Shown piece by piece: positions 1 through 64,000 of a stretch of DNA of 64,000 nucleotides. A program made the translations under genes and the position numbers. The notes beneath the pieces were generated by a model that saw nothing but the letters and a program-made list of their open reading frames with translations, ran no database searches and was not told the DNA's origin. Position 1 is the first letter of the stretch. The number at the start of each line of letters is the position of its first letter. This DNA comes from Ghiorsea sp. (GTDB taxonomy: Bacteria; Pseudomonadota; Zetaproteobacteria; Mariprofundales; Mariprofundaceae): contig JALWRX010000123.1 of NCBI GenBank assembly GCA_027080505.1, positions 40,705 to 104,704 on the forward strand, in the 5' to 3' direction.

Positions 1-2
1 AA

Positions 3-1334
3 AAGCAATACAAAGAAGCCGTGAGTACCTTTGAAAAAACCATCAAGCTTGCAGGTGGAAAACGCAAAGCTAAAACCTATTACAATCTTGCTCAAGTTTA
101 CTTGAAACTTGATAAAACAAGACAAGCAACCAAGGCTTTACATAAGGCAATTCGTTTGTACCCTGATTATATTGCACCTCGCTTTTCTTTGGCACGTTTG
201 GATGTAAAAGCTGGAAACTTTGCACAAGCATTTGAGACATACCGTTTGGTCTTGCGGCTTATTCCTGATTATGCCCCTGCATATTTTAGAATGGCAAAAG
301 CATATTCCGCACAAAAAAACCGTAAACAAGCCATTGCCATGTATCGCAAAGCAATTCAGTTTGACCCTGCATATCAAAAAGCACGTTATAACCTTGGTTT
401 ACAGTTGATTAAAAAACGAGATTGGGATGCGGCGGCGGCACAGTTTTCTTGGATTATTGAGCGAGAGCCTAAACACGCAGCAAGCTATTTTAATTTGGCG
501 CGTATTTATAAAGGTAAAGGTGAGCTTGAACAAGCACTGAAATATTATCAAAAGGCTCTGGATTTAAGGCAAGGAAACTACCCTGCGGCTTTGGTGAATA
601 TGGGTGCGATTTACGCTAGTCAGGGTGCTTATGACAAAGCTATTCAAGTATACCAAGATGCTTTGGTTTTACGCCCTGAATATAGCAAGGCTTGGTATCG
701 TATTGGTTTAATTCGACAGATGGAAAATAAATTTGAAGAAGCCATGAAGGCTTTGCAGCAAGCTGTAAAATTTAAACCTGATTATACCTTGGCTTGGCTC
801 AGCTTGGGTGAAGTGCATGCTCAGTTAAAACAGTGGGACAAAGCTGTGAAGGCATATCAACAAGTGCTTAAAGTGATACCTGATGATAAAACAGCACAAT
901 TGGCACTTGCCGATTTATATGTGCAGCAACAGCAATGGCAACAAGCTAAAGTATTGTATATGGCCGTAACCAAGGCGCATCCAACATTGGTTGTGGCATG
1001 GCAAAAGTTGGGGGCTGTGTACATGCATTTGGGTCAAGCCCAGCAGGCTGAAAATACATTAAAACATGCCATTGATTTGGATGAACAGGATATTGAATCA
1101 CAAATATTACTTGCGAAGCTTTTGCAGCAGCAGTCAAGGCATAGGGAAGCAATTAATCTTTTGAAGATGCTGGTAGAGCAGCAGCCTGCCAATGTTAGCT
1201 TGCGTTTGATGTATGCCCAAAGTCTTGCTGCGATTGGTGATAAATCCATGGCTGCTAGTGAGTTGGAAAAAGGTTTGAGGTTAGAGTCTCGAAATAAAAG
1301 TCTTCTGCAAGCTAAAGAAGCTTTAAATCAGTAA
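3..1334 (+). CDS. TPR-repeat protein, 5' end outside window
   Basis: This protein is built almost wholly of about twelve 34-residue tetratricopeptide repeats, with recurring signatures such as 'AYYNLA..Y', 'A...Y.KAL.L.P' and 'AW..LG'. It is probably a protein-protein scaffold; no catalytic domain is visible. The ORF track starts it at a GTG at 21, but the frame stays open to the window edge. The codons before that GTG (KQYKEA) continue a TPR helix, so the true start and any signal peptide lie upstream. The stop is 15 bases before the ATG of an outer-membrane barrel gene with its own Shine-Dalgarno, so the two are likely cotranscribed. TPR proteins paired with barrels often belong to polysaccharide or surface-protein export systems. 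The specific role here is unknown. Confidence 0.85.
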   Translation, partial: KQYKEAVSTFEKTIKLAGGKRKAKTYYNLAQVYLKLDKTRQATKALHKAIRLYPDYIAPRFSLARLDVKAGNFAQAFETYRLVLRLIPDYAPAYFRMAKAYSAQKNRKQAIAMYRKAIQFDPAYQKARYNLGLQLIKKRDWDAAAAQFSWIIEREPKHAASYFNLARIYKGKGELEQALKYYQKALDLRQGNYPAALVNMGAIYASQGAYDKAIQVYQDALVLRPEYSKAWYRIGLIRQMENKFEEAMKALQQAVKFKPDYTLAWLSLGEVHAQLKQWDKAVKAYQQVLKVIPDDKTAQLALADLYVQQQQWQQAKVLYMAVTKAHPTLVVAWQKLGAVYMHLGQAQQAENTLKHAIDLDEQDIESQILLAKLLQQQSRHREAINLLKMLVEQQPANVSLRLMYAQSLAAIGDKSMAASELEKGLRLESRNKSLLQAKEALNQ

Positions 1335-1349
1335 GACAGGAGTGTAAGT

Positions 1350-2528
1350 ATGTGTAAAAGACGAAACTTTCAAATGATACCCAAAAGTCTTGCGGTAGTG
1401 GTGGCGCTATCAGGTATGGCTGGTATGGCGCATGCAGAACAAGCTGAGATTTCAGCAGATGTGGGTATGGGTTATAATAGCAATGCATACCATGCGCCAA
1501 GCGCGACCTATGTGGACTTGGCTAAAGCGGCTGCACCAACCGTGGTGCCAAATGTGCATGGCGGGTTGTTTGTGCCCATGAAGCTTGGGGTAAAGTATCA
1601 AGTGTCGGATGATTTGCAGGTGCGATATAAGTTTAACAGCCAATTTTATTTGGATAATGCACTCAGTGCTGCAGATACTTATGACCATAAAGTAAAAGTT
1701 ATGAAAGATTTGGAAGTTGGTGATGATATGCAGCTTCAAGTTGGTGGTTTGTTTGGTATACATAAGAAGTTGTATGTTGATCATGATACAGGAACGGAAA
1801 AATTGTCCAATGCGGGTATCAATGTATCCAATCGTTATACTTACCAAGATATTGGTATTGAAGCTAAGCTAAGCAAAGATATTTCAGGTGTAAAATTGAT
1901 AGGTAAAGGCAAACTTGCCTCATTAAATTATGATGATCCAATTGTGATTTCATCTCTAGACCACACCTTGTTTCAATTGGGTGGTTTTGCACAATTTAAG
2001 GTGTTGGATGATAAAGCAAAGGTGACAGTGGGTTATGAATATATGACACGTTCCTACAGCAATCGTCGTTCTAGGGACTTAAATGCAAAGTTGGGTACAA
2101 ATCCATTCTTAAATTATACTTATGGTACCTTCTCGGGAAAATTGGTGTATAAAATTAATCATGATACTCGTGCCTTTTTGGATGGCGAAATCATCACACG
2201 TAAAGATGATTTTGTTGGGTATAATGATTATACCAAAACAAAGGTAAAAGTGCGCGTGTTGCATAAGTTGGATGATGGTATGTCTGTGCGTGGCAAGTTG
2301 TCTTACAGTAACACCAATTATGTTCGTGCATTTGCCTTTGAGAACCCTGCCGCACCTTTAAAAACGTCGAGTACAATCACTGCATCGCTTAAAGGTAAAT
2401 ACCAATGGGATGGTTATGGTGACCCAGTGCTTTGGGCTGATACAACATATCAAAATGTGGACACCAATGATTTGCGTTACAAATATAATTATATTGAGCT
2501 TGCTGTTGGTGGTGATTGGAAGTTTTAA
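1350..2528 (+). CDS. Outer-membrane beta-barrel protein
   Basis: Predicted exported outer-membrane protein of 392 residues. A signal peptide spans about residues 1-29, with a hydrophobic core 'LAVVVALSGMAGMAHA' and an AxA-type cleavage site. The mature part alternates polar and hydrophobic residues in short strands, begins with 'GYNSNAY' (common at the start of surface barrels) and ends in a terminal Phe (WKF), the usual recognition signal for the Bam machinery. An AGGAG ribosome site precedes the ATG. The gene directly follows the TPR gene and is probably in its operon, as in TPR-plus-porin secretion pairs. No enzyme motif is visible, so it may be a channel for polysaccharide or a surface protein. 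The function is not assigned. Confidence 0.8.
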   Translation: MCKRRNFQMIPKSLAVVVALSGMAGMAHAEQAEISADVGMGYNSNAYHAPSATYVDLAKAAAPTVVPNVHGGLFVPMKLGVKYQVSDDLQVRYKFNSQFYLDNALSAADTYDHKVKVMKDLEVGDDMQLQVGGLFGIHKKLYVDHDTGTEKLSNAGINVSNRYTYQDIGIEAKLSKDISGVKLIGKGKLASLNYDDPIVISSLDHTLFQLGGFAQFKVLDDKAKVTVGYEYMTRSYSNRRSRDLNAKLGTNPFLNYTYGTFSGKLVYKINHDTRAFLDGEIITRKDDFVGYNDYTKTKVKVRVLHKLDDGMSVRGKLSYSNTNYVRAFAFENPAAPLKTSSTITASLKGKYQWDGYGDPVLWADTTYQNVDTNDLRYKYNYIELAVGGDWKF

Positions 2529-2541
2529 AGCTAGGTAAACT

Positions 2542-2586
2542 AAAGCTCTAACAGTGGTGGTATGTATCATTGCTTGTTAGGGCTTT
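2542..2586 (+). terminator. Probable hairpin terminator after the barrel gene
   Basis: AAAGCTCTAACA pairs with TGTTAGGGCTTT over 12 base pairs (one G-U) across a 21-base loop, 13 bases after the barrel stop. The following run is only weakly T-rich, so this may be an mRNA 3'-end structure rather than a strong intrinsic terminator. Confidence 0.5.
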
Positions 2587-2746
2587 ATTTGTAGGCTTTG
2601 CCACATGACTACTCAAACCTTTCAAAAAGTTAAACCCAATCAAGGGTGTACGTGTTGCTCGGATAGAGTTGCGCTCAATTGGGTGATGGAGTAGTGGTGG
2701 GTCAAACGATAATGACGCATAAAATTCAGGTGGTTAAATAGAGTTG

Positions 2747-3595
2747 ATGATGGAAGATAAAGAAAGTCGTCCAGTACACACCATTAAACGTCGTGGTATT
2801 TATATCCTTCCTAGCATGTTTACCTTGCTTGGTTTGCTTTGTGGTTTTTATTCACTGGTGAGTACGATTCAGGGCAATTATGAACATGCAGCTTGGGGCA
2901 TTATTGGTGCTGCAATTTTTGATATGTTGGATGGTCGTGTGGCACGTTTGCTAAATGCGGAAACGGCATTTGGTGCAGAGCTTGATTCTTTGGCTGATAT
3001 GATGTCATTTGGGGTTGCACCTGCAGTATTGGTTTATCTGTGGGCACTAACACCTTATGATAAGTTGGGTTGGTTGGCTGCCTTTTTGATTGTGGCTGGC
3101 TCTGCGCTTCGTCTGGCAAGGTTTAATGTGCAGCTTGCAAGCCAAGATAAACGCTATTTTCAAGGTTTGCCCACCCCCGCATTGGCTATTTTCATGGCAT
3201 CGGGTGTGTTGTTTTATTCATCTTTTGATGCCACGCCATCGAGTGTGTTGTGGTTGATTTTAAGCATTGCTTTGGCATGGCTTTTGGTGAGTAATGTTCG
3301 GTTTTTGTCGGGCAAAGATATTGATTTGAAACAAAGACGCTCGTTTGCAGTGTTGGTTGCTATTTTGGCTGCTGTTGTGTTGTTAGTGCTTGACCCTGAG
3401 CGCGTATTGTTTCTTGTATTCTTCGCCTATTGTGTGCATGGACCCATCATGAGTGTATGGCAAGGGCAAAAGGCGGCGCGGTTGCGTTTGAAAAAACGCT
3501 TGGCTCGTGCCAAAGCAAAACAAACGGCAAAACAAACATCAAAACAATCAGTAGAACAGTCTGTAAAACAAGATGACATTGACAATGCAGATTAA
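2747..3595 (+). CDS. pssA: CDP-diacylglycerol--serine O-phosphatidyltransferase (type II)
   Basis: Integral membrane enzyme that joins serine to CDP-diacylglycerol to make phosphatidylserine, the precursor of phosphatidylethanolamine. The CDP-alcohol phosphatidyltransferase signature D-G-x2-A-R-x8-G-x3-D-x3-D is intact ('DGRVARLL...GAELDSLADM'), and several hydrophobic helices follow. The length of about 282 residues fits the family. The C-terminus is a Lys/Gln/Ser-rich tail (KQTAKQTSKQS) that is probably cytoplasmic and dispensable. The track starts at a TTG (2744), but two ATG codons follow at 2747 and 2750. Either could be used, and the nearby GAG spaces better with 2750. The gene lies directly upstream of leuA, a pairing seen in other proteobacteria in ilv-psd-pss-leu clusters. 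Confidence 0.92.
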   Translation: MMEDKESRPVHTIKRRGIYILPSMFTLLGLLCGFYSLVSTIQGNYEHAAWGIIGAAIFDMLDGRVARLLNAETAFGAELDSLADMMSFGVAPAVLVYLWALTPYDKLGWLAAFLIVAGSALRLARFNVQLASQDKRYFQGLPTPALAIFMASGVLFYSSFDATPSSVLWLILSIALAWLLVSNVRFLSGKDIDLKQRRSFAVLVAILAAVVLLVLDPERVLFLVFFAYCVHGPIMSVWQGQKAARLRLKKRLARAKAKQTAKQTSKQSVEQSVKQDDIDNAD

Positions 3596-3608
3596 TTCTG
3601 CGCATACT
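3579..3608 (+). promoter_or_regulatory. Candidate sigma-70 promoter for the leu leader
   Basis: A perfect -35 box TTGACA (3579-3584) and a -10-like CATACT (3603-3608) are separated by 18 bases, inside the last codons of pssA. Transcription would begin about 3615, essentially at the ATG of the leader peptide. That would make the leader RNA leaderless, which agrees with the lack of a Shine-Dalgarno there. Confidence 0.45.
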
Positions 3609-3615
3609 CCGCCGC

Positions 3616-3693
3616 ATGAATATTTTTAATCTGTACCTGCTCTTTTTAAGCGACACACTTTTATTGTGCCGTTTTGGCTCGTACACGGACTAA
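3616..3693 (+). CDS. leuL: leu operon leader peptide
   Basis: A 25-residue reading frame too short for the ORF track. It contains seven leucine codons (CTG, CTG, CTC, TTA, CTT, TTA, TTG), including 'LYLLFLSDTLLLC'. It ends in TAA 37 bases before a terminator hairpin and about 100 bases before the leuA ATG. This is the layout of a classical amino-acid attenuator: ribosome stalling at Leu codons when charged tRNA-Leu is scarce lets leuA be transcribed. No Shine-Dalgarno is visible, and the promoter proposed upstream would start transcription almost on the ATG. The peptide itself is expected to have no function beyond being translated. Confidence 0.8.
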   Translation: MNIFNLYLLFLSDTLLLCRFGSYTD

Positions 3694-3756
3694 ATAGAGT
3701 AAAGTTTTATTTAGTATTTGAAGTTTCGAGCCACGGTTAATCCCCGTGGCTTTTTT
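3669..3756 (+). promoter_or_regulatory. leuA transcription attenuator (antiterminator and terminator)
   Basis: Two mutually exclusive RNA structures can be read. The terminator is GCCACGG (3730-3736) pairing CCGTGGC (3744-3750) with a 7-base loop, followed by six Ts (3751-3756). The antiterminator is CCG-(TTT bulge)-TGGCTCG (3669-3681), inside the end of the leader peptide, pairing with CGAGCCACGG (3727-3736), which consumes the 5' arm of the terminator. A ribosome stalled at the Leu cluster (to 3666) would leave the antiterminator arm free. A ribosome reaching the leader stop would cover it and allow termination. Confidence 0.8.
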
Positions 3757-3794
3757 GTTTTTGGCTGGCGTTTGTGGTTTTAAGGAGAAGTAAT

Positions 3795-5339
3795 ATGTCT
3801 GACCGCTTATATATTTTTGATACAACATTGCGTGATGGTGAGCAATCACCCGGTTGCTCGATGAATATTGAGGAAAAATTACGTATTGCCCATGCGCTTG
3901 CGGCATTGGGTGTGGATGTGATTGAAGCAGGGTTTCCTGTAGCCTCACCTGATGACTTCACTGCGGTGAACCGTATTGCTGCAGAAGTACCTGATGCCAT
4001 GATTGCAGGTTTGGCAAGAGCGCACCCCAAAGACATTGATGGAGTGGCACAAGCGATTAAACCTGCAGGTGATAGAGGGCGGATTCATACTTTTATTGCA
4101 ACCAGCCCCATCCATATGGAAGCTAAGCTTCGCATGAGCCCTGATGAGGTGGTGGAGCGCGCGGTGGCAGCGGTGAAACAAGCGCGCAATTTGGTGGCGA
4201 ATGTTGAGTTTTCCGCTGAAGATGCAGGGCGTTCTGATGATGATTTCTTGTGCCGTATTGTTGAAGCTGTGATTGATGCAGGGGCATCAACCATCAATAT
4301 TCCTGATACCGTGGGCTATATGACCCCTGGTGAATTTGGTCGTAAAATCAAATTGTTGCGGGAAACTGTGCCCAATGCGGATAAGGCGGTGTTTTCTGTA
4401 CATTGCCATAATGATTTGGGGCTTGCGGTGGCCAACTCTTTGGCGGCTGTGGAAAATGGTGCAAGGCAAGTGGAATGTACCATCAATGGTTTGGGAGAGC
4501 GCGCGGGCAATGCCGCCTTGGAAGAAATCGTGATGATTTTGAAAACGCGTTCGGACAGGTATGCGATTCAAACAGGTATTGATACCACGAAAATTGTGCA
4601 AACGTCCAAGTTGGTTTCACAAATTACTGGTATGCCTATCCAAGCCAATAAAGCGATTGTAGGCGCAAATGCGTTTGCTCATGAATCAGGTATTCATCAA
4701 GATGGTGTGTTAAAACATAAAAAAACTTATGAAATCATGACTCCTGAATCAGTGGGTTGGAATACTAATCGTATGGTATTAGGTAAACATTCAGGGCGTG
4801 CAGCATTAAAGGCACGGTATGTTGAATTGGGTGTTGAACTTGATGATGAGCAATTGGTTGCCGTGTTTGAGCGTTTCAAGGCGTTGGCAGATAAGAAAAA
4901 AGATATTTTCGATGAAGATTTACAAGCTATTTTGAATGAGGATGCGGAAATTAATACTGAACATGTCAAACTTGTAGCATTGCATGTGGCATCGGGTACT
5001 AAGGATGCACCCGTGGCGGCGGTGAAATTGGATATTGATGGTGAAATCTTTGAGGCAACAGCCAAAGGCGATGGACCTGTGGATGCTGCATTTAAAGCGA
5101 TTAAGTCTTTGGTTGAACCCAATGGTAAACTTTTGTTGTATTCTGTGAATGCGATTACAGCAGGCACAGATGCGCAAGGTGAAGTAACTGTTCGTTTGCA
5201 AGATGGTGAACGTATTGTGAATGCACAAGGCTCGGATACGGATATTGTGGTGGCTTCTGCAAAAGCATTGATTGCAGCGCTTAATAAGCTACCCAACATG
5301 CACGCCAAAGGTGTGCATGCGCAGTATAGCGGAGTGTAA
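3795..5339 (+). CDS. leuA: 2-isopropylmalate synthase
   Basis: First committed step of leucine synthesis: condenses acetyl-CoA with 2-ketoisovalerate. The N-terminal TIM-barrel carries the family signature '[15 protein letters not shown]' and the metal-binding '[15 protein letters not shown]'. The C-terminal third is the LeuA regulatory dimer domain that binds leucine, so feedback inhibition is expected. The length of 514 residues is typical. The track start at GTG 3774 is replaced here by ATG 3795, which has AAGGAG eight bases upstream; the seven extra residues are not conserved-looking. Expression is controlled by the attenuator just upstream. Its last codons overlap the ribosome site of rnhA. 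Confidence 0.97.
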
Positions 5340-5341
5340 TC

Positions 5342-5767
5342 ATTAAAATCATTGCTTATACAGACGGCGCATGTTCTGGAAATCCTGGTCCTGGCGGTTG
5401 GGGTGTGTGGCTGCGTGCAGGCAAACATGAAAAAGAGCTGTGCGGTGGTGAAAAGGAGACCACCAATCAGCGCATGGAGCTGCAAGCGGCTATTGAAGCC
5501 CTTAAAGCTTTAAAAAAACCATCTTCGATTACGATTGTTACTGATTCTAAGTATGTGTTGAATGGCATTACAGACTGGATTCATGGTTGGAAAAAGAAAG
5601 GTTGGAAAAACAGTAAAAAAGAACCTGTAGCCAACCGTGAACTGTGGGAAGCTTTGGATGCCTTAAATCAAATCCATGATGTGGATTGGCAATGGGTGAA
5701 AGGACATTCGGGTGATGAAGGCAATGAAAGGGCAGATGAACTGGCTAGGCAGGGTATCCCAAGTTGA
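5342..5767 (+). CDS. rnhA: Ribonuclease HI, apparent AUU start
   Basis: Cleaves the RNA strand of RNA-DNA hybrids. The track begins at GTG 5405, which would delete the first catalytic Asp ('[12 protein letters not shown]'). The frame is open back only to 5330, where a TAG blocks it, and contains no ATG, GTG or TTG before that motif. An ATT at 5342 lies seven bases after GGAG (5331-5334) within the end of leuA. With this start the catalytic residues are D8, E46, D68 and D132, each exactly two less than E. coli D10, E48, D70 and D134. The 141-residue length is normal. Translation is probably coupled to leuA. An ATC at 5339 is a less well-spaced alternative. Confidence 0.9.
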
Positions 5768-5784
5768 GTGGTGGTTATAAAACT

Positions 5785-5882
5785 ACCCCGTCAGGTTTCA
5801 CCTGCCACCCCTTCATATCTGAAGGGGAATATGAACGCTCATTCCCCTCTTGTTAAGAGGGGTGTCTGTTTACAGACGGGGT
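5785..5882 (+). repeat. 98-bp palindromic intergenic element (REP/MITE-like)
   Basis: The ends ACCCCGTC and GACGGGGT are perfect inverted repeats. Inside are two strong hairpins, CCCCTTC-6-GAAGGGG (5808-5827) and CCCCTCTT-GTT-AAGAGGGG (5844-5862), plus smaller arms, giving a cloverleaf-like fold. It carries no gene and sits between rnhA and yciB. It may act as a terminator or mRNA stabiliser, or be a non-autonomous repeat. Strand is arbitrary. Confidence 0.7.
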
Positions 5883-5915
5883 GTTTGAATGAGATATAAA
5901 AAAGGATAAAATAGT

Positions 5916-6488
5916 ATGAAAATGTTGATTGATTTTTTACCAGTGGCGTTGTTTTTTATCGTGTATAAAGCTGAAGATATTTACTTGGCGACGGCGGTAT
6001 TGATTATTGCCAGTGCTATTCAAACTGTAGGGGTGCGGCTGTGGAAAGGTAAATTTGAGCAAAGTCATGTGATTACATTGGTGTTGGTGGCTGCTTTTGG
6101 TGGTTTAACCTTGTTTTTGCATGATGAAATGTTTATCAAATGGAAACCATCGGTGATTAACTGGTTATTTGCAGCCGTTTTCTTAGGTAGCATGTGGATT
6201 GGTAAGCAACCTATCATTCAACGTATGATGGGAGGGCAAGTTAGTCTGCCGCAACATGTATGGTCCACATTAAATGTGGCTTGGGCTGTGTTTTTCACCT
6301 TTTTAGGCTTTTTAAACCTCTATGTGGTTTATAATTACGATACCGATACTTGGGTCAACTTTAAACTCTTTGGATTGATGGGGCTAACCGTTGTATTTAT
6401 TATTGGGCAAAGCCTATATATGGCAAAATATATCACCTCTGAAGATGCTGAAACTGTTAAAACTGACACATTAGGCGACAAAGACTGA
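5916..6488 (+). CDS. yciB: Inner-membrane septation protein YciB/IspZ family
   Basis: A polytopic inner-membrane protein of 190 residues with five hydrophobic segments. It matches the YciB (septation protein A) family: 'DFLPVALFFIVYK' at the N-terminus, 'GVRLWKGKFE', 'WKPSVINWLFA', and 'WSTLNVAWAVFF..LGFLNLYV' in the second half. The family is linked to envelope homeostasis and division in enterobacteria, but its molecular activity is unknown. The start at 5916 follows AAAGGATAAAA; a second ATG at 5922 is possible. Three TGACA/GTGTCA-like boxes overlap the end of the gene and may belong to the pilin promoter downstream. Confidence 0.92.
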   Translation: MKMLIDFLPVALFFIVYKAEDIYLATAVLIIASAIQTVGVRLWKGKFEQSHVITLVLVAAFGGLTLFLHDEMFIKWKPSVINWLFAAVFLGSMWIGKQPIIQRMMGGQVSLPQHVWSTLNVAWAVFFTFLGFLNLYVVYNYDTDTWVNFKLFGLMGLTVVFIIGQSLYMAKYITSEDAETVKTDTLGDKD

Positions 6489-6537
6489 CAAAAAGTGTCA
6501 ATTCAAATGGGTTGAGTGTGTAAATACAACAAGTTTG

Positions 6538-6555
6538 TTTGGCATAAGCATTGCT
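6538..6555 (+). promoter_or_regulatory. Sigma-54 (RpoN) promoter of the pilin gene
   Basis: TTGGCATAAGCATTGCT matches the -24/-12 consensus (TGGCAC-N5-TTGCW) with the invariant GG-N10-GC spacing. It lies about 58 bases upstream of the pilin ATG, giving a start site near 6566. Upstream GTGTCA and TGACA boxes at 6464-6469, 6486-6490 and 6495-6500 resemble sites used by PilR-type activators; that part is inference. Confidence 0.75.
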
Positions 6556-6564
6556 CAATGGTAG

Positions 6565-6585
6565 TTAGGTATCTTAGGATACTAA
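6565..6585 (+). promoter_or_regulatory. 5'-terminal hairpin of the pilin mRNA
   Basis: TTAGGTATC-TTAG-GATACTAA forms a stem of eight pairs with one bulged G. It begins at the start site predicted from the sigma-54 promoter, so it would cap the 5' end of the transcript and could protect an abundant mRNA from decay. Confidence 0.5.
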
Positions 6586-6612
6586 ATATGTTCAATTTAT
6601 AGGAGATCAATT

Positions 6613-7203
6613 ATGACAATTGATAAACAAACACAAAAAGGTTTCACACTCATCGAATTGATGATTGTTGTTGCCATCATCGGTATTTTGGCATCGATTG
6701 CGATTCCACAATTCTCTTCATTCCGTGCAAAAGCATTTAACTCATCTGCAATTTCCGATTTGCATGGTGTAAGCTTAGCTCAAGAAGGGCTGTTCACGGA
6801 CTATCAACGTTATGGTTCTACACAAGCTACAGCAGCAACTGCAACACCGACTACTGGTAAAGGTGCATTATTGAATGGTGCGAAAGGTTTTGTAACTGCT
6901 GCTGCAAACCAAGCTATGCCTGTAAATGTAAGTAAAAATGTTCGTATTGTTTCTAACTCTGCGACTTCAGCAAACTCTTATAATGCGGCAACTACAGTGG
7001 CGAAACATGATTCAGGTGATAAAGCGTATGGTCAAGAGTCTGATCAGGCTGGTGTTTTCTTTGCAGTGCCTAAGCAAACAGCTACAGTAACTGCAGGTAA
7101 TGCAGGGGCAACTATTTCAAGCACAAGTACGACTGTACCTGGCTTCCCTGCAACTAATGCTACTATAGACCTTACAACCGCTAAAGGTTGGACATTAATG
7201 TAA
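6613..7203 (+). CDS. pilA: Type IV major pilin (PilA-like)
   Basis: Class III-signal pilin precursor of 196 residues. The prepilin peptidase site is '[19 protein letters not shown]': cleavage after Gly10, mature N-terminal Phe, and Glu5 of the mature protein present. The long hydrophobic alpha-1 helix is followed by a variable Ala/Thr-rich globular part without an obvious terminal Cys pair. AGGAGAT precedes the ATG. A dedicated sigma-54 promoter lies upstream and a strong terminator directly downstream, so it is probably a highly expressed single-gene transcript. The adjacent ABC transporter trio suggests a PilA-PilGHI type locus. It could be a minor pilin, but its promoter and terminator favour the major subunit. 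Confidence 0.9.
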
Positions 7204-7233
7204 AACTAGTAGGTTTCTTAGCCTTACAGTTTG

Positions 7234-7261
7234 AAAAGGAGAGCTTAGGCTCTCCTTTTTT
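7234..7261 (+). terminator. Intrinsic terminator of the pilin gene
   Basis: AAAAGGAGAGC-TTAG-GCTCTCCTTTT gives an 11-pair stem with a four-base loop ending in a T run, 31 bases after the pilin stop. Confidence 0.92.
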
Positions 7262-7298
7262 ATGAAGTGGAAGTATCTTGAAATAAGGTGGTATTGGC

Positions 7299-8150
7299 AT
7301 GATTTTGTTTGAGCAAGTGCATAAAACATATCCCAAGCAGGTGGGTAAATCAGCGGCGAAACATGCGCTTAAAGGTGTGTCTTTTGCTTTGGCAAAAGGT
7401 GAAACACTGGGTTTGATTGGGCAGAATGGTGCAGGTAAAAGTACGAGTATTCGTTTAATTATGGGCTATATGCGTGCAGATAGTGGTAAGGTGTTGGTGC
7501 TTGGTGATAGCAACGCATCACCAGTGGTGCGCAGGCGTATTGGTTACCTTCCTGAAACATCATCATTTCCTGATAATTTAACTTGCATGGAACTACTACG
7601 CTTTGCAGGTCAATGCTGTGATATGAAAAAGAAGGATATTATTGCCCAATCTGAACGATTATTGAAACGTTTAGGCATTTGGGCAGATAGAAACCGTAGG
7701 TTAAGCCAATACTCCAAGGGTATGCAGCAACGTGCTAGTTTTGCGGCAGCCCTAATTCATGACCCAGAGCTATTGATTCTTGATGAACCCATGAGTGGAT
7801 TAGACCCTATTGGGCGTGCTGAAATTATTGGTTTGATTCAGGATTTGCAACAACAAGGGAAAAGTATCTTGTTTTGTTCACATTTGCTGGATGATGTGGA
7901 GCGTATTACCAATCAAGTCGCAATTTTACATAAGGGTGACTTGCTTTATAATGGTCAAATTAAGGACTTGTGTGCGCAGCAATCCGAATGGGATATTGAG
8001 CTTAGAAGTGGTGAGGTGATGACTGTAAACCATGAGGATGCTATTCCTGCTTTGCTTACAAAACATGCCGATGAAGTGATTGGAGTGCGTAGAGCTACAG
8101 AAAGTTTGCAAGATGCATTTGTGCGAGTGGTGGAAGGGGCAGCATCATGA
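7299..8150 (+). CDS. ABC transporter ATP-binding protein (PilH-like position)
   Basis: A 283-residue ABC ATPase with Walker A 'GQNGAGKST' (about 41-49), signature 'YSKGMQQR' (about 139-146), Walker B 'LLILDEP' with the D-loop 'SGLDP', and an H-loop 'FCSHLLDD'. The variable C-terminal 70 residues resemble those of ABC-2 type (drug/lipid/protein) exporter ATPases. It overlaps the permease gene by four bases (ATGA), so the two form one transporter. Its place right after pilA, with a third accessory gene, parallels the Myxococcus pilG-pilH-pilI set, where PilH is the ATPase needed for pilus assembly. Function by synteny is inferred; substrate unknown. Confidence 0.9.
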   Translation: MILFEQVHKTYPKQVGKSAAKHALKGVSFALAKGETLGLIGQNGAGKSTSIRLIMGYMRADSGKVLVLGDSNASPVVRRRIGYLPETSSFPDNLTCMELLRFAGQCCDMKKKDIIAQSERLLKRLGIWADRNRRLSQYSKGMQQRASFAAALIHDPELLILDEPMSGLDPIGRAEIIGLIQDLQQQGKSILFCSHLLDDVERITNQVAILHKGDLLYNGQIKDLCAQQSEWDIELRSGEVMTVNHEDAIPALLTKHADEVIGVRRATESLQDAFVRVVEGAAS

Positions 8151-8962
8151 ATCGAATTTTTGCTTTAGCTAGGATTATATTTTTAAATGGTTTGCGTAGG
8201 AATGCAGTGTGGGGTTTATGTTTATTTGCCCTGATGTTTGAAGTATTTGGCATGTTGTTTATGGATTTTTTTGGGCGAGACCTTGGCAGAGTGATTAGCG
8301 ATTTTCAATTTTCGATTATGTGGATTGCGGGTATGTTGTTCATCCTATTTTATGCTATTCAAGCCATCGCTTGGGACGATGACCATAGAGCGATTGATAG
8401 CATTCTTGCGCGACCTATTTCACGCACGGAATATGTGCTGGGAACGATGCTTGGCTTGACGATTTTATTACTTTGCTTTGAAGCATTGCTTGGCATCACT
8501 GCATATATTCAGATTTTATGGGTACAACCACGAGCTGGCGATGCTTATTTTCCAATTTTTTCCACAGCGCATTATTGGATAACTTGGTTTGGCTTACAGT
8601 TTATTTTGATAGCGCTTTTATCCGTTGCGATGTTGATTTCTTCTGCGATTCGCGGAGCTTTTCCTGTGATGCTGATGACACTTGCTTACACCTTGATTTG
8701 CTCAGGGCTGCCTGTAGTGCGTGAATCATTAAAACAAAAAGCCAATGAAGCTTCACAGAGCTTGGAGCAATTGTTGCAGGGCTTGAATATGATATTCCCT
8801 GATTATGCCATGCTGGATTTTAAAGATAGTGTGGTCAGCCTTGATAGCCTTGAAAGTATCATGGGTATGCCTGTGTGGATGCCGTTTTCTTTGGTTGGTT
8901 TATATATCGTGGTGATTATCTTTTTGACCTGTTTTATTTATCAGCGTAGGGATATTTTATAA
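8147..8962 (+). CDS. ABC-2 type permease (PilI-like position)
   Basis: Polytopic membrane protein of 271 residues with six predicted helices (about 22-40, 56-72, 96-118, 143-165, 170-188 and 245-264). It carries the ABC-2 coupling feature 'DDDHRAIDSILARPISRTEY' between helices two and three, typical of permeases that pair with separate ATPases. It is translationally coupled to the upstream ATPase gene (four-base overlap) and followed after one base by an exported accessory protein. It probably forms the channel of the pilus-linked transporter. Confidence 0.88.
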   Translation: MNRIFALARIIFLNGLRRNAVWGLCLFALMFEVFGMLFMDFFGRDLGRVISDFQFSIMWIAGMLFILFYAIQAIAWDDDHRAIDSILARPISRTEYVLGTMLGLTILLLCFEALLGITAYIQILWVQPRAGDAYFPIFSTAHYWITWFGLQFILIALLSVAMLISSAIRGAFPVMLMTLAYTLICSGLPVVRESLKQKANEASQSLEQLLQGLNMIFPDYAMLDFKDSVVSLDSLESIMGMPVWMPFSLVGLYIVVIIFLTCFIYQRRDIL

Positions 8963-8963
8963 C

Positions 8964-9803
8964 ATGCGAATGCAACGTTTGGCTTATATTATTATACCAT
9001 TGTTAGTTGTTGGCATGTATGTACAGCTATTTTATACACAAGAAAAACAGCAAAGTGTCAAAGAAGTACGGCTTATGCCAACCATGCCAACGCAAGTCTT
9101 TCAGGTTATTGGGCATACTTATATGCAACAAATGCTTGCAGATATGCTATTTATCAAAGTAGCCGTATTTTACGGTGGTGGGAATGATATAGAAGCTAGT
9201 GTGGATGAAATGGCAAATCATTTTGTGACCATGAACAAACTAAATCCTAAAATGATTGATTTTTATTACCGTACAGAAGCTGCCCTTGCTGACAAGGGTG
9301 ATGATTATACCAATATTACCAATAAAATTCTTGAAGTAGGGTTAAAAGCTTTGCCAGACCAAGTGCCCATTCCTTATTTTGAAGGGTTTAATTATTATTA
9401 TTATCTTGATGAACCTGTGAAAGCGGCAGAGTTATTGCGTTTGGCTTCAACCTATGATGAAAAATACCAATGGCTTGGTCATCTTGCCAGCACATTATTA
9501 GCCAAAGGCGGAAGCATTCGTGCAGGACTCACTTGGCTTAAAGGTATGTATGGCAGCATGAAAGATGGTGAAGAAAAAGAGCGGTATGCGGCTGATATTC
9601 AAGAGTTTGAGAAGGCGATGGTTGTTCAAGTTGCATTGGAGCGATATGCCTCAAAGTCAGGAGGTTCGTACCCAGAAAAACTATCTGATCTTGTGCCAGA
9701 AGAGCTGCGTATGTTGCCCAAATTTAGCGAGAAATTTTATTTAGATTATCAGCCGCCTCATCTTTATTTAAAGGTAAAAGATAAACGACGACCCAAATCT
9801 TAG
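8964..9803 (+). CDS. Membrane-anchored accessory protein of the pilus-linked ABC transporter (PilG-like)
   Basis: 279 residues with one N-terminal membrane helix (about residues 5-25) and a periplasmic, mostly helical domain. The domain contains TPR-like segments ('YFEGFNYYYYLDEPVKAAELLRLA', then 'WLGHLASTLLAKGG') and a C-terminal part resembling the SPXX-rich tails of pilus/secretion TPR proteins ('GGSYPEKLSDLVPEEL'). It starts one base after the permease stop, so it is the third gene of the transporter operon. In Myxococcus the third component, PilG, is an anchored protein needed for pilus export; the match here is by position and topology only. It converges with the minus-strand gene and the two stops overlap by four bases. 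Confidence 0.75.
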   Translation: MRMQRLAYIIIPLLVVGMYVQLFYTQEKQQSVKEVRLMPTMPTQVFQVIGHTYMQQMLADMLFIKVAVFYGGGNDIEASVDEMANHFVTMNKLNPKMIDFYYRTEAALADKGDDYTNITNKILEVGLKALPDQVPIPYFEGFNYYYYLDEPVKAAELLRLASTYDEKYQWLGHLASTLLAKGGSIRAGLTWLKGMYGSMKDGEEKERYAADIQEFEKAMVVQVALERYASKSGGSYPEKLSDLVPEELRMLPKFSEKFYLDYQPPHLYLKVKDKRRPKS

Positions 9804-10294
9804 GCGGTTGTCAACATCATGCTCCAAAAAAGAATTATAATTGCAGAAGTGATGTCTCTACCCCATGCCAACCATAACCACCATGATGTTTGATGTTGTT
9901 CCGCTCGCATAAGTTTGTATGCCGCACGAAATGAATGAATCAGAAACAAAATGCCAAATACCCATGCTGATTCATGTTTTTGTAAAGTAGAGATTGAAAT
10001 CATTGCCATCAAGCTTACCCAAAGCGTTGCATCTATAGCTTGTTTGAAGTTGGTTATTTTGTACAGCATGCTGTCCATGGCTACGGCTACAAGCAGTTGA
10101 ATCACAATGCAGGTTAACCATGTTGGAATAAAAATATCGTATAACATGGGGTTTTGAAAGATAAGTGTAGGTAAAGGCCATAAAAGCACGGGTAAAAAAA
10201 GCACAGTATGGGTGAGAATATATGCTACTCTTAAATGTCTAGGGGCGTTGGGTTTAGGTGTATGTGTTTGTGGCACAGGTGCGTTGTTTTCCAT
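9800..10294 (-). CDS. Hypothetical four-helix inner-membrane protein
   Basis: 164 residues with about four hydrophobic helices and a short Pro-rich N-terminal tail ('PVPQTHTPKPNAP'). I do not recognise a family. The start lies three bases after the yacG stop on the same strand, so it is the last gene of the comF-grxC-can-zapD-yacG run. Its stop overlaps the convergent PilG-like gene by four bases. Such tight packing on both sides and consistent hydrophobicity support a real gene. Function unknown. Confidence 0.65.
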   Translation of the reverse strand: MENNAPVPQTHTPKPNAPRHLRVAYILTHTVLFLPVLLWPLPTLIFQNPMLYDIFIPTWLTCIVIQLLVAVAMDSMLYKITNFKQAIDATLWVSLMAMISISTLQKHESAWVFGILFLIHSFRAAYKLMRAEQHQTSWWLWLAWGRDITSAIIILFWSMMLTTA

Positions 10295-10297
10295 GAT

Positions 10298-10498
10298 TTA
10301 ATGTATACTATGTTCGGACTGTGAATCATCCAGTGCTTGTTCGTCACTGATGGTATCACTTGGGATAGCATAAGCACCACTTGCCCAATTGCCTAAGTCT
10401 TGGGTTTGACAGCGATCGCTACAAAAGGGGAAGTTGTCACTGCCGTATTCCACAAGTGTTTTGCAGATGGGGCATTTTACGGTGAGTTTCTTATTCAT
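10298..10498 (-). CDS. yacG: DNA gyrase inhibitor / zinc-binding protein YacG
   Basis: A 66-residue zinc-ribbon protein. It has the family pattern C-P-x-C near the N-terminus ('VKCPICKTLVEY') and 'FPFCSDRCQTQDLGNWASGAY'; the four cysteines bind one zinc. In E. coli YacG binds GyrB and inhibits supercoiling. It overlaps the upstream zapD stop by four bases (ATGA), reproducing the zapD-yacG linkage seen in many proteobacteria. The acidic C-terminal tail is typical. Confidence 0.92.
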   Translation of the reverse strand: MNKKLTVKCPICKTLVEYGSDNFPFCSDRCQTQDLGNWASGAYAIPSDTISDEQALDDSQSEHSIH

Positions 10499-11271
10499 GA
10501 TATAGGTACCGCCATGAGTGCATAAGGTTGATTATGTGTAATGTCATGCTCGACTTTGCCAGGTAGCCACTGGGAAAATCTAAGGCGTACCACAGTACGA
10601 ACTCCTGAACAACTTGGTACGATACCCTGTGCAACAGCTTGCTCTGGTACGCCGATAATGATTAAGCCAACATCATCTTGTGCTGCTAAGGTGATTTGGT
10701 CATAACCAGCATTGGCAATACGCTGTTGCCAAGGTACATGGGCATGTAACATGGTGTTGAGATGTTCAATGGCTTGAATCATAGGCTCAATGGTGGTATA
10801 AAGTTTTTGTGCATGTTCACTATGCTGCCAAAAAGGATGAATCACTTGTGGTAAAGATAGCTTATGACCAAGCAAATCTTGTTTGCGAATACTGTCTCTA
10901 TAAGCCTTTAACCATGCATCAGCATTGAGGAAGTCTATGCTTGATGATGTACTATTGCGTACTTTTTCGGCTGAAGTTGCAATTTCATGACAAGCTTGAA
11001 CCAGTTTTTGCTCAAATTCGGGGTGTTTTTCGGCTAAACTTTTAAAGTGCTTTTGCATGCTTGAAAATAGGCTGATGATATTTGGAATGGCTGGCTTTTT
11101 ATGTCTATCACCAACGAGTAAAGCATGGATTTCATTGCTTGCTGTGAGCCATAAAAATGGCGATTGGCTTTGCAGTGCTTGTTGCATGCAGCGTAGGGCA
11201 TCACGCAATTCAATCAAGGACTGCATACGTGGTGTAAGTGCAAAAGCGACGGGTATAAGGTTTTCTGTCAT
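10495..11271 (-). CDS. zapD: Cell division protein ZapD (divergent)
   Basis: 258 residues, predicted mainly alpha-helical with a small beta-strand region near the C-terminus. ZapD crosslinks FtsZ filaments at the division ring. The assignment rests on length, the helical N-terminal region, a C-terminal segment ('GIVPSCSGVRTVVRLRFSQW') that resembles the family's strand region, and direct coupling to yacG, its usual neighbour. The N-terminal family signature is only loosely kept ('ALTPRMQSLIELRDAL'), so it is a diverged member. The gene starts three bases after the carbonic anhydrase stop. Confidence 0.72.
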   Translation of the reverse strand: MTENLIPVAFALTPRMQSLIELRDALRCMQQALQSQSPFLWLTASNEIHALLVGDRHKKPAIPNIISLFSSMQKHFKSLAEKHPEFEQKLVQACHEIATSAEKVRNSTSSSIDFLNADAWLKAYRDSIRKQDLLGHKLSLPQVIHPFWQHSEHAQKLYTTIEPMIQAIEHLNTMLHAHVPWQQRIANAGYDQITLAAQDDVGLIIIGVPEQAVAQGIVPSCSGVRTVVRLRFSQWLPGKVEHDITHNQPYALMAVPIS

Positions 11272-11274
11272 ATT

Positions 11275-11910
11275 TTAAAGGCGTGGTACGGAGCGAAATA
11301 CAGGCGCAATATCATCAGAGGCATGGCGAGATACTTGTAAATCATGAATAAGACCTGTACCAAGTCGGTAAACCCAACCATGAATACTTAAAGGACGACC
11401 TTTTTCCCATGCGTTTTGTACAATGCGGGTGTGGGATAGGTTTTCGACTTGTCTCATAACATTAAGTTCTGTCATACGGTCAGAAATATCTTGTAGAGAT
11501 AGACCTTTTAAATCATCGTAATGTTGGTGGAAATTATCTCGGATACCACGAATCCAGTTGTCCACTATACCAAAATGTTGCGAGGTGATTGCAGCTTCTA
11601 CACCACCGCAATCATAATGTCCTGTGACAATAATATGCTCAACTTTGAGTACATCCACTGCATATTGCACACCTGATAAACAGTTTAAGTCTGTATGGTG
11701 TACTTGGTTGGCAATATTACGGTGTACAAAAACTTCACCTGGGTCTAAACCAACAATTTCATTGGCAGGCACACGGCTATCTGAGCAGCCAATCCACATA
11801 TATTTGGGCTTTTGTTGTTCTGATAATCGATCAAAAAAATCTGGTGATTTTTGTTTGCGTTGACTTGCCCATATTTTGTTGTTTTGCAGAAGCTGCTCAG
11901 GTGTTTGCAT
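11275..11910 (-). CDS. can: Beta-class carbonic anhydrase
   Basis: Zinc enzyme interconverting CO2 and bicarbonate, 211 residues. The ligands are clear: Cys and Asp/Arg of 'WIGCSDSRVPANEI' and His/Cys of 'VTGHYDCGGVEAA'. 'VFVHRNIANQV' is also diagnostic. For an autotroph it would supply bicarbonate or CO2 to carboxylases, matching the Calvin-type cluster elsewhere in the window. It is in the minus-strand run comF-grxC-can-zapD-yacG, with a three-base gap to grxC, and has no obvious ribosome site of its own, so coupling is likely. Confidence 0.96.
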   Translation of the reverse strand: MQTPEQLLQNNKIWASQRKQKSPDFFDRLSEQQKPKYMWIGCSDSRVPANEIVGLDPGEVFVHRNIANQVHHTDLNCLSGVQYAVDVLKVEHIIVTGHYDCGGVEAAITSQHFGIVDNWIRGIRDNFHQHYDDLKGLSLQDISDRMTELNVMRQVENLSHTRIVQNAWEKGRPLSIHGWVYRLGTGLIHDLQVSRHASDDIAPVFRSVPRL

Positions 11911-11913
11911 GAC

Positions 11914-12177
11914 TTATACTAACCAGGCATCAAGCTGCCCTTTTCTATCTAGTGCATAAAGTTCATCACAACCACCGACATGTTGATCATTGATGAAAAT
12001 TTGCGGAATGCTGCGTCCGCCATTGCTGCGCTCCATCATTTCAGTGCGTTTATTAGGGTCTTGTTGCACATTGTATTCAATAAAATCTAAACCACGTTGT
12101 TTGAGTAGTGATTTGGCACGCACGCAATAAGGGCAGTAATCGCCAGAGTATATTTCAATTTTTGCGTTGCTACTCAT
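11914..12177 (-). CDS. grxC: Glutaredoxin 3
   Basis: An 87-residue dithiol glutaredoxin. It has the active site C-P-Y-C near the N-terminus ('GDYCPYCVRAKSLL'), the cis-Pro motif 'SIPQIFIN' and the glutathione-binding 'GGCDELYALD'. It reduces disulfides and glutathione-protein mixed disulfides in the cytoplasm. AGGAGA lies at proper spacing before the ATG. It is eight bases downstream of comF and three bases upstream of can in one operon. Confidence 0.95.
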   Translation of the reverse strand: MSSNAKIEIYSGDYCPYCVRAKSLLKQRGLDFIEYNVQQDPNKRTEMMERSNGGRSIPQIFINDQHVGGCDELYALDRKGQLDAWLV

Positions 12178-12185
12178 ATTGTCTC

Positions 12186-12947
12186 CTAAGTATTGCTTGG
12201 TGTTTTAGCCAAGGCAAAGGCAAATATGGGATGTTGTGTTTTTTTCATCACCTTACAAGCATGGCGCAGCGTAGCACCTGTGGTTAAAATGTCATCCACA
12301 ACCCATATTTTACCTTGCACATCGTAGTTCGCCAACTGTATTGGGTAGTCGTCTGCTAGCGTGAAAGCCTTACGCAAATTACTCAGGCGTTGTTTTCCTT
12401 TGAGGGCAGATTGTCGGGTATGGTTGCCTGTGCGGCGAAGTAGGGTATGGCAAACTTGGCTTGATGTGACTTGGGCAATGCGTTGGCATAAATCAGCACT
12501 ATGATGCAAACCCGAACGGCGCATGCGATATAAAGGCATGGGTACGGGAATTAATAAGTCATGGGGTGAGAAAATCTGTTGCAATGTTGGTGATGAAGAT
12601 TGTAGTAACCAGTGTAAACCTGTGCTTTGACCTTGCAGTTTCCAAGCCAATAGTGCGGTACGAACAGCATCACGGTAAACAAACAGATTGCGAGTGTGTT
12701 TTTGCGGAGGAGGCTGTGTTAAACAATGTCCACAAGGACCTGGAGCCAGTGATTCAGGCATGCTTACACCGCAATGGAAACAGGTGTTTGTTGGCGCAAT
12801 ATGTATGCCTTGCAGGCAGTCTGCACAACAGCCATATGGTGTTGGTGTAGGCTGGTCTATATTCAGGTTTTTCTGGCAAATAGGGCAAGCAGGTGGAAAA
12901 ATATAGGGTTGTAAATGTTGAAGTAAACGCGTTGACAGCCTGAACAT
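12186..12947 (-). CDS. comF: ComF family phosphoribosyltransferase-like protein
   Basis: Member of the ComF/GntX family linked to DNA uptake. The N-terminus holds a zinc-ribbon region with cysteine pairs ('PPACPICQKN', 'CCADC', 'CFHCGV', 'GPCGHC'). The C-terminus is a PRTase fold with the PRPP-binding motif 'KIWVVDDILTTGATLRH'. The track extends to 13091, but the extra N-terminus lies inside bioF and is unlike the family. ATG at 12947 (MFRLSTRLL) or 12968 are better. Both sit in CATG sequences that also provide candidate bioF starts on the other strand. With 12947 the protein has 253 residues, the usual size. It heads the run to grxC. Confidence 0.88.
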   Translation of the reverse strand: MFRLSTRLLQHLQPYIFPPACPICQKNLNIDQPTPTPYGCCADCLQGIHIAPTNTCFHCGVSMPESLAPGPCGHCLTQPPPQKHTRNLFVYRDAVRTALLAWKLQGQSTGLHWLLQSSSPTLQQIFSPHDLLIPVPMPLYRMRRSGLHHSADLCQRIAQVTSSQVCHTLLRRTGNHTRQSALKGKQRLSNLRKAFTLADDYPIQLANYDVQGKIWVVDDILTTGATLRHACKVMKKTQHPIFAFALAKTPSNT

Positions 12948-14097
12948 GACAAGCAAGATAGCGAACATGGTTGATACAAGCAATTGGTTTGATGTACTTT
13001 CAGAGACACGGCAACGTAAGCTTTTAGCGAGCCAACGTGATGGCTTATGGATTAAAGTGCAGGGGCAAAAACTGCTTAATTTTGCATCCAATGATTATTT
13101 AGGTTTAAGTACCAACTCTCAAGTATGTGCTGCGGCAAAGGCTGCAATCGACACTCATGGTTTGGGCAGCGGAGCATCCAGACTGGTATCGGGAGATGAC
13201 CCTTTATTGCATGAGTTTGAGCGTGAGTTTGCTGCATGGAAAGGTTTTGAAGCATGTTTGATACTTGGTTCAGGTATGTTAGCAAACATGGGTTTGCTGC
13301 AAGCTTTAGCCGATAGGCATACACATATATTTAGTGATAAATTGAATCATGCTTCATTGGTGGATGGGGCAAGATTATCGGGTGCAAAAGTACATCGTTA
13401 TGCCCATTTAGACTTGAATATATTGGAAGCACAATTACAAAAAAATATCGCAGCTAAACGTATCATTGTCTCTGATGGTGTATTTAGCATGGATGGTGAT
13501 GCTGCTGATGTGCAAGCTCTGATAGACTTGGCAGAAAACTATGATACAATCGTAGTGATTGATGATGCACATGGTACGGGCACAGTAGGTTTTGATGGCA
13601 AAGGGCTTGTGGGGCAAGCAGGTTTAGCAGGACATGCGCGTTTACTTGAAGTAGGAACATTAGGCAAAGCATTAGGTAGTTATGGGGCTTATATTTTGGG
13701 CTCTACCTCTATGATTGAAGGCTTAAAACAGCGGATGCGCACCTTGATTTATTCCACAGCATTGCCTGTGTGTGTATTGGCTGGGGCTAAAGAAGCTTTA
13801 AACATCATCAAACAAGGCGACTCCATCAAAAAACTACATAAGAATATCGAATTTTTCCTTGAAAATACACAAGGACTTCATTTATTACCATCACAAACCG
13901 CTATTCACCCCATATTGTTGGGTTCAGATAAACAAGCCTTAGATGCAGCACAAAACTTGCGCGAAGCTGGTTTCTTTGTACCTGCCATTCGTCCGCCTAC
14001 CGTGCCACAAGGGCAGTCGCGCTTGCGTATCACATTATCGGCGGCACACCACAAACAAGATATTGGTGGTTTGATCAAAGCACTACACGCTTTATAG
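12946..14097 (+). CDS. bioF: 8-amino-7-oxononanoate synthase
   Basis: PLP enzyme of biotin synthesis that condenses pimeloyl-ACP (or CoA) with alanine. Signatures: 'NFASNDYLGLS' at the N-terminus, 'GSGASRLVSGD', 'SDGVFSMDGD', 'IDDAHGTGTVG', the PLP-lysine region 'GTLGKALGSYG', and 'RPPTVPQGQSRLRITLSAAH' at the C-terminus. 383 residues, normal length. The start may be 12946 or ATG 12967; neither has a clear Shine-Dalgarno. A TTGACA at 12932 would fit a promoter initiating near the second ATG, though its -10 is poor. No other bio gene is adjacent. It is head to head with comF with overlapping starts. Confidence 0.95.
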   Translation: MTSKIANMVDTSNWFDVLSETRQRKLLASQRDGLWIKVQGQKLLNFASNDYLGLSTNSQVCAAAKAAIDTHGLGSGASRLVSGDDPLLHEFEREFAAWKGFEACLILGSGMLANMGLLQALADRHTHIFSDKLNHASLVDGARLSGAKVHRYAHLDLNILEAQLQKNIAAKRIIVSDGVFSMDGDAADVQALIDLAENYDTIVVIDDAHGTGTVGFDGKGLVGQAGLAGHARLLEVGTLGKALGSYGAYILGSTSMIEGLKQRMRTLIYSTALPVCVLAGAKEALNIIKQGDSIKKLHKNIEFFLENTQGLHLLPSQTAIHPILLGSDKQALDAAQNLREAGFFVPAIRPPTVPQGQSRLRITLSAAHHKQDIGGLIKALHAL

Positions 14098-14507
14098 AAG
14101 CTTCTTATATTGTTATTCCCACATAGGTGGGGACGTAATTCACAGAGGGTAGGATGCTTCGATTACGCTCAGCATGACAATAAATTTCTGCGTACCTCTG
14201 CGTTCCTTTGCGTCCTCTGCGGTTAGTTTTTATGTTTATTTTTTGTACGAACAAAAAATGAACCAAAAAAGTCGCCCCAAATAGCTGTGTGTTTCTTCGC
14301 TGCTTAGCAAAAGCGGGCGCAGAATTAGAACATTCTGCTTCATCCCTTCTTTTGCCAACCACCTCAGCACAGCTATAGCAGGGGGAGGGATGGTTGCAGC
14401 TGTCTCACCCTTGTCATTTTGACCGTAGCGGAGAAATCTATAAGATGCTTCCACCTTGGTCGGCATGAGAATAAACCTTTGCGTTATCCGCGGTCAGTCG
14501 ATGCCCA
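14098..14507 (+). repeat. 410-bp gene-free region with duplicated composite intergenic repeats
   Basis: No credible gene. Two diverged direct copies of a composite repeat are visible: copy A 14153-14226 and copy B 14444-14497. Each starts GATGCTTC, continues through CAGCATGA or CGGCATGA and AATAAA, and ends CCTTTGCGT...GCGGT.AG. Flanking pieces (TTGTTATTCCCACATAGGTGG, TTGTCATTTTGACCGTAGCGG) resemble widespread short interspersed bacterial repeats. The two minus-strand ORFs in the track here are translations of these repeats. Strand is arbitrary. Confidence 0.65.
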
Positions 14508-15269
14508 TTAACCTCGGCTAAACACCCAGTTTTTATTATCGGATAGACTAGGGTTGTAGCTATAACCATCCATATCAAAGTTTTTGATGGCTTGTACATC
14601 GCTGATACGGTTTTGAATGATATATCTTGTCATCAGACCACGTGCTTTTTTGGCATAAATGCCAATCACTTTATAAGTACCTGCTTTGTTTTCTTTAAAG
14701 GTTGGCGTAATGATATTGGCTTGCAGCAATTGGGGTTGGATAGCTTTAAAATACTCAGTAGATGCAAGGTTAATCAGCGTATCATCTGCTTGAAGCTCAA
14801 GGTTGAGTTGTTCGGTGATGGTATCACCCCAAAAGTCATAAAGATTGCTGCCTTTATCATTGGCAAGTTTTGTTCCCATTTCAAGGCGGTAAGGCTGCAT
14901 CAAGTCTAGCGGGCGAAGTATACCATATAAGCCTGATAATATGCGTAAATGTTCTTGGGCGAAGTTTATATCATCGTTGGATAATGTTTGTGCGTCCAAA
15001 CCTTGATACACATCACCAGCAAAACTAAATAATGCTTGTTTGGCATTGTCTGCAGTAAATGGTGTGTGCCAACTTTGATAGCGTTGCACATTCAAATCAG
15101 CAAGTTTCATGCTTAGTTTCATGAGGTTAGCAATATCAAAAGCATCTTTTTCTTGTAAAATGTCAATCAATGTTTGTGCTTGTTGTAAAAAAGAAGGCTG
15201 TGTATGGGGAAAGTTTTGAAGCGCAGAGCCTTCATAAAGTTTCTTTGCAGGTGAAATAACAATACGCAT
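14508..15269 (-). CDS. yaaA: Peroxide stress protein YaaA (DUF328)
   Basis: A 253-residue cytoplasmic protein of the YaaA family, which limits free iron and DNA damage during hydrogen peroxide stress. Family hallmarks: N-terminal 'MRIVISPAKKL', 'LYGILRPLDLMQPYRLEMGTK', 'LYDFWGD', and C-terminal 'ARGLMTRYII'. Length matches E. coli YaaA (258). It is transcribed alone, divergently from the histidine kinase, and separated from bioF by the repeat block. For an iron-associated lifestyle a Fenton-protection gene would be sensible, but that is inference. Confidence 0.94.
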   Translation of the reverse strand: MRIVISPAKKLYEGSALQNFPHTQPSFLQQAQTLIDILQEKDAFDIANLMKLSMKLADLNVQRYQSWHTPFTADNAKQALFSFAGDVYQGLDAQTLSNDDINFAQEHLRILSGLYGILRPLDLMQPYRLEMGTKLANDKGSNLYDFWGDTITEQLNLELQADDTLINLASTEYFKAIQPQLLQANIITPTFKENKAGTYKVIGIYAKKARGLMTRYIIQNRISDVQAIKNFDMDGYSYNPSLSDNKNWVFSRG

Positions 15270-15357
15270 AATAATAAGCTATCCTTGATGTGAATGATGG
15301 CAAAGTTTATCGCTGCTTGCTGAAAATGTCTTGCTTAAAGGATAGTAAAAAAATATT

Positions 15358-15397
15358 TTGACGAATGTGAAATAATGGGCTATTAATATGATTAATA
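15358..15397 (+). promoter_or_regulatory. Promoter and palindromic operator of the histidine kinase gene
   Basis: A -35 TTGACG (15358-15363) and a -10 TATTAA (15381-15386) are spaced by 17 bases. Overlapping the -10 and start region is a perfect inverted repeat TATTAAT-ATG-ATTAATA (15381-15397), placed where a bound regulator would block initiation. The promoter is readable with fair confidence; the operator role is inferred. Confidence 0.5.
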
Positions 15398-15440
15398 ATA
15401 CCAAGATAATCATTGGTGTGTCATGGAACGGAGTTATTTC

Positions 15441-16193
15441 ATGTTATTAAACACAAGTGAAATCACAGTCAAACGAGAAAATAATATGCGTAAAACCATG
15501 CATGTTTTTTCGCATGATTTGCGTAATCCTTTGTTGAATATTCAGGCGTTGGTGCAGGAAGCAACCACACTGATTCAAGATGCGACACAGGCAGAGCGCA
15601 CTGGAAGCAAAGAAAGCTTATCTTATATTTTAGGTCGGGAGCTCCCCGAAATTCTTGAACTTTTAAACCATAGTGCGAGTCGTATGGATGATATGGTCTT
15701 GGGTGCCAATGAAATTTATCATTGTTTGTTTGATGAGCTTGAATGTGAGTTTGTGGATATGCATACGGTATTCATGCGTTGTTTTGCCCAATTAAAACTT
15801 GCAGATGACAACTTGGAACTAGACTGTGTGGGGCTACCTGCTGTTTACGCAGATATTTTGGCTGTTAAACGCGTGGTTTGGGAGCTGTTATGTAATGCAA
15901 AAAAAGCTATTGATGCTAGAGAAGACCCTTATTCACGTGTGATTACAGTCAATGCTAAGCAGGAAGGCAATATGATAGTGTTTACAGTGGAAGACTATGG
16001 CTGTGGTTTGGAAGAGCATGAAGAAAAAAGTGCGTTTGAATCTTTTTTTACAGGTAAACATTTTGAAGGCAATACGGGTATGGGTTTAACACGTGCACAA
16101 GCATTGATTGAGCGTCATGGTGGGTGTATGAGTATTGCTAACCGTAAAGGTGGTGGAGCTGTAGTGAGCTTCTCCTTACCCAAATCACCTTGA
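15441..16193 (+). CDS. Cytoplasmic sensor histidine kinase without input domain
   Basis: A 250-residue kinase made only of a HisKA-like dimerisation helix and a catalytic ATPase domain. The H-box is 'FSHDLRNPL', the N-box 'ELLCNAKKAI', G1 'DYGCGL', the F-box 'FESFFT' and G2 'GNTGMGL'. There is no membrane helix and no PAS or GAF domain, so the input must come from a partner or the long helical segment at about 35-80. The track starts at 15423. ATG 15441 is preferred because GGAG lies seven bases before it; ATG 15486 is also possible. No response regulator gene is next to it. A candidate operator overlaps its promoter. A strong terminator follows. Confidence 0.85.
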   Translation: MLLNTSEITVKRENNMRKTMHVFSHDLRNPLLNIQALVQEATTLIQDATQAERTGSKESLSYILGRELPEILELLNHSASRMDDMVLGANEIYHCLFDELECEFVDMHTVFMRCFAQLKLADDNLELDCVGLPAVYADILAVKRVVWELLCNAKKAIDAREDPYSRVITVNAKQEGNMIVFTVEDYGCGLEEHEEKSAFESFFTGKHFEGNTGMGLTRAQALIERHGGCMSIANRKGGGAVVSFSLPKSP

Positions 16194-16209
16194 TAGACAC
16201 ATTGTAAAG

Positions 16210-16245
16210 AAAAAAGGTCTGCTTATTACTAAGTAGACCTTTTTT
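16210..16245 (+). terminator. Bidirectional terminator between the kinase and flgE
   Basis: AAAAAAGGTCTGCTTA-TTAC-TAAGTAGACCTTTTTT forms a long stem with one G-U pair. It carries a T run for the plus strand and, read in reverse, for the converging fliK-flgD-flgE transcript. Confidence 0.9.
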
Positions 16246-16259
16246 GTATCGTTTAATGT

Positions 16260-17801
16260 TTATCGTTTGATTTGCATCAAAGAAGATAACATTTGGTCGG
16301 TGGTTGAGATGGTTTTCGAGTTTGCTTCATAACCACGTTGTACCACAATAAGTTTTACAAATTCACCTGCTAAATCCACATTGGATTGCTCTAAGCCATA
16401 AGGTGTAATCGAGCCCATACCACCATTACCTGGTTTTTCCAAAATAGGTGAGCCAGAGGCAATGGTTTCTTGTTGCAAGTTGTTACCCACATGGTTAAGT
16501 ACGGCATCATTAGGGAATTTTGCTAATGCCACCTGATACAATGAGCGGCGTTGCCCATTGGTGAATACACCAAAAATACGTCCTGTAGAATCTGTTTCTA
16601 ATTTATCTAAGAAGCCTGATGCATAACCATCACGCACGATTTGTCGAGTAGCAAATGTACCTGCCATTTGTACTGTACCATTTAAACCGTCACCAAGAAT
16701 AGCTTGTTGGTCATTGGTGGTGGCATCACCAAAGTTAAAGTTGATGGTTGATACTGCCGCACTGTTCCAAGGAAAGTTGATACCAGGGCCAATTTCAGTG
16801 ACAAGTTCACCTTGGCTACCAAAAATAAGTTGATTGCTCGCTGGTGCTGTGAGTACATTGCCTGCTGTAACATTGGTGCCAGCTGGGAAGGTGCTGGTAT
16901 TTACAACAATGGAGCTACCCAAAGCTGCACTTACAGTTTGACCAGCCAAAACATTAATACCATTAATGGTGACAGCTTGGTCAAATGTTGCATCACCTGA
17001 AATCTCAGTTCCAGCAGGTAGTGGTAGTGCAAGCGCAGGGTTAGTGGTATTGAAATTAGTCGCTGTATTGCCAACAATGACTTGTTGTCCAGGTATGCCA
17101 CCTGCTACATCAGCACCATCGACACCTGCATGCCAACTCCATGTATTATTGGCTTGTTTAACATAATAAATACTGACCGCATGTTGCTGACCTAAGGAAT
17201 CATAAATATTGGCTTCAGCTTTGTAGTGGTAGGTTGCAGCATTGTTGGGGTCAAAGGCAACGCCTGCATTATAGACTGCAGCATTGGAGTCTAAGGTAAC
17301 ACCGACATCAACATTAGTGGTAGGTTGTGCTTGTGATGCTAGTCCGCCAAAGGTAATGTCAGTGATATTACCTGTAGCGTCACCTTGCTCATTGGTTGCC
17401 CAGCCTTGTACCACAAAACCTTGTCCATCAATGAGGTTGGAGTTTTTATCCAAGATAAATGCACCGGCACGCGTATAGTAAGTTTGCCCACTGGCGGGGT
17501 CTTTAAGAGCAAACATACCATTGCCATTAATCGCCATATCTGTTGCGCTGGTGGTGTTTTGAATAGAACCTTGTTGTTGGTCGCGTGTAATCATGCCAAT
17601 GCGCACACCATTACCCACTTGGTTGGCAATGTTGGAGCGTGTTACACCAACGGTTTGTGATAAAACATCAGAAAACACCACGTTTTGAGATTTAAAACCC
17701 AAAGAGTTGATGTTAGCGATGTTATCACCAATGACGCGAACACTTTCACCGAAAGCTGATAGTCCACTGGAACCTGTATAAAGTGCGTTGTAAATACCCA
17801 T
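16260..17801 (-). CDS. flgE: Flagellar hook protein FlgE
   Basis: Structural subunit of the flagellar hook, 513 residues. The N-terminal rod/hook motif 'NALYTGSSGLSAFGESVRVIGDNIANINSLGFK', partly quoted here as 'GDNIANINSLGFK', and the C-terminal 'GEFVKLIVVQRGYEANSKTI' pair into the D0 coiled coil. The central surface domain is Ala/Thr/Asn-rich and variable. Secretion is by the flagellar type III system without a cleaved signal. AGGAGA precedes the ATG. It is last in fliK-flgD-flgE, which all serve hook building: ruler, cap and subunit. Confidence 0.95.
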   Translation of the reverse strand: MGIYNALYTGSSGLSAFGESVRVIGDNIANINSLGFKSQNVVFSDVLSQTVGVTRSNIANQVGNGVRIGMITRDQQQGSIQNTTSATDMAINGNGMFALKDPASGQTYYTRAGAFILDKNSNLIDGQGFVVQGWATNEQGDATGNITDITFGGLASQAQPTTNVDVGVTLDSNAAVYNAGVAFDPNNAATYHYKAEANIYDSLGQQHAVSIYYVKQANNTWSWHAGVDGADVAGGIPGQQVIVGNTATNFNTTNPALALPLPAGTEISGDATFDQAVTINGINVLAGQTVSAALGSSIVVNTSTFPAGTNVTAGNVLTAPASNQLIFGSQGELVTEIGPGINFPWNSAAVSTINFNFGDATTNDQQAILGDGLNGTVQMAGTFATRQIVRDGYASGFLDKLETDSTGRIFGVFTNGQRRSLYQVALAKFPNDAVLNHVGNNLQQETIASGSPILEKPGNGGMGSITPYGLEQSNVDLAGEFVKLIVVQRGYEANSKTISTTDQMLSSLMQIKR

Positions 17802-17830
17802 AATAATCTCCTATATGAATGTGTTATAAA

Positions 17831-18496
17831 TTAAATTCTTACTTCTGTAACATTGGCAATGCTAGTTGGTGTACCATTTACAATGAGCTGTATGCCTGAA
17901 GGGGTCATACGAACGGCATCAACCACACCTGAACGTTGAATGGATGCAGTTACTTGTTGCCCTGCAGCGTCAAAGGCAGCAATATCAATTTGATAGTCGC
18001 CCACTGCGACAGGGTTGCCGAAATCATCTTTACCATCCCAGTTAAGTTGCTGACTACCCGCTGGCAATGAAGATAAAGACATATTGCGTACAGGTGTGCC
18101 TAAGCTATCGCTGATGGTGATATACACATTGCTCGCATTATTATCCAAGCTGGCACTAAAGGGTTGAGTGCTACCCGTATATTGAATATTACTTTCATTG
18201 ATCATTACGGTATGTCCCAAATATCCTGCAGATGCAGTGTCTAGGTTACCATTGCTACCACCTTGGCTTGCTGTAAGCTGGGCAAGGTATTCATTGGTGT
18301 ATGTTTGTTGTTCAACCATATTAAACTGCGCTAGCTGAGAGGACATTTGCGTAGAATCAGCAGGGTTTAAGGGGTCTTGGTTTTCCATTTGTGCAACAAG
18401 CATTTTCAGGAATACATCTTTAGTACCTAAGTTTTGCTGGCTGCTGGGTGCAGGAGCTGGTTGCGCACCATAATTATTTGAGACGGTTAATGGCAT
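17831..18496 (-). CDS. flgD: Flagellar hook capping protein FlgD
   Basis: Scaffold cap that guides polymerisation of hook subunits. The N-terminal region has the family motif 'LGTKDVFLKMLVAQMENQDPLNPADST' (core 'QMENQDPLNP') and 'QLAQFNMVEQ'. It is followed by an FLG-type Ig/tudor module ('GSQQLNWDGKDDFGNPVAVGDYQI' region, core 'WDGKDDFGN'). 221 residues is typical. AGGAGA ribosome site. Ten bases downstream of fliK and 29 bases upstream of flgE on the same strand. Confidence 0.95.
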   Translation of the reverse strand: MPLTVSNNYGAQPAPAPSSQQNLGTKDVFLKMLVAQMENQDPLNPADSTQMSSQLAQFNMVEQQTYTNEYLAQLTASQGGSNGNLDTASAGYLGHTVMINESNIQYTGSTQPFSASLDNNASNVYITISDSLGTPVRNMSLSSLPAGSQQLNWDGKDDFGNPVAVGDYQIDIAAFDAAGQQVTASIQRSGVVDAVRMTPSGIQLIVNGTPTSIANVTEVRI

Positions 18497-18506
18497 TGTT
18501 CTTCTC

Positions 18507-20174
18507 CTATACTAAGATACTAAGGTGACCTTGGGTTGCGAGGTTCACGCCTATTCGTGTATTTTGTTCGTCATTTGAATGGGTAAGTGTTGTAGCATCT
18601 AAGCTGTTACCTGCTGTGGCACTGTTAGATGCTTGCTGGTTACCACCTTGTTGTTGCCCGCTTTGCTGGTTCATTTGCATGGAACAGCCGCCTAAATCTA
18701 AACCTTGTTGTGCCATGGCTAACCTTAGTTGTGGCATTTGCTGTTCAAGGGCTTGTTTTGAGGCGGCTTGATCAACAGTAAACATGACTTGTATGTGTTT
18801 GGCTTGATCCATTTGTATGGAAACTTGTACTTTACCTAAGTTAGCAGGCTCTAGTTGTAGCTCTAAGGTTGTATTGCCCGTTTTGGCGGACTTTACAATT
18901 TCCAGCATAGTATCTGCGGGGGTAAATGAACGTTGTGACTTATATGCCAATTGAGCTTGGAAATCTAAACCTTTGGCATTTTTATTATCCATTCTTGCGG
19001 AGTCTAATAAAGACATATCGGCATCACGTTGGTTGGAGTTCAAATCCTGTTGTGATGATGTGTTGTTATCAATTGTTGCTATGTTGACAGCACTCGGGCT
19101 GTTCGTTGCGGCAACAGTATTTGCGTTAGTCGCCTGTACTTGTTGGGCTTGGTTGCCAGTACGTTGTTGAATGGCTGCGATGGCAGCTTGACTTGTTTTG
19201 ATACCATCAGTGGTTTGTTCTATGGCATTGTTTACTTGATTACTTTGTTGTGCAGTGATGTGTTGTTCAATTTGTTTGCTTTGCTGAATGGTTAACGGCT
19301 GTTCACCAAGTTTGTTTTGTTTTATATTTTGTGTGCTAGCAGTTAAGTACTCTGGATTTTGCCGCTTCATTTTTTGAGAAGCCTGTTGTTTGTTGCTTGA
19401 AGCTTCAGTTAAAAGCTCTGGTGAAATATTTGAAGTTGTAGCTTGTGATGTTGCACGGTTGACTTGTTTTGCTTGTTGTTCATCGACAGCGCTACCATTT
19501 TTATTGGTATTGATAATCAGTGGCGTAACTTGTACCTCTTGCAAGGATGCAATGGCATCGTTGGCATCAACTTCACTGGTGTTTACAGGAGTATCTAGAG
19601 TTAATGTTGCAGTTATTTTTTTATCAGTAACAAGTGTTTTACCAGCTTGTGTTTCACCAGTTTGAAGCAAGCGATGTTGTTTTTTAGCTTGGTCTAAGAT
19701 GTGTTGTACATTCTTATCGACAGTTTGTGTTTCCTTTGTTTGTACCAAGTTATATTGTGTTTTTTTATTTGTTGTTTGTGTATTGTTGTTTTTCTCTAAA
19801 GTGTGTTTTAAATCCTTATTGGTTGTACTTTTTTTGCCCATGCTGCCTGTATTTTCGGCTTGTTGTAAAATACGCTTGATTTTTTTGTCGATATTTTCTG
19901 TATTGCTGGTTTGGCTTAGGATATGTTGTAAGTTTCTATTTCCTTGTTGATTACTTAAAGGCTGGGTTTTGCCTTCTGCTGTAGGTAAGACTGTATTTTT
20001 ATGGTTAGCTTGTTGCACAGTTTGTTGAATAGAATTCTGGGAAGTACCTTTTTGTAACATAGCCAATAAAGTTGAGAATAAGCTTTTGTTTGCTTTAGAG
20101 CTTTGATGTTTACCTTGGCTGATGCTGTTTGTGCCAGTGCTAGCTTCTGTGGATATGTTATTGGTATGTATCAT
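18507..20174 (-). CDS. fliK: Flagellar hook-length control protein FliK
   Basis: Secreted molecular ruler that sets hook length and triggers the export switch. The C-terminal FliK domain is clear ('LELQLEPANLGKVQVSI' and 'LRLAMAQQGLDLGG'). The first 400 residues are low-complexity Gln/Asn/Thr/Lys-rich sequence, as expected for an extended ruler, and include about five imperfect 18-residue repeats at residues 81-179. The 555-residue length is longer than many FliKs. The ATG has no Shine-Dalgarno, and a sigma-54-like promoter would start transcription one base before it, so the start is the least certain part. First gene of the hook operon. Confidence 0.88.
   Translation of the reverse strand: MIHTNNISTEASTGTNSISQGKHQSSKANKSLFSTLLAMLQKGTSQNSIQQTVQQANHKNTVLPTAEGKTQPLSNQQGNRNLQHILSQTSNTENIDKKIKRILQQAENTGSMGKKSTTNKDLKHTLEKNNNTQTTNKKTQYNLVQTKETQTVDKNVQHILDQAKKQHRLLQTGETQAGKTLVTDKKITATLTLDTPVNTSEVDANDAIASLQEVQVTPLIINTNKNGSAVDEQQAKQVNRATSQATTSNISPELLTEASSNKQQASQKMKRQNPEYLTASTQNIKQNKLGEQPLTIQQSKQIEQHITAQQSNQVNNAIEQTTDGIKTSQAAIAAIQQRTGNQAQQVQATNANTVAATNSPSAVNIATIDNNTSSQQDLNSNQRDADMSLLDSARMDNKNAKGLDFQAQLAYKSQRSFTPADTMLEIVKSAKTGNTTLELQLEPANLGKVQVSIQMDQAKHIQVMFTVDQAASKQALEQQMPQLRLAMAQQGLDLGGCSMQMNQQSGQQQGGNQQASNSATAGNSLDATTLTHSNDEQNTRIGVNLATQGHLSILV
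19638..19934 (-). repeat. Imperfect ~18-residue protein repeats in FliK
   Basis: Within FliK residues 81-179 the pattern hydrophobic-x-H-hydrophobic-L-x-Q...T...KK recurs about five times, for example 'NLQHILSQTSNTENIDKK', 'DLKHTLEKNNNTQTTNKK' and 'VQHILDQAKKQ'. The copies are diverged. They probably extend the ruler. Confidence 0.6.
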
Positions 20175-20185
20175 ACCATGGTTAA

Positions 20186-20201
20186 AGCAGAAGGGATGCC
20201 A
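20186..20201 (-). promoter_or_regulatory. Possible sigma-54 promoter of fliK-flgD-flgE
   Basis: On the minus strand TGGCATCCCTTCTGCT has GG-N10-GC spacing as in RpoN promoters, which commonly drive hook genes of polar flagella. Initiation would be about 20175, directly next to the fliK ATG, leaving no room for a ribosome site. It may be real with a leaderless start, or a chance match; the same bases also form a GC hairpin. Confidence 0.35.
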
Positions 20202-20239
20202 TCATAGCACCCCTTTGTTTTCAATGATTTAGGTGTTGT

Positions 20240-23110
20240 TCACTTATTTGAAGTGGAACTTTTTTCCGTGTTGGCGGTAATGTTTTCCCCAATCACAATC
20301 AGTTCGGCAATATCATCCCTGTTGTACTCCCAAGAGCGCTTAGAAATAGGGTTGCCAAAAGGGTTGATGATAATTTGATGTTGGCGTAGGCAGTGAAAAT
20401 CACCTTCCCTTGGGAACATTTTACGAATCATGTTTTGCATGGGGTCATCCCAAGAAAAAGCATGGTTAAGACGGTAGCCAATCCATATAAAACCTTGTTC
20501 CAATAAGGAGGCATAAAGTGCTTCGGGTTCGTCAGGTAATGTTTGATGAACATCCATAGTGTAGAGCTCTAGCGCATCATTGCTGCCGTCTTCAGACATG
20601 AGATCATGAATAACATGGCGTAATACCCGTTTCATTTGGTACACATCATTGTTTTCTGCAGTGTACATATGGAAGCTAGTGTGGGCGACATAAGCACCAT
20701 AAAATTCATCAGGAACCACAATGTGTACTTCGGTAGGCAAGGTGAACCTGTCCAATTCTTCTTGAAGAAGCCTGGCTTGGTTGCGGTCTGATAATATAGG
20801 GTAAATTTTAGGCTGTGATTGTTCTGTATGAATCATGCTAATGATATGGGATAACATGGTTGAAATCACGGTGTATGGCTCTTGCTCAGATGCTTGGGGT
20901 TGGGACAAAATAATATGTGTAAATGTTTTCACATAATCGCGTAATACTTCCATGTTTGAGAAATCCCAAGTTTGTACTGAAACAGAAATTTTATCGCCTC
21001 CTTTTTGTTCACTCAAACGCCGTTTAAGGTAAACCTTTTCATCCATAAGTTTTTCTTCAGGTAAGTTGTCCAGTAAAACAACTTCGATATGTTGGTAATC
21101 AGGCATTAAACGTTTGAGTAATAAAGGTAAGCTATCTACCCAGCCTGTAATAAGTAAGCGTAGCTCTGTTGCTGGGCGATTTAAACTAAGATGGAAGGTT
21201 TCTGTGGGTTTATGAGGAGAAGTTTCAGGGTGATGTAAAACATAATGCAACTCACCATGCAAAGCATTTTCATTGATGGCAATACCAACAACAGCCTTAA
21301 TCATAGTCTTTTCAGCAGCTGGTAGTTGATAAAGGGGTTGGATTTGCCAGTTATCATCAATGATTGCCAATAAAATAACCCCACGTTTTAGTAAGTCTTT
21401 GGCTGCTTGAATGATATTGGAACTGTGTTGTCCATCTGGGGTAAAAAGTAGCGTTTGCCCATGTTTATGCCTGATTTCGGCAGACCATTCGCAAACTTGC
21501 ATAGCCGATTCTTCTGTTCTTTCAGGAATCATTAACCGGCTAACAACTTGGTCAAAATCACTGTACTGTAGGATGTTTTTAAAAGCGTTGGCACGAAAGT
21601 CTGCGGCAGATAAAATGACAGTTGGTTTGTTGTATTGCCCTTGATTATCCCAGCCGACTTGTAGCATATATTCATGTTCAGGTACCCTAGATTCACTCAT
21701 GCTTGGTATAGCAATGCTTAAATAAATATCAGGGTGCATCTTACGAATAGCTAATAAAGAAAAGAAACTTTCAGATAAGGTTTCAGCGTTACTTTTGTCA
21801 TCAGGTATTAAGACCAAAGCTTGGCGAGCAGCAGGTAGGTTGACACGATTTAAATCTTCAATTTGTTTGCTGTTTCCTGTGCGGTAGCTAACCCATTTCT
21901 CTTCAAGTAGGGTGCTGCTTATTTCGTCATTTTCTTGTAATAAAACTAACTTGAGTTTAGAGAAAGAACGTTCGGATGCTAACCTTAAATGTGCAATAAT
22001 ATAGGGCGCAACATCACTCCAACCAATCATGACCATGTGTCGGGTGACGGCGAGACGTTCATTGCGTAGTTTTGTCATCAAGTCGGAAACAATGCTGGCA
22101 CCAATACCAATAAAGAAAGCGAAGATAAATACACCAATAACAACGGCTACAATAGAGAAGATAGCAATGGATGCATTGTTAGGGTAAGCCACTGAGTTTC
22201 CTGGGTCGGTAAACAGGCGAAAAGCGAACCAAATACGAGCAATCATGCTATCATCTTGAGGGGTTACGCTTCCATCTTGGGTAAAGTCAAAACCAGGTAG
22301 CAAGAACTTACCAAAAATACCTCCAGCAATAGAAATAACGGCAAGGACTAAGACAATCAGATTGATTTCTTGCATAAATTGCCCTTCGCGCATCACATCT
22401 TTTAAGTTGCGAATAATGACTAGCCACGGGCGTAAAAGGCGGACAAGCCGCATCATTCTTAAAGCTCCACCGTAGGGGATAATGGCAAAGGCTGGTATCA
22501 TCACAATGGTTGCAACCATGTCTAGCCACCAAAAAAACCATTCCAGTATTCTTTCTTTGCGTGTCTCAAAGTTCATGTTTCTCATGATAAGGTAGCGCAG
22601 CGATAATTCGACAGAGAAGAAGATAATAATCACCCACATAAGGGTATGAGTGGCAAAGAAAGAAATCATGATGATGAGAGAGGTAAACATACCGTAAGTT
22701 GGTGAATACATGGCACTTTCCAGGTCAAAATAACGGAAAACTCGTAAGGTTCGCATTAAATATACAGCGCGTAAAACACGCACTAAGGCAGCATCTTCTG
22801 CTTGGAAAGGAATATCAAAAATGGTAATTAACAAAGAAGCTACACCAATAATATCCAAGACAAGAAATAAGCCGTCAATTTTTCGATTCAGTGATGTACG
22901 ATAAGGGTTAGTTCGTGTTTTATGTAGCATAATGGAAATACGCGCACCAATTTCCACAACAAAAATCGTAAATAAAATAGCTGCCAACCAAGGCTCATGG
23001 GTAAAAGATAAAGCAACCAAAGCTATCATGAGGAAACCAAATCTTGGGTGCATTAAAATCCATTCAATATGGTAGTATAAAAGGTTTTTATCTAAAGTCC
23101 TGCTTTTCAT
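20240..23110 (-). CDS. CASTOR/POLLUX-type ion channel with tandem voltage-sensor-like domains
   Basis: A 956-residue inner-membrane channel. Residues 20-128 form a four-helix module ending in an arginine-spaced S4 ('VRVLRAVYLMRTLRVFR'). Residues 140-236 form a second one with its own S4 ('LRMMRLVRLLRPW'). Residues 248-340 are two helices around a pore loop with filter 'FTDPGNS', as in CASTOR/POLLUX channels. From 357 on are two TrkA-N/RCK-like regulatory halves ('MVMIGWSDVAPYI'), ending in a family-typical 'IGYRLNHAF...IINPF'. The track starts at 23221; ATG 23110 has AGGAA upstream and begins just before the first helix. It is upstream of fliK and divergent from fxsA. The ion and stimulus are unknown. 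The CASTOR-like pore and RCK part is confident; the tandem sensor is read from sequence. Confidence 0.85.
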   Translation of the reverse strand: MKSRTLDKNLLYYHIEWILMHPRFGFLMIALVALSFTHEPWLAAILFTIFVVEIGARISIMLHKTRTNPYRTSLNRKIDGLFLVLDIIGVASLLITIFDIPFQAEDAALVRVLRAVYLMRTLRVFRYFDLESAMYSPTYGMFTSLIIMISFFATHTLMWVIIIFFSVELSLRYLIMRNMNFETRKERILEWFFWWLDMVATIVMIPAFAIIPYGGALRMMRLVRLLRPWLVIIRNLKDVMREGQFMQEINLIVLVLAVISIAGGIFGKFLLPGFDFTQDGSVTPQDDSMIARIWFAFRLFTDPGNSVAYPNNASIAIFSIVAVVIGVFIFAFFIGIGASIVSDLMTKLRNERLAVTRHMVMIGWSDVAPYIIAHLRLASERSFSKLKLVLLQENDEISSTLLEEKWVSYRTGNSKQIEDLNRVNLPAARQALVLIPDDKSNAETLSESFFSLLAIRKMHPDIYLSIAIPSMSESRVPEHEYMLQVGWDNQGQYNKPTVILSAADFRANAFKNILQYSDFDQVVSRLMIPERTEESAMQVCEWSAEIRHKHGQTLLFTPDGQHSSNIIQAAKDLLKRGVILLAIIDDNWQIQPLYQLPAAEKTMIKAVVGIAINENALHGELHYVLHHPETSPHKPTETFHLSLNRPATELRLLITGWVDSLPLLLKRLMPDYQHIEVVLLDNLPEEKLMDEKVYLKRRLSEQKGGDKISVSVQTWDFSNMEVLRDYVKTFTHIILSQPQASEQEPYTVISTMLSHIISMIHTEQSQPKIYPILSDRNQARLLQEELDRFTLPTEVHIVVPDEFYGAYVAHTSFHMYTAENNDVYQMKRVLRHVIHDLMSEDGSNDALELYTMDVHQTLPDEPEALYASLLEQGFIWIGYRLNHAFSWDDPMQNMIRKMFPREGDFHCLRQHQIIINPFGNPISKRSWEYNRDDIAELIVIGENITANTEKSSTSNK

Positions 23111-23184
23111 AACTATGGTTCCTATGAGTAGTTTATGGTGTTTTTTTAGTGAAAAAGCAATAGTGATGCCACTTTTAGATAGGC

Positions 23185-23220
23185 ATAAGCCTTGCATTAT
23201 GTTGATGGCAGGCTTATACA
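23185..23220 (+). promoter_or_regulatory. Candidate fxsA promoter with inverted repeat
   Basis: TTGCAT (23192-23197) and TATACA (23215-23220) are 17 bases apart, predicting a start on the A of the fxsA ATG (23227). ATAAGCC (23185-23191) and GGCTTAT (23211-23217) form a perfect inverted repeat framing the promoter and could be an operator. Confidence 0.35.
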
Positions 23221-23226
23221 TAGCTT

Positions 23227-23658
23227 ATGATACGTATATTCTTCTTCTTATTTGTACTATTACCACTTTTAGAGCTTTATGTGCTCATTGAAGTAGGCAG
23301 TGGTATTGGTGGCTTGACCACGATTGCCCTTTGTGTGTTAACTGCTGTTATTGGTGGGGTATTGATTCGTATTCAGGGTATTCAAACTTTACTAAAAGCA
23401 CGACAAAGCATACGTCAGCATGAACTTGCTGAGCAAGGCATGCATGGCGTGATGTTGGTAATTGCTGGCGTGATGCTTTTTATTCCCGGTTTTATCAGCG
23501 ATACATTGGGTTTCTTACTTTTGGTGCCAGCCATTCGGCGTTGGCTGATATGGAAAACATATAAACCTTTTCCTCACAGTATGGATATTTCGGGTAAGCA
23601 GCATCAACGTTATCCGAATGTTGAAGTGATTGATGTAGAAATCATCAAAAAAGATTAA
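23227..23658 (+). CDS. fxsA: FxsA family membrane protein
   Basis: A 143-residue inner-membrane protein of the FxsA family, named for sensitivity to phage T7 exclusion by F plasmid in E. coli; normal role unknown. The N-terminal block 'RIFFFLFVLLPLLELYVLIEVGSGIGG' (core 'LPLLELYVLIEVG') and the paired glycine-rich helices ('MLVIAGVMLFIPGFISDTLG', core 'PGFISDTLG') are diagnostic. The cytoplasmic tail is basic, then acidic ('VEVIDVEIIKKD'). No Shine-Dalgarno is seen; the mRNA may be leaderless. Divergent from the channel gene. Confidence 0.92.
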   Translation: MIRIFFFLFVLLPLLELYVLIEVGSGIGGLTTIALCVLTAVIGGVLIRIQGIQTLLKARQSIRQHELAEQGMHGVMLVIAGVMLFIPGFISDTLGFLLLVPAIRRWLIWKTYKPFPHSMDISGKQHQRYPNVEVIDVEIIKKD

Positions 23659-23739
23659 CTTGGTTATATGAGTTGAAGCCTTTGTTCCACCTAAGCTATT
23701 AGTAAGTTATGAGTTTAGGCAGTATTTCGGTGTTGAAAA

Positions 23740-23816
23740 TGGTGCACCCTAGTGGATTCGAACCACTGGCCCCGAGCTTCGGAGGCTCGTGCTCTATCCA
23801 GCTGAGCTAAGGGTGC
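23740..23816 (-). tRNA. tRNA-Arg (anticodon CCG)
   Basis: 77 bases with encoded CCA. The acceptor GCACCCT/AGGGTGC, D-arm AGCTCAGCTGG, anticodon stem CGAGC/GCTCG with loop CTCCGAA, and T-arm GGTTCGAATCC are all regular. Anticodon CCG reads CGG. It is a single-gene unit on the minus strand between fxsA and the mla operon. Confidence 0.97.
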
Positions 23817-23835
23817 ATGTTTTGTGACCATGCGC

Positions 23836-23863
23836 AATATAGTGTAGGGCTTTGATAATGCAA
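23836..23863 (-). promoter_or_regulatory. Promoter of tRNA-Arg
   Basis: On the minus strand a -35 TTGCAT (23863-23858) and a -10 TATATT (23841-23836) are 16 bases apart. They are followed by a GCGC discriminator typical of stable-RNA promoters, giving a leader of about a dozen bases before the tRNA. Confidence 0.6.
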
Positions 23864-23887
23864 ATGAACACATAAGTATCTTTTAAG

Positions 23888-23917
23888 TTGCGCCATATGC
23901 TATAGAAGGTCTATATT
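23888..23917 (+). promoter_or_regulatory. Promoter of the mla operon
   Basis: TTGCGC (23888-23893) and TATATT (23912-23917) are 18 bases apart, ahead of the mlaF ATG at 23940. The core CTATATTGCGC is identical to the -10/discriminator of the divergent tRNA-Arg promoter. Confidence 0.5.
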
Positions 23918-23939
23918 GCGCTCATGGTTAGGTTTTCTT

Positions 23940-24746
23940 ATGATTAAAACACAAGCTTTAGTGAGATCTTTTGATGGTGTTAAAGCTTTGGATGATGTTG
24001 ATTTGCACATCGAAAAGAAGAAAGTAACAGTGATTATGGGTGGTTCAGGCTCGGGTAAAACCACATTGTTACGACTTTTGGCGGGTTTAGATAAGCCTAC
24101 AGCAGGTTCAATTATGTTTGCGGGTGAAGATTTGGCAAAAGTGAGCAGGAAACGCTTGTATGAATTGCGTATGCGTGTGGGTATGGTATTTCAATACTCT
24201 GCATTGTTAAACTCTTTGGATGTGTATGAAAACGTAGCATTCCCCTTACATGAACATACTGATTTAGATGAAAGCGTGATTCAGACCATGGTGACCATGA
24301 AACTAGAACAAGTCGGGCTGCGTGGTTTTGAACGTATGATGCCTTCACAGCTTTCTGGCGGTATGGCAAAACGTGTGGCATTTGCACGAGCGTTGGTGAT
24401 GGATCCTCAGGTTGTCTTTTTTGATGAACCTACATCAGGTTTGGATCCGATTTCTGCAGGTGTAGTAAGTTCCTTGATTCACGAAACAACAGCCAAAACA
24501 CGTATGACATCTGTGGTAGTTACTCATGATGTGCAAGCTGGGTTAGATATTGCTGATCATGTGATTTTGTTATGGCAAGGTAAGGTGATTGCAGAAGGTA
24601 ATCCAGAAAGTATCAAGCAGAGCGAAGACCCAAGAGTTCAACAGTTTATTAAAGGTGAACCCAATGGTCCGATTCCTTTTTCACGTAGCCAAACAGCCTA
24701 TATTGATGACCTGTTGCATAAACCAGGTTGTGTGAGGATGTCATAA
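23940..24746 (+). CDS. mlaF: Phospholipid ABC transporter ATP-binding protein MlaF
   Basis: ATPase of the MlaFEDB complex that moves glycerophospholipids between the inner and outer membrane faces. Walker A 'GGSGSGKTT', Q-loop 'MVFQYSALLNSL', signature 'LSGGMAKR', Walker B 'VVFFDEPTSGLDP' and H-loop 'VVTHD' are all intact. The track begins at a TTG (23916); ATG 23940 aligns with family N-termini (MIKTQALVRSFDG) and is used here. The stop overlaps the mlaE ATG by one base. First gene of mlaF-E-D-C. No MlaB (STAS) gene follows, so it is either elsewhere or absent. Confidence 0.96.
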   Translation: MIKTQALVRSFDGVKALDDVDLHIEKKKVTVIMGGSGSGKTTLLRLLAGLDKPTAGSIMFAGEDLAKVSRKRLYELRMRVGMVFQYSALLNSLDVYENVAFPLHEHTDLDESVIQTMVTMKLEQVGLRGFERMMPSQLSGGMAKRVAFARALVMDPQVVFFDEPTSGLDPISAGVVSSLIHETTAKTRMTSVVVTHDVQAGLDIADHVILLWQGKVIAEGNPESIKQSEDPRVQQFIKGEPNGPIPFSRSQTAYIDDLLHKPGCVRMS

Positions 24747-25525
24747 TGCAAGCAATGATGAATATGGTGGGTCAAGTTGGTCGCAATACATTGCAAGCTA
24801 TTGCCAAGCTTGGTGATGCTACAATATTTGGTATCACAACATTGCGTTTGTTTTTTGCACGACCTTGGCAGGGTAAACATTTTGTCATGCAGATGTATGC
24901 TGTGGGCGTGGGCTCATTGATTATTATTGTAATTACGGGTGCATTTACAGGCATGGTGTTGGCACTTCAAGGTTATCATATGCTAGTCAAGGTGGGAACA
25001 GAAGCATTGCTAGGCCCTTGGGTGGCACTATCTTTGATTCGGGAGCTAGGCCCTGTGTTGGCTGCATTAATGTTTGTAGGCAGAGCAGGCTCAAGTATTA
25101 CGGCTGAGATTGGTATTATGCGGGTGACAGAACAAATGGATGCATTAGAAATGATGGCAGTGAACCCGCAATCAAGAGTTATGCTGACGCGCATTATTGC
25201 TTGCGCTATATCACTTCCTTTATTAGTGGCTATTTTTGATGCAGTGGGCTTGTTTGCAGGTTATGTGATTGGGGTGGATATGCTGGGTGTGAACGGTGGT
25301 GTGTATATTGGTGAGACCATCGATAAGGTTGCCCTGAATGATATCCAAGCGGGTTTTACTAAGTCGGTTTATTTTGGTTTATTGGTTGGGATTATTTGTA
25401 CATATATGGGGCAACGCGCTACAGCGACCACTGAAGGTGTGGCAAAAGCAACCACACAAGCTGTGATGTTGTGTTCTGTAATGGTGTTGATTCTCGATTA
25501 TATTATTACATCGTTTTATCTTTAG
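24746..25525 (+). CDS. mlaE: Phospholipid ABC transporter permease MlaE
   Basis: Integral membrane permease of the Mla system, 259 residues. It has the MlaE family core 'SLIRELGPVLAALMFVGRAGSSITAEIG' (short quote 'RELGPVLAALMFVGRAG') and 'MRVTEQMDALEMMAVNP', with five or six membrane helices. ATG 24746 shares its A with the mlaF stop (TAATG) and has GAGGATG upstream. The track GTG start at 24728 is inside mlaF and not needed. Confidence 0.96.
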   Translation: MQAMMNMVGQVGRNTLQAIAKLGDATIFGITTLRLFFARPWQGKHFVMQMYAVGVGSLIIIVITGAFTGMVLALQGYHMLVKVGTEALLGPWVALSLIRELGPVLAALMFVGRAGSSITAEIGIMRVTEQMDALEMMAVNPQSRVMLTRIIACAISLPLLVAIFDAVGLFAGYVIGVDMLGVNGGVYIGETIDKVALNDIQAGFTKSVYFGLLVGIICTYMGQRATATTEGVAKATTQAVMLCSVMVLILDYIITSFYL

Positions 25526-25537
25526 GAGTTATAGGGT

Positions 25538-25990
25538 ATGAGTGGATACAAAAAAATTGAAATGGTTGTTGGTGTTTTTGTACTTGTCGGTGTGATAAGT
25601 ATAGCTTGGCTTGCCATGGAACTGGGTGGTGTTGGCGGCTTAAGTAGCAATGGTTATAAACTTGTTGCTGTATTTGATGATGCCGGAGGCGTACGAAAAG
25701 GTAGCGATGTAATGCTTGCGGGTGTACCTATTGGGCAAGTGGTTTCAGTAACACTGAAAGATAATGAGGAAGCAGAAATGGTATTGAACATTAAAGATGG
25801 TGTATTGATTGCTTCTGATGCTACGGTTTCAATTCGTACTAAAGGCTTGATTGGTGAGAAATTTGTACGTGTCAATCAAGGCTCAGAAGAAGACTACTTG
25901 GCAGAAGGTGATGAGTTTGAAGACACAGAATCAGCCATTAATATTGAAGATTTAATTAGTAAATATATTTTTAGTGGAGATGCAAAATGA
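25538..25990 (+). CDS. mlaD: MCE-domain lipid-binding protein MlaD
   Basis: Inner-membrane-anchored periplasmic subunit that forms a hexameric ring passing phospholipid between MlaFE and MlaC. One N-terminal helix ('IEMVVGVFVLVGVISIAWLA', residues 7-26) and one MCE domain ('YKLVAVFDDAGGVRKGSDVMLAG' region, core 'GVRKGSDVMLAGVPIG') are visible. 150 residues, normal for MlaD. AGGAGTT lies before the ATG. The last four bases overlap mlaC (ATGA). Confidence 0.96.
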   Translation: MSGYKKIEMVVGVFVLVGVISIAWLAMELGGVGGLSSNGYKLVAVFDDAGGVRKGSDVMLAGVPIGQVVSVTLKDNEEAEMVLNIKDGVLIASDATVSIRTKGLIGEKFVRVNQGSEEDYLAEGDEFEDTESAINIEDLISKYIFSGDAK

Positions 25991-26598
25991 GAATATCCAT
26001 GAAAAGGATGATGTTGGTATTGGTGATGGCTTGTTACATGCCTACTTTGGGTTTAGCCAATGAAGATGACCCTAAAGCTGTTGTTGCATCAACGGTTCAG
26101 TCGATTATTGATGTGCTAGAGGCACGTACAGATAAAGATAAGATTACTGATGAAGACAGGGAAAGTATTCGTAAGGTAGTAGCAGGTAAATTTGACTATC
26201 GTGAAATGTCGAGGCGTAGTGTAGGTAAACCTTGGAAAAAGATGACACCTGAAAAACAAGCTGAGTTTACAGAATTGTTTCGCCAAGTGTTAGAGTATTC
26301 CTATGGTAATCAGTTGGCAGGTTACCACGGACAAAAGGTCGTTTTTGAAGATGCTGAGTTCAAAAAAGATAAAGCTCGGGTGAAAGGTGCTGTGATTGAT
26401 GATACTAAAACTATACCTATGGAGTATCGTTTGCACCAGACACCTACAGGCTGGCAAGTCTATGATATTAAAGTCGAAGGTGTGAGTATGATTACCACGT
26501 TTCGTAAAGATTTTAAGTCGATTATCAAAAAGAAAAAAATTGATGGGTTGATGGCAACACTACAGCAGAAAATTGATAAACTTAAAGCCAAGGGTTAG
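25987..26598 (+). CDS. mlaC: Periplasmic phospholipid shuttle MlaC
   Basis: Soluble periplasmic carrier between the outer-membrane Mla site and MlaD. A signal peptide covers about residues 1-25 ('MMLVLVMACYMPTLGLA'), followed by an MlaC/Ttg2D fold. Landmarks are 'GKFDYREMSRRSVGKPWKKM', 'YGNQLAGYHGQKV', 'YRLHQTPTGWQVYDIKVEGVS' and the C-terminal basic helix. 203 residues. Translationally coupled to mlaD by four bases. A YhdP-like gene follows after 37 bases. Confidence 0.95.
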   Translation: MRISMKRMMLVLVMACYMPTLGLANEDDPKAVVASTVQSIIDVLEARTDKDKITDEDRESIRKVVAGKFDYREMSRRSVGKPWKKMTPEKQAEFTELFRQVLEYSYGNQLAGYHGQKVVFEDAEFKKDKARVKGAVIDDTKTIPMEYRLHQTPTGWQVYDIKVEGVSMITTFRKDFKSIIKKKKIDGLMATLQQKIDKLKAKG

Positions 26599-26635
26599 GT
26601 CATACGCTTTTTTTATCAGGTTTTTTTGAATCAAA

Positions 26636-29600
26636 ATGTTAAATGTTTGCTTTATACGGGGCTGCCGCATTATTTTGATGTTGGTATTGTTTGCCCTGTT
26701 GTCTTTCGTTCTATTTTTTATTTTTCCACCGAATATTGATGATTTTAAGCCATATATTGAATCTAGACTTGAATCAACATTACATGCTCAGCAGGTGGAT
26801 ATAAACCAACTGCATTTGACCTGGGATACAGGTCCAGTACTTGATATAGGGCAAGTTTATATTGTTGCACCATCTTTTGTGGTTAAAGAAGCAAAGGTTC
26901 AGGTTTCTTATGATTTATTTGATATTTTTTTGGGAAGTTTAGCACCTGAAATTATCATTCAAGACGGTCATGCAGGGCTTAATTTGGATATAAAAAGCAA
27001 ACATGATTCTAAGCCTTTAAATATACAACTTATGCTTAAGAATATGGATATTTCGTGGACATATAAGCAAGAGAAACAAATATTGCATGATGCAAACTTA
27101 TACATGAAACCTTTTGCACAGGATGTGTTGGTACAAGCCAAAGGTTTTTTTGTGCATCTTGTTATGGATCAAGATTACTTACCTCGATTAGTACGCATAA
27201 ACATTGAAGATTTTTCTAGCTTTCCGACATCTTGGTTAGCTTATACACAAGGTTTATCTGCCGTACATTTTAAATTACAAAAACAGGGCAAGCTTACATG
27301 GCAATGGGATGTAGATATCCAAGGCGATCAAGGTTTGATTGCGGTGGATGAAGTGCACTTGCGAGTGCCTTTTGAATATTTTTCAGGGCAGGGTGATGTG
27401 TTTTTACAGCAAGGTGAAGGCTTATCCTTGCATACATTTCATGCAAAAACATTGCAATGGAAAGCTAAGGATAGTTTTGCTAATGCACAACTAACATGGG
27501 AAAATGACAATTTACATTTACAAGTTTCTGATGCTGCGACCACCATGCCTAAGCTTTGGTCTTGGTTGTGGATGTTAGGGGGTGAGCATTGGCATGATTG
27601 GTTGAGTGCTATGCAGCATGGCAGGGTTGAAAATGCTCATGGCACCTTAGATTTACCATGGTCGAAACCTTTGGTTTTAGGTTTGGCTGGGGCTCAGTTT
27701 AGCAATATGACATACCATGTGAACACGCAAGTATCAGGTGCGGATATTGCTTTAGGTTTGGCAGATGATTATTTGTACGAAGTGAAGGCTGATGTTGAAG
27801 TTGATGAACGAGGGTTACATGCTGATATCCATCAAGCAGACTTAAATGGTGGTATAGGTTTGGTGTCGGGAGATTACCAAATCACTTGGAAAACATTGTT
27901 GATGGAAATTGATGCAAAAGGTATTGCTGATGTAGGCAAACTACATACATGGCTATCCCCAATATCAGCCCAAGAGCTACATTGGGGTGAAGCACCCGCC
28001 AAGGCAGAGGTGCAAATGCTTTGGTATGCCAACAAAGTGGAACCAGAAAAAACTGTTGTTCATTTTCATCCTGAGGGCAAAGCGTGGGTGCTTAAACCCA
28101 AGGGTATTGCTTTGGAAGTGAAATCAGGCATGGCAGTTTGGGATTATAATCGCGGTTTGGACTTGAATAATATGCAAGTCAGCACCCCTTGGTTTGATGG
28201 TAAACTGAGTATGTTCCTCAATAAACAACAAGCATGGGCTTTGGATAACTTGTCGATGACAGGTTTTGCACCTTTAGCCAATCTGACCAGTGACTTTTCA
28301 TTGCCAATTATTCAGCCACAGGGTGAAACAACATTTGTACTTGATTACCAAGACCAACAATGGAAGGCAGCTATTGATTTTGAGAAAAACACTTGGAAAA
28401 GTTTTGCTGGCTTTGCCAAACCTAAAGCCAATAAGCTGTATTTAAACTTAAAAGGTAAACCAACATCTACGGGCTTGTTGCCTATACATATGCAACACAT
28501 GCAAGTGAAACAGAAAGGCTTTAATCTTGATGGTGCATTAACGATTACACAAGATAAGCTAGATTTTAATTTTACGCATATTCAAACCGCATTATTTGAT
28601 GGAAAAATGCGTTTGCTTATACCCTTGGATGCAAAATTATCATGGGGTATTGAAGCTAATGCTACCTTGATGAATAAAAAGCTCATGCAACCATATTTGG
28701 TGGAAAACCCCGAGACAGTAGATACACCATCACGCCCATGGCAAGTGTTTGCACAGGCAAAGACATTTATTTGGGATAAAAGTAAACTGAAAAATGTTCA
28801 ATTCCAGTTTAATTCAAATAGGCAAAGCACGGGCACATTTAGTGCAGCCTCAGCAGACATTGGCGCATCACATCTGCAAAATATTCAAGCTTCATTTACT
28901 ATGTTGGAACATGGTAAAATTGATTTGCATTATTTGGAAGCAGATGGTTCTGATCAGCATGTGATGATATCAGGTTCGGTGAAACCTAAGCCCGATGATG
29001 TGTTTGCTTGGCAAGGTTTGGCGCTGTTATCGGGCAAGTTTGGTACTCTGATGAAACAGGCAGAGCTGGATCAGCTGTTTAAAGAAGGTGACATGCAGTC
29101 ATTGTTTTTGGGGGGTGGAGAGTTTAAGCAAGGTGAACCTTGGTGGCGAGGCATGAAAGGAAGCCTACGTTTACGCATTGATGACGGACGTATTATGGAA
29201 GGTGGTACATTGACCCACCTTTTGGCAGCGATAAGTTTAGTTGATTTGCCTAAATACTTGGTATTTCAGCGGGGTGATATTGTGGGTAAAGGTTTATTTT
29301 ACGATAAATTGCAAATTGAAGCCGATTTTAATGCTGAAGAGTTAGATATCAGGCAATTGGCATTAACATCATCAGCATTGGATGCTGGTGGCACAGGAAA
29401 AGTTAACTTGGATACGGGTGATTTGGATATTTTATTGATTGCAAGACCATGGCAAAATATTGAGGCTATTGTCGGTAACATACCTCTTTTAGGTCATGTT
29501 CTGGCAGGGGAAGATAAAAGTTTCTTGCGTAAAGTATACCATATTCATGGGCCAGCTTCCGATGCGGCAGTGGATGAACTAAAGCCTGAAGATGCAGGTT

Positions 29601-29665
29601 TGCCGCAGTCTGGATTGTTGGAAACTTTATTTTCATTGCCTAGCCGTTGGTTTGGAGAGAAGTAA
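26636..29665 (+). CDS. yhdP: YhdP/AsmA-like envelope protein
   Basis: A 1009-residue protein with one N-terminal membrane helix (about residues 8-30) and a very long beta-rich periplasmic region. The C-terminus has the AsmA-like signature ('LRLRIDDGRIMEGGTLTHLLAAISL', core 'DGRIMEGGTLTHLLA', then 'FNAEELDIRQLALTSSALDAGGTG'). YhdP and relatives form bridges thought to carry phospholipid to the outer membrane. Its position directly after mlaC puts the proposed outward and retrograde lipid routes in one transcript. It is shorter than E. coli YhdP (about 1266). Assignment to the DUF3971/AsmA_2 group is firm; the exact orthology is less so. Confidence 0.85.
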   Translation: MLNVCFIRGCRIILMLVLFALLSFVLFFIFPPNIDDFKPYIESRLESTLHAQQVDINQLHLTWDTGPVLDIGQVYIVAPSFVVKEAKVQVSYDLFDIFLGSLAPEIIIQDGHAGLNLDIKSKHDSKPLNIQLMLKNMDISWTYKQEKQILHDANLYMKPFAQDVLVQAKGFFVHLVMDQDYLPRLVRINIEDFSSFPTSWLAYTQGLSAVHFKLQKQGKLTWQWDVDIQGDQGLIAVDEVHLRVPFEYFSGQGDVFLQQGEGLSLHTFHAKTLQWKAKDSFANAQLTWENDNLHLQVSDAATTMPKLWSWLWMLGGEHWHDWLSAMQHGRVENAHGTLDLPWSKPLVLGLAGAQFSNMTYHVNTQVSGADIALGLADDYLYEVKADVEVDERGLHADIHQADLNGGIGLVSGDYQITWKTLLMEIDAKGIADVGKLHTWLSPISAQELHWGEAPAKAEVQMLWYANKVEPEKTVVHFHPEGKAWVLKPKGIALEVKSGMAVWDYNRGLDLNNMQVSTPWFDGKLSMFLNKQQAWALDNLSMTGFAPLANLTSDFSLPIIQPQGETTFVLDYQDQQWKAAIDFEKNTWKSFAGFAKPKANKLYLNLKGKPTSTGLLPIHMQHMQVKQKGFNLDGALTITQDKLDFNFTHIQTALFDGKMRLLIPLDAKLSWGIEANATLMNKKLMQPYLVENPETVDTPSRPWQVFAQAKTFIWDKSKLKNVQFQFNSNRQSTGTFSAASADIGASHLQNIQASFTMLEHGKIDLHYLEADGSDQHVMISGSVKPKPDDVFAWQGLALLSGKFGTLMKQAELDQLFKEGDMQSLFLGGGEFKQGEPWWRGMKGSLRLRIDDGRIMEGGTLTHLLAAISLVDLPKYLVFQRGDIVGKGLFYDKLQIEADFNAEELDIRQLALTSSALDAGGTGKVNLDTGDLDILLIARPWQNIEAIVGNIPLLGHVLAGEDKSFLRKVYHIHGPASDAAVDELKPEDAGLPQSGLLETLFSLPSRWFGEK

Positions 29666-29666
29666 T

Positions 29667-30395
29667 ATGCGTTTAATTATGTTGGACACAGAAACTACAG
29701 GACTTTCACCTCAGCAAGGTGATCGCATGGTAGAAATTGGTGCAGTGGAAGTGTGCAATAGGGATATGCAGCAAACCCGTACGTTTCATAAGTATATCAA
29801 CCCTGGTCGGAAAATACCTGCAGAAGTGGTGCGTATTCATGGTATTGATGATGCAAGGGTGAAGGATGAACCTAGTTTCTCGGAAATTGCGCAAGACTTT
29901 CTGGATTTTATAGAGGGTGGTACATTGGTCATCCATAATGCGCCTTTTGATTTGGGGTTTATTATGTATGAGCTTGAGGCATGTGGTATGCCGAATATTC
30001 ATGATGTACCTGTGATTGATACGTTGGAAATGGCAAAGAAGCAGTTTCCACGCCAAAGAAACAATTTGGATGCCTTGTGTGATAGGTTTGAGATTGAACG
30101 TGGGCATAGGGAGCTACACGGGGCACTATTAGACTCTGAGTTGTTGGGTGAAGTGTACCTTGCGATGACAGGTGGCAAGCAGTTTTCTTTGGGCATGGAT
30201 ACAGGTGTCAAGCCTGCATCTGAATATGTGCAATTGCCTTCAGCACAGCGTCAAAGAACAGAGCAAAGCGAAACTGCGGCATTGATGCGCCGTCCAGCGG
30301 TAAAAATTCGTGAAGAAGACATGGTAAGACATCAAGGCTTGATGCAACGGATAGCCAAAGAAAGTGGCGGACAAACTTTATGGAGAGAAGAATAA
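29667..30395 (+). CDS. dnaQ: DnaQ-family 3'-5' exonuclease (DNA polymerase III epsilon)
   Basis: Proofreading exonuclease subunit of the replicative polymerase. Exo I 'IMLDTETTGLSP', Exo II 'HNAPFDLGFIMYEL' and Exo III epsilon ('HRELHGALLDSELLGEVYL', core 'HGALLDSELL') carry the DEDDh metal and catalytic residues. 242 residues including a C-terminal tail that may bind the polymerase alpha subunit. The track start at 29592 lies within yhdP; ATG 29667 follows GAGAGAAG one base after the yhdP stop. The next gene starts one base after its stop, so these form one run. Confidence 0.93.
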   Translation: MRLIMLDTETTGLSPQQGDRMVEIGAVEVCNRDMQQTRTFHKYINPGRKIPAEVVRIHGIDDARVKDEPSFSEIAQDFLDFIEGGTLVIHNAPFDLGFIMYELEACGMPNIHDVPVIDTLEMAKKQFPRQRNNLDALCDRFEIERGHRELHGALLDSELLGEVYLAMTGGKQFSLGMDTGVKPASEYVQLPSAQRQRTEQSETAALMRRPAVKIREEDMVRHQGLMQRIAKESGGQTLWREE

Positions 30396-30396
30396 T

Positions 30397-30843
30397 ATGT
30401 TTTTACCAACACCAATCATGATGGTTTGTGCCGGCAATGTGTGCCGTAGTCCATTTGCTGAGTTTTATATGCGTAAACGCCTTGAAGAAGAGGGGAAATA
30501 CGGCGAAGTATTTAGCCGTGGTCTTTTGATGATGCAGGGCAAAAAAGTGCCTGAAAAAGGCTTAAAAGTGGGCTTAGAGTTTGGTGTGGATATGAGTACG
30601 CATATGTCGAACGCTTTGCTAGCCCCAGATATGGACAGGGCAGCCTTGGTATTGGTGATGGAGCCAGAGCAACGGCAGCATTTGATGCAAAAAAGACCAG
30701 AACACGTGGGTAAGGTGATGATGTTATCCCAGCCTTGCGGCGGGAAAGTTATTGATGACCCTATGGGCAGGTCAGAGGAAACCTTTAGACGGGTGTATGG
30801 TGAAATTGCCGCGTGTGTGGATACCTGGGTGCAGCGGTTTTAA
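30397..30843 (+). CDS. Low-molecular-weight protein-tyrosine-phosphatase-like protein
   Basis: A 148-residue LMW-PTP fold protein. The P-loop 'MVCAGNVCRSPFAE' has the catalytic C-x5-R, and 'VIDDPMGRSEETF' supplies the general-acid Asp. In bacteria these enzymes often reverse tyrosine phosphorylation of polysaccharide-export kinases, but no kinase is nearby; some relatives are arsenate reductases. ATG 30397 follows AGAGAAG and begins one base after the dnaQ stop; the track start (30364) is inside dnaQ. Last gene of the mla-yhdP-dnaQ run. Confidence 0.88.
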   Translation: MFLPTPIMMVCAGNVCRSPFAEFYMRKRLEEEGKYGEVFSRGLLMMQGKKVPEKGLKVGLEFGVDMSTHMSNALLAPDMDRAALVLVMEPEQRQHLMQKRPEHVGKVMMLSQPCGGKVIDDPMGRSEETFRRVYGEIAACVDTWVQRF

Positions 30844-30891
30844 GGGTATAGCAAAAACAAATCATTAAGTGGAGTGTCTCCATTCTTGCGT

Positions 30892-31509
30892 TTATGGTTC
30901 ACTAGAGCTTTCCCGCCCTTCTACTTCAGTACATTTTCTATTTTTAACTAACTCTTCCGTTTTTGATAATGTTGAGTAAGAAATGTTCTTAGGACTTTTA
31001 ATAACTTTATCACCTTTGAAGTCTATATCATATACGGCCTTATGCCATTTATCATCATCGCCAAGATACTGACTGTACCAAATAATTGTTGGTTCTTCTT
31101 TTTTCGTGCATTCACCATAAAACATTCTGGAATTTTCAATTAAAGAACCATCAAAGTAGTACATTAATTTACCAGGATAACCATATCTTGATTTGCTACT
31201 ATACTGTTTATCAGAAACTGCATTCACATATATAGATGTGTGCATATCACATTCTGTACATGTTCTTCCCGTATAAATAATAAACATCACGTCAGTTTTT
31301 GATTTAATAAAAGCTATAGGTTTAAATTCAATGATGTTTGTTTTTGCAATGTGACCACCATTAAACTCGATTTCTGTGCTAATTGGCATGAGAAATGGAA
31401 CTGTTACAGCATAATTTATTTTAATAGATTTAATGCGCCATTCTTCCTCTGCAGAACAGGCAGTATGGATAAAAGTAAAGAAAGTTAGAATTATGTATGC
31501 AGTCTTCAT
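30892..31509 (-). CDS. Hypothetical exported protein, AT-rich orphan
   Basis: About 205 residues with a predicted signal peptide ('AYIILTFFTFIHTACSA') and a periplasmic or surface domain rich in beta strands. It has a Cys pair 'RTCTECDM' and further Cys residues near the C-terminus. I do not recognise the family. The track start (31554) adds a non-hydrophobic N-terminus; ATG 31509 puts the signal peptide at the start. Base composition is visibly more AT-rich than neighbours, it stands alone between two conserved operons, and it has no clear Shine-Dalgarno, which together suggest recent acquisition. The reading frame is intact. Confidence 0.6.
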   Translation of the reverse strand: MKTAYIILTFFTFIHTACSAEEEWRIKSIKINYAVTVPFLMPISTEIEFNGGHIAKTNIIEFKPIAFIKSKTDVMFIIYTGRTCTECDMHTSIYVNAVSDKQYSSKSRYGYPGKLMYYFDGSLIENSRMFYGECTKKEEPTIIWYSQYLGDDDKWHKAVYDIDFKGDKVIKSPKNISYSTLSKTEELVKNRKCTEVEGRESSSEP

Positions 31510-31652
31510 AGCAATTCTAATTGCAGGAGGGGTGCCTATATATTTAAAGTACATAGGTAAAAGAATATTTCTTTCTACTGCGTATCATAGGCTGATGATG
31601 GGGTGAATAGTTGCTGATGTCAAAAGCAGAGCTTTTATCTTTATGTTACAAC

Positions 31653-31677
31653 AAAAAAAGGGCTGCGATTGCAGCCC
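31653..31677 (-). terminator. Intrinsic terminator of gltB-gltD
   Basis: On the minus strand GGGCTGC-AATC-GCAGCCC is followed by seven Ts, 14 bases after the gltD stop. Confidence 0.93.
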
Positions 31678-31690
31678 CTGAAAGGTTATG

Positions 31691-33133
31691 TTAGCGGGGA
31701 AGGCCTGTTGAGCCCATCAGGAATTCATCCACGCTGCGTGCAGCTTGCCTACCTTCACGAATTGCCCAAACTACCAAGGATTGACCACGGCGCATATCAC
31801 CCGCGGAAAATACTTTGTCTAGGCTGGTTTTATAATCATCCGTATTGGCAGCCACATTACCACGCGCATCTTTTTCCACAGCAAGCTCATCAAGCATACC
31901 TTCATGCACTGGATGAACAAAACCCATGGCTAAGAAAACTTTATCTGCTTTGAGTGTGAACTCTGAGCCTTCAATTTCCGTCATTTTCCATTGTCCACTT
32001 TCATCTTGCGACCATTCTACTCTTGCACAAACAATGCCAGTGACTTTGCCATTTTCGCCAATAAAGCGTTTGGTTGTCACAGAAAAATCACGCTCGCAAC
32101 CTTCTTCTTGCGAAGTAGAGGTGCGCATTTTTAGAGGCCAATCGGGCCAAGTGATGAGTTTATTGGGTTCTTCAGGTGGTGCAGGCATGATTTCAAGTTG
32201 AGTAATGGATGCTGCACCGTGCCTATTGGCTGTACCAATACAATCTGAACCTGTATCACCGCCACCAATCACCACCACATGCTGACCTTTGGTAGAAATA
32301 AATTCATCTTCAGGAATATCATCACCCAATACACGTTTGGTTTGTTTGGTTAACAACTCCATGGCAAAATGAATGCCTTGTAAATCGCGTCCTTCAATGG
32401 GTAAGTCACGTGGTTTTTCAGAGCCGCCAGTGAGTACCACTGCATTATATTCACTGAGCAATGATTTGGCGGGAATATCCACACCAATATGTTGGTTTAC
32501 ACGAAATTCTACGCCTTCAGCTTGCATTTGCTGCATACGGCGGTCAATCACTGCCTTATCAAATTTGAAGTTTGGAATACCATACCGCATCAAACCACCA
32601 ATGCGATTTTCTTTCTCAAATACTACCACATCATGACCAACTCGCGCCAATTGTTGCGCACAAGCCAAACCCGCAGGGCCAGAGCCTATGATGGCAACCT
32701 TTTTACCTGTTTTTTCTTCGGCAGGTTCAGGTTGAATCCAGCCTTTTTCAAAACCTTTCTCAACAATGGCAAGCTCAATGTTTTTGATGGTCACTGCATC
32801 ACCAATCAAATTGACCGTACAAGCTTCTTCACAAGGGGCAGGGCAAATACGTCCTGTAAATTCAGGGAAATTGTTGGTGGAATGCAAGGTATCCAATGCT
32901 TCTTGCCAAAGACCGTGGTAAACCAAGTCATTCCAATCAGGAATAATATTATTCACAGGGCAACCATTATGACAAAACGGAATACCGCAATCCATGCAGC
33001 GTGCAGCTTGGGTGTTTAAAACATCTTCACTTGGCAGTTTTGAAAATTCTTTAAAATGCGTCACACGTTCTGCAACGGGTGCATAAGTCAGGTTTTGACG
33101 TTCAAATTCTTTGAAACCTGTTGGCTTACCCAT
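31691..33133 (-). CDS. gltD: Glutamate synthase (NADPH) small subunit
   Basis: Beta subunit that takes electrons from NAD(P)H through FAD and iron-sulfur clusters to GltB. The N-terminus has two cysteine clusters for [4Fe-4S] ('[17 protein letters not shown]' and '[12 protein letters not shown]'). FAD is bound at '[16 protein letters not shown]' and NADPH at '[12 protein letters not shown]'; a C-terminal '[18 protein letters not shown]' completes the flavin site. 480 residues. ATG 33133 with AGGAG upstream replaces the track start at 33220, which lies inside gltB. It overlaps the gltB stop by eight bases, so it is coupled. Confidence 0.97.
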
Positions 33134-36100
33134 GAGCTGACTCCTTTGCTTGTTTGGTTTTTTGCTCTGCTTCGCGCTCAGCAAGCGCACGTTTGTAGTC
33201 CACAGGAATAACTTTAACAAACTTTTCTAATGAAGCGTCCCAATTGTCTAAGATTTCTTTACCGCGTGCAGAGTTGGTATAATGCACATGGCGTACGATA
33301 AGTTGATGTAAAATCTTCTCATCATTTTGGCTTAAGCTATGGCGAATATCTACTTTGCCGTGGGTTTCCAAGTCGCCACCCAAATGGTAGTTGTTTTCTA
33401 AAGCTGTATCTTCAGACAATACAGGCTCAAGGCTAACTTGTGCCATATTACAGCGTTGTTCAAATTCACCTGATGCATCAAACACATATGCCATACCACC
33501 AGACATACCTGCAGCAAAGTTGCGACCTGTTTCACCAAGAATAACAACCGTACCACCTGTCATGTACTCGCAACCGTGGTCGCCTACGCCTTCAACAACG
33601 GCAACAGCGCCCGAGTTGCGCACAGCAAAACGTTCACCAGCAATACCATTAAAATAAGCTTCACCATCTACAGCACCAAACAATACCGTATTACCTACAA
33701 TACTGTTTTCTTCCGCTTTGATAGGTGTTTCTTCAGGTGGGCGAATGGTAATACGACCTCCTGATAAACCTTTACCGACGTAATCATTACCAATACCGAC
33801 AAGATTAATGAATACACCACGTGCAAGCCAAGCACCCAGCGATTGACCAGCAGTACCTTTAGCATTGATAACAATCGTATCTTCTGGCAAACCAGCATGA
33901 CCATATTTCTTGGCAACCTTGCCTGAAAGCATGGTGCCAAAGCTACGGTCAACATTGCAAATATCAGTATTGATTACTACTGGTGTTTTGTTTTCCAAAG
34001 CAGGTTGTGCTTCAGCAATAAGTTTGTTATCAATTAAAGTATTTAAGCCATGGTCTTGGCTTTGGCTATGTGATTTATTGTCCGAAGATTCCACTTGGTG
34101 GAAAATAGGTGATAAATCAATGCCTTCTGATTTCCAATGACGCACGGCATCATCCGTATCCAACATGTCCACACGACCAACCATTTCATCAAAGGTTTTA
34201 AAGCCTAATTCAGCCATGATTTCACGGGTTTCTTCAGCTACATACATGAAATAGTTGACCACATCTTCAGGTTTACCAACAAACTTTTTGCGAAGCTCAG
34301 CGTCTTGTGTTGCCACACCAACAGGGCAGGTGTTTAAGTGACACTTACGCATCATGACACAGCCTTCGGCAATCAATGCAATGGTACCAAATGCAACTTC
34401 ATCAGCACCCAATAATGCGGCAATGGCAACATCACGTCCTGTGCGCATTTGACCATCAGCTTGCAAACGTGTGCGGCTACGCAAGCGATTCAACAATAAT
34501 GTTTGTTGGGTTTCAGCTAGTCCGACTTCCCATGCAGAACCTGCGTATTTAATGGATGTCATAGGTGATGCGCCCGTGCCACCATCGTGACCTGCAATCA
34601 CCACATGGTCGGCATGTGCTTTAACCACACCAGCAGCCACTGTGCCCACACCAATTTCAGATACCAATTTCACGGAAATATCAGCATTGGTATTGGTGTT
34701 TTTAAGATCGAAAATCAATTGTGCTAAATCTTCAATGGAATAAATATCATGGTGGGGTGGTGGGGAAATCAAACCCACACCTGGTGTAGAGTGGCGTACT
34801 TTACCAATACGATTATCCACTTTATGTCCAGGCAACTGCCCACCTTCACCTGGTTTTGCGCCTTGTGCCATTTTAATTTGAATTTGGTCTGCATTCGCCA
34901 AATATTCAGCAGTCACACCAAAACGACCTGATGCCACTTGCTTAATCGCAGAGCGCATGGAATCGCCATTGGCTAATGGTGTAAAACGCTCTACCTCTTC
35001 ACCACCTTCGCCCGTGTTGGACTTGCCACCCAAACGGTTCATAGCAATGGCTAATGTGCTGTGCGCTTCATGTGAAATCGAACCAAAGGACATCGCACCT
35101 GTGGCAAAACGTTTGACGATATTGGTTGCAGGTTCAACTTCACTTAAAGGAATACTGTTGCCTTTTTTGAATTTAAACAAGCTGCGTAAGGTGATTAAAC
35201 GACCTTTTTGGTTGTTAATAATATCGGCAAACTCTTTGTATAAGTCATAGTTGTTGGTGCGGATAGCATGCTGTAGTTTGGCAATGGTTTCAGGCGTAAG
35301 TGCATGTTGTTCACCGCGTACACGCCATTCGTATTCACCGCCTACATCAAGCATCTTCTTATGAATCATAGAGTTGCCATAGGCAAGTTGATGACGCATC
35401 ACAGCTTCTTTTGCAATTTCATCAAGACCAACGCCTTCAATTTGGGTGGCTGTGCCTTTGAAATATTTATCGACAAACTCTGAAGATAAACCAAAGGCTT
35501 CAAAGATTTGTGCACCACAATACGATTGGTATGTAGAAATACCCATTTTGGACATCACTTTGTACAAACCTTTGCCCACAGCTTTGATAAAGCGCGGCTC
35601 AATATCTGAGACAGCAATATCACTAGGCAAGTGCCCACGGCTATGCATATCAATCAATGTTTCAAATGCTAAATACGGGTTAACAGCTTCTGCACCAAAA
35701 CCAGCAAGCGTTGCAAAATGTTGCACTTCACGAGCAGAACCTGTTTCAACCACAAGTCCTGTTTCCACACGTAAACCTTTGGCAATCAAGTGTTGGTGTA
35801 CAGCTGATGTGGCTAATAATGCAGGGATAGGGATATGTTGTTCATCCATATCACGGTCACTCAAGATGATGATATTGAATTTATCCAATACAGCGCGTTC
35901 AGCTTGTTTACATAAACTTTCAATGGCAACACCCATGCCCGCAGCACCAGAGTCTGCTGGGTAACACATAGATAAAGTCAATGAGCGGAACTTACCTTGG
36001 GTGGCTTCATGAATATTGCGAACTTTTTCCAAGTCTTGATTGGTCAAAATTGGTTGATGCACTTCCAAACGTAGGGTTGGCTCTTCATCATCCAAGCCAA

Positions 36101-37763
36101 GCAAATTGGGGTTGGGGCCAATGAAAGATGTTAAGCTCATCACCATTTCTTCACGAATAGGGTCAATGGGTGGGTTGGTGACTTGGGCAAACAATTGACG
36201 GAAATAATTATACAATGGTTTAGCGCGATTGGATAACACTGCATGTGGCGTGTCATTACCCATGGAGCCAGTGGCTTCCATACCAGTGATTGCCATCGGT
36301 GCCATCAAAAACTTGAGGTTTTCTTTAGTGTAACCAAATGCTTGTTGTTTATTTAATAAGTCATTATGTTGAGGCTGTTTGACTTCAACATCTACATCCA
36401 AATCTTCAATTTGAATTTGGGTTTCAGCCAATATTTTTTTGTAGTCACGTTCAAGTGCTAGGGCATCTTTGATGTCGGAATCATCAATAATGCAGCCTTC
36501 TTCCAAGTCAATCAGGAACATTTTACCTGGTTGCAAACGCCATTTTTTGATGATTTTTTCTTCTGGGATATCCAAAACACCCATTTCAGATGCCATCACC
36601 ACCAAATCATCATCGGTAATCAAGTAACGTGCAGGACGTAGTCCATTTCTGTCCAATGTTGCGCCGATTTGAATACCATCGGTAAATGCAACAGCAGCAG
36701 GGCCATCCCATGGCTCCATCAATGCTGCATGATGCTCATAAAATGCTTTGCGTTTTTCATCCATCAAGTTATTGCCAGACCATGCTTCAGGAATAAGTAG
36801 CATGGCAGCGTGGGTGAGCGAGTAACCACCCATGACCAATAATTCTAATGCATTGTCAAAACACGCAGTATCCGATTGGTTTTCAGGAATTAAAGGCCAT
36901 ACTTTATCCAAATCATCACCCAAATATTTGGATTTCATGGAATGACGGCGTGCATTCATCCAGTTGATATTACCGCGAACTGTATTGATTTCACCATTGT
37001 GAGCGACCATGCGGAAAGGATGCGCCAATTCCCAAGATGGGAATGTGTTGGTGGAGAAACGTTGATGCACCAATGCGAGTGCTGATTTCATGCGGGCATC
37101 GGATAAGTCGGTAAAATATGCACCGACTTGATGTGATAAGAACATACCTTTATATACAATCGTGCGCGAAGATAATGAGTTTACATAAAACTTGGCTTTG
37201 TCATCAAAAGCTTTATCAGCAATTTGGTTTTCAAAGATTTTACGAATAACAAATAATTTGCGCTCAAATGCTTGCTGATCAGCGCAGTTACTACCCTTTC
37301 CTACAAAGATTTGACGTGTAACAGGCTCACATGCTAATACACTTTCTGGTAAATCAGCACGTACAGCATCTACGGGTACATCACGCCAGCCAAGTACAGT
37401 TTGACCCTCTGCTGCGATAGTATCTTCAATGATTTTTTCGCAAGCAGCACGATGCGCATCATCTTGCGGCAAGAAAATCATACCTACGCCATATTCACCT
37501 GCAGCAGGTAATGTAATATCAGAGTCTGGTGCAACGGCTTGGAAAAAATCATCAGGGATTTGAATCAAAATACCTGCGCCATCACCTTCTCTAGGGTCTG
37601 CGCCTGCTGCACCGCGATGGGTTAAACGGAGCAAGATTTCTAAGCCTTTTTCAACAATATTATGACTTTTTTGGTTTTTAATGTGGGCAACAAAACCAAC
37701 ACCGCATGCGTCATGCTCGTGTTGTGCGTTGTATAATCCTTGCTTTTTCGGCATTTGCGTCAT
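33126..37763 (-). CDS. gltB: Glutamate synthase large subunit
   Basis: Alpha subunit, 1545 residues, converting glutamine plus 2-oxoglutarate to two glutamates. With ATG 37763 (GGAG six bases upstream) a 19-residue propeptide is removed to expose the catalytic Cys of '[11 protein letters not shown]'. The class II amidotransferase domain comes first ('[13 protein letters not shown]'). Then come the central domain, the FMN synthase domain ('[17 protein letters not shown]' and '[14 protein letters not shown]'), the [3Fe-4S] ligands '[13 protein letters not shown]', and the C-terminal beta-helix with repeating glycines. The track adds 23 unlikely residues. Divergent from a marR gene across 211 bases. 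First gene of gltBD. Confidence 0.97.
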
Positions 37764-37908
37764 CAGCGGCTCCAATAAGAAAAATGTTTCACTTTTTACA
37801 TCAATTTTTGAAAGGGGGCGCATCATAATCAATTTCTATGCTTTTGTCATGGATGAACAGATGTTAAAATAATAAAGGAGTGGATTGCTAAAAGTAGGTG
37901 GCAAAACT

Positions 37909-37941
37909 GTTGCATGATAAGATAGTTGCATATTGAAACTA
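37909..37941 (+). promoter_or_regulatory. Possible operator upstream of marR
   Basis: GTTGCAT occurs twice, 16 bases apart (37909-37915 and 37925-37931). TAGTT (37923-37927) pairs with AACTA (37937-37941) as an inverted repeat. It lies 34-66 bases before the marR ATG, where an autoregulator could bind. Inference from position and symmetry. Confidence 0.35.
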
Positions 37942-37974
37942 AATGATTTAAGGTTCGACCTTGAGGAGAGTATT

Positions 37975-38427
37975 ATGGATGGACTAAAAGATTTTAAGTT
38001 AGAGCAAGTTTTGGGATTTTATATTAATCGGGTGTCATATTTGATGACTGAAGAAATTGAAAAGCGTTTTGCGAAAGCTGGTTTAAATATCGCTGCTCAA
38101 GATTTTGCAATTCTAGTGCGCTTAATGAATGAAGGAATGGTTACGCAAGCAAGAATTATTGAATTAATGATGCGTGACAAAACAACCATTACACGGCGCA
38201 TTGATGGGTTGGTAAAGAAAGGTTTGGTCGCCAGAGTGGTGAATCCAGATGATAGAAGGTGCATGAATATAAAATTGACGGATGAAGGATATGCGATGCT
38301 AGAAACAGCGTTTCCTATGGCTTCAGGCTTCCAAAATGAGCTTGTTCAAGGTGTATCCGATGATGACAAGGCTGTCACCATTCAAGTACTGAAAAAGCTG
38401 GCAGCAACATTGATGGATTTAAGGTGA
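37975..38427 (+). CDS. MarR-family transcriptional regulator
   Basis: A 150-residue winged helix-turn-helix regulator. The recognition region is 'KTTITRRIDGLVKKGLVAR', followed by the wing 'NPDDRRCMNIKLTDEGYAML'; N- and C-terminal helices would dimerise. The inducer is unknown. ATG 37975 has GAGGAG upstream and replaces the track TTG at 37933. It precedes a small membrane protein, a LolA-like protein, an MMPL pump and an outer-membrane protein, so it probably controls this export operon and itself, as MarR proteins often do with pumps. Confidence 0.92.
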   Translation: MDGLKDFKLEQVLGFYINRVSYLMTEEIEKRFAKAGLNIAAQDFAILVRLMNEGMVTQARIIELMMRDKTTITRRIDGLVKKGLVARVVNPDDRRCMNIKLTDEGYAMLETAFPMASGFQNELVQGVSDDDKAVTIQVLKKLAATLMDLR

Positions 38428-38455
38428 TTTAAATGTGTTTTAAGGAGTAAAAGGT

Positions 38456-38872
38456 ATGAATGATAAGCATAAGAAAAGGTGCGGTGTGGTTAGAATTGTT
38501 ATTGGGTTTGTTGCAGTTGTATTCGGCTTGCTCACGATTAAGTCGGGCGGTGCGGTATTGTTTTGGAGTGAGGAGGCACGAATTGCCGCAGGTGATTATG
38601 TGCCATTTGTACTTTGGTTTAATTTTATCTCTGGCTTCTTCTATATCATTGCAGGCATTGCTTTCTGGATGGAAAAAACATGGTCCTTGTGGTTGGCTGC
38701 TGCCATCTTACTGGGGATTGTAGCAGTATTTTTAGCATTAGGGCTGAGTATTCTGATTGTTGAGATACCGTATGAGTCTCGCACAGTGGGTGCAATGGTT
38801 CTACGCACAGCAGTATGGTCTGTCATTCTATTTCTAGCATATAAAGTGTTTCATAAAAGGAGAGATGTATGA
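38456..38872 (+). CDS. Hypothetical four-helix membrane protein
   Basis: 138 residues with four hydrophobic segments ('VVRIVIGFVAVVFGLLTI', 'FVLWFNFISGFFYIIAGIAFW', 'LWLAAAILLGIVAVFLALG' and 'LRTAVWSVILFLAYK'). No family is recognised with confidence; the layout resembles small DUF membrane proteins. AAGGAG precedes the ATG. It overlaps the following gene by four bases, tying it to the MarR-controlled operon. Confidence 0.75.
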   Translation: MNDKHKKRCGVVRIVIGFVAVVFGLLTIKSGGAVLFWSEEARIAAGDYVPFVLWFNFISGFFYIIAGIAFWMEKTWSLWLAAAILLGIVAVFLALGLSILIVEIPYESRTVGAMVLRTAVWSVILFLAYKVFHKRRDV

Positions 38873-39678
38873 GTATGAAGAAGGTAATTTTATCGGCTTT
38901 GGCTGCGTTGACCATGGTGGTGTCGCCGCTCTATGCCAGTGAGCCAACAACAGGTTTGGAAGTGATGAAGCTGGTGGAAGCGCGCGATGATGGTGATGAT
39001 TTGATTCAAAAAATGACGCAACGGCTGATTGATAAGCGTGGCAATGTGCGTGAGCGCGAAATGATTTCGTTTCGTAAGGATTATGGTTTGGATAGTAAGT
39101 CGGTAACTTATTTTTTATCACCAGCCAATGTGCGTGATACAGCCATGCTGACTTGGGATTATGCTGATGAAGCTAAAGATGATGACCAATGGTTATATTT
39201 GCCCGCTTTGAAAAAAGTGCGTCGTATTTCTTCTTCTGACCGTGGCGATTATTTCATGGGCACGGATTTTACATTCGAAGATATTAAACAAACCCCCGAA
39301 CTTAGTGATTATAACTGGACATTGGTGGGTTCAGATACAGTGGATGGTGCGGATGTTTGGGTGGTGGATGCCGAGCCTAAAACAAGTGATTTGAAGAAAG
39401 ACTTGGGCTATTCCAAAGTGCGCTATTATGTGCGTAAAGATATTGATATGTACATCAAAGTCGATTTCTGGGATAGAAAAGGTAAAGAGTTAAAACACTT
39501 GGTATCCACAGATATTAAGCAGGTTGACGGTATTTGGACGGCCATGGGTGGTGTGATGAATAATGTTCAAACCCATCACAAAACAGAACTTACATTCTCT
39601 GGTCATCAATACAACACAGGTCTTTCTGACCGTATGTTCACAGAACGTATGATTAAACGTGGCTATCGCGGCAAATAA
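38869..39678 (+). CDS. LolA-like outer-membrane lipoprotein-sorting protein
   Basis: A periplasmic protein of 269 residues with a signal peptide ('VILSALAALTMVVSPLYA', cleavage about residue 24). Its half-barrel fold belongs to the 'outer membrane lipoprotein-sorting' group that travels with MMPL/RND pumps. Landmarks are 'DDQWLYLPALKKVRRISSSDRGDYFMGTDFTFED', of which the core is 'LYLPALKKVRRISSSD', and 'YYVRKDIDMYIKVDFWDRKG'. It is related to LolA but not the housekeeping copy. It likely carries a hydrophobic cargo from the pump across the periplasm. Four-base overlap with the gene before; the pump follows after 11 bases. Confidence 0.85.
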   Translation: MSMKKVILSALAALTMVVSPLYASEPTTGLEVMKLVEARDDGDDLIQKMTQRLIDKRGNVREREMISFRKDYGLDSKSVTYFLSPANVRDTAMLTWDYADEAKDDDQWLYLPALKKVRRISSSDRGDYFMGTDFTFEDIKQTPELSDYNWTLVGSDTVDGADVWVVDAEPKTSDLKKDLGYSKVRYYVRKDIDMYIKVDFWDRKGKELKHLVSTDIKQVDGIWTAMGGVMNNVQTHHKTELTFSGHQYNTGLSDRMFTERMIKRGYRGK

Positions 39679-39689
39679 GGGATAACATT

Positions 39690-41993
39690 ATGAATAAATT
39701 ATTTACTTGGATACTTGAACATCCGAAGTCTGTGCTGGTGATGTTGTTTGTACTTACGGCGGTATCGTTAAATGCCATGCGCTCTATCCATATTGAAACG
39801 GATGTGGATGCTATGCTACCCAAACACAGCGATGCATACATCAACAAACAAGTATTGGATGATACATTTGGCAGTAGTGACTTGGTGATTGTTGGCATAC
39901 TTAATGAAGAGAAGGGTATTTATAATGAGCATACCCTGAGCTTGGTGCAAGAGTTGACCGATTGGATGGGTGAGCAACCTTTATTGCGTACACTTTCATT
40001 GAATGATTTATTATCACTGGCCACGATTAAAGATATTCAAGGCTCGGCTTCTGGGTTGGATGTGCAGCCCTTTATGGATGGTGTCCCCAAAACCAAGGAA
40101 GAGATTGAGCATTTGAAACAACGCATGCGTGAGTTTGGTATTTATGAGGATGTGATTGTCTCTGCTGATGGCGTGGGCACGATTTTAGCTGTGCGTCCCC
40201 AGCCTAATGCGCGGGAAACTTATGCTGAAATTTATGACTTGGTAAAAAATAAAGTGGATGAACTTGAAGCACGCGGTGGCGGAGAAAAGTTTTTCATTTC
40301 GGGTCGTCCTGTGATTGAAGGTGTGTTTGGTGTGTATATGCCGCAAGAAATGAAACGTATGCAGCCTATTATTATTGCGCTGCTGATCTTGCTTTTATAT
40401 GTATCCTTCCGTTCACCTAGAGGCGTGGTTTTACCACTGCTGACTGTTTTAATTGCAGAAGTGTGGACAGTAGGAACCATGGCGGCTTTGGGCTATAATA
40501 TTTATACCATCACCACCATGCTGCCGATTTTGATTATGGCGATTGGTATTGCTGATGCTGTTCACTTTTTGAGCCGAGAGCGATTGTTGGCTCATTTTTC
40601 TAAATATTCACATAGAAAAGAGCGTATTATTGAAGTGATGCATGAGCTTTGGAAACCTATGGTGATGACTTCGGTGACCACGGCTGTGGGCTTTTTATCC
40701 ATGCTTACCTCTGATTTACCACCGATTCAAGAATTTGGTATGTTTGCAGCTTTGGGTGTGGCTTATGCTTTGGTGATCACCCTGCTGTTGTTTCCTGCTG
40801 CATTGATGCTGTTGCCTGAAAAAAATGGGCATGCCGATAAAAAGCCAATGTTTACCGATTATGTGGATTGGACAAGCAAAGTGATTATCGAATATCCAAA
40901 ACGTATTATGGTGATGTTTGCAATCTTGGTTGCGGTTTCATTGTATGGTTTATCCTTAATTAAGGTGGATGCATCTATGGTGGCGCAATTCAAACCGAAT
41001 GACCCTGTTCGCCATGCGGATACGGTGCTTAACCAACATTTCTCAGGCACAACCAGTTTGGATGTTATGATTGATACAGGCAAAGAAAACGGACTGCTTG
41101 AACCTGCATTTTTACAAAAGATTGTGGAACTGCAAACAGAAATTGAGAAAGACCCTGTGGTGGGTGATACATCATCCATTGCTGAATTTTTGATGGTGAT
41201 GAATAAGGCGCTGAATGAAGATAATCCTGATTATTATCGTGTACCTGATTCTTCTGATTTGGCAGCGCAATATCTATTGCTTTACTCATTCTCGGGTGCA
41301 CCCGATGATTTTGAAACCTTTATGACCAGCGACTATCGCAAAGCGCATGTGCGCATCAATATGAAAACGGACAGTACAGATGCGGTTGCAAGTTTGCTGA
41401 CCAAGCTAAGGAATAAAACAGATGTTTGGTTTCCTGCATCAGAAGGGTATAAGGTGGACTGGGCAGGTACAGGTTATACCTTGGATGCTTTAGCCAAGAT
41501 GATTATCGACGGGCAAATTACTTCACTAGCCTTATCCATATTTGCGATATTCTTATTGTGTTTGGTGATGTTCAAGCGCTTGCTGATTGCCGTGGTTGCT
41601 ATGATTCCAGTCACGCTGGCAGTCACTGTAAACTACGGAACCATGGGCAACTTGGGTATCCCATTAGACTTAGCAACAGCCCTTACAGGCTCTATGGCGC
41701 TGGGGATAGGTGTGGATTTTGCGATTCATTATTTGCACAGATACCATGAAGAAAGTGTGGCAAATCATTCGTATGAAGAAAGTGTGATTAATACCAACCA
41801 CAGCGTGGGGCATGCGATTCTATTCAATACCATTGTCGTGGTGGGTGGTTTCTTGGTGTTGCTATCTGCAAACTTGTACCCACAAATGAAACTGGGCGCA
41901 TTGATTGCTGCAACCATGATTATTTGTTATGCCGCAACGGTTTATTTATTCCCTGTATTGCTCGGTTTGGGTAAGGATAAAATTAAAGTATGA
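39690..41993 (+). CDS. RND superfamily (MMPL-type) exporter
   Basis: A 767-residue inner-membrane pump with twelve predicted helices: one at the N-terminus, a large periplasmic loop, five more, then the same pattern again. Conserved intramembrane Asp residues lie in 'MAIGIADAVHFLSRERL' and 'MALGIGVDFAIHYLHRY', as expected for proton relay. MMPL-type pumps move lipids or other hydrophobic molecules. The neighbours supply a periplasmic carrier and an outer-membrane barrel, suggesting a full trans-envelope lipid or hopanoid-like export route; the cargo is not readable. The stop overlaps the barrel gene by four bases (ATGA). Confidence 0.9.
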   Translation: MNKLFTWILEHPKSVLVMLFVLTAVSLNAMRSIHIETDVDAMLPKHSDAYINKQVLDDTFGSSDLVIVGILNEEKGIYNEHTLSLVQELTDWMGEQPLLRTLSLNDLLSLATIKDIQGSASGLDVQPFMDGVPKTKEEIEHLKQRMREFGIYEDVIVSADGVGTILAVRPQPNARETYAEIYDLVKNKVDELEARGGGEKFFISGRPVIEGVFGVYMPQEMKRMQPIIIALLILLLYVSFRSPRGVVLPLLTVLIAEVWTVGTMAALGYNIYTITTMLPILIMAIGIADAVHFLSRERLLAHFSKYSHRKERIIEVMHELWKPMVMTSVTTAVGFLSMLTSDLPPIQEFGMFAALGVAYALVITLLLFPAALMLLPEKNGHADKKPMFTDYVDWTSKVIIEYPKRIMVMFAILVAVSLYGLSLIKVDASMVAQFKPNDPVRHADTVLNQHFSGTTSLDVMIDTGKENGLLEPAFLQKIVELQTEIEKDPVVGDTSSIAEFLMVMNKALNEDNPDYYRVPDSSDLAAQYLLLYSFSGAPDDFETFMTSDYRKAHVRINMKTDSTDAVASLLTKLRNKTDVWFPASEGYKVDWAGTGYTLDALAKMIIDGQITSLALSIFAIFLLCLVMFKRLLIAVVAMIPVTLAVTVNYGTMGNLGIPLDLATALTGSMALGIGVDFAIHYLHRYHEESVANHSYEESVINTNHSVGHAILFNTIVVVGGFLVLLSANLYPQMKLGALIAATMIICYAATVYLFPVLLGLGKDKIKV

Positions 41994-43264
41994 GGTATGT
42001 AGCTATCTTGGCAATGGCGGGGGTGTTGTGTGCAAGCCATGCCTCAGCTGTGGAGTTAACAGTCCACGGTGCTGTGAAAAATGAAACGGCTTATTTTATT
42101 TCAGGCGAAAAGCGTCTGGATAAAATGCAAAACCGTTTGGACTTGAAACCAGAAGCTATTTTGAGTGACAGGTGGGAGTTTCGCAGTCGTTTCTTAACTT
42201 GGTATGATGCGGCGACGGACATTGAGTCTAGCAATACCACAGATTATACACCGGCTATTCAAGATTATTATCGCACTTATGCAGAGGTCAAAGAAGCATA
42301 CTTTTTGTATGCGGCAGATGATTATGATTTGCGCATTGGGCAGCAGCAAATTGTCTGGGGTAAAACCGATGGTTTGCGCCTTCTAGATATTGTAAACCCA
42401 TTGAATATGCAGGAATTTTTATTGGATGATTTTCTTGATTCGCGTATGGGTGTGGCGGCGATTCGTTTGAATTATTATGCGTATTTGGGTGATAGTGAAC
42501 ATGAATTTGAGTTTTTGTTTATTCCTGACGCCAAGACAGCCGAGTTTGCGCCGCGTGGTTCACGTTGGGCTTATAGAATGCCAACACCACCAGCTGGGGT
42601 AAACCTCAATGTGGTGCAAGGTAATGAACCAAGCTTTGGTTTCTCTGATGCTGAATACGGCTTGGCATGGCGCAGTAATTTGGATGGCTGGGATGTGTCC
42701 TTAAATCTTTTTGATGGCTGGAAAGATACACCTGCGATTCAGAAAAGTATGAGCCCAGGTTTGCTCACCTTAACCCCAGTTTATCAACGTATGACTACGG
42801 TGGGTGGTTCATTGTCCAATGCGTTTGGTGCGATGGTGCTGCGAGCTGAAACAGCAATCAATTTTAATGAAATCATCACCACATCTATTGCGCCTCAAAG
42901 CACAACCACGTGGAATGCTGCGGTTGGTTTAGATTATACAGCTAATAATTGGCGTTATAGCTCCCAACTTTTTATCCGTCATTTGCAAGATTGGGATAAC
43001 ACAGTGTTAGAAAAACAAGACTCAGGTTTTGTCAGTTTGATTGTATCCACTGATTATATGAATGATAAGTTAAAACCTGAAATGATTGTTTTGCTAAGTT
43101 GGTCGGATGGTAGCTCCATGATTCGCCCGAAAGTATCGTATGAGTTTAGTGATGCTGTGGTTGGGCGTTTGGGTCTAGACCTGTTTGCAGGCGATGCCAC
43201 CGACTTCTTTGGTCAGTTTGCAAACAACGATAGGGTTTATACGGAAATAGAATATACATTTTAA
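41990..43264 (+). CDS. DUF1302-like outer-membrane barrel protein
   Basis: 424 residues with a signal peptide (about 1-20, 'LAMAGVLCASHASA') and many amphipathic strands ending in Phe ('YTEIEYTF'). The motif 'LRIGQQQIVWGKTDGLRLLDIVNPLN' (core 'GQQQIVWGKTDG') is like that of DUF1302/RND-associated outer-membrane proteins. It is coupled to the MMPL gene and is likely the outer-membrane partner of that system. Last of the marR operon; the cytochrome gene follows after 60 bases with its own ribosome site. Confidence 0.8.
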   Translation: MRYVAILAMAGVLCASHASAVELTVHGAVKNETAYFISGEKRLDKMQNRLDLKPEAILSDRWEFRSRFLTWYDAATDIESSNTTDYTPAIQDYYRTYAEVKEAYFLYAADDYDLRIGQQQIVWGKTDGLRLLDIVNPLNMQEFLLDDFLDSRMGVAAIRLNYYAYLGDSEHEFEFLFIPDAKTAEFAPRGSRWAYRMPTPPAGVNLNVVQGNEPSFGFSDAEYGLAWRSNLDGWDVSLNLFDGWKDTPAIQKSMSPGLLTLTPVYQRMTTVGGSLSNAFGAMVLRAETAINFNEIITTSIAPQSTTTWNAAVGLDYTANNWRYSSQLFIRHLQDWDNTVLEKQDSGFVSLIVSTDYMNDKLKPEMIVLLSWSDGSSMIRPKVSYEFSDAVVGRLGLDLFAGDATDFFGQFANNDRVYTEIEYTF

Positions 43265-43324
43265 AGGCCTCTCTTAATGATTGCTTCATGGATGTATGTG
43301 AAATTACAAAAATAGGAGAAAGAT

Positions 43325-44197
43325 ATGAAAAAGATTTTGATGTTGGCTGTAGCAAGTGTTGCCATGGTTTCACAAGCGCAAGCGGCGGATAAGTCCTTCG
43401 CAGAAGGCAAAAAACTGTTCCAAGAAAATTGTTTGGTTTGCCATAATGCAGAGCTTGAGCCTGCGCAAGCGCCACCCATGTTTGTTGTGCAAATGAAATA
43501 TAAGATGGCAACCAAGGATAAGACTTCTTTTGTTCAGCGGGTTACTGCATTTGCAACACACCCTTCTAAAGATAAAGCAATACTAAAAGAGCCTGTGGAA
43601 GTATTGGGTTTGATGCCTGATATGGGTTTTGAAGAAGCGGATGTGCGCAAAATTGCAGCTTATATTCACGATGAGACATTTTCACCACCTTGCCATCACT
43701 GGAAGTCAGCCATGAAACGCTTTAAAGCCAAGGGTGATATGCAGCGCTATCAAAGCCATAAAAAGCGCTTTGATATGATGTGCTCAACCTCTGTAGATAA
43801 ACCCAAGGTAAAACATGCAGGTGCGCGCAATACAAGCATCACAGCCGAAGAAGGCTCGCTCAAAGCGATTATGCAACAGTTGGGTATGGATTATGCAGCC
43901 GTTGATGAAGCGATTTTGAAAGAAGATTTGGATACTGTGGCAGTTGCCGCACATGGCATTGCTTTTCATGATGAACCATCCCTAGGTACAAAAATGAAAC
44001 TGATGGGAAGCCTGCGCTCTGAGATGAAAGGTTTTAAGGCTAAAGATGAAAAAGTGCATCACCTTGCATTGGATATTGAAAAAGCTGCCAAAGCTAACGA
44101 TATGAAAACAGTGATTGCCAAACAATCACAAATGTTAAGCGCTTGCATGGCATGTCATACATCTTACCGCAGCCGAGTTATTGATATTCTAAAGTAA
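43325..44197 (+). CDS. Two-domain cytochrome c (class I plus cytochrome c'-like)
   Basis: A periplasmic protein of 290 residues with a signal peptide ending 'SQAQA|AD'. The first domain has a haem site 'CLVCH' (36-40) and a Met-containing 'LGLMPDMGF' (about 94-102) like class I cytochromes c. The second half, about 170-290, is helical and ends with 'CMACHTSYR' (274-282), the position used by cytochrome c' and c-556 four-helix bundles. Other Cys/His residues ('PPCHHW', 'DMMCS') lie between. AGGAGA precedes the ATG. An electron-transfer role is likely; the partner is unknown. Whether it is cotranscribed with the barrel gene is unclear. Confidence 0.85.
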   Translation: MKKILMLAVASVAMVSQAQAADKSFAEGKKLFQENCLVCHNAELEPAQAPPMFVVQMKYKMATKDKTSFVQRVTAFATHPSKDKAILKEPVEVLGLMPDMGFEEADVRKIAAYIHDETFSPPCHHWKSAMKRFKAKGDMQRYQSHKKRFDMMCSTSVDKPKVKHAGARNTSITAEEGSLKAIMQQLGMDYAAVDEAILKEDLDTVAVAAHGIAFHDEPSLGTKMKLMGSLRSEMKGFKAKDEKVHHLALDIEKAAKANDMKTVIAKQSQMLSACMACHTSYRSRVIDILK

Positions 44198-44218
44198 TGA
44201 GAATCTAATAATATCGTT

Positions 44219-44683
44219 ATGGAACGAAAGATTGTAGGTTATCATCAAGATGAAAAAGAAGATTGGGTGGCAGACTTGGATTGTTTTCATGGTCAGCATG
44301 TTCGCCATGAGCCACCCTTTTTTAATAGGCCCTGGTCAGATTCAGAAGAGGGGAGAAGTAGCAAGCTTGGTGCAATGCTAAATTGTGTCCGCTGTGATGC
44401 TTTGGAATTCCCTGAAGGGTTAAGTGAATACAAGCGAACGCCTGAATTTACGCAAGATACCATCCCCAAAGGTTTACTGAAAAACCATACCACCAAGTTG
44501 GGCACATGGGGTAAGATTCATGTATTGGAAGGTAAGCTTTTGTATAGCCCAGAAGGACATGATGGTATTCGAGTTGGTGTAGGTGAAACCGCAAATATAC
44601 CTCCTGAGATGTTACATTCTGTAGTAGCAGATGGGAAAGTGTATTTTTATGTTGCTTTTTATACGCGACTAACAGAAATGTAG
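44219..44683 (+). CDS. DUF3565-DUF1971 fusion protein
   Basis: A 154-residue cytoplasmic protein. Residues 1-60 resemble DUF3565 ('IVGYHQDEKEDWVADLDCFHGQHVRH', core 'DWVADLDCFHGQHVRH', ending in a Cys pair 'CVRCD'). Residues 70-154 are a small cupin-like DUF1971 domain ('KNHTTKLGTWGKIHVLEGKL', 'IPPEMLHSV'), as found in tellurite-resistance-related proteins. His/Cys residues in both halves suggest metal binding. The start has only a weak GAGAA. It follows the cytochrome gene by 21 bases and may share its transcript. Function unknown. Confidence 0.8.
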   Translation: MERKIVGYHQDEKEDWVADLDCFHGQHVRHEPPFFNRPWSDSEEGRSSKLGAMLNCVRCDALEFPEGLSEYKRTPEFTQDTIPKGLLKNHTTKLGTWGKIHVLEGKLLYSPEGHDGIRVGVGETANIPPEMLHSVVADGKVYFYVAFYTRLTEM

Positions 44684-44737
44684 TTGATGTGTTTGAGTGG
44701 AAGCAGTGAAGAGCTGCTTGTTCATTATAAATGTGAT

Positions 44738-44767
44738 TGATAAGCAAGGCATATGAGAAGCTTATCA
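44738..44767 (+). repeat. 8-bp inverted repeat upstream of the tRNA-Leu promoter
   Basis: TGATAAGC (44738-44745) and GCTTATCA (44760-44767) form a perfect inverted repeat with a 14-base spacer, ending 19 bases before the -35 of the tRNA-Leu promoter. It may be a terminator for the upstream gene or a protein site. Confidence 0.4.
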
Positions 44768-44785
44768 GATAGCTATGATAAAATG

Positions 44786-44813
44786 TTGATTTGGAAAATT
44801 GACATGGCATAAT
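44786..44813 (+). promoter_or_regulatory. Promoter of tRNA-Leu
   Basis: TTGATT (44786-44791) and CATAAT (44808-44813) are 16 bases apart and are followed by a GC-rich discriminator (GCGCC), a common feature of stable-RNA promoters. Confidence 0.55.
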
Positions 44814-44855
44814 GCGCCACCTTGCCGATGGAATGATGCTTGGCAGGTTACATAT

Positions 44856-44940
44856 GCGAGGGTGGCGGAACTGGTAGACGCGCTGGATTTAGGTTCCAGT
44901 GTCTTACGGCGTGAGGGTTCGACTCCCTCCTCTCGTACCA
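44856..44940 (+). tRNA. tRNA-Leu (anticodon TAG)
   Basis: 85 bases with a long variable arm (TGTCTTACGGCGT) and encoded CCA. The anticodon stem CTGGA/TCCAG encloses loop TTTAGGT, anticodon TAG. The acceptor is GCGAGGG/CTCTCGT with two G-U pairs, including the terminal pair. A terminator follows. Class II tRNA as expected for leucine. Confidence 0.96.
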
Positions 44941-44946
44941 TACACG

Positions 44947-44982
44947 TCAATGCGCTCCATAACTGGGGCGCATTGATTTTTT
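44947..44982 (+). terminator. Terminator of tRNA-Leu
   Basis: TCAATGCGCTCC-ATAACT-GGGGCGCATTGA forms twelve pairs (one G-U) followed by six Ts, between tRNA-Leu and tig. The tig promoter, or read-through, must therefore lie at or beyond this point. Confidence 0.9.
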
Positions 44983-45014
44983 GTACATACTTAATATTCC
45001 TTTCGGAGGCTTAA

Positions 45015-46343
45015 ATGATTCAAACTGAAGTCAAAAAACTTGGTGAAAATGAGCATGAAGTAGAGGTTAGTTTACCCAAGTCAGAATATGATAAGGTGTA
45101 TGCCGCAGAAAGAAAGAAATTGATGAGCCAAGTGAAATTACCAGGTTTTCGCCAAGGTAAAACACCAGGTCATGTGATTGATAAACAGTTTGGCCCTAAG
45201 ATTCATGAAGATACCGTTTCTCAACTTTTACAACAGCACTATGTGGCAGCCATTGAATCATCAGGCTTAACACCTGCGCTTCAACCTGAGCTTTCATTGC
45301 CAAAGGTTCAACCTGATGACCAGTTTGTATTTACACTAAAAGTTGATACTTGGCCTGAAGTTACCTTGACTGATTTATCCAAATTGAGCATCGAAGAAAC
45401 AGAAGTAACGGTTGACGATGAAGATGTGAAAGGTGTGCTTGAGCGTTTATACAAATCTCAAGTGAAATATGAAATCACAGATGACCGCGCTGCTGAGACT
45501 GGTGACCAATTGCATATTGATTTTGAAGGTTTTATTGCTGATGAAGCTTTTGAAGGTGGTAAAGGTGAAGATGTTGCTCTTGTGCTGGGTGAAGGTCGCT
45601 TTATTCCAGGCTTTGAAGATCAGTTGATTGGTAAGAAAGCTGGTGATACATGTACGATTAACGTTACTTTCCCAGAAGATTATCAAGCACCGAACTTGGC
45701 AGGAAAAGAGGCGCGTTTTGAAACAACAGTGAAAAGTGTTGGTGCGGCTGTTGCTGCCAAAGATGATGCAGAGTTGGCTGAGCTTTTGAACTTTGCAGAT
45801 GCAGAAGCTATGCTTAAAGATATTCGTGAGGGCTTGGAAAAAGAAGCAGTTAATGCTGGAAAAGGTGCAACGCATGACTCGGCACTTAAAGCATTGTTGG
45901 AAGCTCATCCAATGACTTTGCCAGAGGGCTTGATTGCTGAAGATATGAAAGCAACAACTGCCCGTGTTATACAAAACATGAAGCAACAAGGTATGGAAGC
46001 CAGTGAAGAAATGTTGGCAGACGAAGCTTTCCGTAAAGAAGTGCGTGAGCGTTCAGAGCGTGGCTTAAAATTGTCTGTATTATTACAAAATGTGCGTAAA
46101 GATTTCGATATTACACTAAGTGATGAAGAAATCGATGCTGGTGTTGATGAAATGGTGATGGCATACCCTGAAAATATGCGTGATGATTATGCAAAATACA
46201 TTCGTGATAACCAAGAACAAATGGGTGCTTTAAAAGATCGTTTGTTAGAACAAAAATGTATTGATTATGTTGTCTCACAAGCCAAAACCAAAAAGGTTAA
46301 GAAGACCTTGGCAGCATGGCAAGCTGAACAGGATCAGTCATGA
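45015..46343 (+). CDS. tig: Trigger factor
   Basis: Ribosome-bound chaperone and prolyl isomerase, 442 residues. The N-terminal ribosome-docking motif is '[14 protein letters not shown]', with the 'FRxGKxP' core. A central FKBP-type domain ('[23 protein letters not shown]' region, core '[13 protein letters not shown]', and '[16 protein letters not shown]') is followed by a helical C-terminal chaperone domain. CGGAGG precedes the ATG. It overlaps clpP by four bases, giving the classic tig-clpP-clpX arrangement that couples folding to proteolysis. Confidence 0.97.
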
Positions 46344-46954
46344 GTTTAGTGCCTATGGTTGTCGAGCAAACAGCTCGCGGTGAACGTTCATACGATATTT
46401 TTTCAAGATTGTTAAAAGAGCGTATTATTTTCTTAAATGGTCAAGTTGAAGATAATATGGCAAATCTGATTACAGCACAGTTGCTTTTTTTGGAATCTGA
46501 AGGTCCTGATAAAGATATTTATCTCTATATTAATAGTCCTGGTGGTGTGGTAACAGCAGGTATGGCGATTTATGATACTATGCAATATATTCGTTGTGAT
46601 GTATCTACATTGTGTGTTGGGCAAGCCGCATCTATGGGTGCACACTTGTTAGCCGCAGGTGCACCAGGCAAACGTTATGCTTTGCCTAATGCACGCATTA
46701 TGATTCACCAACCTTTGGGTGGTTTCCAAGGGCAGGCAACGGATATTGAGATTCATGCCAAAGAGATTTTGAAGTTGAAAGATGATTTGAATCGTATGAT
46801 GGCTAAACATACAGGTCAGCCTTTGAAGAAGTTGGCTGAAGATGTGGAGCGCGATTATTTCTTGTCAGCAGAGGCTGCTTGTGAGTATGGTATCGTCGAT
46901 AAAGTGTTAACCTCTAGAGACGATGTACCTACTTCAGGGGTAAGCGAGGGCTAA
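46340..46954 (+). CDS. clpP: ATP-dependent Clp protease proteolytic subunit
   Basis: Tetradecameric serine protease chamber, 204 residues. The catalytic Ser lies in '[14 protein letters not shown]' and the His in '[13 protein letters not shown]'; the Asp follows in the C-terminal handle. The N-terminal axial-loop region '[19 protein letters not shown]' is typical. Translation is coupled to tig (ATGA) and clpX begins two bases after the stop. Confidence 0.98.
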
Positions 46955-46956
46955 AT

Positions 46957-48222
46957 ATGACAGCTTCTTCTAATGGTGATTCAACGTTATTCTGTTCTTT
47001 TTGTGGAAAAAGCCAGCATGATGTGAAAAAACTCATTGCAGGACCAACTGTATTTATTTGTGATGAATGCATAGAACTTTGTAATGACATCATGATTGAA
47101 GAAATGTCGGATGAAAAAGACAGTGAAACTTCATCAGCCAGCAAAGGTTTACCCAAGCCAAAAGAAATCAAAGAGTTTTTAGATGGTTATGTGATTGGGC
47201 AAGAAAACCCTAAACGTTTATTATCAGTGGCTGTCTATAACCACTATAAACGTATGAAACACAATGAAAGTAGTGATGTGGAAATTTCCAAAAGTAATGT
47301 TTTGCTTTTAGGGCCTACAGGTTGTGGTAAAACATTATTAGCACAAACTTTGGCGCGTATTTTTGATGTTCCTTTTATTATTGCAGATGCGACTACATTA
47401 ACCGAAGCAGGTTATGTGGGTGAAGATGTCGATAATATTGTTGTAAAACTGCTACAAGCAGCCGATGGTGATGTGGAAAAAGCACAGCGTGGCATTATCT
47501 ATATTGATGAAGTAGATAAGTTGGCCAGAAAATCTGACTCGCCATCCATTACACGTGATGTATCGGGTGAAGGTGTGCAGCAGGCACTATTGAAATTAAT
47601 CGAAGGTACGATTGCATCAGTTTCACCGCAAGGTGGGCGTAAAAATCCACAGCAAGAGTTTACGCAAGTTGATACAAGCAATATCCTGTTTATTTTGGGT
47701 GGTGCATTTGCAGGGCTTGAGAAAATTATTGAAGCCCGTGGTAAGACGCGTTCGATTGGCTTTGGTGCCACTGTTGATGCTGAAGATGATATTGATATTG
47801 GCGAACGTTTAAAAGGTGTTGAACCTGAAGATTTAATCAAGTTTGGTTTGATTCCTGAGTTGGTTGGTCGCTTACCTGCTATTGCAACGCTGACTGAGTT
47901 GGACAAAACTGCTTTGTTAGAAATTTTAACAGAGCCTAAAAATGCATTGGTGAAGCAATATCAAGCATTATTGAAATATGATAATGTGGATTTGGAGTTT
48001 ACCAAGGATGCATTGGATGCCATTGCCGATAAAGCTATTTTGCGTAAAACAGGCGCACGTGGTTTGCGCGCAATTATGGAATCGGTGATGTTGGATGTGA
48101 TGTATGATGTGCCAACCATGGATAATGTTGAAGCATGTAAGATTACAGCTGATGTTGTTGAAGGCAAAGCTGAGCCAGAATTGGTTTATAAGAAAAAACA
48201 AAAAAATATAGAAGTTGCTTAG
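46957..48222 (+). CDS. clpX: ATP-dependent Clp protease ATP-binding subunit ClpX
   Basis: AAA+ unfoldase that feeds ClpP, 421 residues. It has an N-terminal C4 zinc-binding domain ('[10 protein letters not shown]' and 'ICDECIELC'), Walker A '[16 protein letters not shown]', the pore loop '[10 protein letters not shown]', Walker B '[11 protein letters not shown]' and sensor 2 '[10 protein letters not shown]'. A strong terminator follows, so tig-clpP-clpX forms one unit separate from lon. Confidence 0.98.
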
Positions 48223-48243
48223 TTATTCATCACTTTGATTTTT

Positions 48244-48269
48244 AAAGCCTCGTAATTCGAGGCTTTTTT
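48244..48269 (+). terminator. Terminator of tig-clpP-clpX
   Basis: AAAGCCTCG-TAATT-CGAGGCTTT forms nine pairs followed by further Ts, 21 bases after the clpX stop. Confidence 0.93.
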
Positions 48270-48279
48270 CGTTTTAGGG

Positions 48280-48306
48280 CTTGAAACTGGCTCTATAAAA
48301 CATTAT
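48280..48306 (+). promoter_or_regulatory. Sigma-32-like heat-shock promoter of lon
   Basis: CTTGAAA (48280-48286) matches the heat-shock -35 exactly. After 14 bases, CATTAT (48301-48306) preceded by a run of A rather than C is a partial match to the -10 (CCCCATNT). It lies just after the clpX terminator and ahead of lon, a typical heat-shock gene. Confidence 0.45.
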
Positions 48307-48409
48307 CAATAATATTCTGTGGCGTGCGAGCTCGCGTCTTAATGTCATGAAAAAGAGGTGCCCATTGGCTGAAGTAGATGTTTCTCAATCGAATGAATCT
48401 GGAGATAAT

Positions 48410-50791
48410 ATGACAACACTGCCCGTGTTGCCGTTGCGTGATATTGTCATGTTTCCCCACATGATTGTTCCTTTATTTGTGGGTCGCGAAAAGTCGGTCG
48501 CAGCACTTGAAGAAGTGATGAGTGCTGGTAAAAGTATTGTATTATTAGCCCAGAAAAACCCAGAAGATGATGCGCCAAACTTGGATGCATTGTTTCAGGT
48601 TGGAACTTTAGGCAATATTTTACAAATGCTGAAGTTGCCTGATGGAACTGTAAAAGTCTTGGTTGAAGGGCAGGCTCGTGTTCGTGTTCATGATTTAACA
48701 GAAGATGTTTGTTTGCGAGCACGTTATGAAGTACTGCCTGAAGCCAATGAAGATGAGCGTGAACAAGAGCAAGTGGCTCGCACTGTTATCAACCAATTTG
48801 AATTGTATGCAAAGCTTAATAAAAAAATTGCGCCTGAAGTTTTGGTTTCTATCACTGCTGTTGATGATGTGGATAGATTGGCTGATACCATTGCTTCTCA
48901 CTTGAACTTAAAAGTTGCAGAGAAACAAGCTCTGCTGGAAATGACTTCGGTGATTGAACGTCTTGAAAAGCTATTTGCCATTATGGAAGAAGAGATGGAT
49001 ATGTTGCAGGTGGACAAACGTGTGCGCTCTCGAGTCAAGCGGCAAATGGAAAAAAGCCAACGCGAATATTATTTGTCTGAGCAAATGAAGGCAATCCAAA
49101 AAGAATTGGGTGAAGATGATGCTCAATCTGATTTGGATGAAATTGAACATAAAATTGAAACCATTGGTCTAAGTAAAGAAGCTAAAGAAAAAGCTATAAC
49201 TGAATTAAAACGTTTAAAAATGATGCCGCAAACCAGCTCTGAAGCCACAGTATTGCGGGGATATTTGGATTGGCTGGTTGATTTACCATGGAAAAAACGT
49301 TCAAGAGTACGCAAAGATTTAGCAGCAGCAGAAGCTGTATTGGATGCGGATCACTTTGGTTTGGAAAAGGTTAAAGAGCGTATCTTAGAGCATTTGGCTG
49401 TGTTGCAATTGGTGAAAAAAATGAAGGGACCTATCCTTTGTTTTGTTGGGCCTCCAGGGGTAGGTAAAACATCGCTTGCCAAGTCGATTGCGCGGGCAAC
49501 ACGCCGTGAGTTTGTACGGATGAGTTTGGGTGGCGTGCGTGACGAAGCTGAAATTCGAGGTCATAGACGCACATATATTGGTTCAATGCCAGGCAAAGTT
49601 ATCAAGTCCATGAAAAAAGCAGGTACCAAAAACCCGCTTATTTTGTTGGATGAGATTGATAAAATGGGCGCAGATTTTAGGGGTGACCCTTCTGCAGCTT
49701 TATTGGAAGTGTTAGATCCTGAGCAAAACAATACGTTTAATGATCATTACTTGGAAGTGGATTACGACTTATCGGATGTGATGTTTATTACAACATCCAA
49801 TAGTATGAACATTCCAGCTCCTTTGTTGGATAGAATGGAAATTATCCGTATTTCTGGTTATACAGAAGATGAGAAGTTGGCTATTGCTAAGAAATATCTA
49901 TTGCCTAAACAAGTCAAAAACCATGGCTTAAAGACTGAGCAGGTTTTGTTAAGTGATGAAGTGATTCGTGAGATTATTCGTTATTACACTAGAGAAGCTG
50001 GTGTACGTGGGCTTGAGCGTGTTTTAGCTAAAGTTTGTCGCAAAATTGCACGGCAAATTGTGGTGTCGAAAAACAAACAAACTAAAGCTATTTCAGTGGA
50101 AAACTTAGAAGATATACTAGGTGTTAAACCATATCGCTTTGGTTTGGCTGAAGCTAAAGATGAAGTCGGTGTAGTGACAGGGCTTGCATGGACAGAGGTT
50201 GGTGGTGAGCTTCTACAAATTGAGACCGCATTAACACCAGGTAAAGGTAAATTGACGGTAACAGGTCAGCTTGGTGATGTAATGCAAGAATCTGTGCAAG
50301 CAGCATTAACGTATGTTCGTTCTCGTGCCGCCTTGTTAGGCTTAAAGCCAGACTTTCATCAAAAAGTAGATATTCATGTGCATGTTCCAGAAGGTGCTAT
50401 CCCAAAAGATGGGCCTTCGGCTGGTTTGGCCATGGCAACATCTTTGGTGTCAGCCCTAACGGGCATACCTGTGCGTAGAGAGGTTTGCATGACAGGTGAG
50501 ATTACCTTGCGGGGCAAAAGTTTGCCTATTGGCGGGCTCAAAGAGAAGCTGCTTGCAGCGCACCGTGGTGGATTAACAACAGCTATTATTCCTGAAGAAA
50601 ACAGAAAAGATTTGAAGGAAGTACCTGATAATGTTAAAGATTCTATAAAAATACATTTTGCAGAGAATATGGATGATGTGTTGGAGCATGCCTTGGTGAG
50701 ATTGCCAGAAGCCATGAAACTATCGACAGAATTTGCGCCTGGTATGGTTACTGGTATATACTTAAACGAAGATGGGCCTACGGCACATTAG
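48410..50791 (+). CDS. lon: ATP-dependent Lon protease
   Basis: AAA+ serine protease removing misfolded and regulatory proteins, 793 residues. The N-terminal substrate domain begins '[20 protein letters not shown]' (core '[11 protein letters not shown]'). The ATPase has Walker A '[13 protein letters not shown]' and Walker B '[10 protein letters not shown]'. The protease Ser lies in '[13 protein letters not shown]' and the Lys in '[14 protein letters not shown]'. The track start at 48347 lacks a ribosome site; ATG 48410 has TGGAGAT. Independently transcribed from clpX, probably with heat-shock control, and followed by hupB. Confidence 0.97.
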
Positions 50792-50874
50792 TCACATAAA
50801 AATAAAAAATCGTTGACGATATATAAGCATACTGTTTTAGTTCGCAGCGTATTTTTAAATCTTGGAGGGTAAAA

Positions 50875-51147
50875 ATGAAAAAAGTAGAATTGATTAATCA
50901 CGTAGCTGAATCAGCAGGCTTGAGTAAAGCTGATGCTGGCGCAGCAGTAGATGCAGTATTAAGTGGCATTACTGGTGCTTTATCTGCAGGTGATAGTGTA
51001 AGCTTGGTAGGGTTTGGTACGTTTTCTGTAACAGAACGTGCGGCACGTACAGCGCGTAATCCTCGTACTGGTGAGCCGATCCAAGTTGCAGCTTCTAAAG
51101 CACCTAAATTTAAAGCTGGTAAAGGTCTTAAAGACGCTGTGAAGTAA
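50875..51147 (+). CDS. hupB: DNA-binding protein HU
   Basis: A 90-residue nucleoid protein of the HU/IHF family. It has the helical dimer base ('[20 protein letters not shown]') and the DNA-embracing arm with '[17 protein letters not shown]', where the Pro in 'NPRTGE' intercalates. '[11 protein letters not shown]' is standard. CTTGGAGGG precedes the ATG. Gene order lon-hup is shared with many proteobacteria. A TTGACG upstream at 50813 may be a -35, but no convincing -10 follows. Confidence 0.96.
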
Positions 51148-51157
51148 GGCTAAAATA

Positions 51158-51209
51158 AACGCTTGCAATGTGAAATTGTAGCGTTAATGTTCGCCCACTT
51201 TTTGTGGGA
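51158..51209 (+). other. Two hairpins between hupB and tRNA-Val
   Basis: AACGCT..CAAT / ATTG.AGCGTT (51158-51185) and CCCAC-TTTTT-GTGGG (51194-51208) follow the hupB stop. Neither has a T tract behind it. They may mark the hupB mRNA end or processing in front of the tRNA pair. Confidence 0.45.
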
Positions 51210-51224
51210 ACACCCTTAAAAAGC

Positions 51225-51300
51225 GGGCGCTTAGCTCAGTTGGTAGAGCACCGCCCTTACAAGGCGGTGGCCGCAGGTTCGAGTCCTGCAGCGCCCACCA
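51225..51300 (+). tRNA. tRNA-Val (anticodon TAC)
   Basis: 76 bases with encoded CCA. Acceptor GGGCGCT/AGCGCCC, anticodon stem CCGCC/GGCGG with loop CTTACAA, T-arm GGTTCGAGTCC. It abuts tRNA-Asp with one base between, so the two are made as one precursor. Confidence 0.97.
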
Positions 51301-51301
51301 T

Positions 51302-51378
51302 GGAGCGGTAGTTCAGTTGGTTAGAATGCCGGCCTGTCACGCCGGAGGTCGCGGGTTCGAGTCCCGTCCGCTCCGCCA
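51302..51378 (+). tRNA. tRNA-Asp (anticodon GTC)
   Basis: 77 bases with encoded CCA. Acceptor GGAGCGG/CCGCTCC, anticodon stem CCGGC/GCCGG with loop CTGTCAC, T-arm GGTTCGAGTCC. Second gene of the tRNA-Val-Asp pair; a terminator follows six bases later. Confidence 0.97.
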
Positions 51379-51383
51379 TTACT

Positions 51384-51418
51384 AAAGCCTCTTAGGTATC
51401 CCCTAAGGGGCTTTTTTT
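51384..51418 (+). terminator. Terminator of the tRNA-Val-Asp unit
   Basis: AAAGCCTCTTAGG-TATCC-CCTAAGGGGCTTT forms 13 pairs (one G-U) followed by a run of T. Confidence 0.95.
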
Positions 51419-51488
51419 ATGCATTGATGTGATCCTTGTGTCGAAAAACAAGACTTCTTCTTTTCTCACGCTACAATTTCTTGCTAAT

Positions 51489-51995
51489 ATGATAGATGTT
51501 TTTGAAGATAAACCTGAATATGAGCGTCCGAATAAATCAGAGCAGAAGCGTGAAGCCCAAGCTTTTTTAGATTTAGCTAAGAAGCTGGAATCATTATCAG
51601 AACAACAATGGCACGATATTGCTCTGCCAGAGCATGTGATTGATGCCTTGCAAACTTTAATAGATATGCCGCAAAAAACTGCAAAGAAACGTCAGTTTAA
51701 GCTGGTTGCAAAATACCTGCGTGATACTGATTTGCATGCTGCTTTGGCTAAGGTTGAGAATATTGAGCAGGTAAAAACAACGGTAAACTTAGAGTTTCAT
51801 CGCATTGAGCGTTGGAGAGATAGGCTGTTGTCTGAGGGGGGCTCTGCTTTGACAGCATTTGTGGCTGAATACCCAAGCGTTGATGTGCAGTATCTTCGGC
51901 AATTGATAAGAAATGCAAATAAAGAGGTAAGTAAAAATAAGCCACCTAAGTCTGCGAAATTATTGTTTAAGTTATTAAGAGAGTACATGGGGTGA
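51489..51995 (+). CDS. darP: Ribosome-associated protein YjgA/DarP (DUF615)
   Basis: A helical protein of 168 residues that joins late 50S ribosome assembly. Family landmarks are 'YERPNKSEQKREAQAFLDLAKKL' (core 'PNKSEQKREAQAF'), 'KTAKKRQFKLVAKYLR', 'RIERWRDRLLSEG' and 'LRQLIRNANKEVSKNKPPKSAKLLFKLLREY' (core 'NKPPKSAKLLF'). The track starts at GTG 51429, close behind the terminator; ATG 51489 gives the normal family N-terminus. Neither start has a clear Shine-Dalgarno, so this boundary is uncertain. A weak hairpin with six Ts follows at about 52030-52050. Confidence 0.9.
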   Translation: MIDVFEDKPEYERPNKSEQKREAQAFLDLAKKLESLSEQQWHDIALPEHVIDALQTLIDMPQKTAKKRQFKLVAKYLRDTDLHAALAKVENIEQVKTTVNLEFHRIERWRDRLLSEGGSALTAFVAEYPSVDVQYLRQLIRNANKEVSKNKPPKSAKLLFKLLREYMG

Positions 51996-52133
51996 ATTTT
52001 TGGTGTATGAAGATACTAAAATATAGCCCTTTCAAGGGTCGATTTTTTAATTGATTGACGCTATAGTGCGCATCCCAAGCACTTTTGTGCGAAGGGAACA
52101 CACTGTATTATATAAGTTATTTGGGGAGGACGA

Positions 52134-53087
52134 ATGTCCACGGTTGCAGATCTAAAGATTGATTTGGTAGAAGTTTGTGAGGCGGCAGCGCGTGCTTGTG
52201 CACCTTATGTTGGCTCGGGTCAAAAAGATGAAGGTGATGGGCTTGCCGTTGATGCGATGCGTGAACGCATCAACCAAGTCAACATGAAAGGTGTGATTGT
52301 CATTGGTGAAGGTGCTAAGGATGAAGCACCTGCATTGTATGACGATGAAGAAGTTGGTACTGGAGAAGGTATTGGTGTTGATATTGCAGTTGACCCAATT
52401 GAAGGAACAAACTTATTCGCCCGTGATGCAGCAGGTTCTATTGTAACACTTGCAGCAGCGCCTGCGGGTTCCATGTTCCGTCCAGGTTCATGTTTTTATA
52501 TGGAAAAACAGGTGTATCCAAAAGCAGCGCGTGGCAAAATTGACCCAACGGCATCGGTTGAAGTTCGTTTAAACCAATTGGCAAAAGCATTACAAAAAGA
52601 TGTTAAAGAAATTACAGTATTTGTATTGGACAAACCACGCCACGCAGAATTAATTAAAGAAATTTACGCATGTGGCGCAAAAGTTAGGCTTGCGACAGAT
52701 GGTGATGTGAATGGTGCAATCCAAGCTGTATTAAATATGGGTTCTGATGCTTTGTTTGGCATTGGCGGTACACCTGAAGGGATTGTAACAGCATGTGCAG
52801 CCCGTGCTATGGGTGCAGAGATGTTTGGTCGCATGGCTCCACAAAAAGATTTTGAAATTGAATTGTGTAAAAAGGAAGGTATTGATACTGAGCGTTATTT
52901 AACACGTGATGAATTGGTAACCTCCGATGACTGCATGTTTATTGCCACAGGTTTGACCAGTGGTGAATACGTTGATCATGTAAAAACAGGCACTGATGTT
53001 GATGGTAAGTATATGATAACAGACACTGTCGTTCTTTCGGGCTCTGTAGGCAATGTTCGTCGTGTGCAAACGACTTTGCACATCTAA
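52134..53087 (+). CDS. glpX: Class II fructose-1,6-bisphosphatase (GlpX)
   Basis: Removes the 1-phosphate from fructose-1,6-bisphosphate (and often sedoheptulose-1,7-bisphosphate) in gluconeogenesis and the Calvin cycle. The metal and phosphate sites are visible in 'GEGAKDEAPALYDDEEVGTG' and 'VDPIEGTNLFARD', with 'IGGTPEGIVTA' further on. 317 residues, normal. GGGGAGGA precedes the ATG. First gene of glpX-tkt-gap-pgk-pyk-fba, all on one strand. The order suggests carbon fixation or gluconeogenic flow rather than simple glycolysis. Confidence 0.96.
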   Translation: MSTVADLKIDLVEVCEAAARACAPYVGSGQKDEGDGLAVDAMRERINQVNMKGVIVIGEGAKDEAPALYDDEEVGTGEGIGVDIAVDPIEGTNLFARDAAGSIVTLAAAPAGSMFRPGSCFYMEKQVYPKAARGKIDPTASVEVRLNQLAKALQKDVKEITVFVLDKPRHAELIKEIYACGAKVRLATDGDVNGAIQAVLNMGSDALFGIGGTPEGIVTACAARAMGAEMFGRMAPQKDFEIELCKKEGIDTERYLTRDELVTSDDCMFIATGLTSGEYVDHVKTGTDVDGKYMITDTVVLSGSVGNVRRVQTTLHI

Positions 53088-53131
53088 AAGTTCTGTTTTA
53101 ATTGTTTTAATATAAAAAGTAAGAGGTAAAT

Positions 53132-55117
53132 ATGAGTAATAATCGTAGACACTTAGCTAATGCTGTTCGTGCATTAGCCATGGATGCAGTACAAAAAGCC
53201 AATTCGGGTCACCCTGGTGCTCCAATGGGTATGGCAGATATCGCGGAAGTGCTTTGGAATGACTATATGAAGCACAATCCAACCAACCCGAAATGGGCTG
53301 ACCGCGATCGCTTTATTCTTTCCAATGGTCACGGTTCTATGTTGATTTACTCATTATTGCACCTTACAGGTTATGACCTTTCCATTGATGATTTAAAGCA
53401 ATTTCGTCAATTGCATTCGCGTACGCCAGGTCATCCTGAATATGGTTATGCACCAGGTGTTGAAACAACAACAGGGCCATTAGGACAAGGTATTACCAAT
53501 GGTGTGGGTATGGCATTGGCTGAAAAAACTTTAGCAGCACAGTTCAATAAACCAGGTCACACCATTGTTGACCATAATACTTATGTGTTCTTGGGTGATG
53601 GTTGTTTGATGGAAGGCATTTCTCATGAAGCATGCTCTTTGGCAGGAACACTTGGGCTTGGTAAGCTTATTGCATTTTGGGATGATAATGGTATTTCTAT
53701 TGATGGTGAAGTTGAAGGCTGGTTCACTGATGATACACCAAAACGCTTTGAGGCGTATGGCTGGCAAGTGATTCGTGACGTTGATGGTCACGATGCGGAT
53801 GAAATTAAACAAGCGATAGAAACAGCAAAAGCTGAAACAGGTAAGCCAACGATGATTTGCTGTAAAACCATTATTGGCTTTGGTTCTCCAAACAAAGCAG
53901 GAACACATGATTGTCATGGTGCGGCTTTAGGTGATGAAGAAATTGCATTGGTTCGTAAAGAACTCAACTGGGATGCTGCACCATTTGAAATCCCTGCAGA
54001 TGTATATGAAGGCTGGGATAATAAAGAAGCAGGTCAAGCTGCTGAAGCTGAATGGGATAAAGCATTTGCTGCATACGCTGCAGAATACCCAGAAGAGGCT
54101 GCTGAGTTTACCCGTCGTATCAATGGTGATTTAGCTGCAAACTGGGAATCTACTGTGGATGCATATATTGCAGAAGTAGCAGCTAAGGGTGATACCATTG
54201 CTTCACGTAAAGCATCACAAAATGCGATTGAAGCATTAGCAAAAGTAACCCCTGAATTCTTGGGTGGTTCTGCCGACCTTGCAGGTTCTAATTTAACTTT
54301 ATGGTCTGGTGCTAAACCTGTGATTAATCATGCTGATGGTAACTATGTGAACTATGGTGTGCGTGAGTTTGGTATGGCTGCAATGATTAATGGTATTGCA
54401 TTGCATGGTGGCTTTGTACCTTATGGTGCAACATTCTTGATGTTCTCTGAATATGCTCGTAATGCATTGCGTATGGCTGCATTAATGAAACAAGGGCATA
54501 TCGAAGTATTTACACATGACTCTATTGGTTTGGGTGAAGATGGTCCTACACATCAACCTGTAGAGCAAACTGCAACTTTGCGTATGATTCCTAATATGGA
54601 TGTATGGCGGCCATGTGATGCGGTTGAAACTGCAGTGGCTTGGAAAGTGGCTGTGAAAAATACTACGCGCCCAACTTCTTTAATTCTTTCGCGCCAAAAC
54701 TTACCTCATCAAGCACGTGATGCAGAGCAAATTAAGTTAATTGAGCGTGGTGGTTATATCCTTAAAGACTCTGACGGCACACCTGAAGTGATTGTGATTG
54801 CCACGGGTTCTGAAGTTGGTTTGGCTATGGATGCAGCAGCGGCATCAAATAAAAATGTTCGTGTGGTTTCTATACCATCAACGAATGTATTTGATGAGCA
54901 GGATGATGCGTATAAAGAATCTGTATTGCCTGCATCGGTTACAGCACGTGTTGCTGTTGAAGCTGGTGTAACAGGTTTCTGGGCAAAATATGTTGGTTTG
55001 AATGGTAAAGTCATTGGTATTGATACCTTTGGTGAGTCAGCACCAGCAGATGAGTTGTTCAAAATGTTTGGCTTTACCGTAGATGCAGTCAAAGCTGCTA
55101 TCGACGAAGTCGCTTAA
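53132..55117 (+). CDS. tkt: Transketolase
   Basis: Thiamine-diphosphate enzyme moving two-carbon units between sugar phosphates, 661 residues. '[19 protein letters not shown]' at the N-terminus, the ThDP motif '[15 protein letters not shown]...[10 protein letters not shown]', '[19 protein letters not shown]' in the middle domain, and a C-terminal domain are all present. It follows glpX by 44 bases and precedes gap by 33. With GlpX and class II aldolase it covers the regeneration arm of the Calvin cycle. Confidence 0.98.
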
Positions 55118-56152
<1,035 letters not shown>

Positions 56153-56160
56153 ACTTATAA

Positions 56161-56232
56161 GTAGGGCTTTGACTTTGGTCTTAGCCCTACGTTTGTTTTT
56201 GTTTGTTTGCTAGAGTAACCAAAAACAAACGT
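56161..56232 (+). promoter_or_regulatory. Overlapping hairpins between gap and pgk
   Basis: GTAGGGCT (56161-56168) pairs AGCCCTAC (56183-56190), followed by a T-rich stretch like a terminator. The next 13 bases ACGTTTGTTTTTG (56189-56201) pair perfectly with CAAAAACAAACGT (56220-56232). The two stems share two bases and sequester the T-rich tract, so they look like alternative structures that could tune read-through from gap to pgk. Confidence 0.6.
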
Positions 56233-56268
56233 TTCTTATAAAATAAGGTAGTTCAAAGAGGAGTAAAC

Positions 56269-57447
56269 ATGTCTGTTATCAAAATGACCGACCTAGACTT
56301 AGCAGGTAAACGCGTTCTGATTCGCCAGGATTTAAATGTGCCGATTGCTGATGGTAAAGTTACATCGGATAAGCGTATTCGTGCGTCATTACCAACTTTA
56401 GAGCACTGTATTAAAGCAGGCGCAAAAGTAATGGTAATGTCTCACCTAGGTCGCCCTACAGAAGGTGAGCCCGCTTCTGAGTTTTCGCTAGCACCTGTTG
56501 CTGCACATATGTCAGGTCTTTTGGGTCAAGATGTTCGATTGGTTACAGACTATGTGGGAACTGATGTTGAAGTTGGTGAAGGCGAAGTTGTGCTTCTTGA
56601 AAATGTGCGCTTCAACGTTGGAGAAAAGAAAAATGATGAAACGCTTTCTAAGCAATACGCAGCTTTGTGTGATGTTTATGTGATGGATGCTTTTGGTACA
56701 GCACACCGTGCACAAGCCTCAACCCATGGTGCAGGTCAATTCGCACCAACAGCATGTGCAGGACCTTTGCTTGCGGGTGAACTTGAAGCATTGGGTAAAG
56801 CATTGGATAACCCAGCGCGTCCTATGGTTGCGATTGTGGGCGGCTCCAAAGTTTCTACGAAGCTAACTGTTCTTGAATCGCTGTCTAAAATTGTGGATCA
56901 GTTGGTTGTCGGTGGTGGTATCGCCAATACATTTATTGCAGCAGCAGGAAAGCCCGTTGGTAAATCATTATATGAAGCTGACTTGGTGGATACTTGCAAA
57001 AAATTAACAGCAAATGCAGAAGCCAACGGTGGTTCTATTCCTGTGCCTACAGATGTTGTTTGTGCCAAAGAGTTTTCGCCAACTGCCGAAGCTACACTAA
57101 AAAGTGTAGATGAAACACTTGATGATGACATGATTTTTGATATTGGTCCTGATTCAGCAGCAGAGCTTGCTGAAATCATTAAAAATGCAGGTACAGTGGT
57201 ATGGAATGGCCCTGTGGGTGTGTTTGAATTTGACCAATTTGGCGATGGCACTAAGGCAATTTCATTGGCTATTGCAGAGTCCGATGCGTTTTCTATCGCA
57301 GGTGGTGGTGACACATTAGCAGCAGTAGATAAATACGATATTGCAGACAAAGTATCTTATATCTCAACAGGTGGTGGTGCTTTTTTAGAGTTTTTAGAAG
57401 GTAAAAAATTACCAGCAGTAGAAATGCTTGAGGCTCGTGCAAAATAA
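56269..57447 (+). CDS. pgk: Phosphoglycerate kinase
   Basis: Interconverts 1,3-bisphosphoglycerate and 3-phosphoglycerate with ADP/ATP, 392 residues. '[19 protein letters not shown]' (core 'RQDLNVPI'), '[11 protein letters not shown]', '[11 protein letters not shown]', and the C-terminal nucleotide site '[28 protein letters not shown]' are typical. AGAGGAGT precedes the ATG. The stop overlaps the pyk ATG by one base. Read-through from gap would pass the hairpins upstream. Confidence 0.98.
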
Positions 57448-58895
57448 TGACAGAACATATTCGTAGAACAAAAATCGTAGCAACGCTAGGTCCATCTTCT
57501 GAATCACCAGAGATGTTGGAGAAAATGATTGAGGCGGGTGTGAATGTCGTTCGTTTGAATTTTTCACATGGTACACCTGAAGATCATCAATTGCGTGCTG
57601 ATAATGTGCGTGCAGCGGCTAAAAAACTTGGTGTTGTGGTTGGTATTCTTGCTGATATGCAAGGACCTAAAATTCGTTGTGGTAAGTTTAAGACAGGAAA
57701 AACAATACTTAAAGTCGGTCAAAAGTTTATTCTTGATGCAGCTATGAGCTTGGATGATGGTGATGATGAGCGCGTAGGTTTAACTTATAAAGAGCTGGTG
57801 ACTGATGTTGAGCCAGGTGCACGTTTATTGCTTAACGATGGTCTTTTGGTGATGGATGTTGATAAAGTTGTGGGTCAAGAGATTCATTGTACTGTAGTTG
57901 TTGGTGGTGTTTTATCCAATAATAAAGGTATTAATCGTGCTGGCGGTGGTTTGTCGGCTGATGCATTGACAGAAAAAGATAAAGAAGACATCAAAACAGC
58001 GTGTGCTATTGGTGTGGATTATATTGCGATTTCTTTTCCACGTGATGGTAAAGATATGGAGTATGCGCGTTCTTTGGTACAAGCTGAAGGTTCAAATGCT
58101 GGTATGGTGGCAAAAGTTGAGCGTGCAGAAGCTGTGCTTGATGAAAACTTAAAAGCAATCATGGAAGCATCGGATGCAGTGATGGTTGCACGTGGTGACT
58201 TGGGTGTTGAAATTGGTGATGCAGCCGTGCCACCAGTGCAAAAGAAAATGCTACGTATGGCACCAAAATACAATTGTCCAGTGATTGTTGCCACACAAAT
58301 GATGGAGTCCATGTGTGAGAATCCGATTCCTACACGTGCGGAAGTGAATGATTGTGCGAATGCTGTGCTTGATGGTACAGATGCTGTGATGTTGTCTGGT
58401 GAGTCTGCAGCAGGTAGTTACCCTGTTGAGGCTGTGCAGGCTATGCATAGAACTTGTATTGAAACAGAGAAGCAGCGTGTGATGCCTTCTTCTCAAACAC
58501 GTGATCCTAGATTTCCTCCGCATTCGGTGGATGAGTGTATTGCACGTCAAGCCATGGAAGTAGCTAGAGAAATGCCTATTAAGGCGATTGCCTCATTTAC
58601 ACGCTCTGGCAATACAGCTTTGTATATGTCTAGGCATTTGGGTGATGTGCCTATTTATGCAGTCACTTCTGAAGACAGTACGCTAGGTCGTGTAACATTA
58701 TTTAGAAATGTTACCCCACTACGTATGGATATTGACTATGGTCCTACAGATGCACCTAAAGCTACCTTGGATATTCAAGAAAAAATGCTTAAAGAAGAAA
58801 TTGCAAGTCAAGGTGAGTTAATCATCATGACATTTGGTACACCTATGGGTGAGTCTGGTGGCACCAATGCAATGAAAATTATTAGTTTAAAATAA
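57447..58895 (+). CDS. pyk: Pyruvate kinase
   Basis: Makes pyruvate and ATP from phosphoenolpyruvate, 482 residues. N-terminal 'RRTKIVATLGPSSESPEML' and 'VVRLNFSHGTPEDH', the substrate/metal site 'MVAKVERAEAV' with 'MVARGDLGVEIG', and 'TQMMESMCENPIPTRAEVND' mark the barrel. A C-terminal allosteric-type domain is present ('ASFTRSGNTALYMSRH'). ATG shares its A with the pgk stop (TAATG), so it is coupled. No ribosome site of its own is obvious. Confidence 0.97.
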   Translation: MTEHIRRTKIVATLGPSSESPEMLEKMIEAGVNVVRLNFSHGTPEDHQLRADNVRAAAKKLGVVVGILADMQGPKIRCGKFKTGKTILKVGQKFILDAAMSLDDGDDERVGLTYKELVTDVEPGARLLLNDGLLVMDVDKVVGQEIHCTVVVGGVLSNNKGINRAGGGLSADALTEKDKEDIKTACAIGVDYIAISFPRDGKDMEYARSLVQAEGSNAGMVAKVERAEAVLDENLKAIMEASDAVMVARGDLGVEIGDAAVPPVQKKMLRMAPKYNCPVIVATQMMESMCENPIPTRAEVNDCANAVLDGTDAVMLSGESAAGSYPVEAVQAMHRTCIETEKQRVMPSSQTRDPRFPPHSVDECIARQAMEVAREMPIKAIASFTRSGNTALYMSRHLGDVPIYAVTSEDSTLGRVTLFRNVTPLRMDIDYGPTDAPKATLDIQEKMLKEEIASQGELIIMTFGTPMGESGGTNAMKIISLK

Positions 58896-58929
58896 GTAAG
58901 AAAACTTTAAATAAGGAAAGGAGTACAAC

Positions 58930-59967
58930 ATGGCATTAATTTCATTACGTCAACTATTGGATCACGCTGCTGAAAACGATTACGGTATGCCAGCATTCAA
59001 TGTCAATAATATGGAGCAAGTTCATGCAATCATGGAAGCTGCAAATGAGGTGAATTCACCTGTCATCATGCAGGGTTCTGCGGGCGCACGTAGCTATGCA
59101 GGTGAACCATTCTTACGTCATATGGTTGATGCAGCAGTGGAAATGTATCCACACATTCCAGTTGTGATGCACCAAGATCATGGCTCTGAGCCAGCAGTAT
59201 GTTTGCGTTCAATCCAGTCTGGTTTCACATCAGTGATGATGGACGGCTCATTGATGGCTGATATGAAAACACCATCTTCATTTGAATACAATGTAGATGT
59301 CACTAAAAAAGTATGTGAAATGGCGCATGCTGGTGGTGTATCGGTTGAAGGTGAGCTTGGTTGCCTAGGTTCTTTGGAAACAGGTATGATGGGCGAAGAA
59401 GACGGTCATGGTGCTGATGGTGCTTTGGATATGGATCAACTATTAACAAGTGTTGATGAAGCTGTTGATTTTGTTGAACAAACTGGTGTGGATGCTTTGG
59501 CTATTGCTATTGGAACTTCGCATGGTGCATACAAGTTCACTAAGCCACCTACAGGTGAAGTATTACGTATCGACCGCATTGAAGAAATTCATGCAGCTCT
59601 ACCTAACACGCATTTGGTGATGCACGGCTCATCTTCTGTGCCTCAAGATTGGTTGAAAATCATCAATGAATATGGTGGTGACATGGGTGAAACTTACGGT
59701 GTACCTGTTGAAGAGATTGTTCAAGGTATTAAATCTGGTGTTCGTAAAGTAAATATTGATACTGATTTACGTATGGCTTCTACTGGTGCAATTCGTAAGC
59801 ACTTGAAAGAAAACCCTTCAAACTTTGACCCACGTAAGTTCTTTAAAGCTGCTAAAGATGCTATGAAAGACATCTGTAAAGCTCGCTTTGAAGCATTTGG
59901 TTCAGCAGGTCAAGCTTCTAAAATTAAAGTAAAATCTTTGGAAGAAATGATTGGTTTTTATAAATAA
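58930..59967 (+). CDS. fba: Fructose-bisphosphate aldolase, class II
   Basis: Zinc-dependent aldolase, 345 residues, of the Calvin-cycle-like subtype. N-terminal '[25 protein letters not shown]' (core 'MPAFNVNN'), zinc ligands in '[10 protein letters not shown]' and '[11 protein letters not shown]', and '[12 protein letters not shown]' are visible. It would also split or form sedoheptulose bisphosphate in this subtype. AAAGGAGT precedes the ATG. A strong terminator ends the cluster. Confidence 0.97.
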
Positions 59968-59998
59968 CTTTCCTTTTTATTAAGGGTTACATAATGTT

Positions 59999-60026
59999 AA
60001 AGGCGAGCTATCTAGCTCGCCTTTTT
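59999..60026 (+). terminator. Terminator of the glpX-fba cluster
   Basis: AAAGGCGAGC-TATCTA-GCTCGCCTTT forms ten pairs followed by Ts, 31 bases after the fba stop. Confidence 0.95.
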
Positions 60027-60052
60027 AATTTGAATATAAGGTTGGTGAAAGA

Positions 60053-61900
60053 GTGAGAGACTTGCTGTACATTTGGAAAAGCCGTTGGTTTGCTTTTATA
60101 CATGATATGTTATGGGTTTCATTGGCTATTTTTTTGGCTTTTTCTTTCCGTTTTGACTTTGGTGCTATTCCAGAATCTCATATTGAAGCTGCGTGGCATA
60201 TGCTATGGGTGGCACTATTGGTGCAGGCATTTAACTACTGGTATTTTGGTTTATATCGAGGAATTTGGCGTTTTGCATCCTTACCCGATTTAACTCGAAT
60301 CATGCAGTCTGTACTTTTTGGCTCTTTATTTACATATTTTATCTTATTCATCTGGATTAGGCTGGAAGGTGTGCCACGTTCAACGCTTGTCCTATATCCC
60401 ATCTTATTGATGGGTGGCTTAGCAGGTATGCGGTTACTGTATCGTTGGGTAAAAGATAGACGATTAAGTTTATCATCTGTAGCTGGGAAACGTGTGCTTA
60501 TATTAGGCGCAGGAAAAGCAGGGGAATTATTGGTTAGAGATATTTTAAATTCCGATAAATATATACCTGTTGGTTTCCTTGATGATGAAAAAAAGAAACA
60601 AGGCTGTGATATTCGTGGTATTCCTGTCTTAGGTGACCTTGCTAGCTTATCAAAGTTAATTCCAGAGCTAAGTGTTGATGAAGTATTCATTGCCATGCCT
60701 TCTGCCAATTCTGATGTATTACAAACAATGGTAAAAAATTGTGCTGACTTGCATGTTAGGTGTAGAACCGTCCCTAGCTTAGAAGAACTGGATCATCAGA
60801 ATCTTAATGTGGGGAGCTTACGTAATATCCGTTTGGAAGATTTATTGGGCAGAGATGAAATAGCTTTGAAAGATGATGTGGTTGCTCGTTTTATTCAAGG
60901 TAAGCAGGTGATGGTTACAGGTGCAGGTGGCTCTATAGGCTCGGAGTTATGTCGTCAGCTACTCAGGTTTAATCCTGATAAGCTTATTTTGGTTGATCAC
61001 GCTGAGTTTAACTTGTATCAAATTGATAATGAACTACAAAGTGCTGAAAATTATAAGTCTTGTAAGGCAGTTTTAGGTGATATTCGGGATCATGAACGTA
61101 TGGAATGGATTTTCTCGAATTTCAAACCCGATATTGTTTTTAATGCAGCAGCTTATAAACATGTGCCGCTGGTTGAAGCAAACCCTGCAGAAGGTATTAA
61201 AACCAATGTATTGGGAACTTGTATGCTTGCAGACCTTGCGGCAGAGAGTGCTTGTGAACATTTTATTCAAGTCTCTACTGACAAAGCGGTTAACCCAGCC
61301 AATGTCATGGGTGCAACCAAACGTATGGCAGAAATTTATTGTCAAAACTTAAATAAACGTTGCGAGACTGCCTTTATTACGACACGTTTTGGTAATGTAT
61401 TGGGCTCGGCAGGAAGCGTAGTACCCTTATTTAAAAAACAAATTGAAAGTGGGGGACCTGTCACGGTCACACATAAAGATATTACCCGTTACTTTATGAC
61501 CATTCCTGAGGCGGTGTCTTTGATTTTACAAGCAGCAACCATGGGTTCAGGTGGCGAAATTTTTGTATTAGATATGGGGAAACCTGTAAAAATAAAAGAT
61601 ATGGCAGAACAGATGATTCGTTTGGCAGGCTTGGTGCCCAATAAGGATATTGATATTATTTATACGGGTTTGCGACCAGGTGAGAAGTTGTTTGAAGAGT
61701 TGTTTCACGAAGCCGAATCACTACAAGGAACAACACATGCTAAAATTATGTTATCCGATGTTCGTGAAGTAGATTGGGATGAGGTACAGCAACGTTTAGT
61801 GGAAATTCGTGAGGCTTGTGCTCATCGGGATGTATCAGCCTTGATTCAATTATTACAGCAGCTTGTGCCTGAGTTTACCCCTGATAAACGTTTGCTGTAA
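60053..61900 (+). CDS. Membrane-bound NDP-sugar 4,6-dehydratase (WbpM/PglF/CapD type)
   Basis: 615 residues. Four N-terminal membrane helices (about 15-130) precede a CoA-binding-like Rossmann domain ('RVLILGAGKAGELLVRDIL') and then the SDR catalytic domain ('VMVTGAGGSIGSELCRQLL'). The active site is 'STDKAVNPANVMGATKR', with Met in place of the usual Tyr, as in WbpM-type enzymes. It makes UDP-4-keto-6-deoxy-HexNAc for polysaccharide or glycoprotein glycans such as flagellin or pilin sugars. GTG start with weak GAAAGA. It stands alone after the fba terminator; priA begins two bases after its stop. The exact sugar is not readable. Confidence 0.92.
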   Translation: MRDLLYIWKSRWFAFIHDMLWVSLAIFLAFSFRFDFGAIPESHIEAAWHMLWVALLVQAFNYWYFGLYRGIWRFASLPDLTRIMQSVLFGSLFTYFILFIWIRLEGVPRSTLVLYPILLMGGLAGMRLLYRWVKDRRLSLSSVAGKRVLILGAGKAGELLVRDILNSDKYIPVGFLDDEKKKQGCDIRGIPVLGDLASLSKLIPELSVDEVFIAMPSANSDVLQTMVKNCADLHVRCRTVPSLEELDHQNLNVGSLRNIRLEDLLGRDEIALKDDVVARFIQGKQVMVTGAGGSIGSELCRQLLRFNPDKLILVDHAEFNLYQIDNELQSAENYKSCKAVLGDIRDHERMEWIFSNFKPDIVFNAAAYKHVPLVEANPAEGIKTNVLGTCMLADLAAESACEHFIQVSTDKAVNPANVMGATKRMAEIYCQNLNKRCETAFITTRFGNVLGSAGSVVPLFKKQIESGGPVTVTHKDITRYFMTIPEAVSLILQAATMGSGGEIFVLDMGKPVKIKDMAEQMIRLAGLVPNKDIDIIYTGLRPGEKLFEELFHEAESLQGTTHAKIMLSDVREVDWDEVQQRLVEIREACAHRDVSALIQLLQQLVPEFTPDKRLL

Positions 61901-61902
61901 CC

Positions 61903-64000
61903 ATGCTACAACAGGAGAAAGCCTGTACCTATATTCGGGCAATTGTGTTTGCACCATTATGGCAAAGCTTTAATTATGTTTGGTCTGATGATTTAGGTAA
62001 ACCGCAAGTTGGTATTCGCATTATTGTGCCTTTTGGACATAGCAAACGGGTTGCTGTTGTTGAGCAAGTGATGACATCAGTGGATGAACAAGAGACAACA
62101 TCTGATTTAAAACAAGTTTTAGACCGTTTAGATGATAAAAGTTTATATAGCCATGATTATTGGGGTTGGTTAGAGCGGGCAAGTCATTACTACTTGCGTA
62201 CTACTGGGGAGATGTATGAGTTGGCCTTGGCATGGGCAGCGTTGGACAAACAACGGCGTTTTAAGTGTTTAAATCGTGAGTTATTATTGCATATTGATGA
62301 TGATTTAGCCTTAGCATTTACCAGTAAACGAGCTCTTTCATTAGCAAGCATTGCGAAACACTGCGCAGTACGTGCTTTGCAATGGCGGGTGCTTCAGGCT
62401 GTGCGAGAGGGGGCACTTGAAGAAGTGTGGGAAAAACCGCTTGATGATACAACGCGTGTAAAAACGCGGTTACAATTACGCGTATCGCAACAGCAAGCTG
62501 TTGATGCACTTTGTGAAAATAAACAGTTTTACCCAGCCTTATTGTTTGGACGTACAGGTTCAGGGAAAACTGAAGTTTATCTGCAAACTGCTGAAAAGCT
62601 GGTTGCACAAGGTAAGCAGGTGCTGATCTTGGTACCTGAAATTGGTTTGACACCGATGTGGAAACAACGCTTATCTGAACGATTTGAATATGTTTCAATT
62701 TGGCATTCAGGATTAACATCACGTGAGAAAATTGCTGTACGGCATGGCTTAGAGAATACGCAAGTTCTTTTGGGTACACGTTCTGCTTTATTCCTGCCTT
62801 TAAATAACCTTGGCATGATTGTAATTGATGAGGAGCATGATACATCATTTAAGCAACAAGATGGTGTAATGTATTCGGCAAGAGACATGGCATTGCTCTT
62901 GGCACAAGCCTTGAAGATTCCTATGGTATTAGGCTCTGCAACACCCAGCTTGGAAAGTTGGCGACAAGTGAAAGAAGGCAAAATGGCATGCTTTCGTTTG
63001 ACGGAACGTGTGCATCAACACACGCAAATTCAGCCTGAAATCATCGATATGCGTGGCTCAACATCGGTATTATCACCACAGCTTTTACAACGCCTTAAAG
63101 AAACTTTTGCGCGTGGTGAACAGGCTATGTTGTATCTTAATCGCAGAGGGTATGCACCAGCATTACAATGTACGGCTTGTGGTTATGTGCCACAATGTCG
63201 CTTGTGTAGTTTGCGTTTAACGTTGCACCGTAAAGAAGGGGTGTTGCGCTGTCATACTTGTGATTACAAAGAGCGGGTGAAACAAACATGCGACCAATGT
63301 GGTGAGCAGGCTTATTTGCCCTTGGGTTCAGGTACAGAGCGTTTGGAGGATGATTTGTTAGCCGCCTTGCCTGATTTAAGATTGGCAAGGTTTGATAGTG
63401 ATGTGATTCGTAGCCCCAAAGATTTGACGCAGGTATTAACAGGGTTTGAGGCAGGTGATATTGATTGTTTGTTGGGCACGCAAATGTTGGTCAAAGGGCA
63501 TCATTTTCCTAATGTGACTTTGGTTGGTGTGATTAATGCTGATTTGGGCATGAATTTACCTGACTTTCGTGCATCAGAGCGTTGGTGGCAACAAATGACG
63601 CAAGTGTTTGGACGTACTGGGCGTGGCGAGCAAGCAGGTAAAGTGGTGGTGCAAACATGGAGCCCTAATGCATCGTGGTTTGAAAGGTTAGATGAAAGTA
63701 AGGCAGAAGACGTTTTAGATGAAGAGTTAACGCTTCGTCAACTGACACATTTTCCGCCCTATGCCCGATGGGTACGTGTTGTGTTTTCTGCGGGTTACCA
63801 TGAAAAAGCGATTGTGGCAGCCAATCAATTTGCAAAAGCATTACAAAGCTGGGAAGAAGTGAAGGTGAGTGGTCCTATGCCATGTGCTTTGGAGCGTTTA
63901 TCAGGACGTTTTCGTTTTGAATTGATTATTCGTGATGAGACAAGGCAGCATTTGCCATGGCAGCTACTGCCACTGATTAAAAAGTTACGTGTTCCTTCAG
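61903..64000 (+). CDS. priA: Primosomal replication helicase PriA, 3' end outside window
   Basis: Restarts stalled replication forks. The reading frame is absent from the ORF track because it has no stop before the window end. It runs from ATG 61903 for 699 codons. The N-terminal 3'-DNA-binding domain is followed by Walker A 'LLFGRTGSGKTEVYL', the 'DEEHDTSFKQ' helicase box and 'SATPSLESW'. Paired cysteines for zinc are 'CTACGYVPQCRLC' and 'CHTCDYKERVKQTCDQCG'. Motif VI is 'QVFGRTGRGEQAGKV'. Only the last few dozen residues are missing. It starts two bases after the dehydratase stop. Confidence 0.96.
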   Translation, partial: MLQQEKACTYIRAIVFAPLWQSFNYVWSDDLGKPQVGIRIIVPFGHSKRVAVVEQVMTSVDEQETTSDLKQVLDRLDDKSLYSHDYWGWLERASHYYLRTTGEMYELALAWAALDKQRRFKCLNRELLLHIDDDLALAFTSKRALSLASIAKHCAVRALQWRVLQAVREGALEEVWEKPLDDTTRVKTRLQLRVSQQQAVDALCENKQFYPALLFGRTGSGKTEVYLQTAEKLVAQGKQVLILVPEIGLTPMWKQRLSERFEYVSIWHSGLTSREKIAVRHGLENTQVLLGTRSALFLPLNNLGMIVIDEEHDTSFKQQDGVMYSARDMALLLAQALKIPMVLGSATPSLESWRQVKEGKMACFRLTERVHQHTQIQPEIIDMRGSTSVLSPQLLQRLKETFARGEQAMLYLNRRGYAPALQCTACGYVPQCRLCSLRLTLHRKEGVLRCHTCDYKERVKQTCDQCGEQAYLPLGSGTERLEDDLLAALPDLRLARFDSDVIRSPKDLTQVLTGFEAGDIDCLLGTQMLVKGHHFPNVTLVGVINADLGMNLPDFRASERWWQQMTQVFGRTGRGEQAGKVVVQTWSPNASWFERLDESKAEDVLDEELTLRQLTHFPPYARWVRVVFSAGYHEKAIVAANQFAKALQSWEEVKVSGPMPCALERLSGRFRFELIIRDETRQHLPWQLLPLIKKLRVPS

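Follow-up and report, generated by a model that had tools for sequence, protein, structure and literature searches.

CASTOR of plants is reported to be a Ca2+-selective and Ca2+-activated channel, in which Asp265 of the filter is essential (the D265N substitution abolishes the current) and four transmembrane (TM) helices are predicted before the gating ring (PMC6697748). For a voltage-gated channel acting in bacterial motility there is a precedent in NaVBP (Ito et al. 2004, cited in PMC7041947 and PMC4225499). The genome of M. ferrooxydans PV-1, the first of the class Zetaproteobacteria, has been noted for its very few MCPs, and according to the paper describing it, how the organism adjusts its motility to chemical gradients has yet to be established (PMC3179512).

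The DNA analyzed in this work, a stretch of 64,000 nucleotides (the window), encodes a channel composed of the following parts, the evidence for each being given in brackets:

20240..23110, minus strand: tandem voltage-sensor channel gene, 956 aa (open reading frame and its conservation in 38 orthologues)
22709..23089, minus strand: voltage-sensor domain (VSD) 1, residues 8-134 (hhalign and invariant signature residues)
22730-22792, minus strand: S4 of voltage-sensor domain 1, residues 107-127
22376..22708, minus strand: voltage-sensor domain 2, residues 135-245 (hhalign to VSDs of bacterial VGIC)
22409-22471, minus strand: S4 of voltage-sensor domain 2, residues 214-234
22064..22375, minus strand: pore domain S5-P-S6, residues 246-349 (AlphaFold2 helices and the match of pore plus RCK to two-TM CASTOR-like proteins)
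22253..22288, minus strand: acidic loop of the pore turret, putatively of EF-hand type, residues 275-286, DFTQDGSVTPQD (motif level only)
22196..22210, minus strand: selectivity filter TDPGN, residues 301-305 (D302 and P303 invariant in the 38 orthologues)
21191..22039, minus strand: gating-ring half RCK1, approximately residues 358-640 (Pfam matches below the cut-off and Foldseek matches to Slo/CASTOR rings)
20288..21169, minus strand: gating-ring half RCK2, approximately residues 648-941 (AlphaFold2 secondary structure and Foldseek)

The ATG at 23110 was taken as the start of the 956-aa open reading frame; an alternative ATG at 23221, which would give a longer protein, precedes the sigma-54 promoter and is an improbable start. 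The AlphaFold2 model of the monomer (mean pLDDT 79, pTM 0.74) has ten TM helices, arranged as four helices, four helices and S5-pore-S6, followed by two Rossmann-type halves. This layout and the orthologues (n=38, 44-96% identity) agree with an earlier note on this DNA, which had described two four-helix modules, one pore with the filter TDPGN and two RCK-like halves; the S4 arginines that it listed (R111, R114, R120, R123 and R126; R218, R221, R224, R227 and R234) stand exactly at those positions of the translated frame. Absent from it were the acidic turret loop and the place of the channel gene as the first of the hook operon. Database searches with the protein gave little: with Pfam only RCK matches were obtained, all of them sub-threshold, there was no match in NCBIfam, and phmmer with the single sequence against PDB returned nothing meaningful. 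A profile of 16 orthologues had its best PDB matches in the DMI1 gating ring (E 0.006), BK channels (E 0.0075-0.012) and MthK.

To be voltage sensors the modules should resemble those of known channels, and their profiles (module 1, residues 8-134; module 2, residues 135-246) do so. In hhalign comparisons module 1 matched the VSD profile of bacterial Ion_trans channels with Prob 93.7% (E 1.8e-7) and module 2 with Prob 95.2% (E 2.9e-8), these E-values, like the next, referring to single pairwise comparisons and not to a database search. The two modules matched each other (Prob 96.7%, E 4e-10) and so are regarded as tandem duplicates. The pore, used as a negative control, reached 0.3% against module 1 and 0.6% against the Ion_trans VSD profile. 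The signature F..E...R / D / S4 arginines is complete in both modules of the 38 orthologues: F50, E53, R57 and D86 in module 1 and F165, E168, R172 and D197 in module 2 are invariant, as are R111, R114, R120, R123 and R126 and R218, R221 and R224 (38/38), while R227 is replaced by K in one protein (R in 37/38) and R234 is R in 35/38. Such invariance rules out a chance origin of the arginine pattern. Each S4 helix carries five R/K residues and every other TM helix 0-2. The structural and sequence features of the VSD superfamily (four TM helices, R/K at every third residue of S4, acidic partners in S2/S3 and the S2 Phe) are found twice in one chain. The second of two tandem channel copies at locus L077 passes the Pfam Ion_trans cut-off over VSD2 plus pore (30.7 vs 25 bits). 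When a TM-only model was compared with PDB by Foldseek, KCNQ, Kv and Cav channels came first, with low TM-scores and a non-significant best E of 0.039, and the assignment therefore rests on the profiles and the signature residues. At the level of sequence both N-terminal modules, which the earlier note had called sensor-like, are confirmed as real VSDs homologous to those of bacterial voltage-gated channels.

It might be argued that the modules are relics and that the channel, like plant CASTOR, is gated by ligand only. A paralogue, designated B and described below, has lost the charges at 224 and 227 of its second S4, and sensor function can evidently decay. In the 38 proteins of the window's type (A-type), however, the charges, the counter-charges and the S2 Phe are (nearly) invariant in both modules, and we consider the loss of voltage sensing highly improbable.

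The modules are followed by a pore whose filter, TDPGN, corresponds to the CASTOR sequence AD265S(A)GNHA (PMC6697748), with D302 as the equivalent of D265. The setting of the filter, WWAFLRLTDPG, is common to the channel and to the bacterial CASTOR-like proteins L131 and L132 (W.AF.R..TDPG); the filters of the four bacterial CASTOR-like proteins compared, L130, L131, L132 and L178, read MDAGA, TDPGY, TDPGY and MDPGV, respectively. Between S5 and the pore helix there is an acidic loop of 12 residues with EF-hand spacing, placed outside the cytoplasm by the parity of the helices. D275 is present in all 38 A-type proteins and D286 in 32 of them (E in four); the loop of paralogue B matches PROSITE PS00018 exactly in 5/12 proteins, and in the clade of channels from che loci it is degenerate. 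This motif suggests that the loop may bind Ca2+, and together with D302 it points to a pore probably permeable to Ca2+, or at least to cations. As to Ca2+ selectivity and activation by cytosolic Ca2+ of the CASTOR kind, the filter Asp appears to be the only element in common.

Kinship of the pore and ring with CASTOR is seen in profiles and in folds. Residues 244-956 matched the set L130/L131/L132/L178, whose members have only two TM helices, with Prob 98% and E 1.7e-13 over 507 columns, the match to a generic Kv-RCK set being far weaker. In Foldseek searches the ring was similar to CASTOR/DMI1 rings (6o7c/6o7a/7vm8), with a TM-score by target of 0.69-0.72 for LjCASTOR (6o7c/6o7a) and of 0.69 for MtDMI1, and also to Slo1/Slo2 and GsuK. 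Slo-like_RCK (PF22614) was detected in 10/16 orthologues, at best with E 1.9e-4, which is under the curated cut-off. A D-x-G filter followed by an RCK1-RCK2 ring in a single chain, as in CASTOR/POLLUX proteins, is thus present, whereas the number of TM helices before the ring is ten and not two to four. The Pfam family Castor_Poll_mid (PF06241) was matched neither by the window protein, at E up to 1, nor by 16 orthologues, at E up to 0.1; searches of the window's genome and of the listed Zetaproteobacteria were likewise negative, and for this reason the channel is considered a distant relative of CASTOR/POLLUX and not a member by the Pfam test. The profile match (Prob 98%) and the CASTOR/DMI1 ring folds support the view, already expressed in the earlier note, that pore and gating ring are of the CASTOR/POLLUX type, as far as alignments and models can indicate. 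It had also been remarked there that such channels usually have few TM helices before the pore; this proved correct, bacterial homologues having two and plant ones a predicted four (PMC6697748), and the VSD-VSD-pore-RCK-RCK layout is consequently not the standard one.

The channel gene lies at the head of a flagellar operon, and the genes and site concerned are:

23157..23171, minus strand: promoter-like site of the sigma-54 (-24/-12) type, TGGCATCACTATTGC, with its start 61 bp ahead of the channel ATG
18507..20174, minus strand: fliK, hook-length control (PF02120, E 9.8e-19), 65 bp downstream of the channel gene
17831..18496, minus strand: flgD, hook cap (PF03963, E 2.7e-18)
16260..17801, minus strand: flgE, hook protein (PF07559, E 3.2e-18; PF06429, E 1.3e-16)

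In the window the channel heads fliK-flgD-flgE on the same strand behind the sigma-54 promoter-like site. When 84,980 species genomes were scanned with two motifs of the orthologues, 44 loci were obtained. They belong without exception to Zetaproteobacteria or to MAGs that bear close copies and no label more precise than proteobacteria. Flagellar or che genes adjoin the channel in 31/44 loci, and fliK follows it in 16/44. Ten loci, PV-1 included, have the order fliF-fliG-fliH-fliI-(fliJ), a FlbB/MotE-like gene, the channel and fliK-flgD-flgE (neighbours assigned by Pfam; the FlbB-like one scores under the NCBIfam cut-off); in Mariprofundus the channel has this place between fliFGHIJ and fliK-flgD-flgE. 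The channels associated with che genes, mostly cheY-cheA-cheW, form a monophyletic clade (SH-aLRT 100), and the tandem pair of L077 is found a few genes after fliD-fliS. Outside the 31 loci, L055 and L073 have an MCP nearby. Rather than a single odd protein, the channel represents a family whose loci fall into at least four types.

A sigma-54 site begins 61-105 bp before the channel in 9/9 loci of the window type (channel first, before the hook operon, beside fxsA) and at -70 to -75 in L060/L061, the background of the pattern being 0.05 per kb per strand; the window's genome contains 39 such sites vs 3 for a reversed control pattern. As expected, channel genes within the long fli operon lack a sigma-54 site of their own. 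A second exact site was noted in the window at 6540-6554 (plus strand), about 60 bp before an open reading frame (6613-7203) that carries the methylation motif of type IV prepilins.

The distribution of the channel follows that of flagella. Among 78 zetaproteobacterial genomes 51 have both the channel and FliF, 4 the channel only, 3 FliF only and 20 neither (Fisher p 7.7e-12), and the agreement of 71/78 compares with 55.9 on average and at most 67 in 20,000 within-genus shuffles, p-values which serve as guides only, the genomes being related and some of them incomplete. The two have been lost jointly in seven genera. Loss of a single flagellar cluster would also remove the channel copy of the fli locus; B and the che-locus copies lie elsewhere. 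Two genomes, G023 and G074, are flagellated and channel-free, and the channel is therefore not needed for flagella as such; in these (L175, L176) an MCP gene takes the place after the FlbB/MotE-like gene. The link to motility, which the earlier note had put forward as a possibility from the position upstream of the hook operon, is well supported by synteny, co-loss with FliF and sigma-54 promoters. That a housekeeping channel for K+, Ca2+ or osmotic homeostasis should stand beside motility genes by chance is very unlikely: RCK-gated channels are widespread in bacteria, and ten of the 44 loci have no motility gene in the examined flank (four of them end at or soon after the channel), but such a channel would not account for four separate motility or chemotaxis locus types, co-loss in seven genera and sigma-54 promoters.

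Apart from the A-type channel, the genome from which the window derives encodes the paralogue:

L115:4726-8376 on contig C53 (G000:C53), minus strand: paralogue B

Paralogue B has about 1,130-1,290 aa and about 20% identity to the channel, and retains both modules, the DPG filter and the loop. In C53 and in other genomes it belongs to an operon MCP-B-cheY-cheA-cheW-cheB, with cheR as well where the contig extends far enough, and a sigma-54 site lies about 60 bp before this operon (C53:10717-10731). Its C-terminal domain of about 110 residues, with the pattern WP..D.RLL..L..QV.GS...ALTDLQNIDRVSQRLNNV...RYVMEEER, matches no known family. CheZ was considered for this domain on account of a D-R-V-x-Q motif and the position before cheY, and was rejected as unproven (hhalign Prob 0.4-0.5%, without a Pfam or PDB match). 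Canonical CheZ over the Pfam cut-off was found in 0/78 Zetaproteobacteria, many of which have cheY-cheA-cheW-cheB operons. In the B genes of L121, L124, L126 and L033 long EAVEAVEAV, EVQQEVQQ and VEPKVEPK repeats separate the ring from the C-terminal domain, and assemblies break at these low-complexity repeats. In one genome that lacks the channel, a domain of the B type occurs by itself ahead of cheA (L122:6817-7299, plus strand). Several other stand-alone copies, at contig ends by low-complexity repeats, look like the ends of cut-off B genes, and L122 looks like the only separate gene.

Voltage-sensing phosphatases demonstrate that VSDs are able to drive outputs other than a channel. The proteins could accordingly be imagined as non-conducting sensors, in which VSDs and ring, on sensing voltage or a ligand, act mechanically on chemotaxis proteins, with the C-terminal domain of B as the output; the fusion of this conserved domain to B and its separate occurrence before cheA would fit. 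We regard this as decidedly unlikely, given that the residues of the pore, above all the filter DP(G), are conserved in A and B and that an additional output domain is lacking in the window's own A-type channel.

Nor do we favour a role in ion supply or homeostasis like that of NaVBP, in which the channel would admit the coupling ion of the motor (Na+ or K+) or balance charge, as plumbing and not as a signal. The location in a flagellar operon would agree with it, and block of NaVBP is described as altering tumbling and swimming speed of alkaliphilic Bacillus (PMC4225499). It leaves unexplained, however, the placement of one clade and of the paralogue in cheY-cheA-cheW operons and the presence of a CASTOR-type rather than a NaChBac-type filter, and ordinary Ion_trans-type channels are already present separately in the channel-bearing genomes. 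Ion supply is thus unlikely, and signalling is preferred because of the two separate placements in che operons.

The reading that we prefer, with a probability of roughly 0.55, is that of a cation channel of Ca2+ type, gated by voltage and by ligand, which belongs to the sigma-54 motility regulon and turns a change of membrane potential into a motor signal. The subunits would form a tetrameric cation channel in the inner membrane, each contributing two VSDs (eight per channel), a quarter of the CASTOR/POLLUX-type pore and RCK1 and RCK2 of the gating ring. Membrane potential would move both S4 helices, Ca2+ or another small ligand would set the cytoplasmic ring, and the two inputs would converge on S6, allowing Ca2+ or other cations to pass through the pore. 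With its gene presumably a part of the sigma-54 flagellar and chemotaxis regulon, a change in membrane potential or energy supply could be converted into an ion or Ca2+ signal and further into assembly or switching of the motor, a form of energy taxis. This would suit microaerophilic Fe(II) oxidisers holding their place between O2 and Fe(II). The channel genes in flagellar and chemotaxis operons suggest that in these iron-oxidising marine bacteria an electrical or calcium signal has a part in steering the swimming cell. A bolder proposal, which we hold only tentatively and think rather less probable than its negation, is an electrical branch of chemotaxis in Zetaproteobacteria, in which tandem-VSD Ca2+-type channels would be core to flagellar and Che operons, B would join a channel to a domain acting on CheA-CheY, and membrane potential would set the motor directly.

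The family was found in 56/78 genomes in the search of the class, counting G022 with the C-terminal domain of paralogue B only; in a sample of 399 genomes across phyla full matches were confined to Zetaproteobacteria, with weak RCK-only matches in two others. In the species genomes searched, VSD-VSD-pore-RCK-RCK proteins are found only in this class. Searches of the open-access literature for a single pore with two or tandem VSDs led to nothing but TPC, Hv1 dimers, Kv7/KCNE contexts and similar; the suspicion of the earlier note that two sensors on one pore were undescribed was upheld to that extent, and the architecture is new as far as searched. Two VSDs on one pore would show whether serial VSDs gate jointly, additively or by a division of labour. 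A channel has been wired into the flagellar and chemotaxis operons across a bacterial class in which no canonical CheZ exceeds the Pfam cut-off, and with the family being a bacterial CASTOR/POLLUX relative with built-in voltage sensors, the question whether voltage-gated Ca2+ signals serve bacterial motility becomes directly testable.

Among known channels, CASTOR/POLLUX/DMI1 of the plant nuclear envelope, which conduct Ca2+, and their two-TM bacterial homologues share with the window protein the DPG/DxG filter, its Asp and RCK1-RCK2 in one chain, but none has two VSDs. Slo1/Slo2 (BK-type) channels, the best full-length Foldseek matches, likewise carry VSD, pore and RCK1-RCK2, in this order, on a single polypeptide; they are eukaryotic and differ in having one VSD (plus S0 in Slo1) and a K+-channel filter. 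Bacterial Ion_trans channels of the NaChBac/NaVBP and Kv-RCK types are homologous in the VSD, yet have one VSD per pore, another filter and no CASTOR-type ring. NaVBP of alkaliphilic Bacillus is a voltage-gated channel with a reported role in motility and chemotaxis (Ito 2004, cited in PMC7041947 and PMC4225499), although it is an ordinary one-VSD Nav channel with another pore and without a gating ring. More than one VSD per chain is otherwise met with in TPC, Nav and Cav, where each VSD has a pore repeat of its own (VSD-pore-VSD-pore), whereas in the channel of the window two VSDs are followed by one pore.
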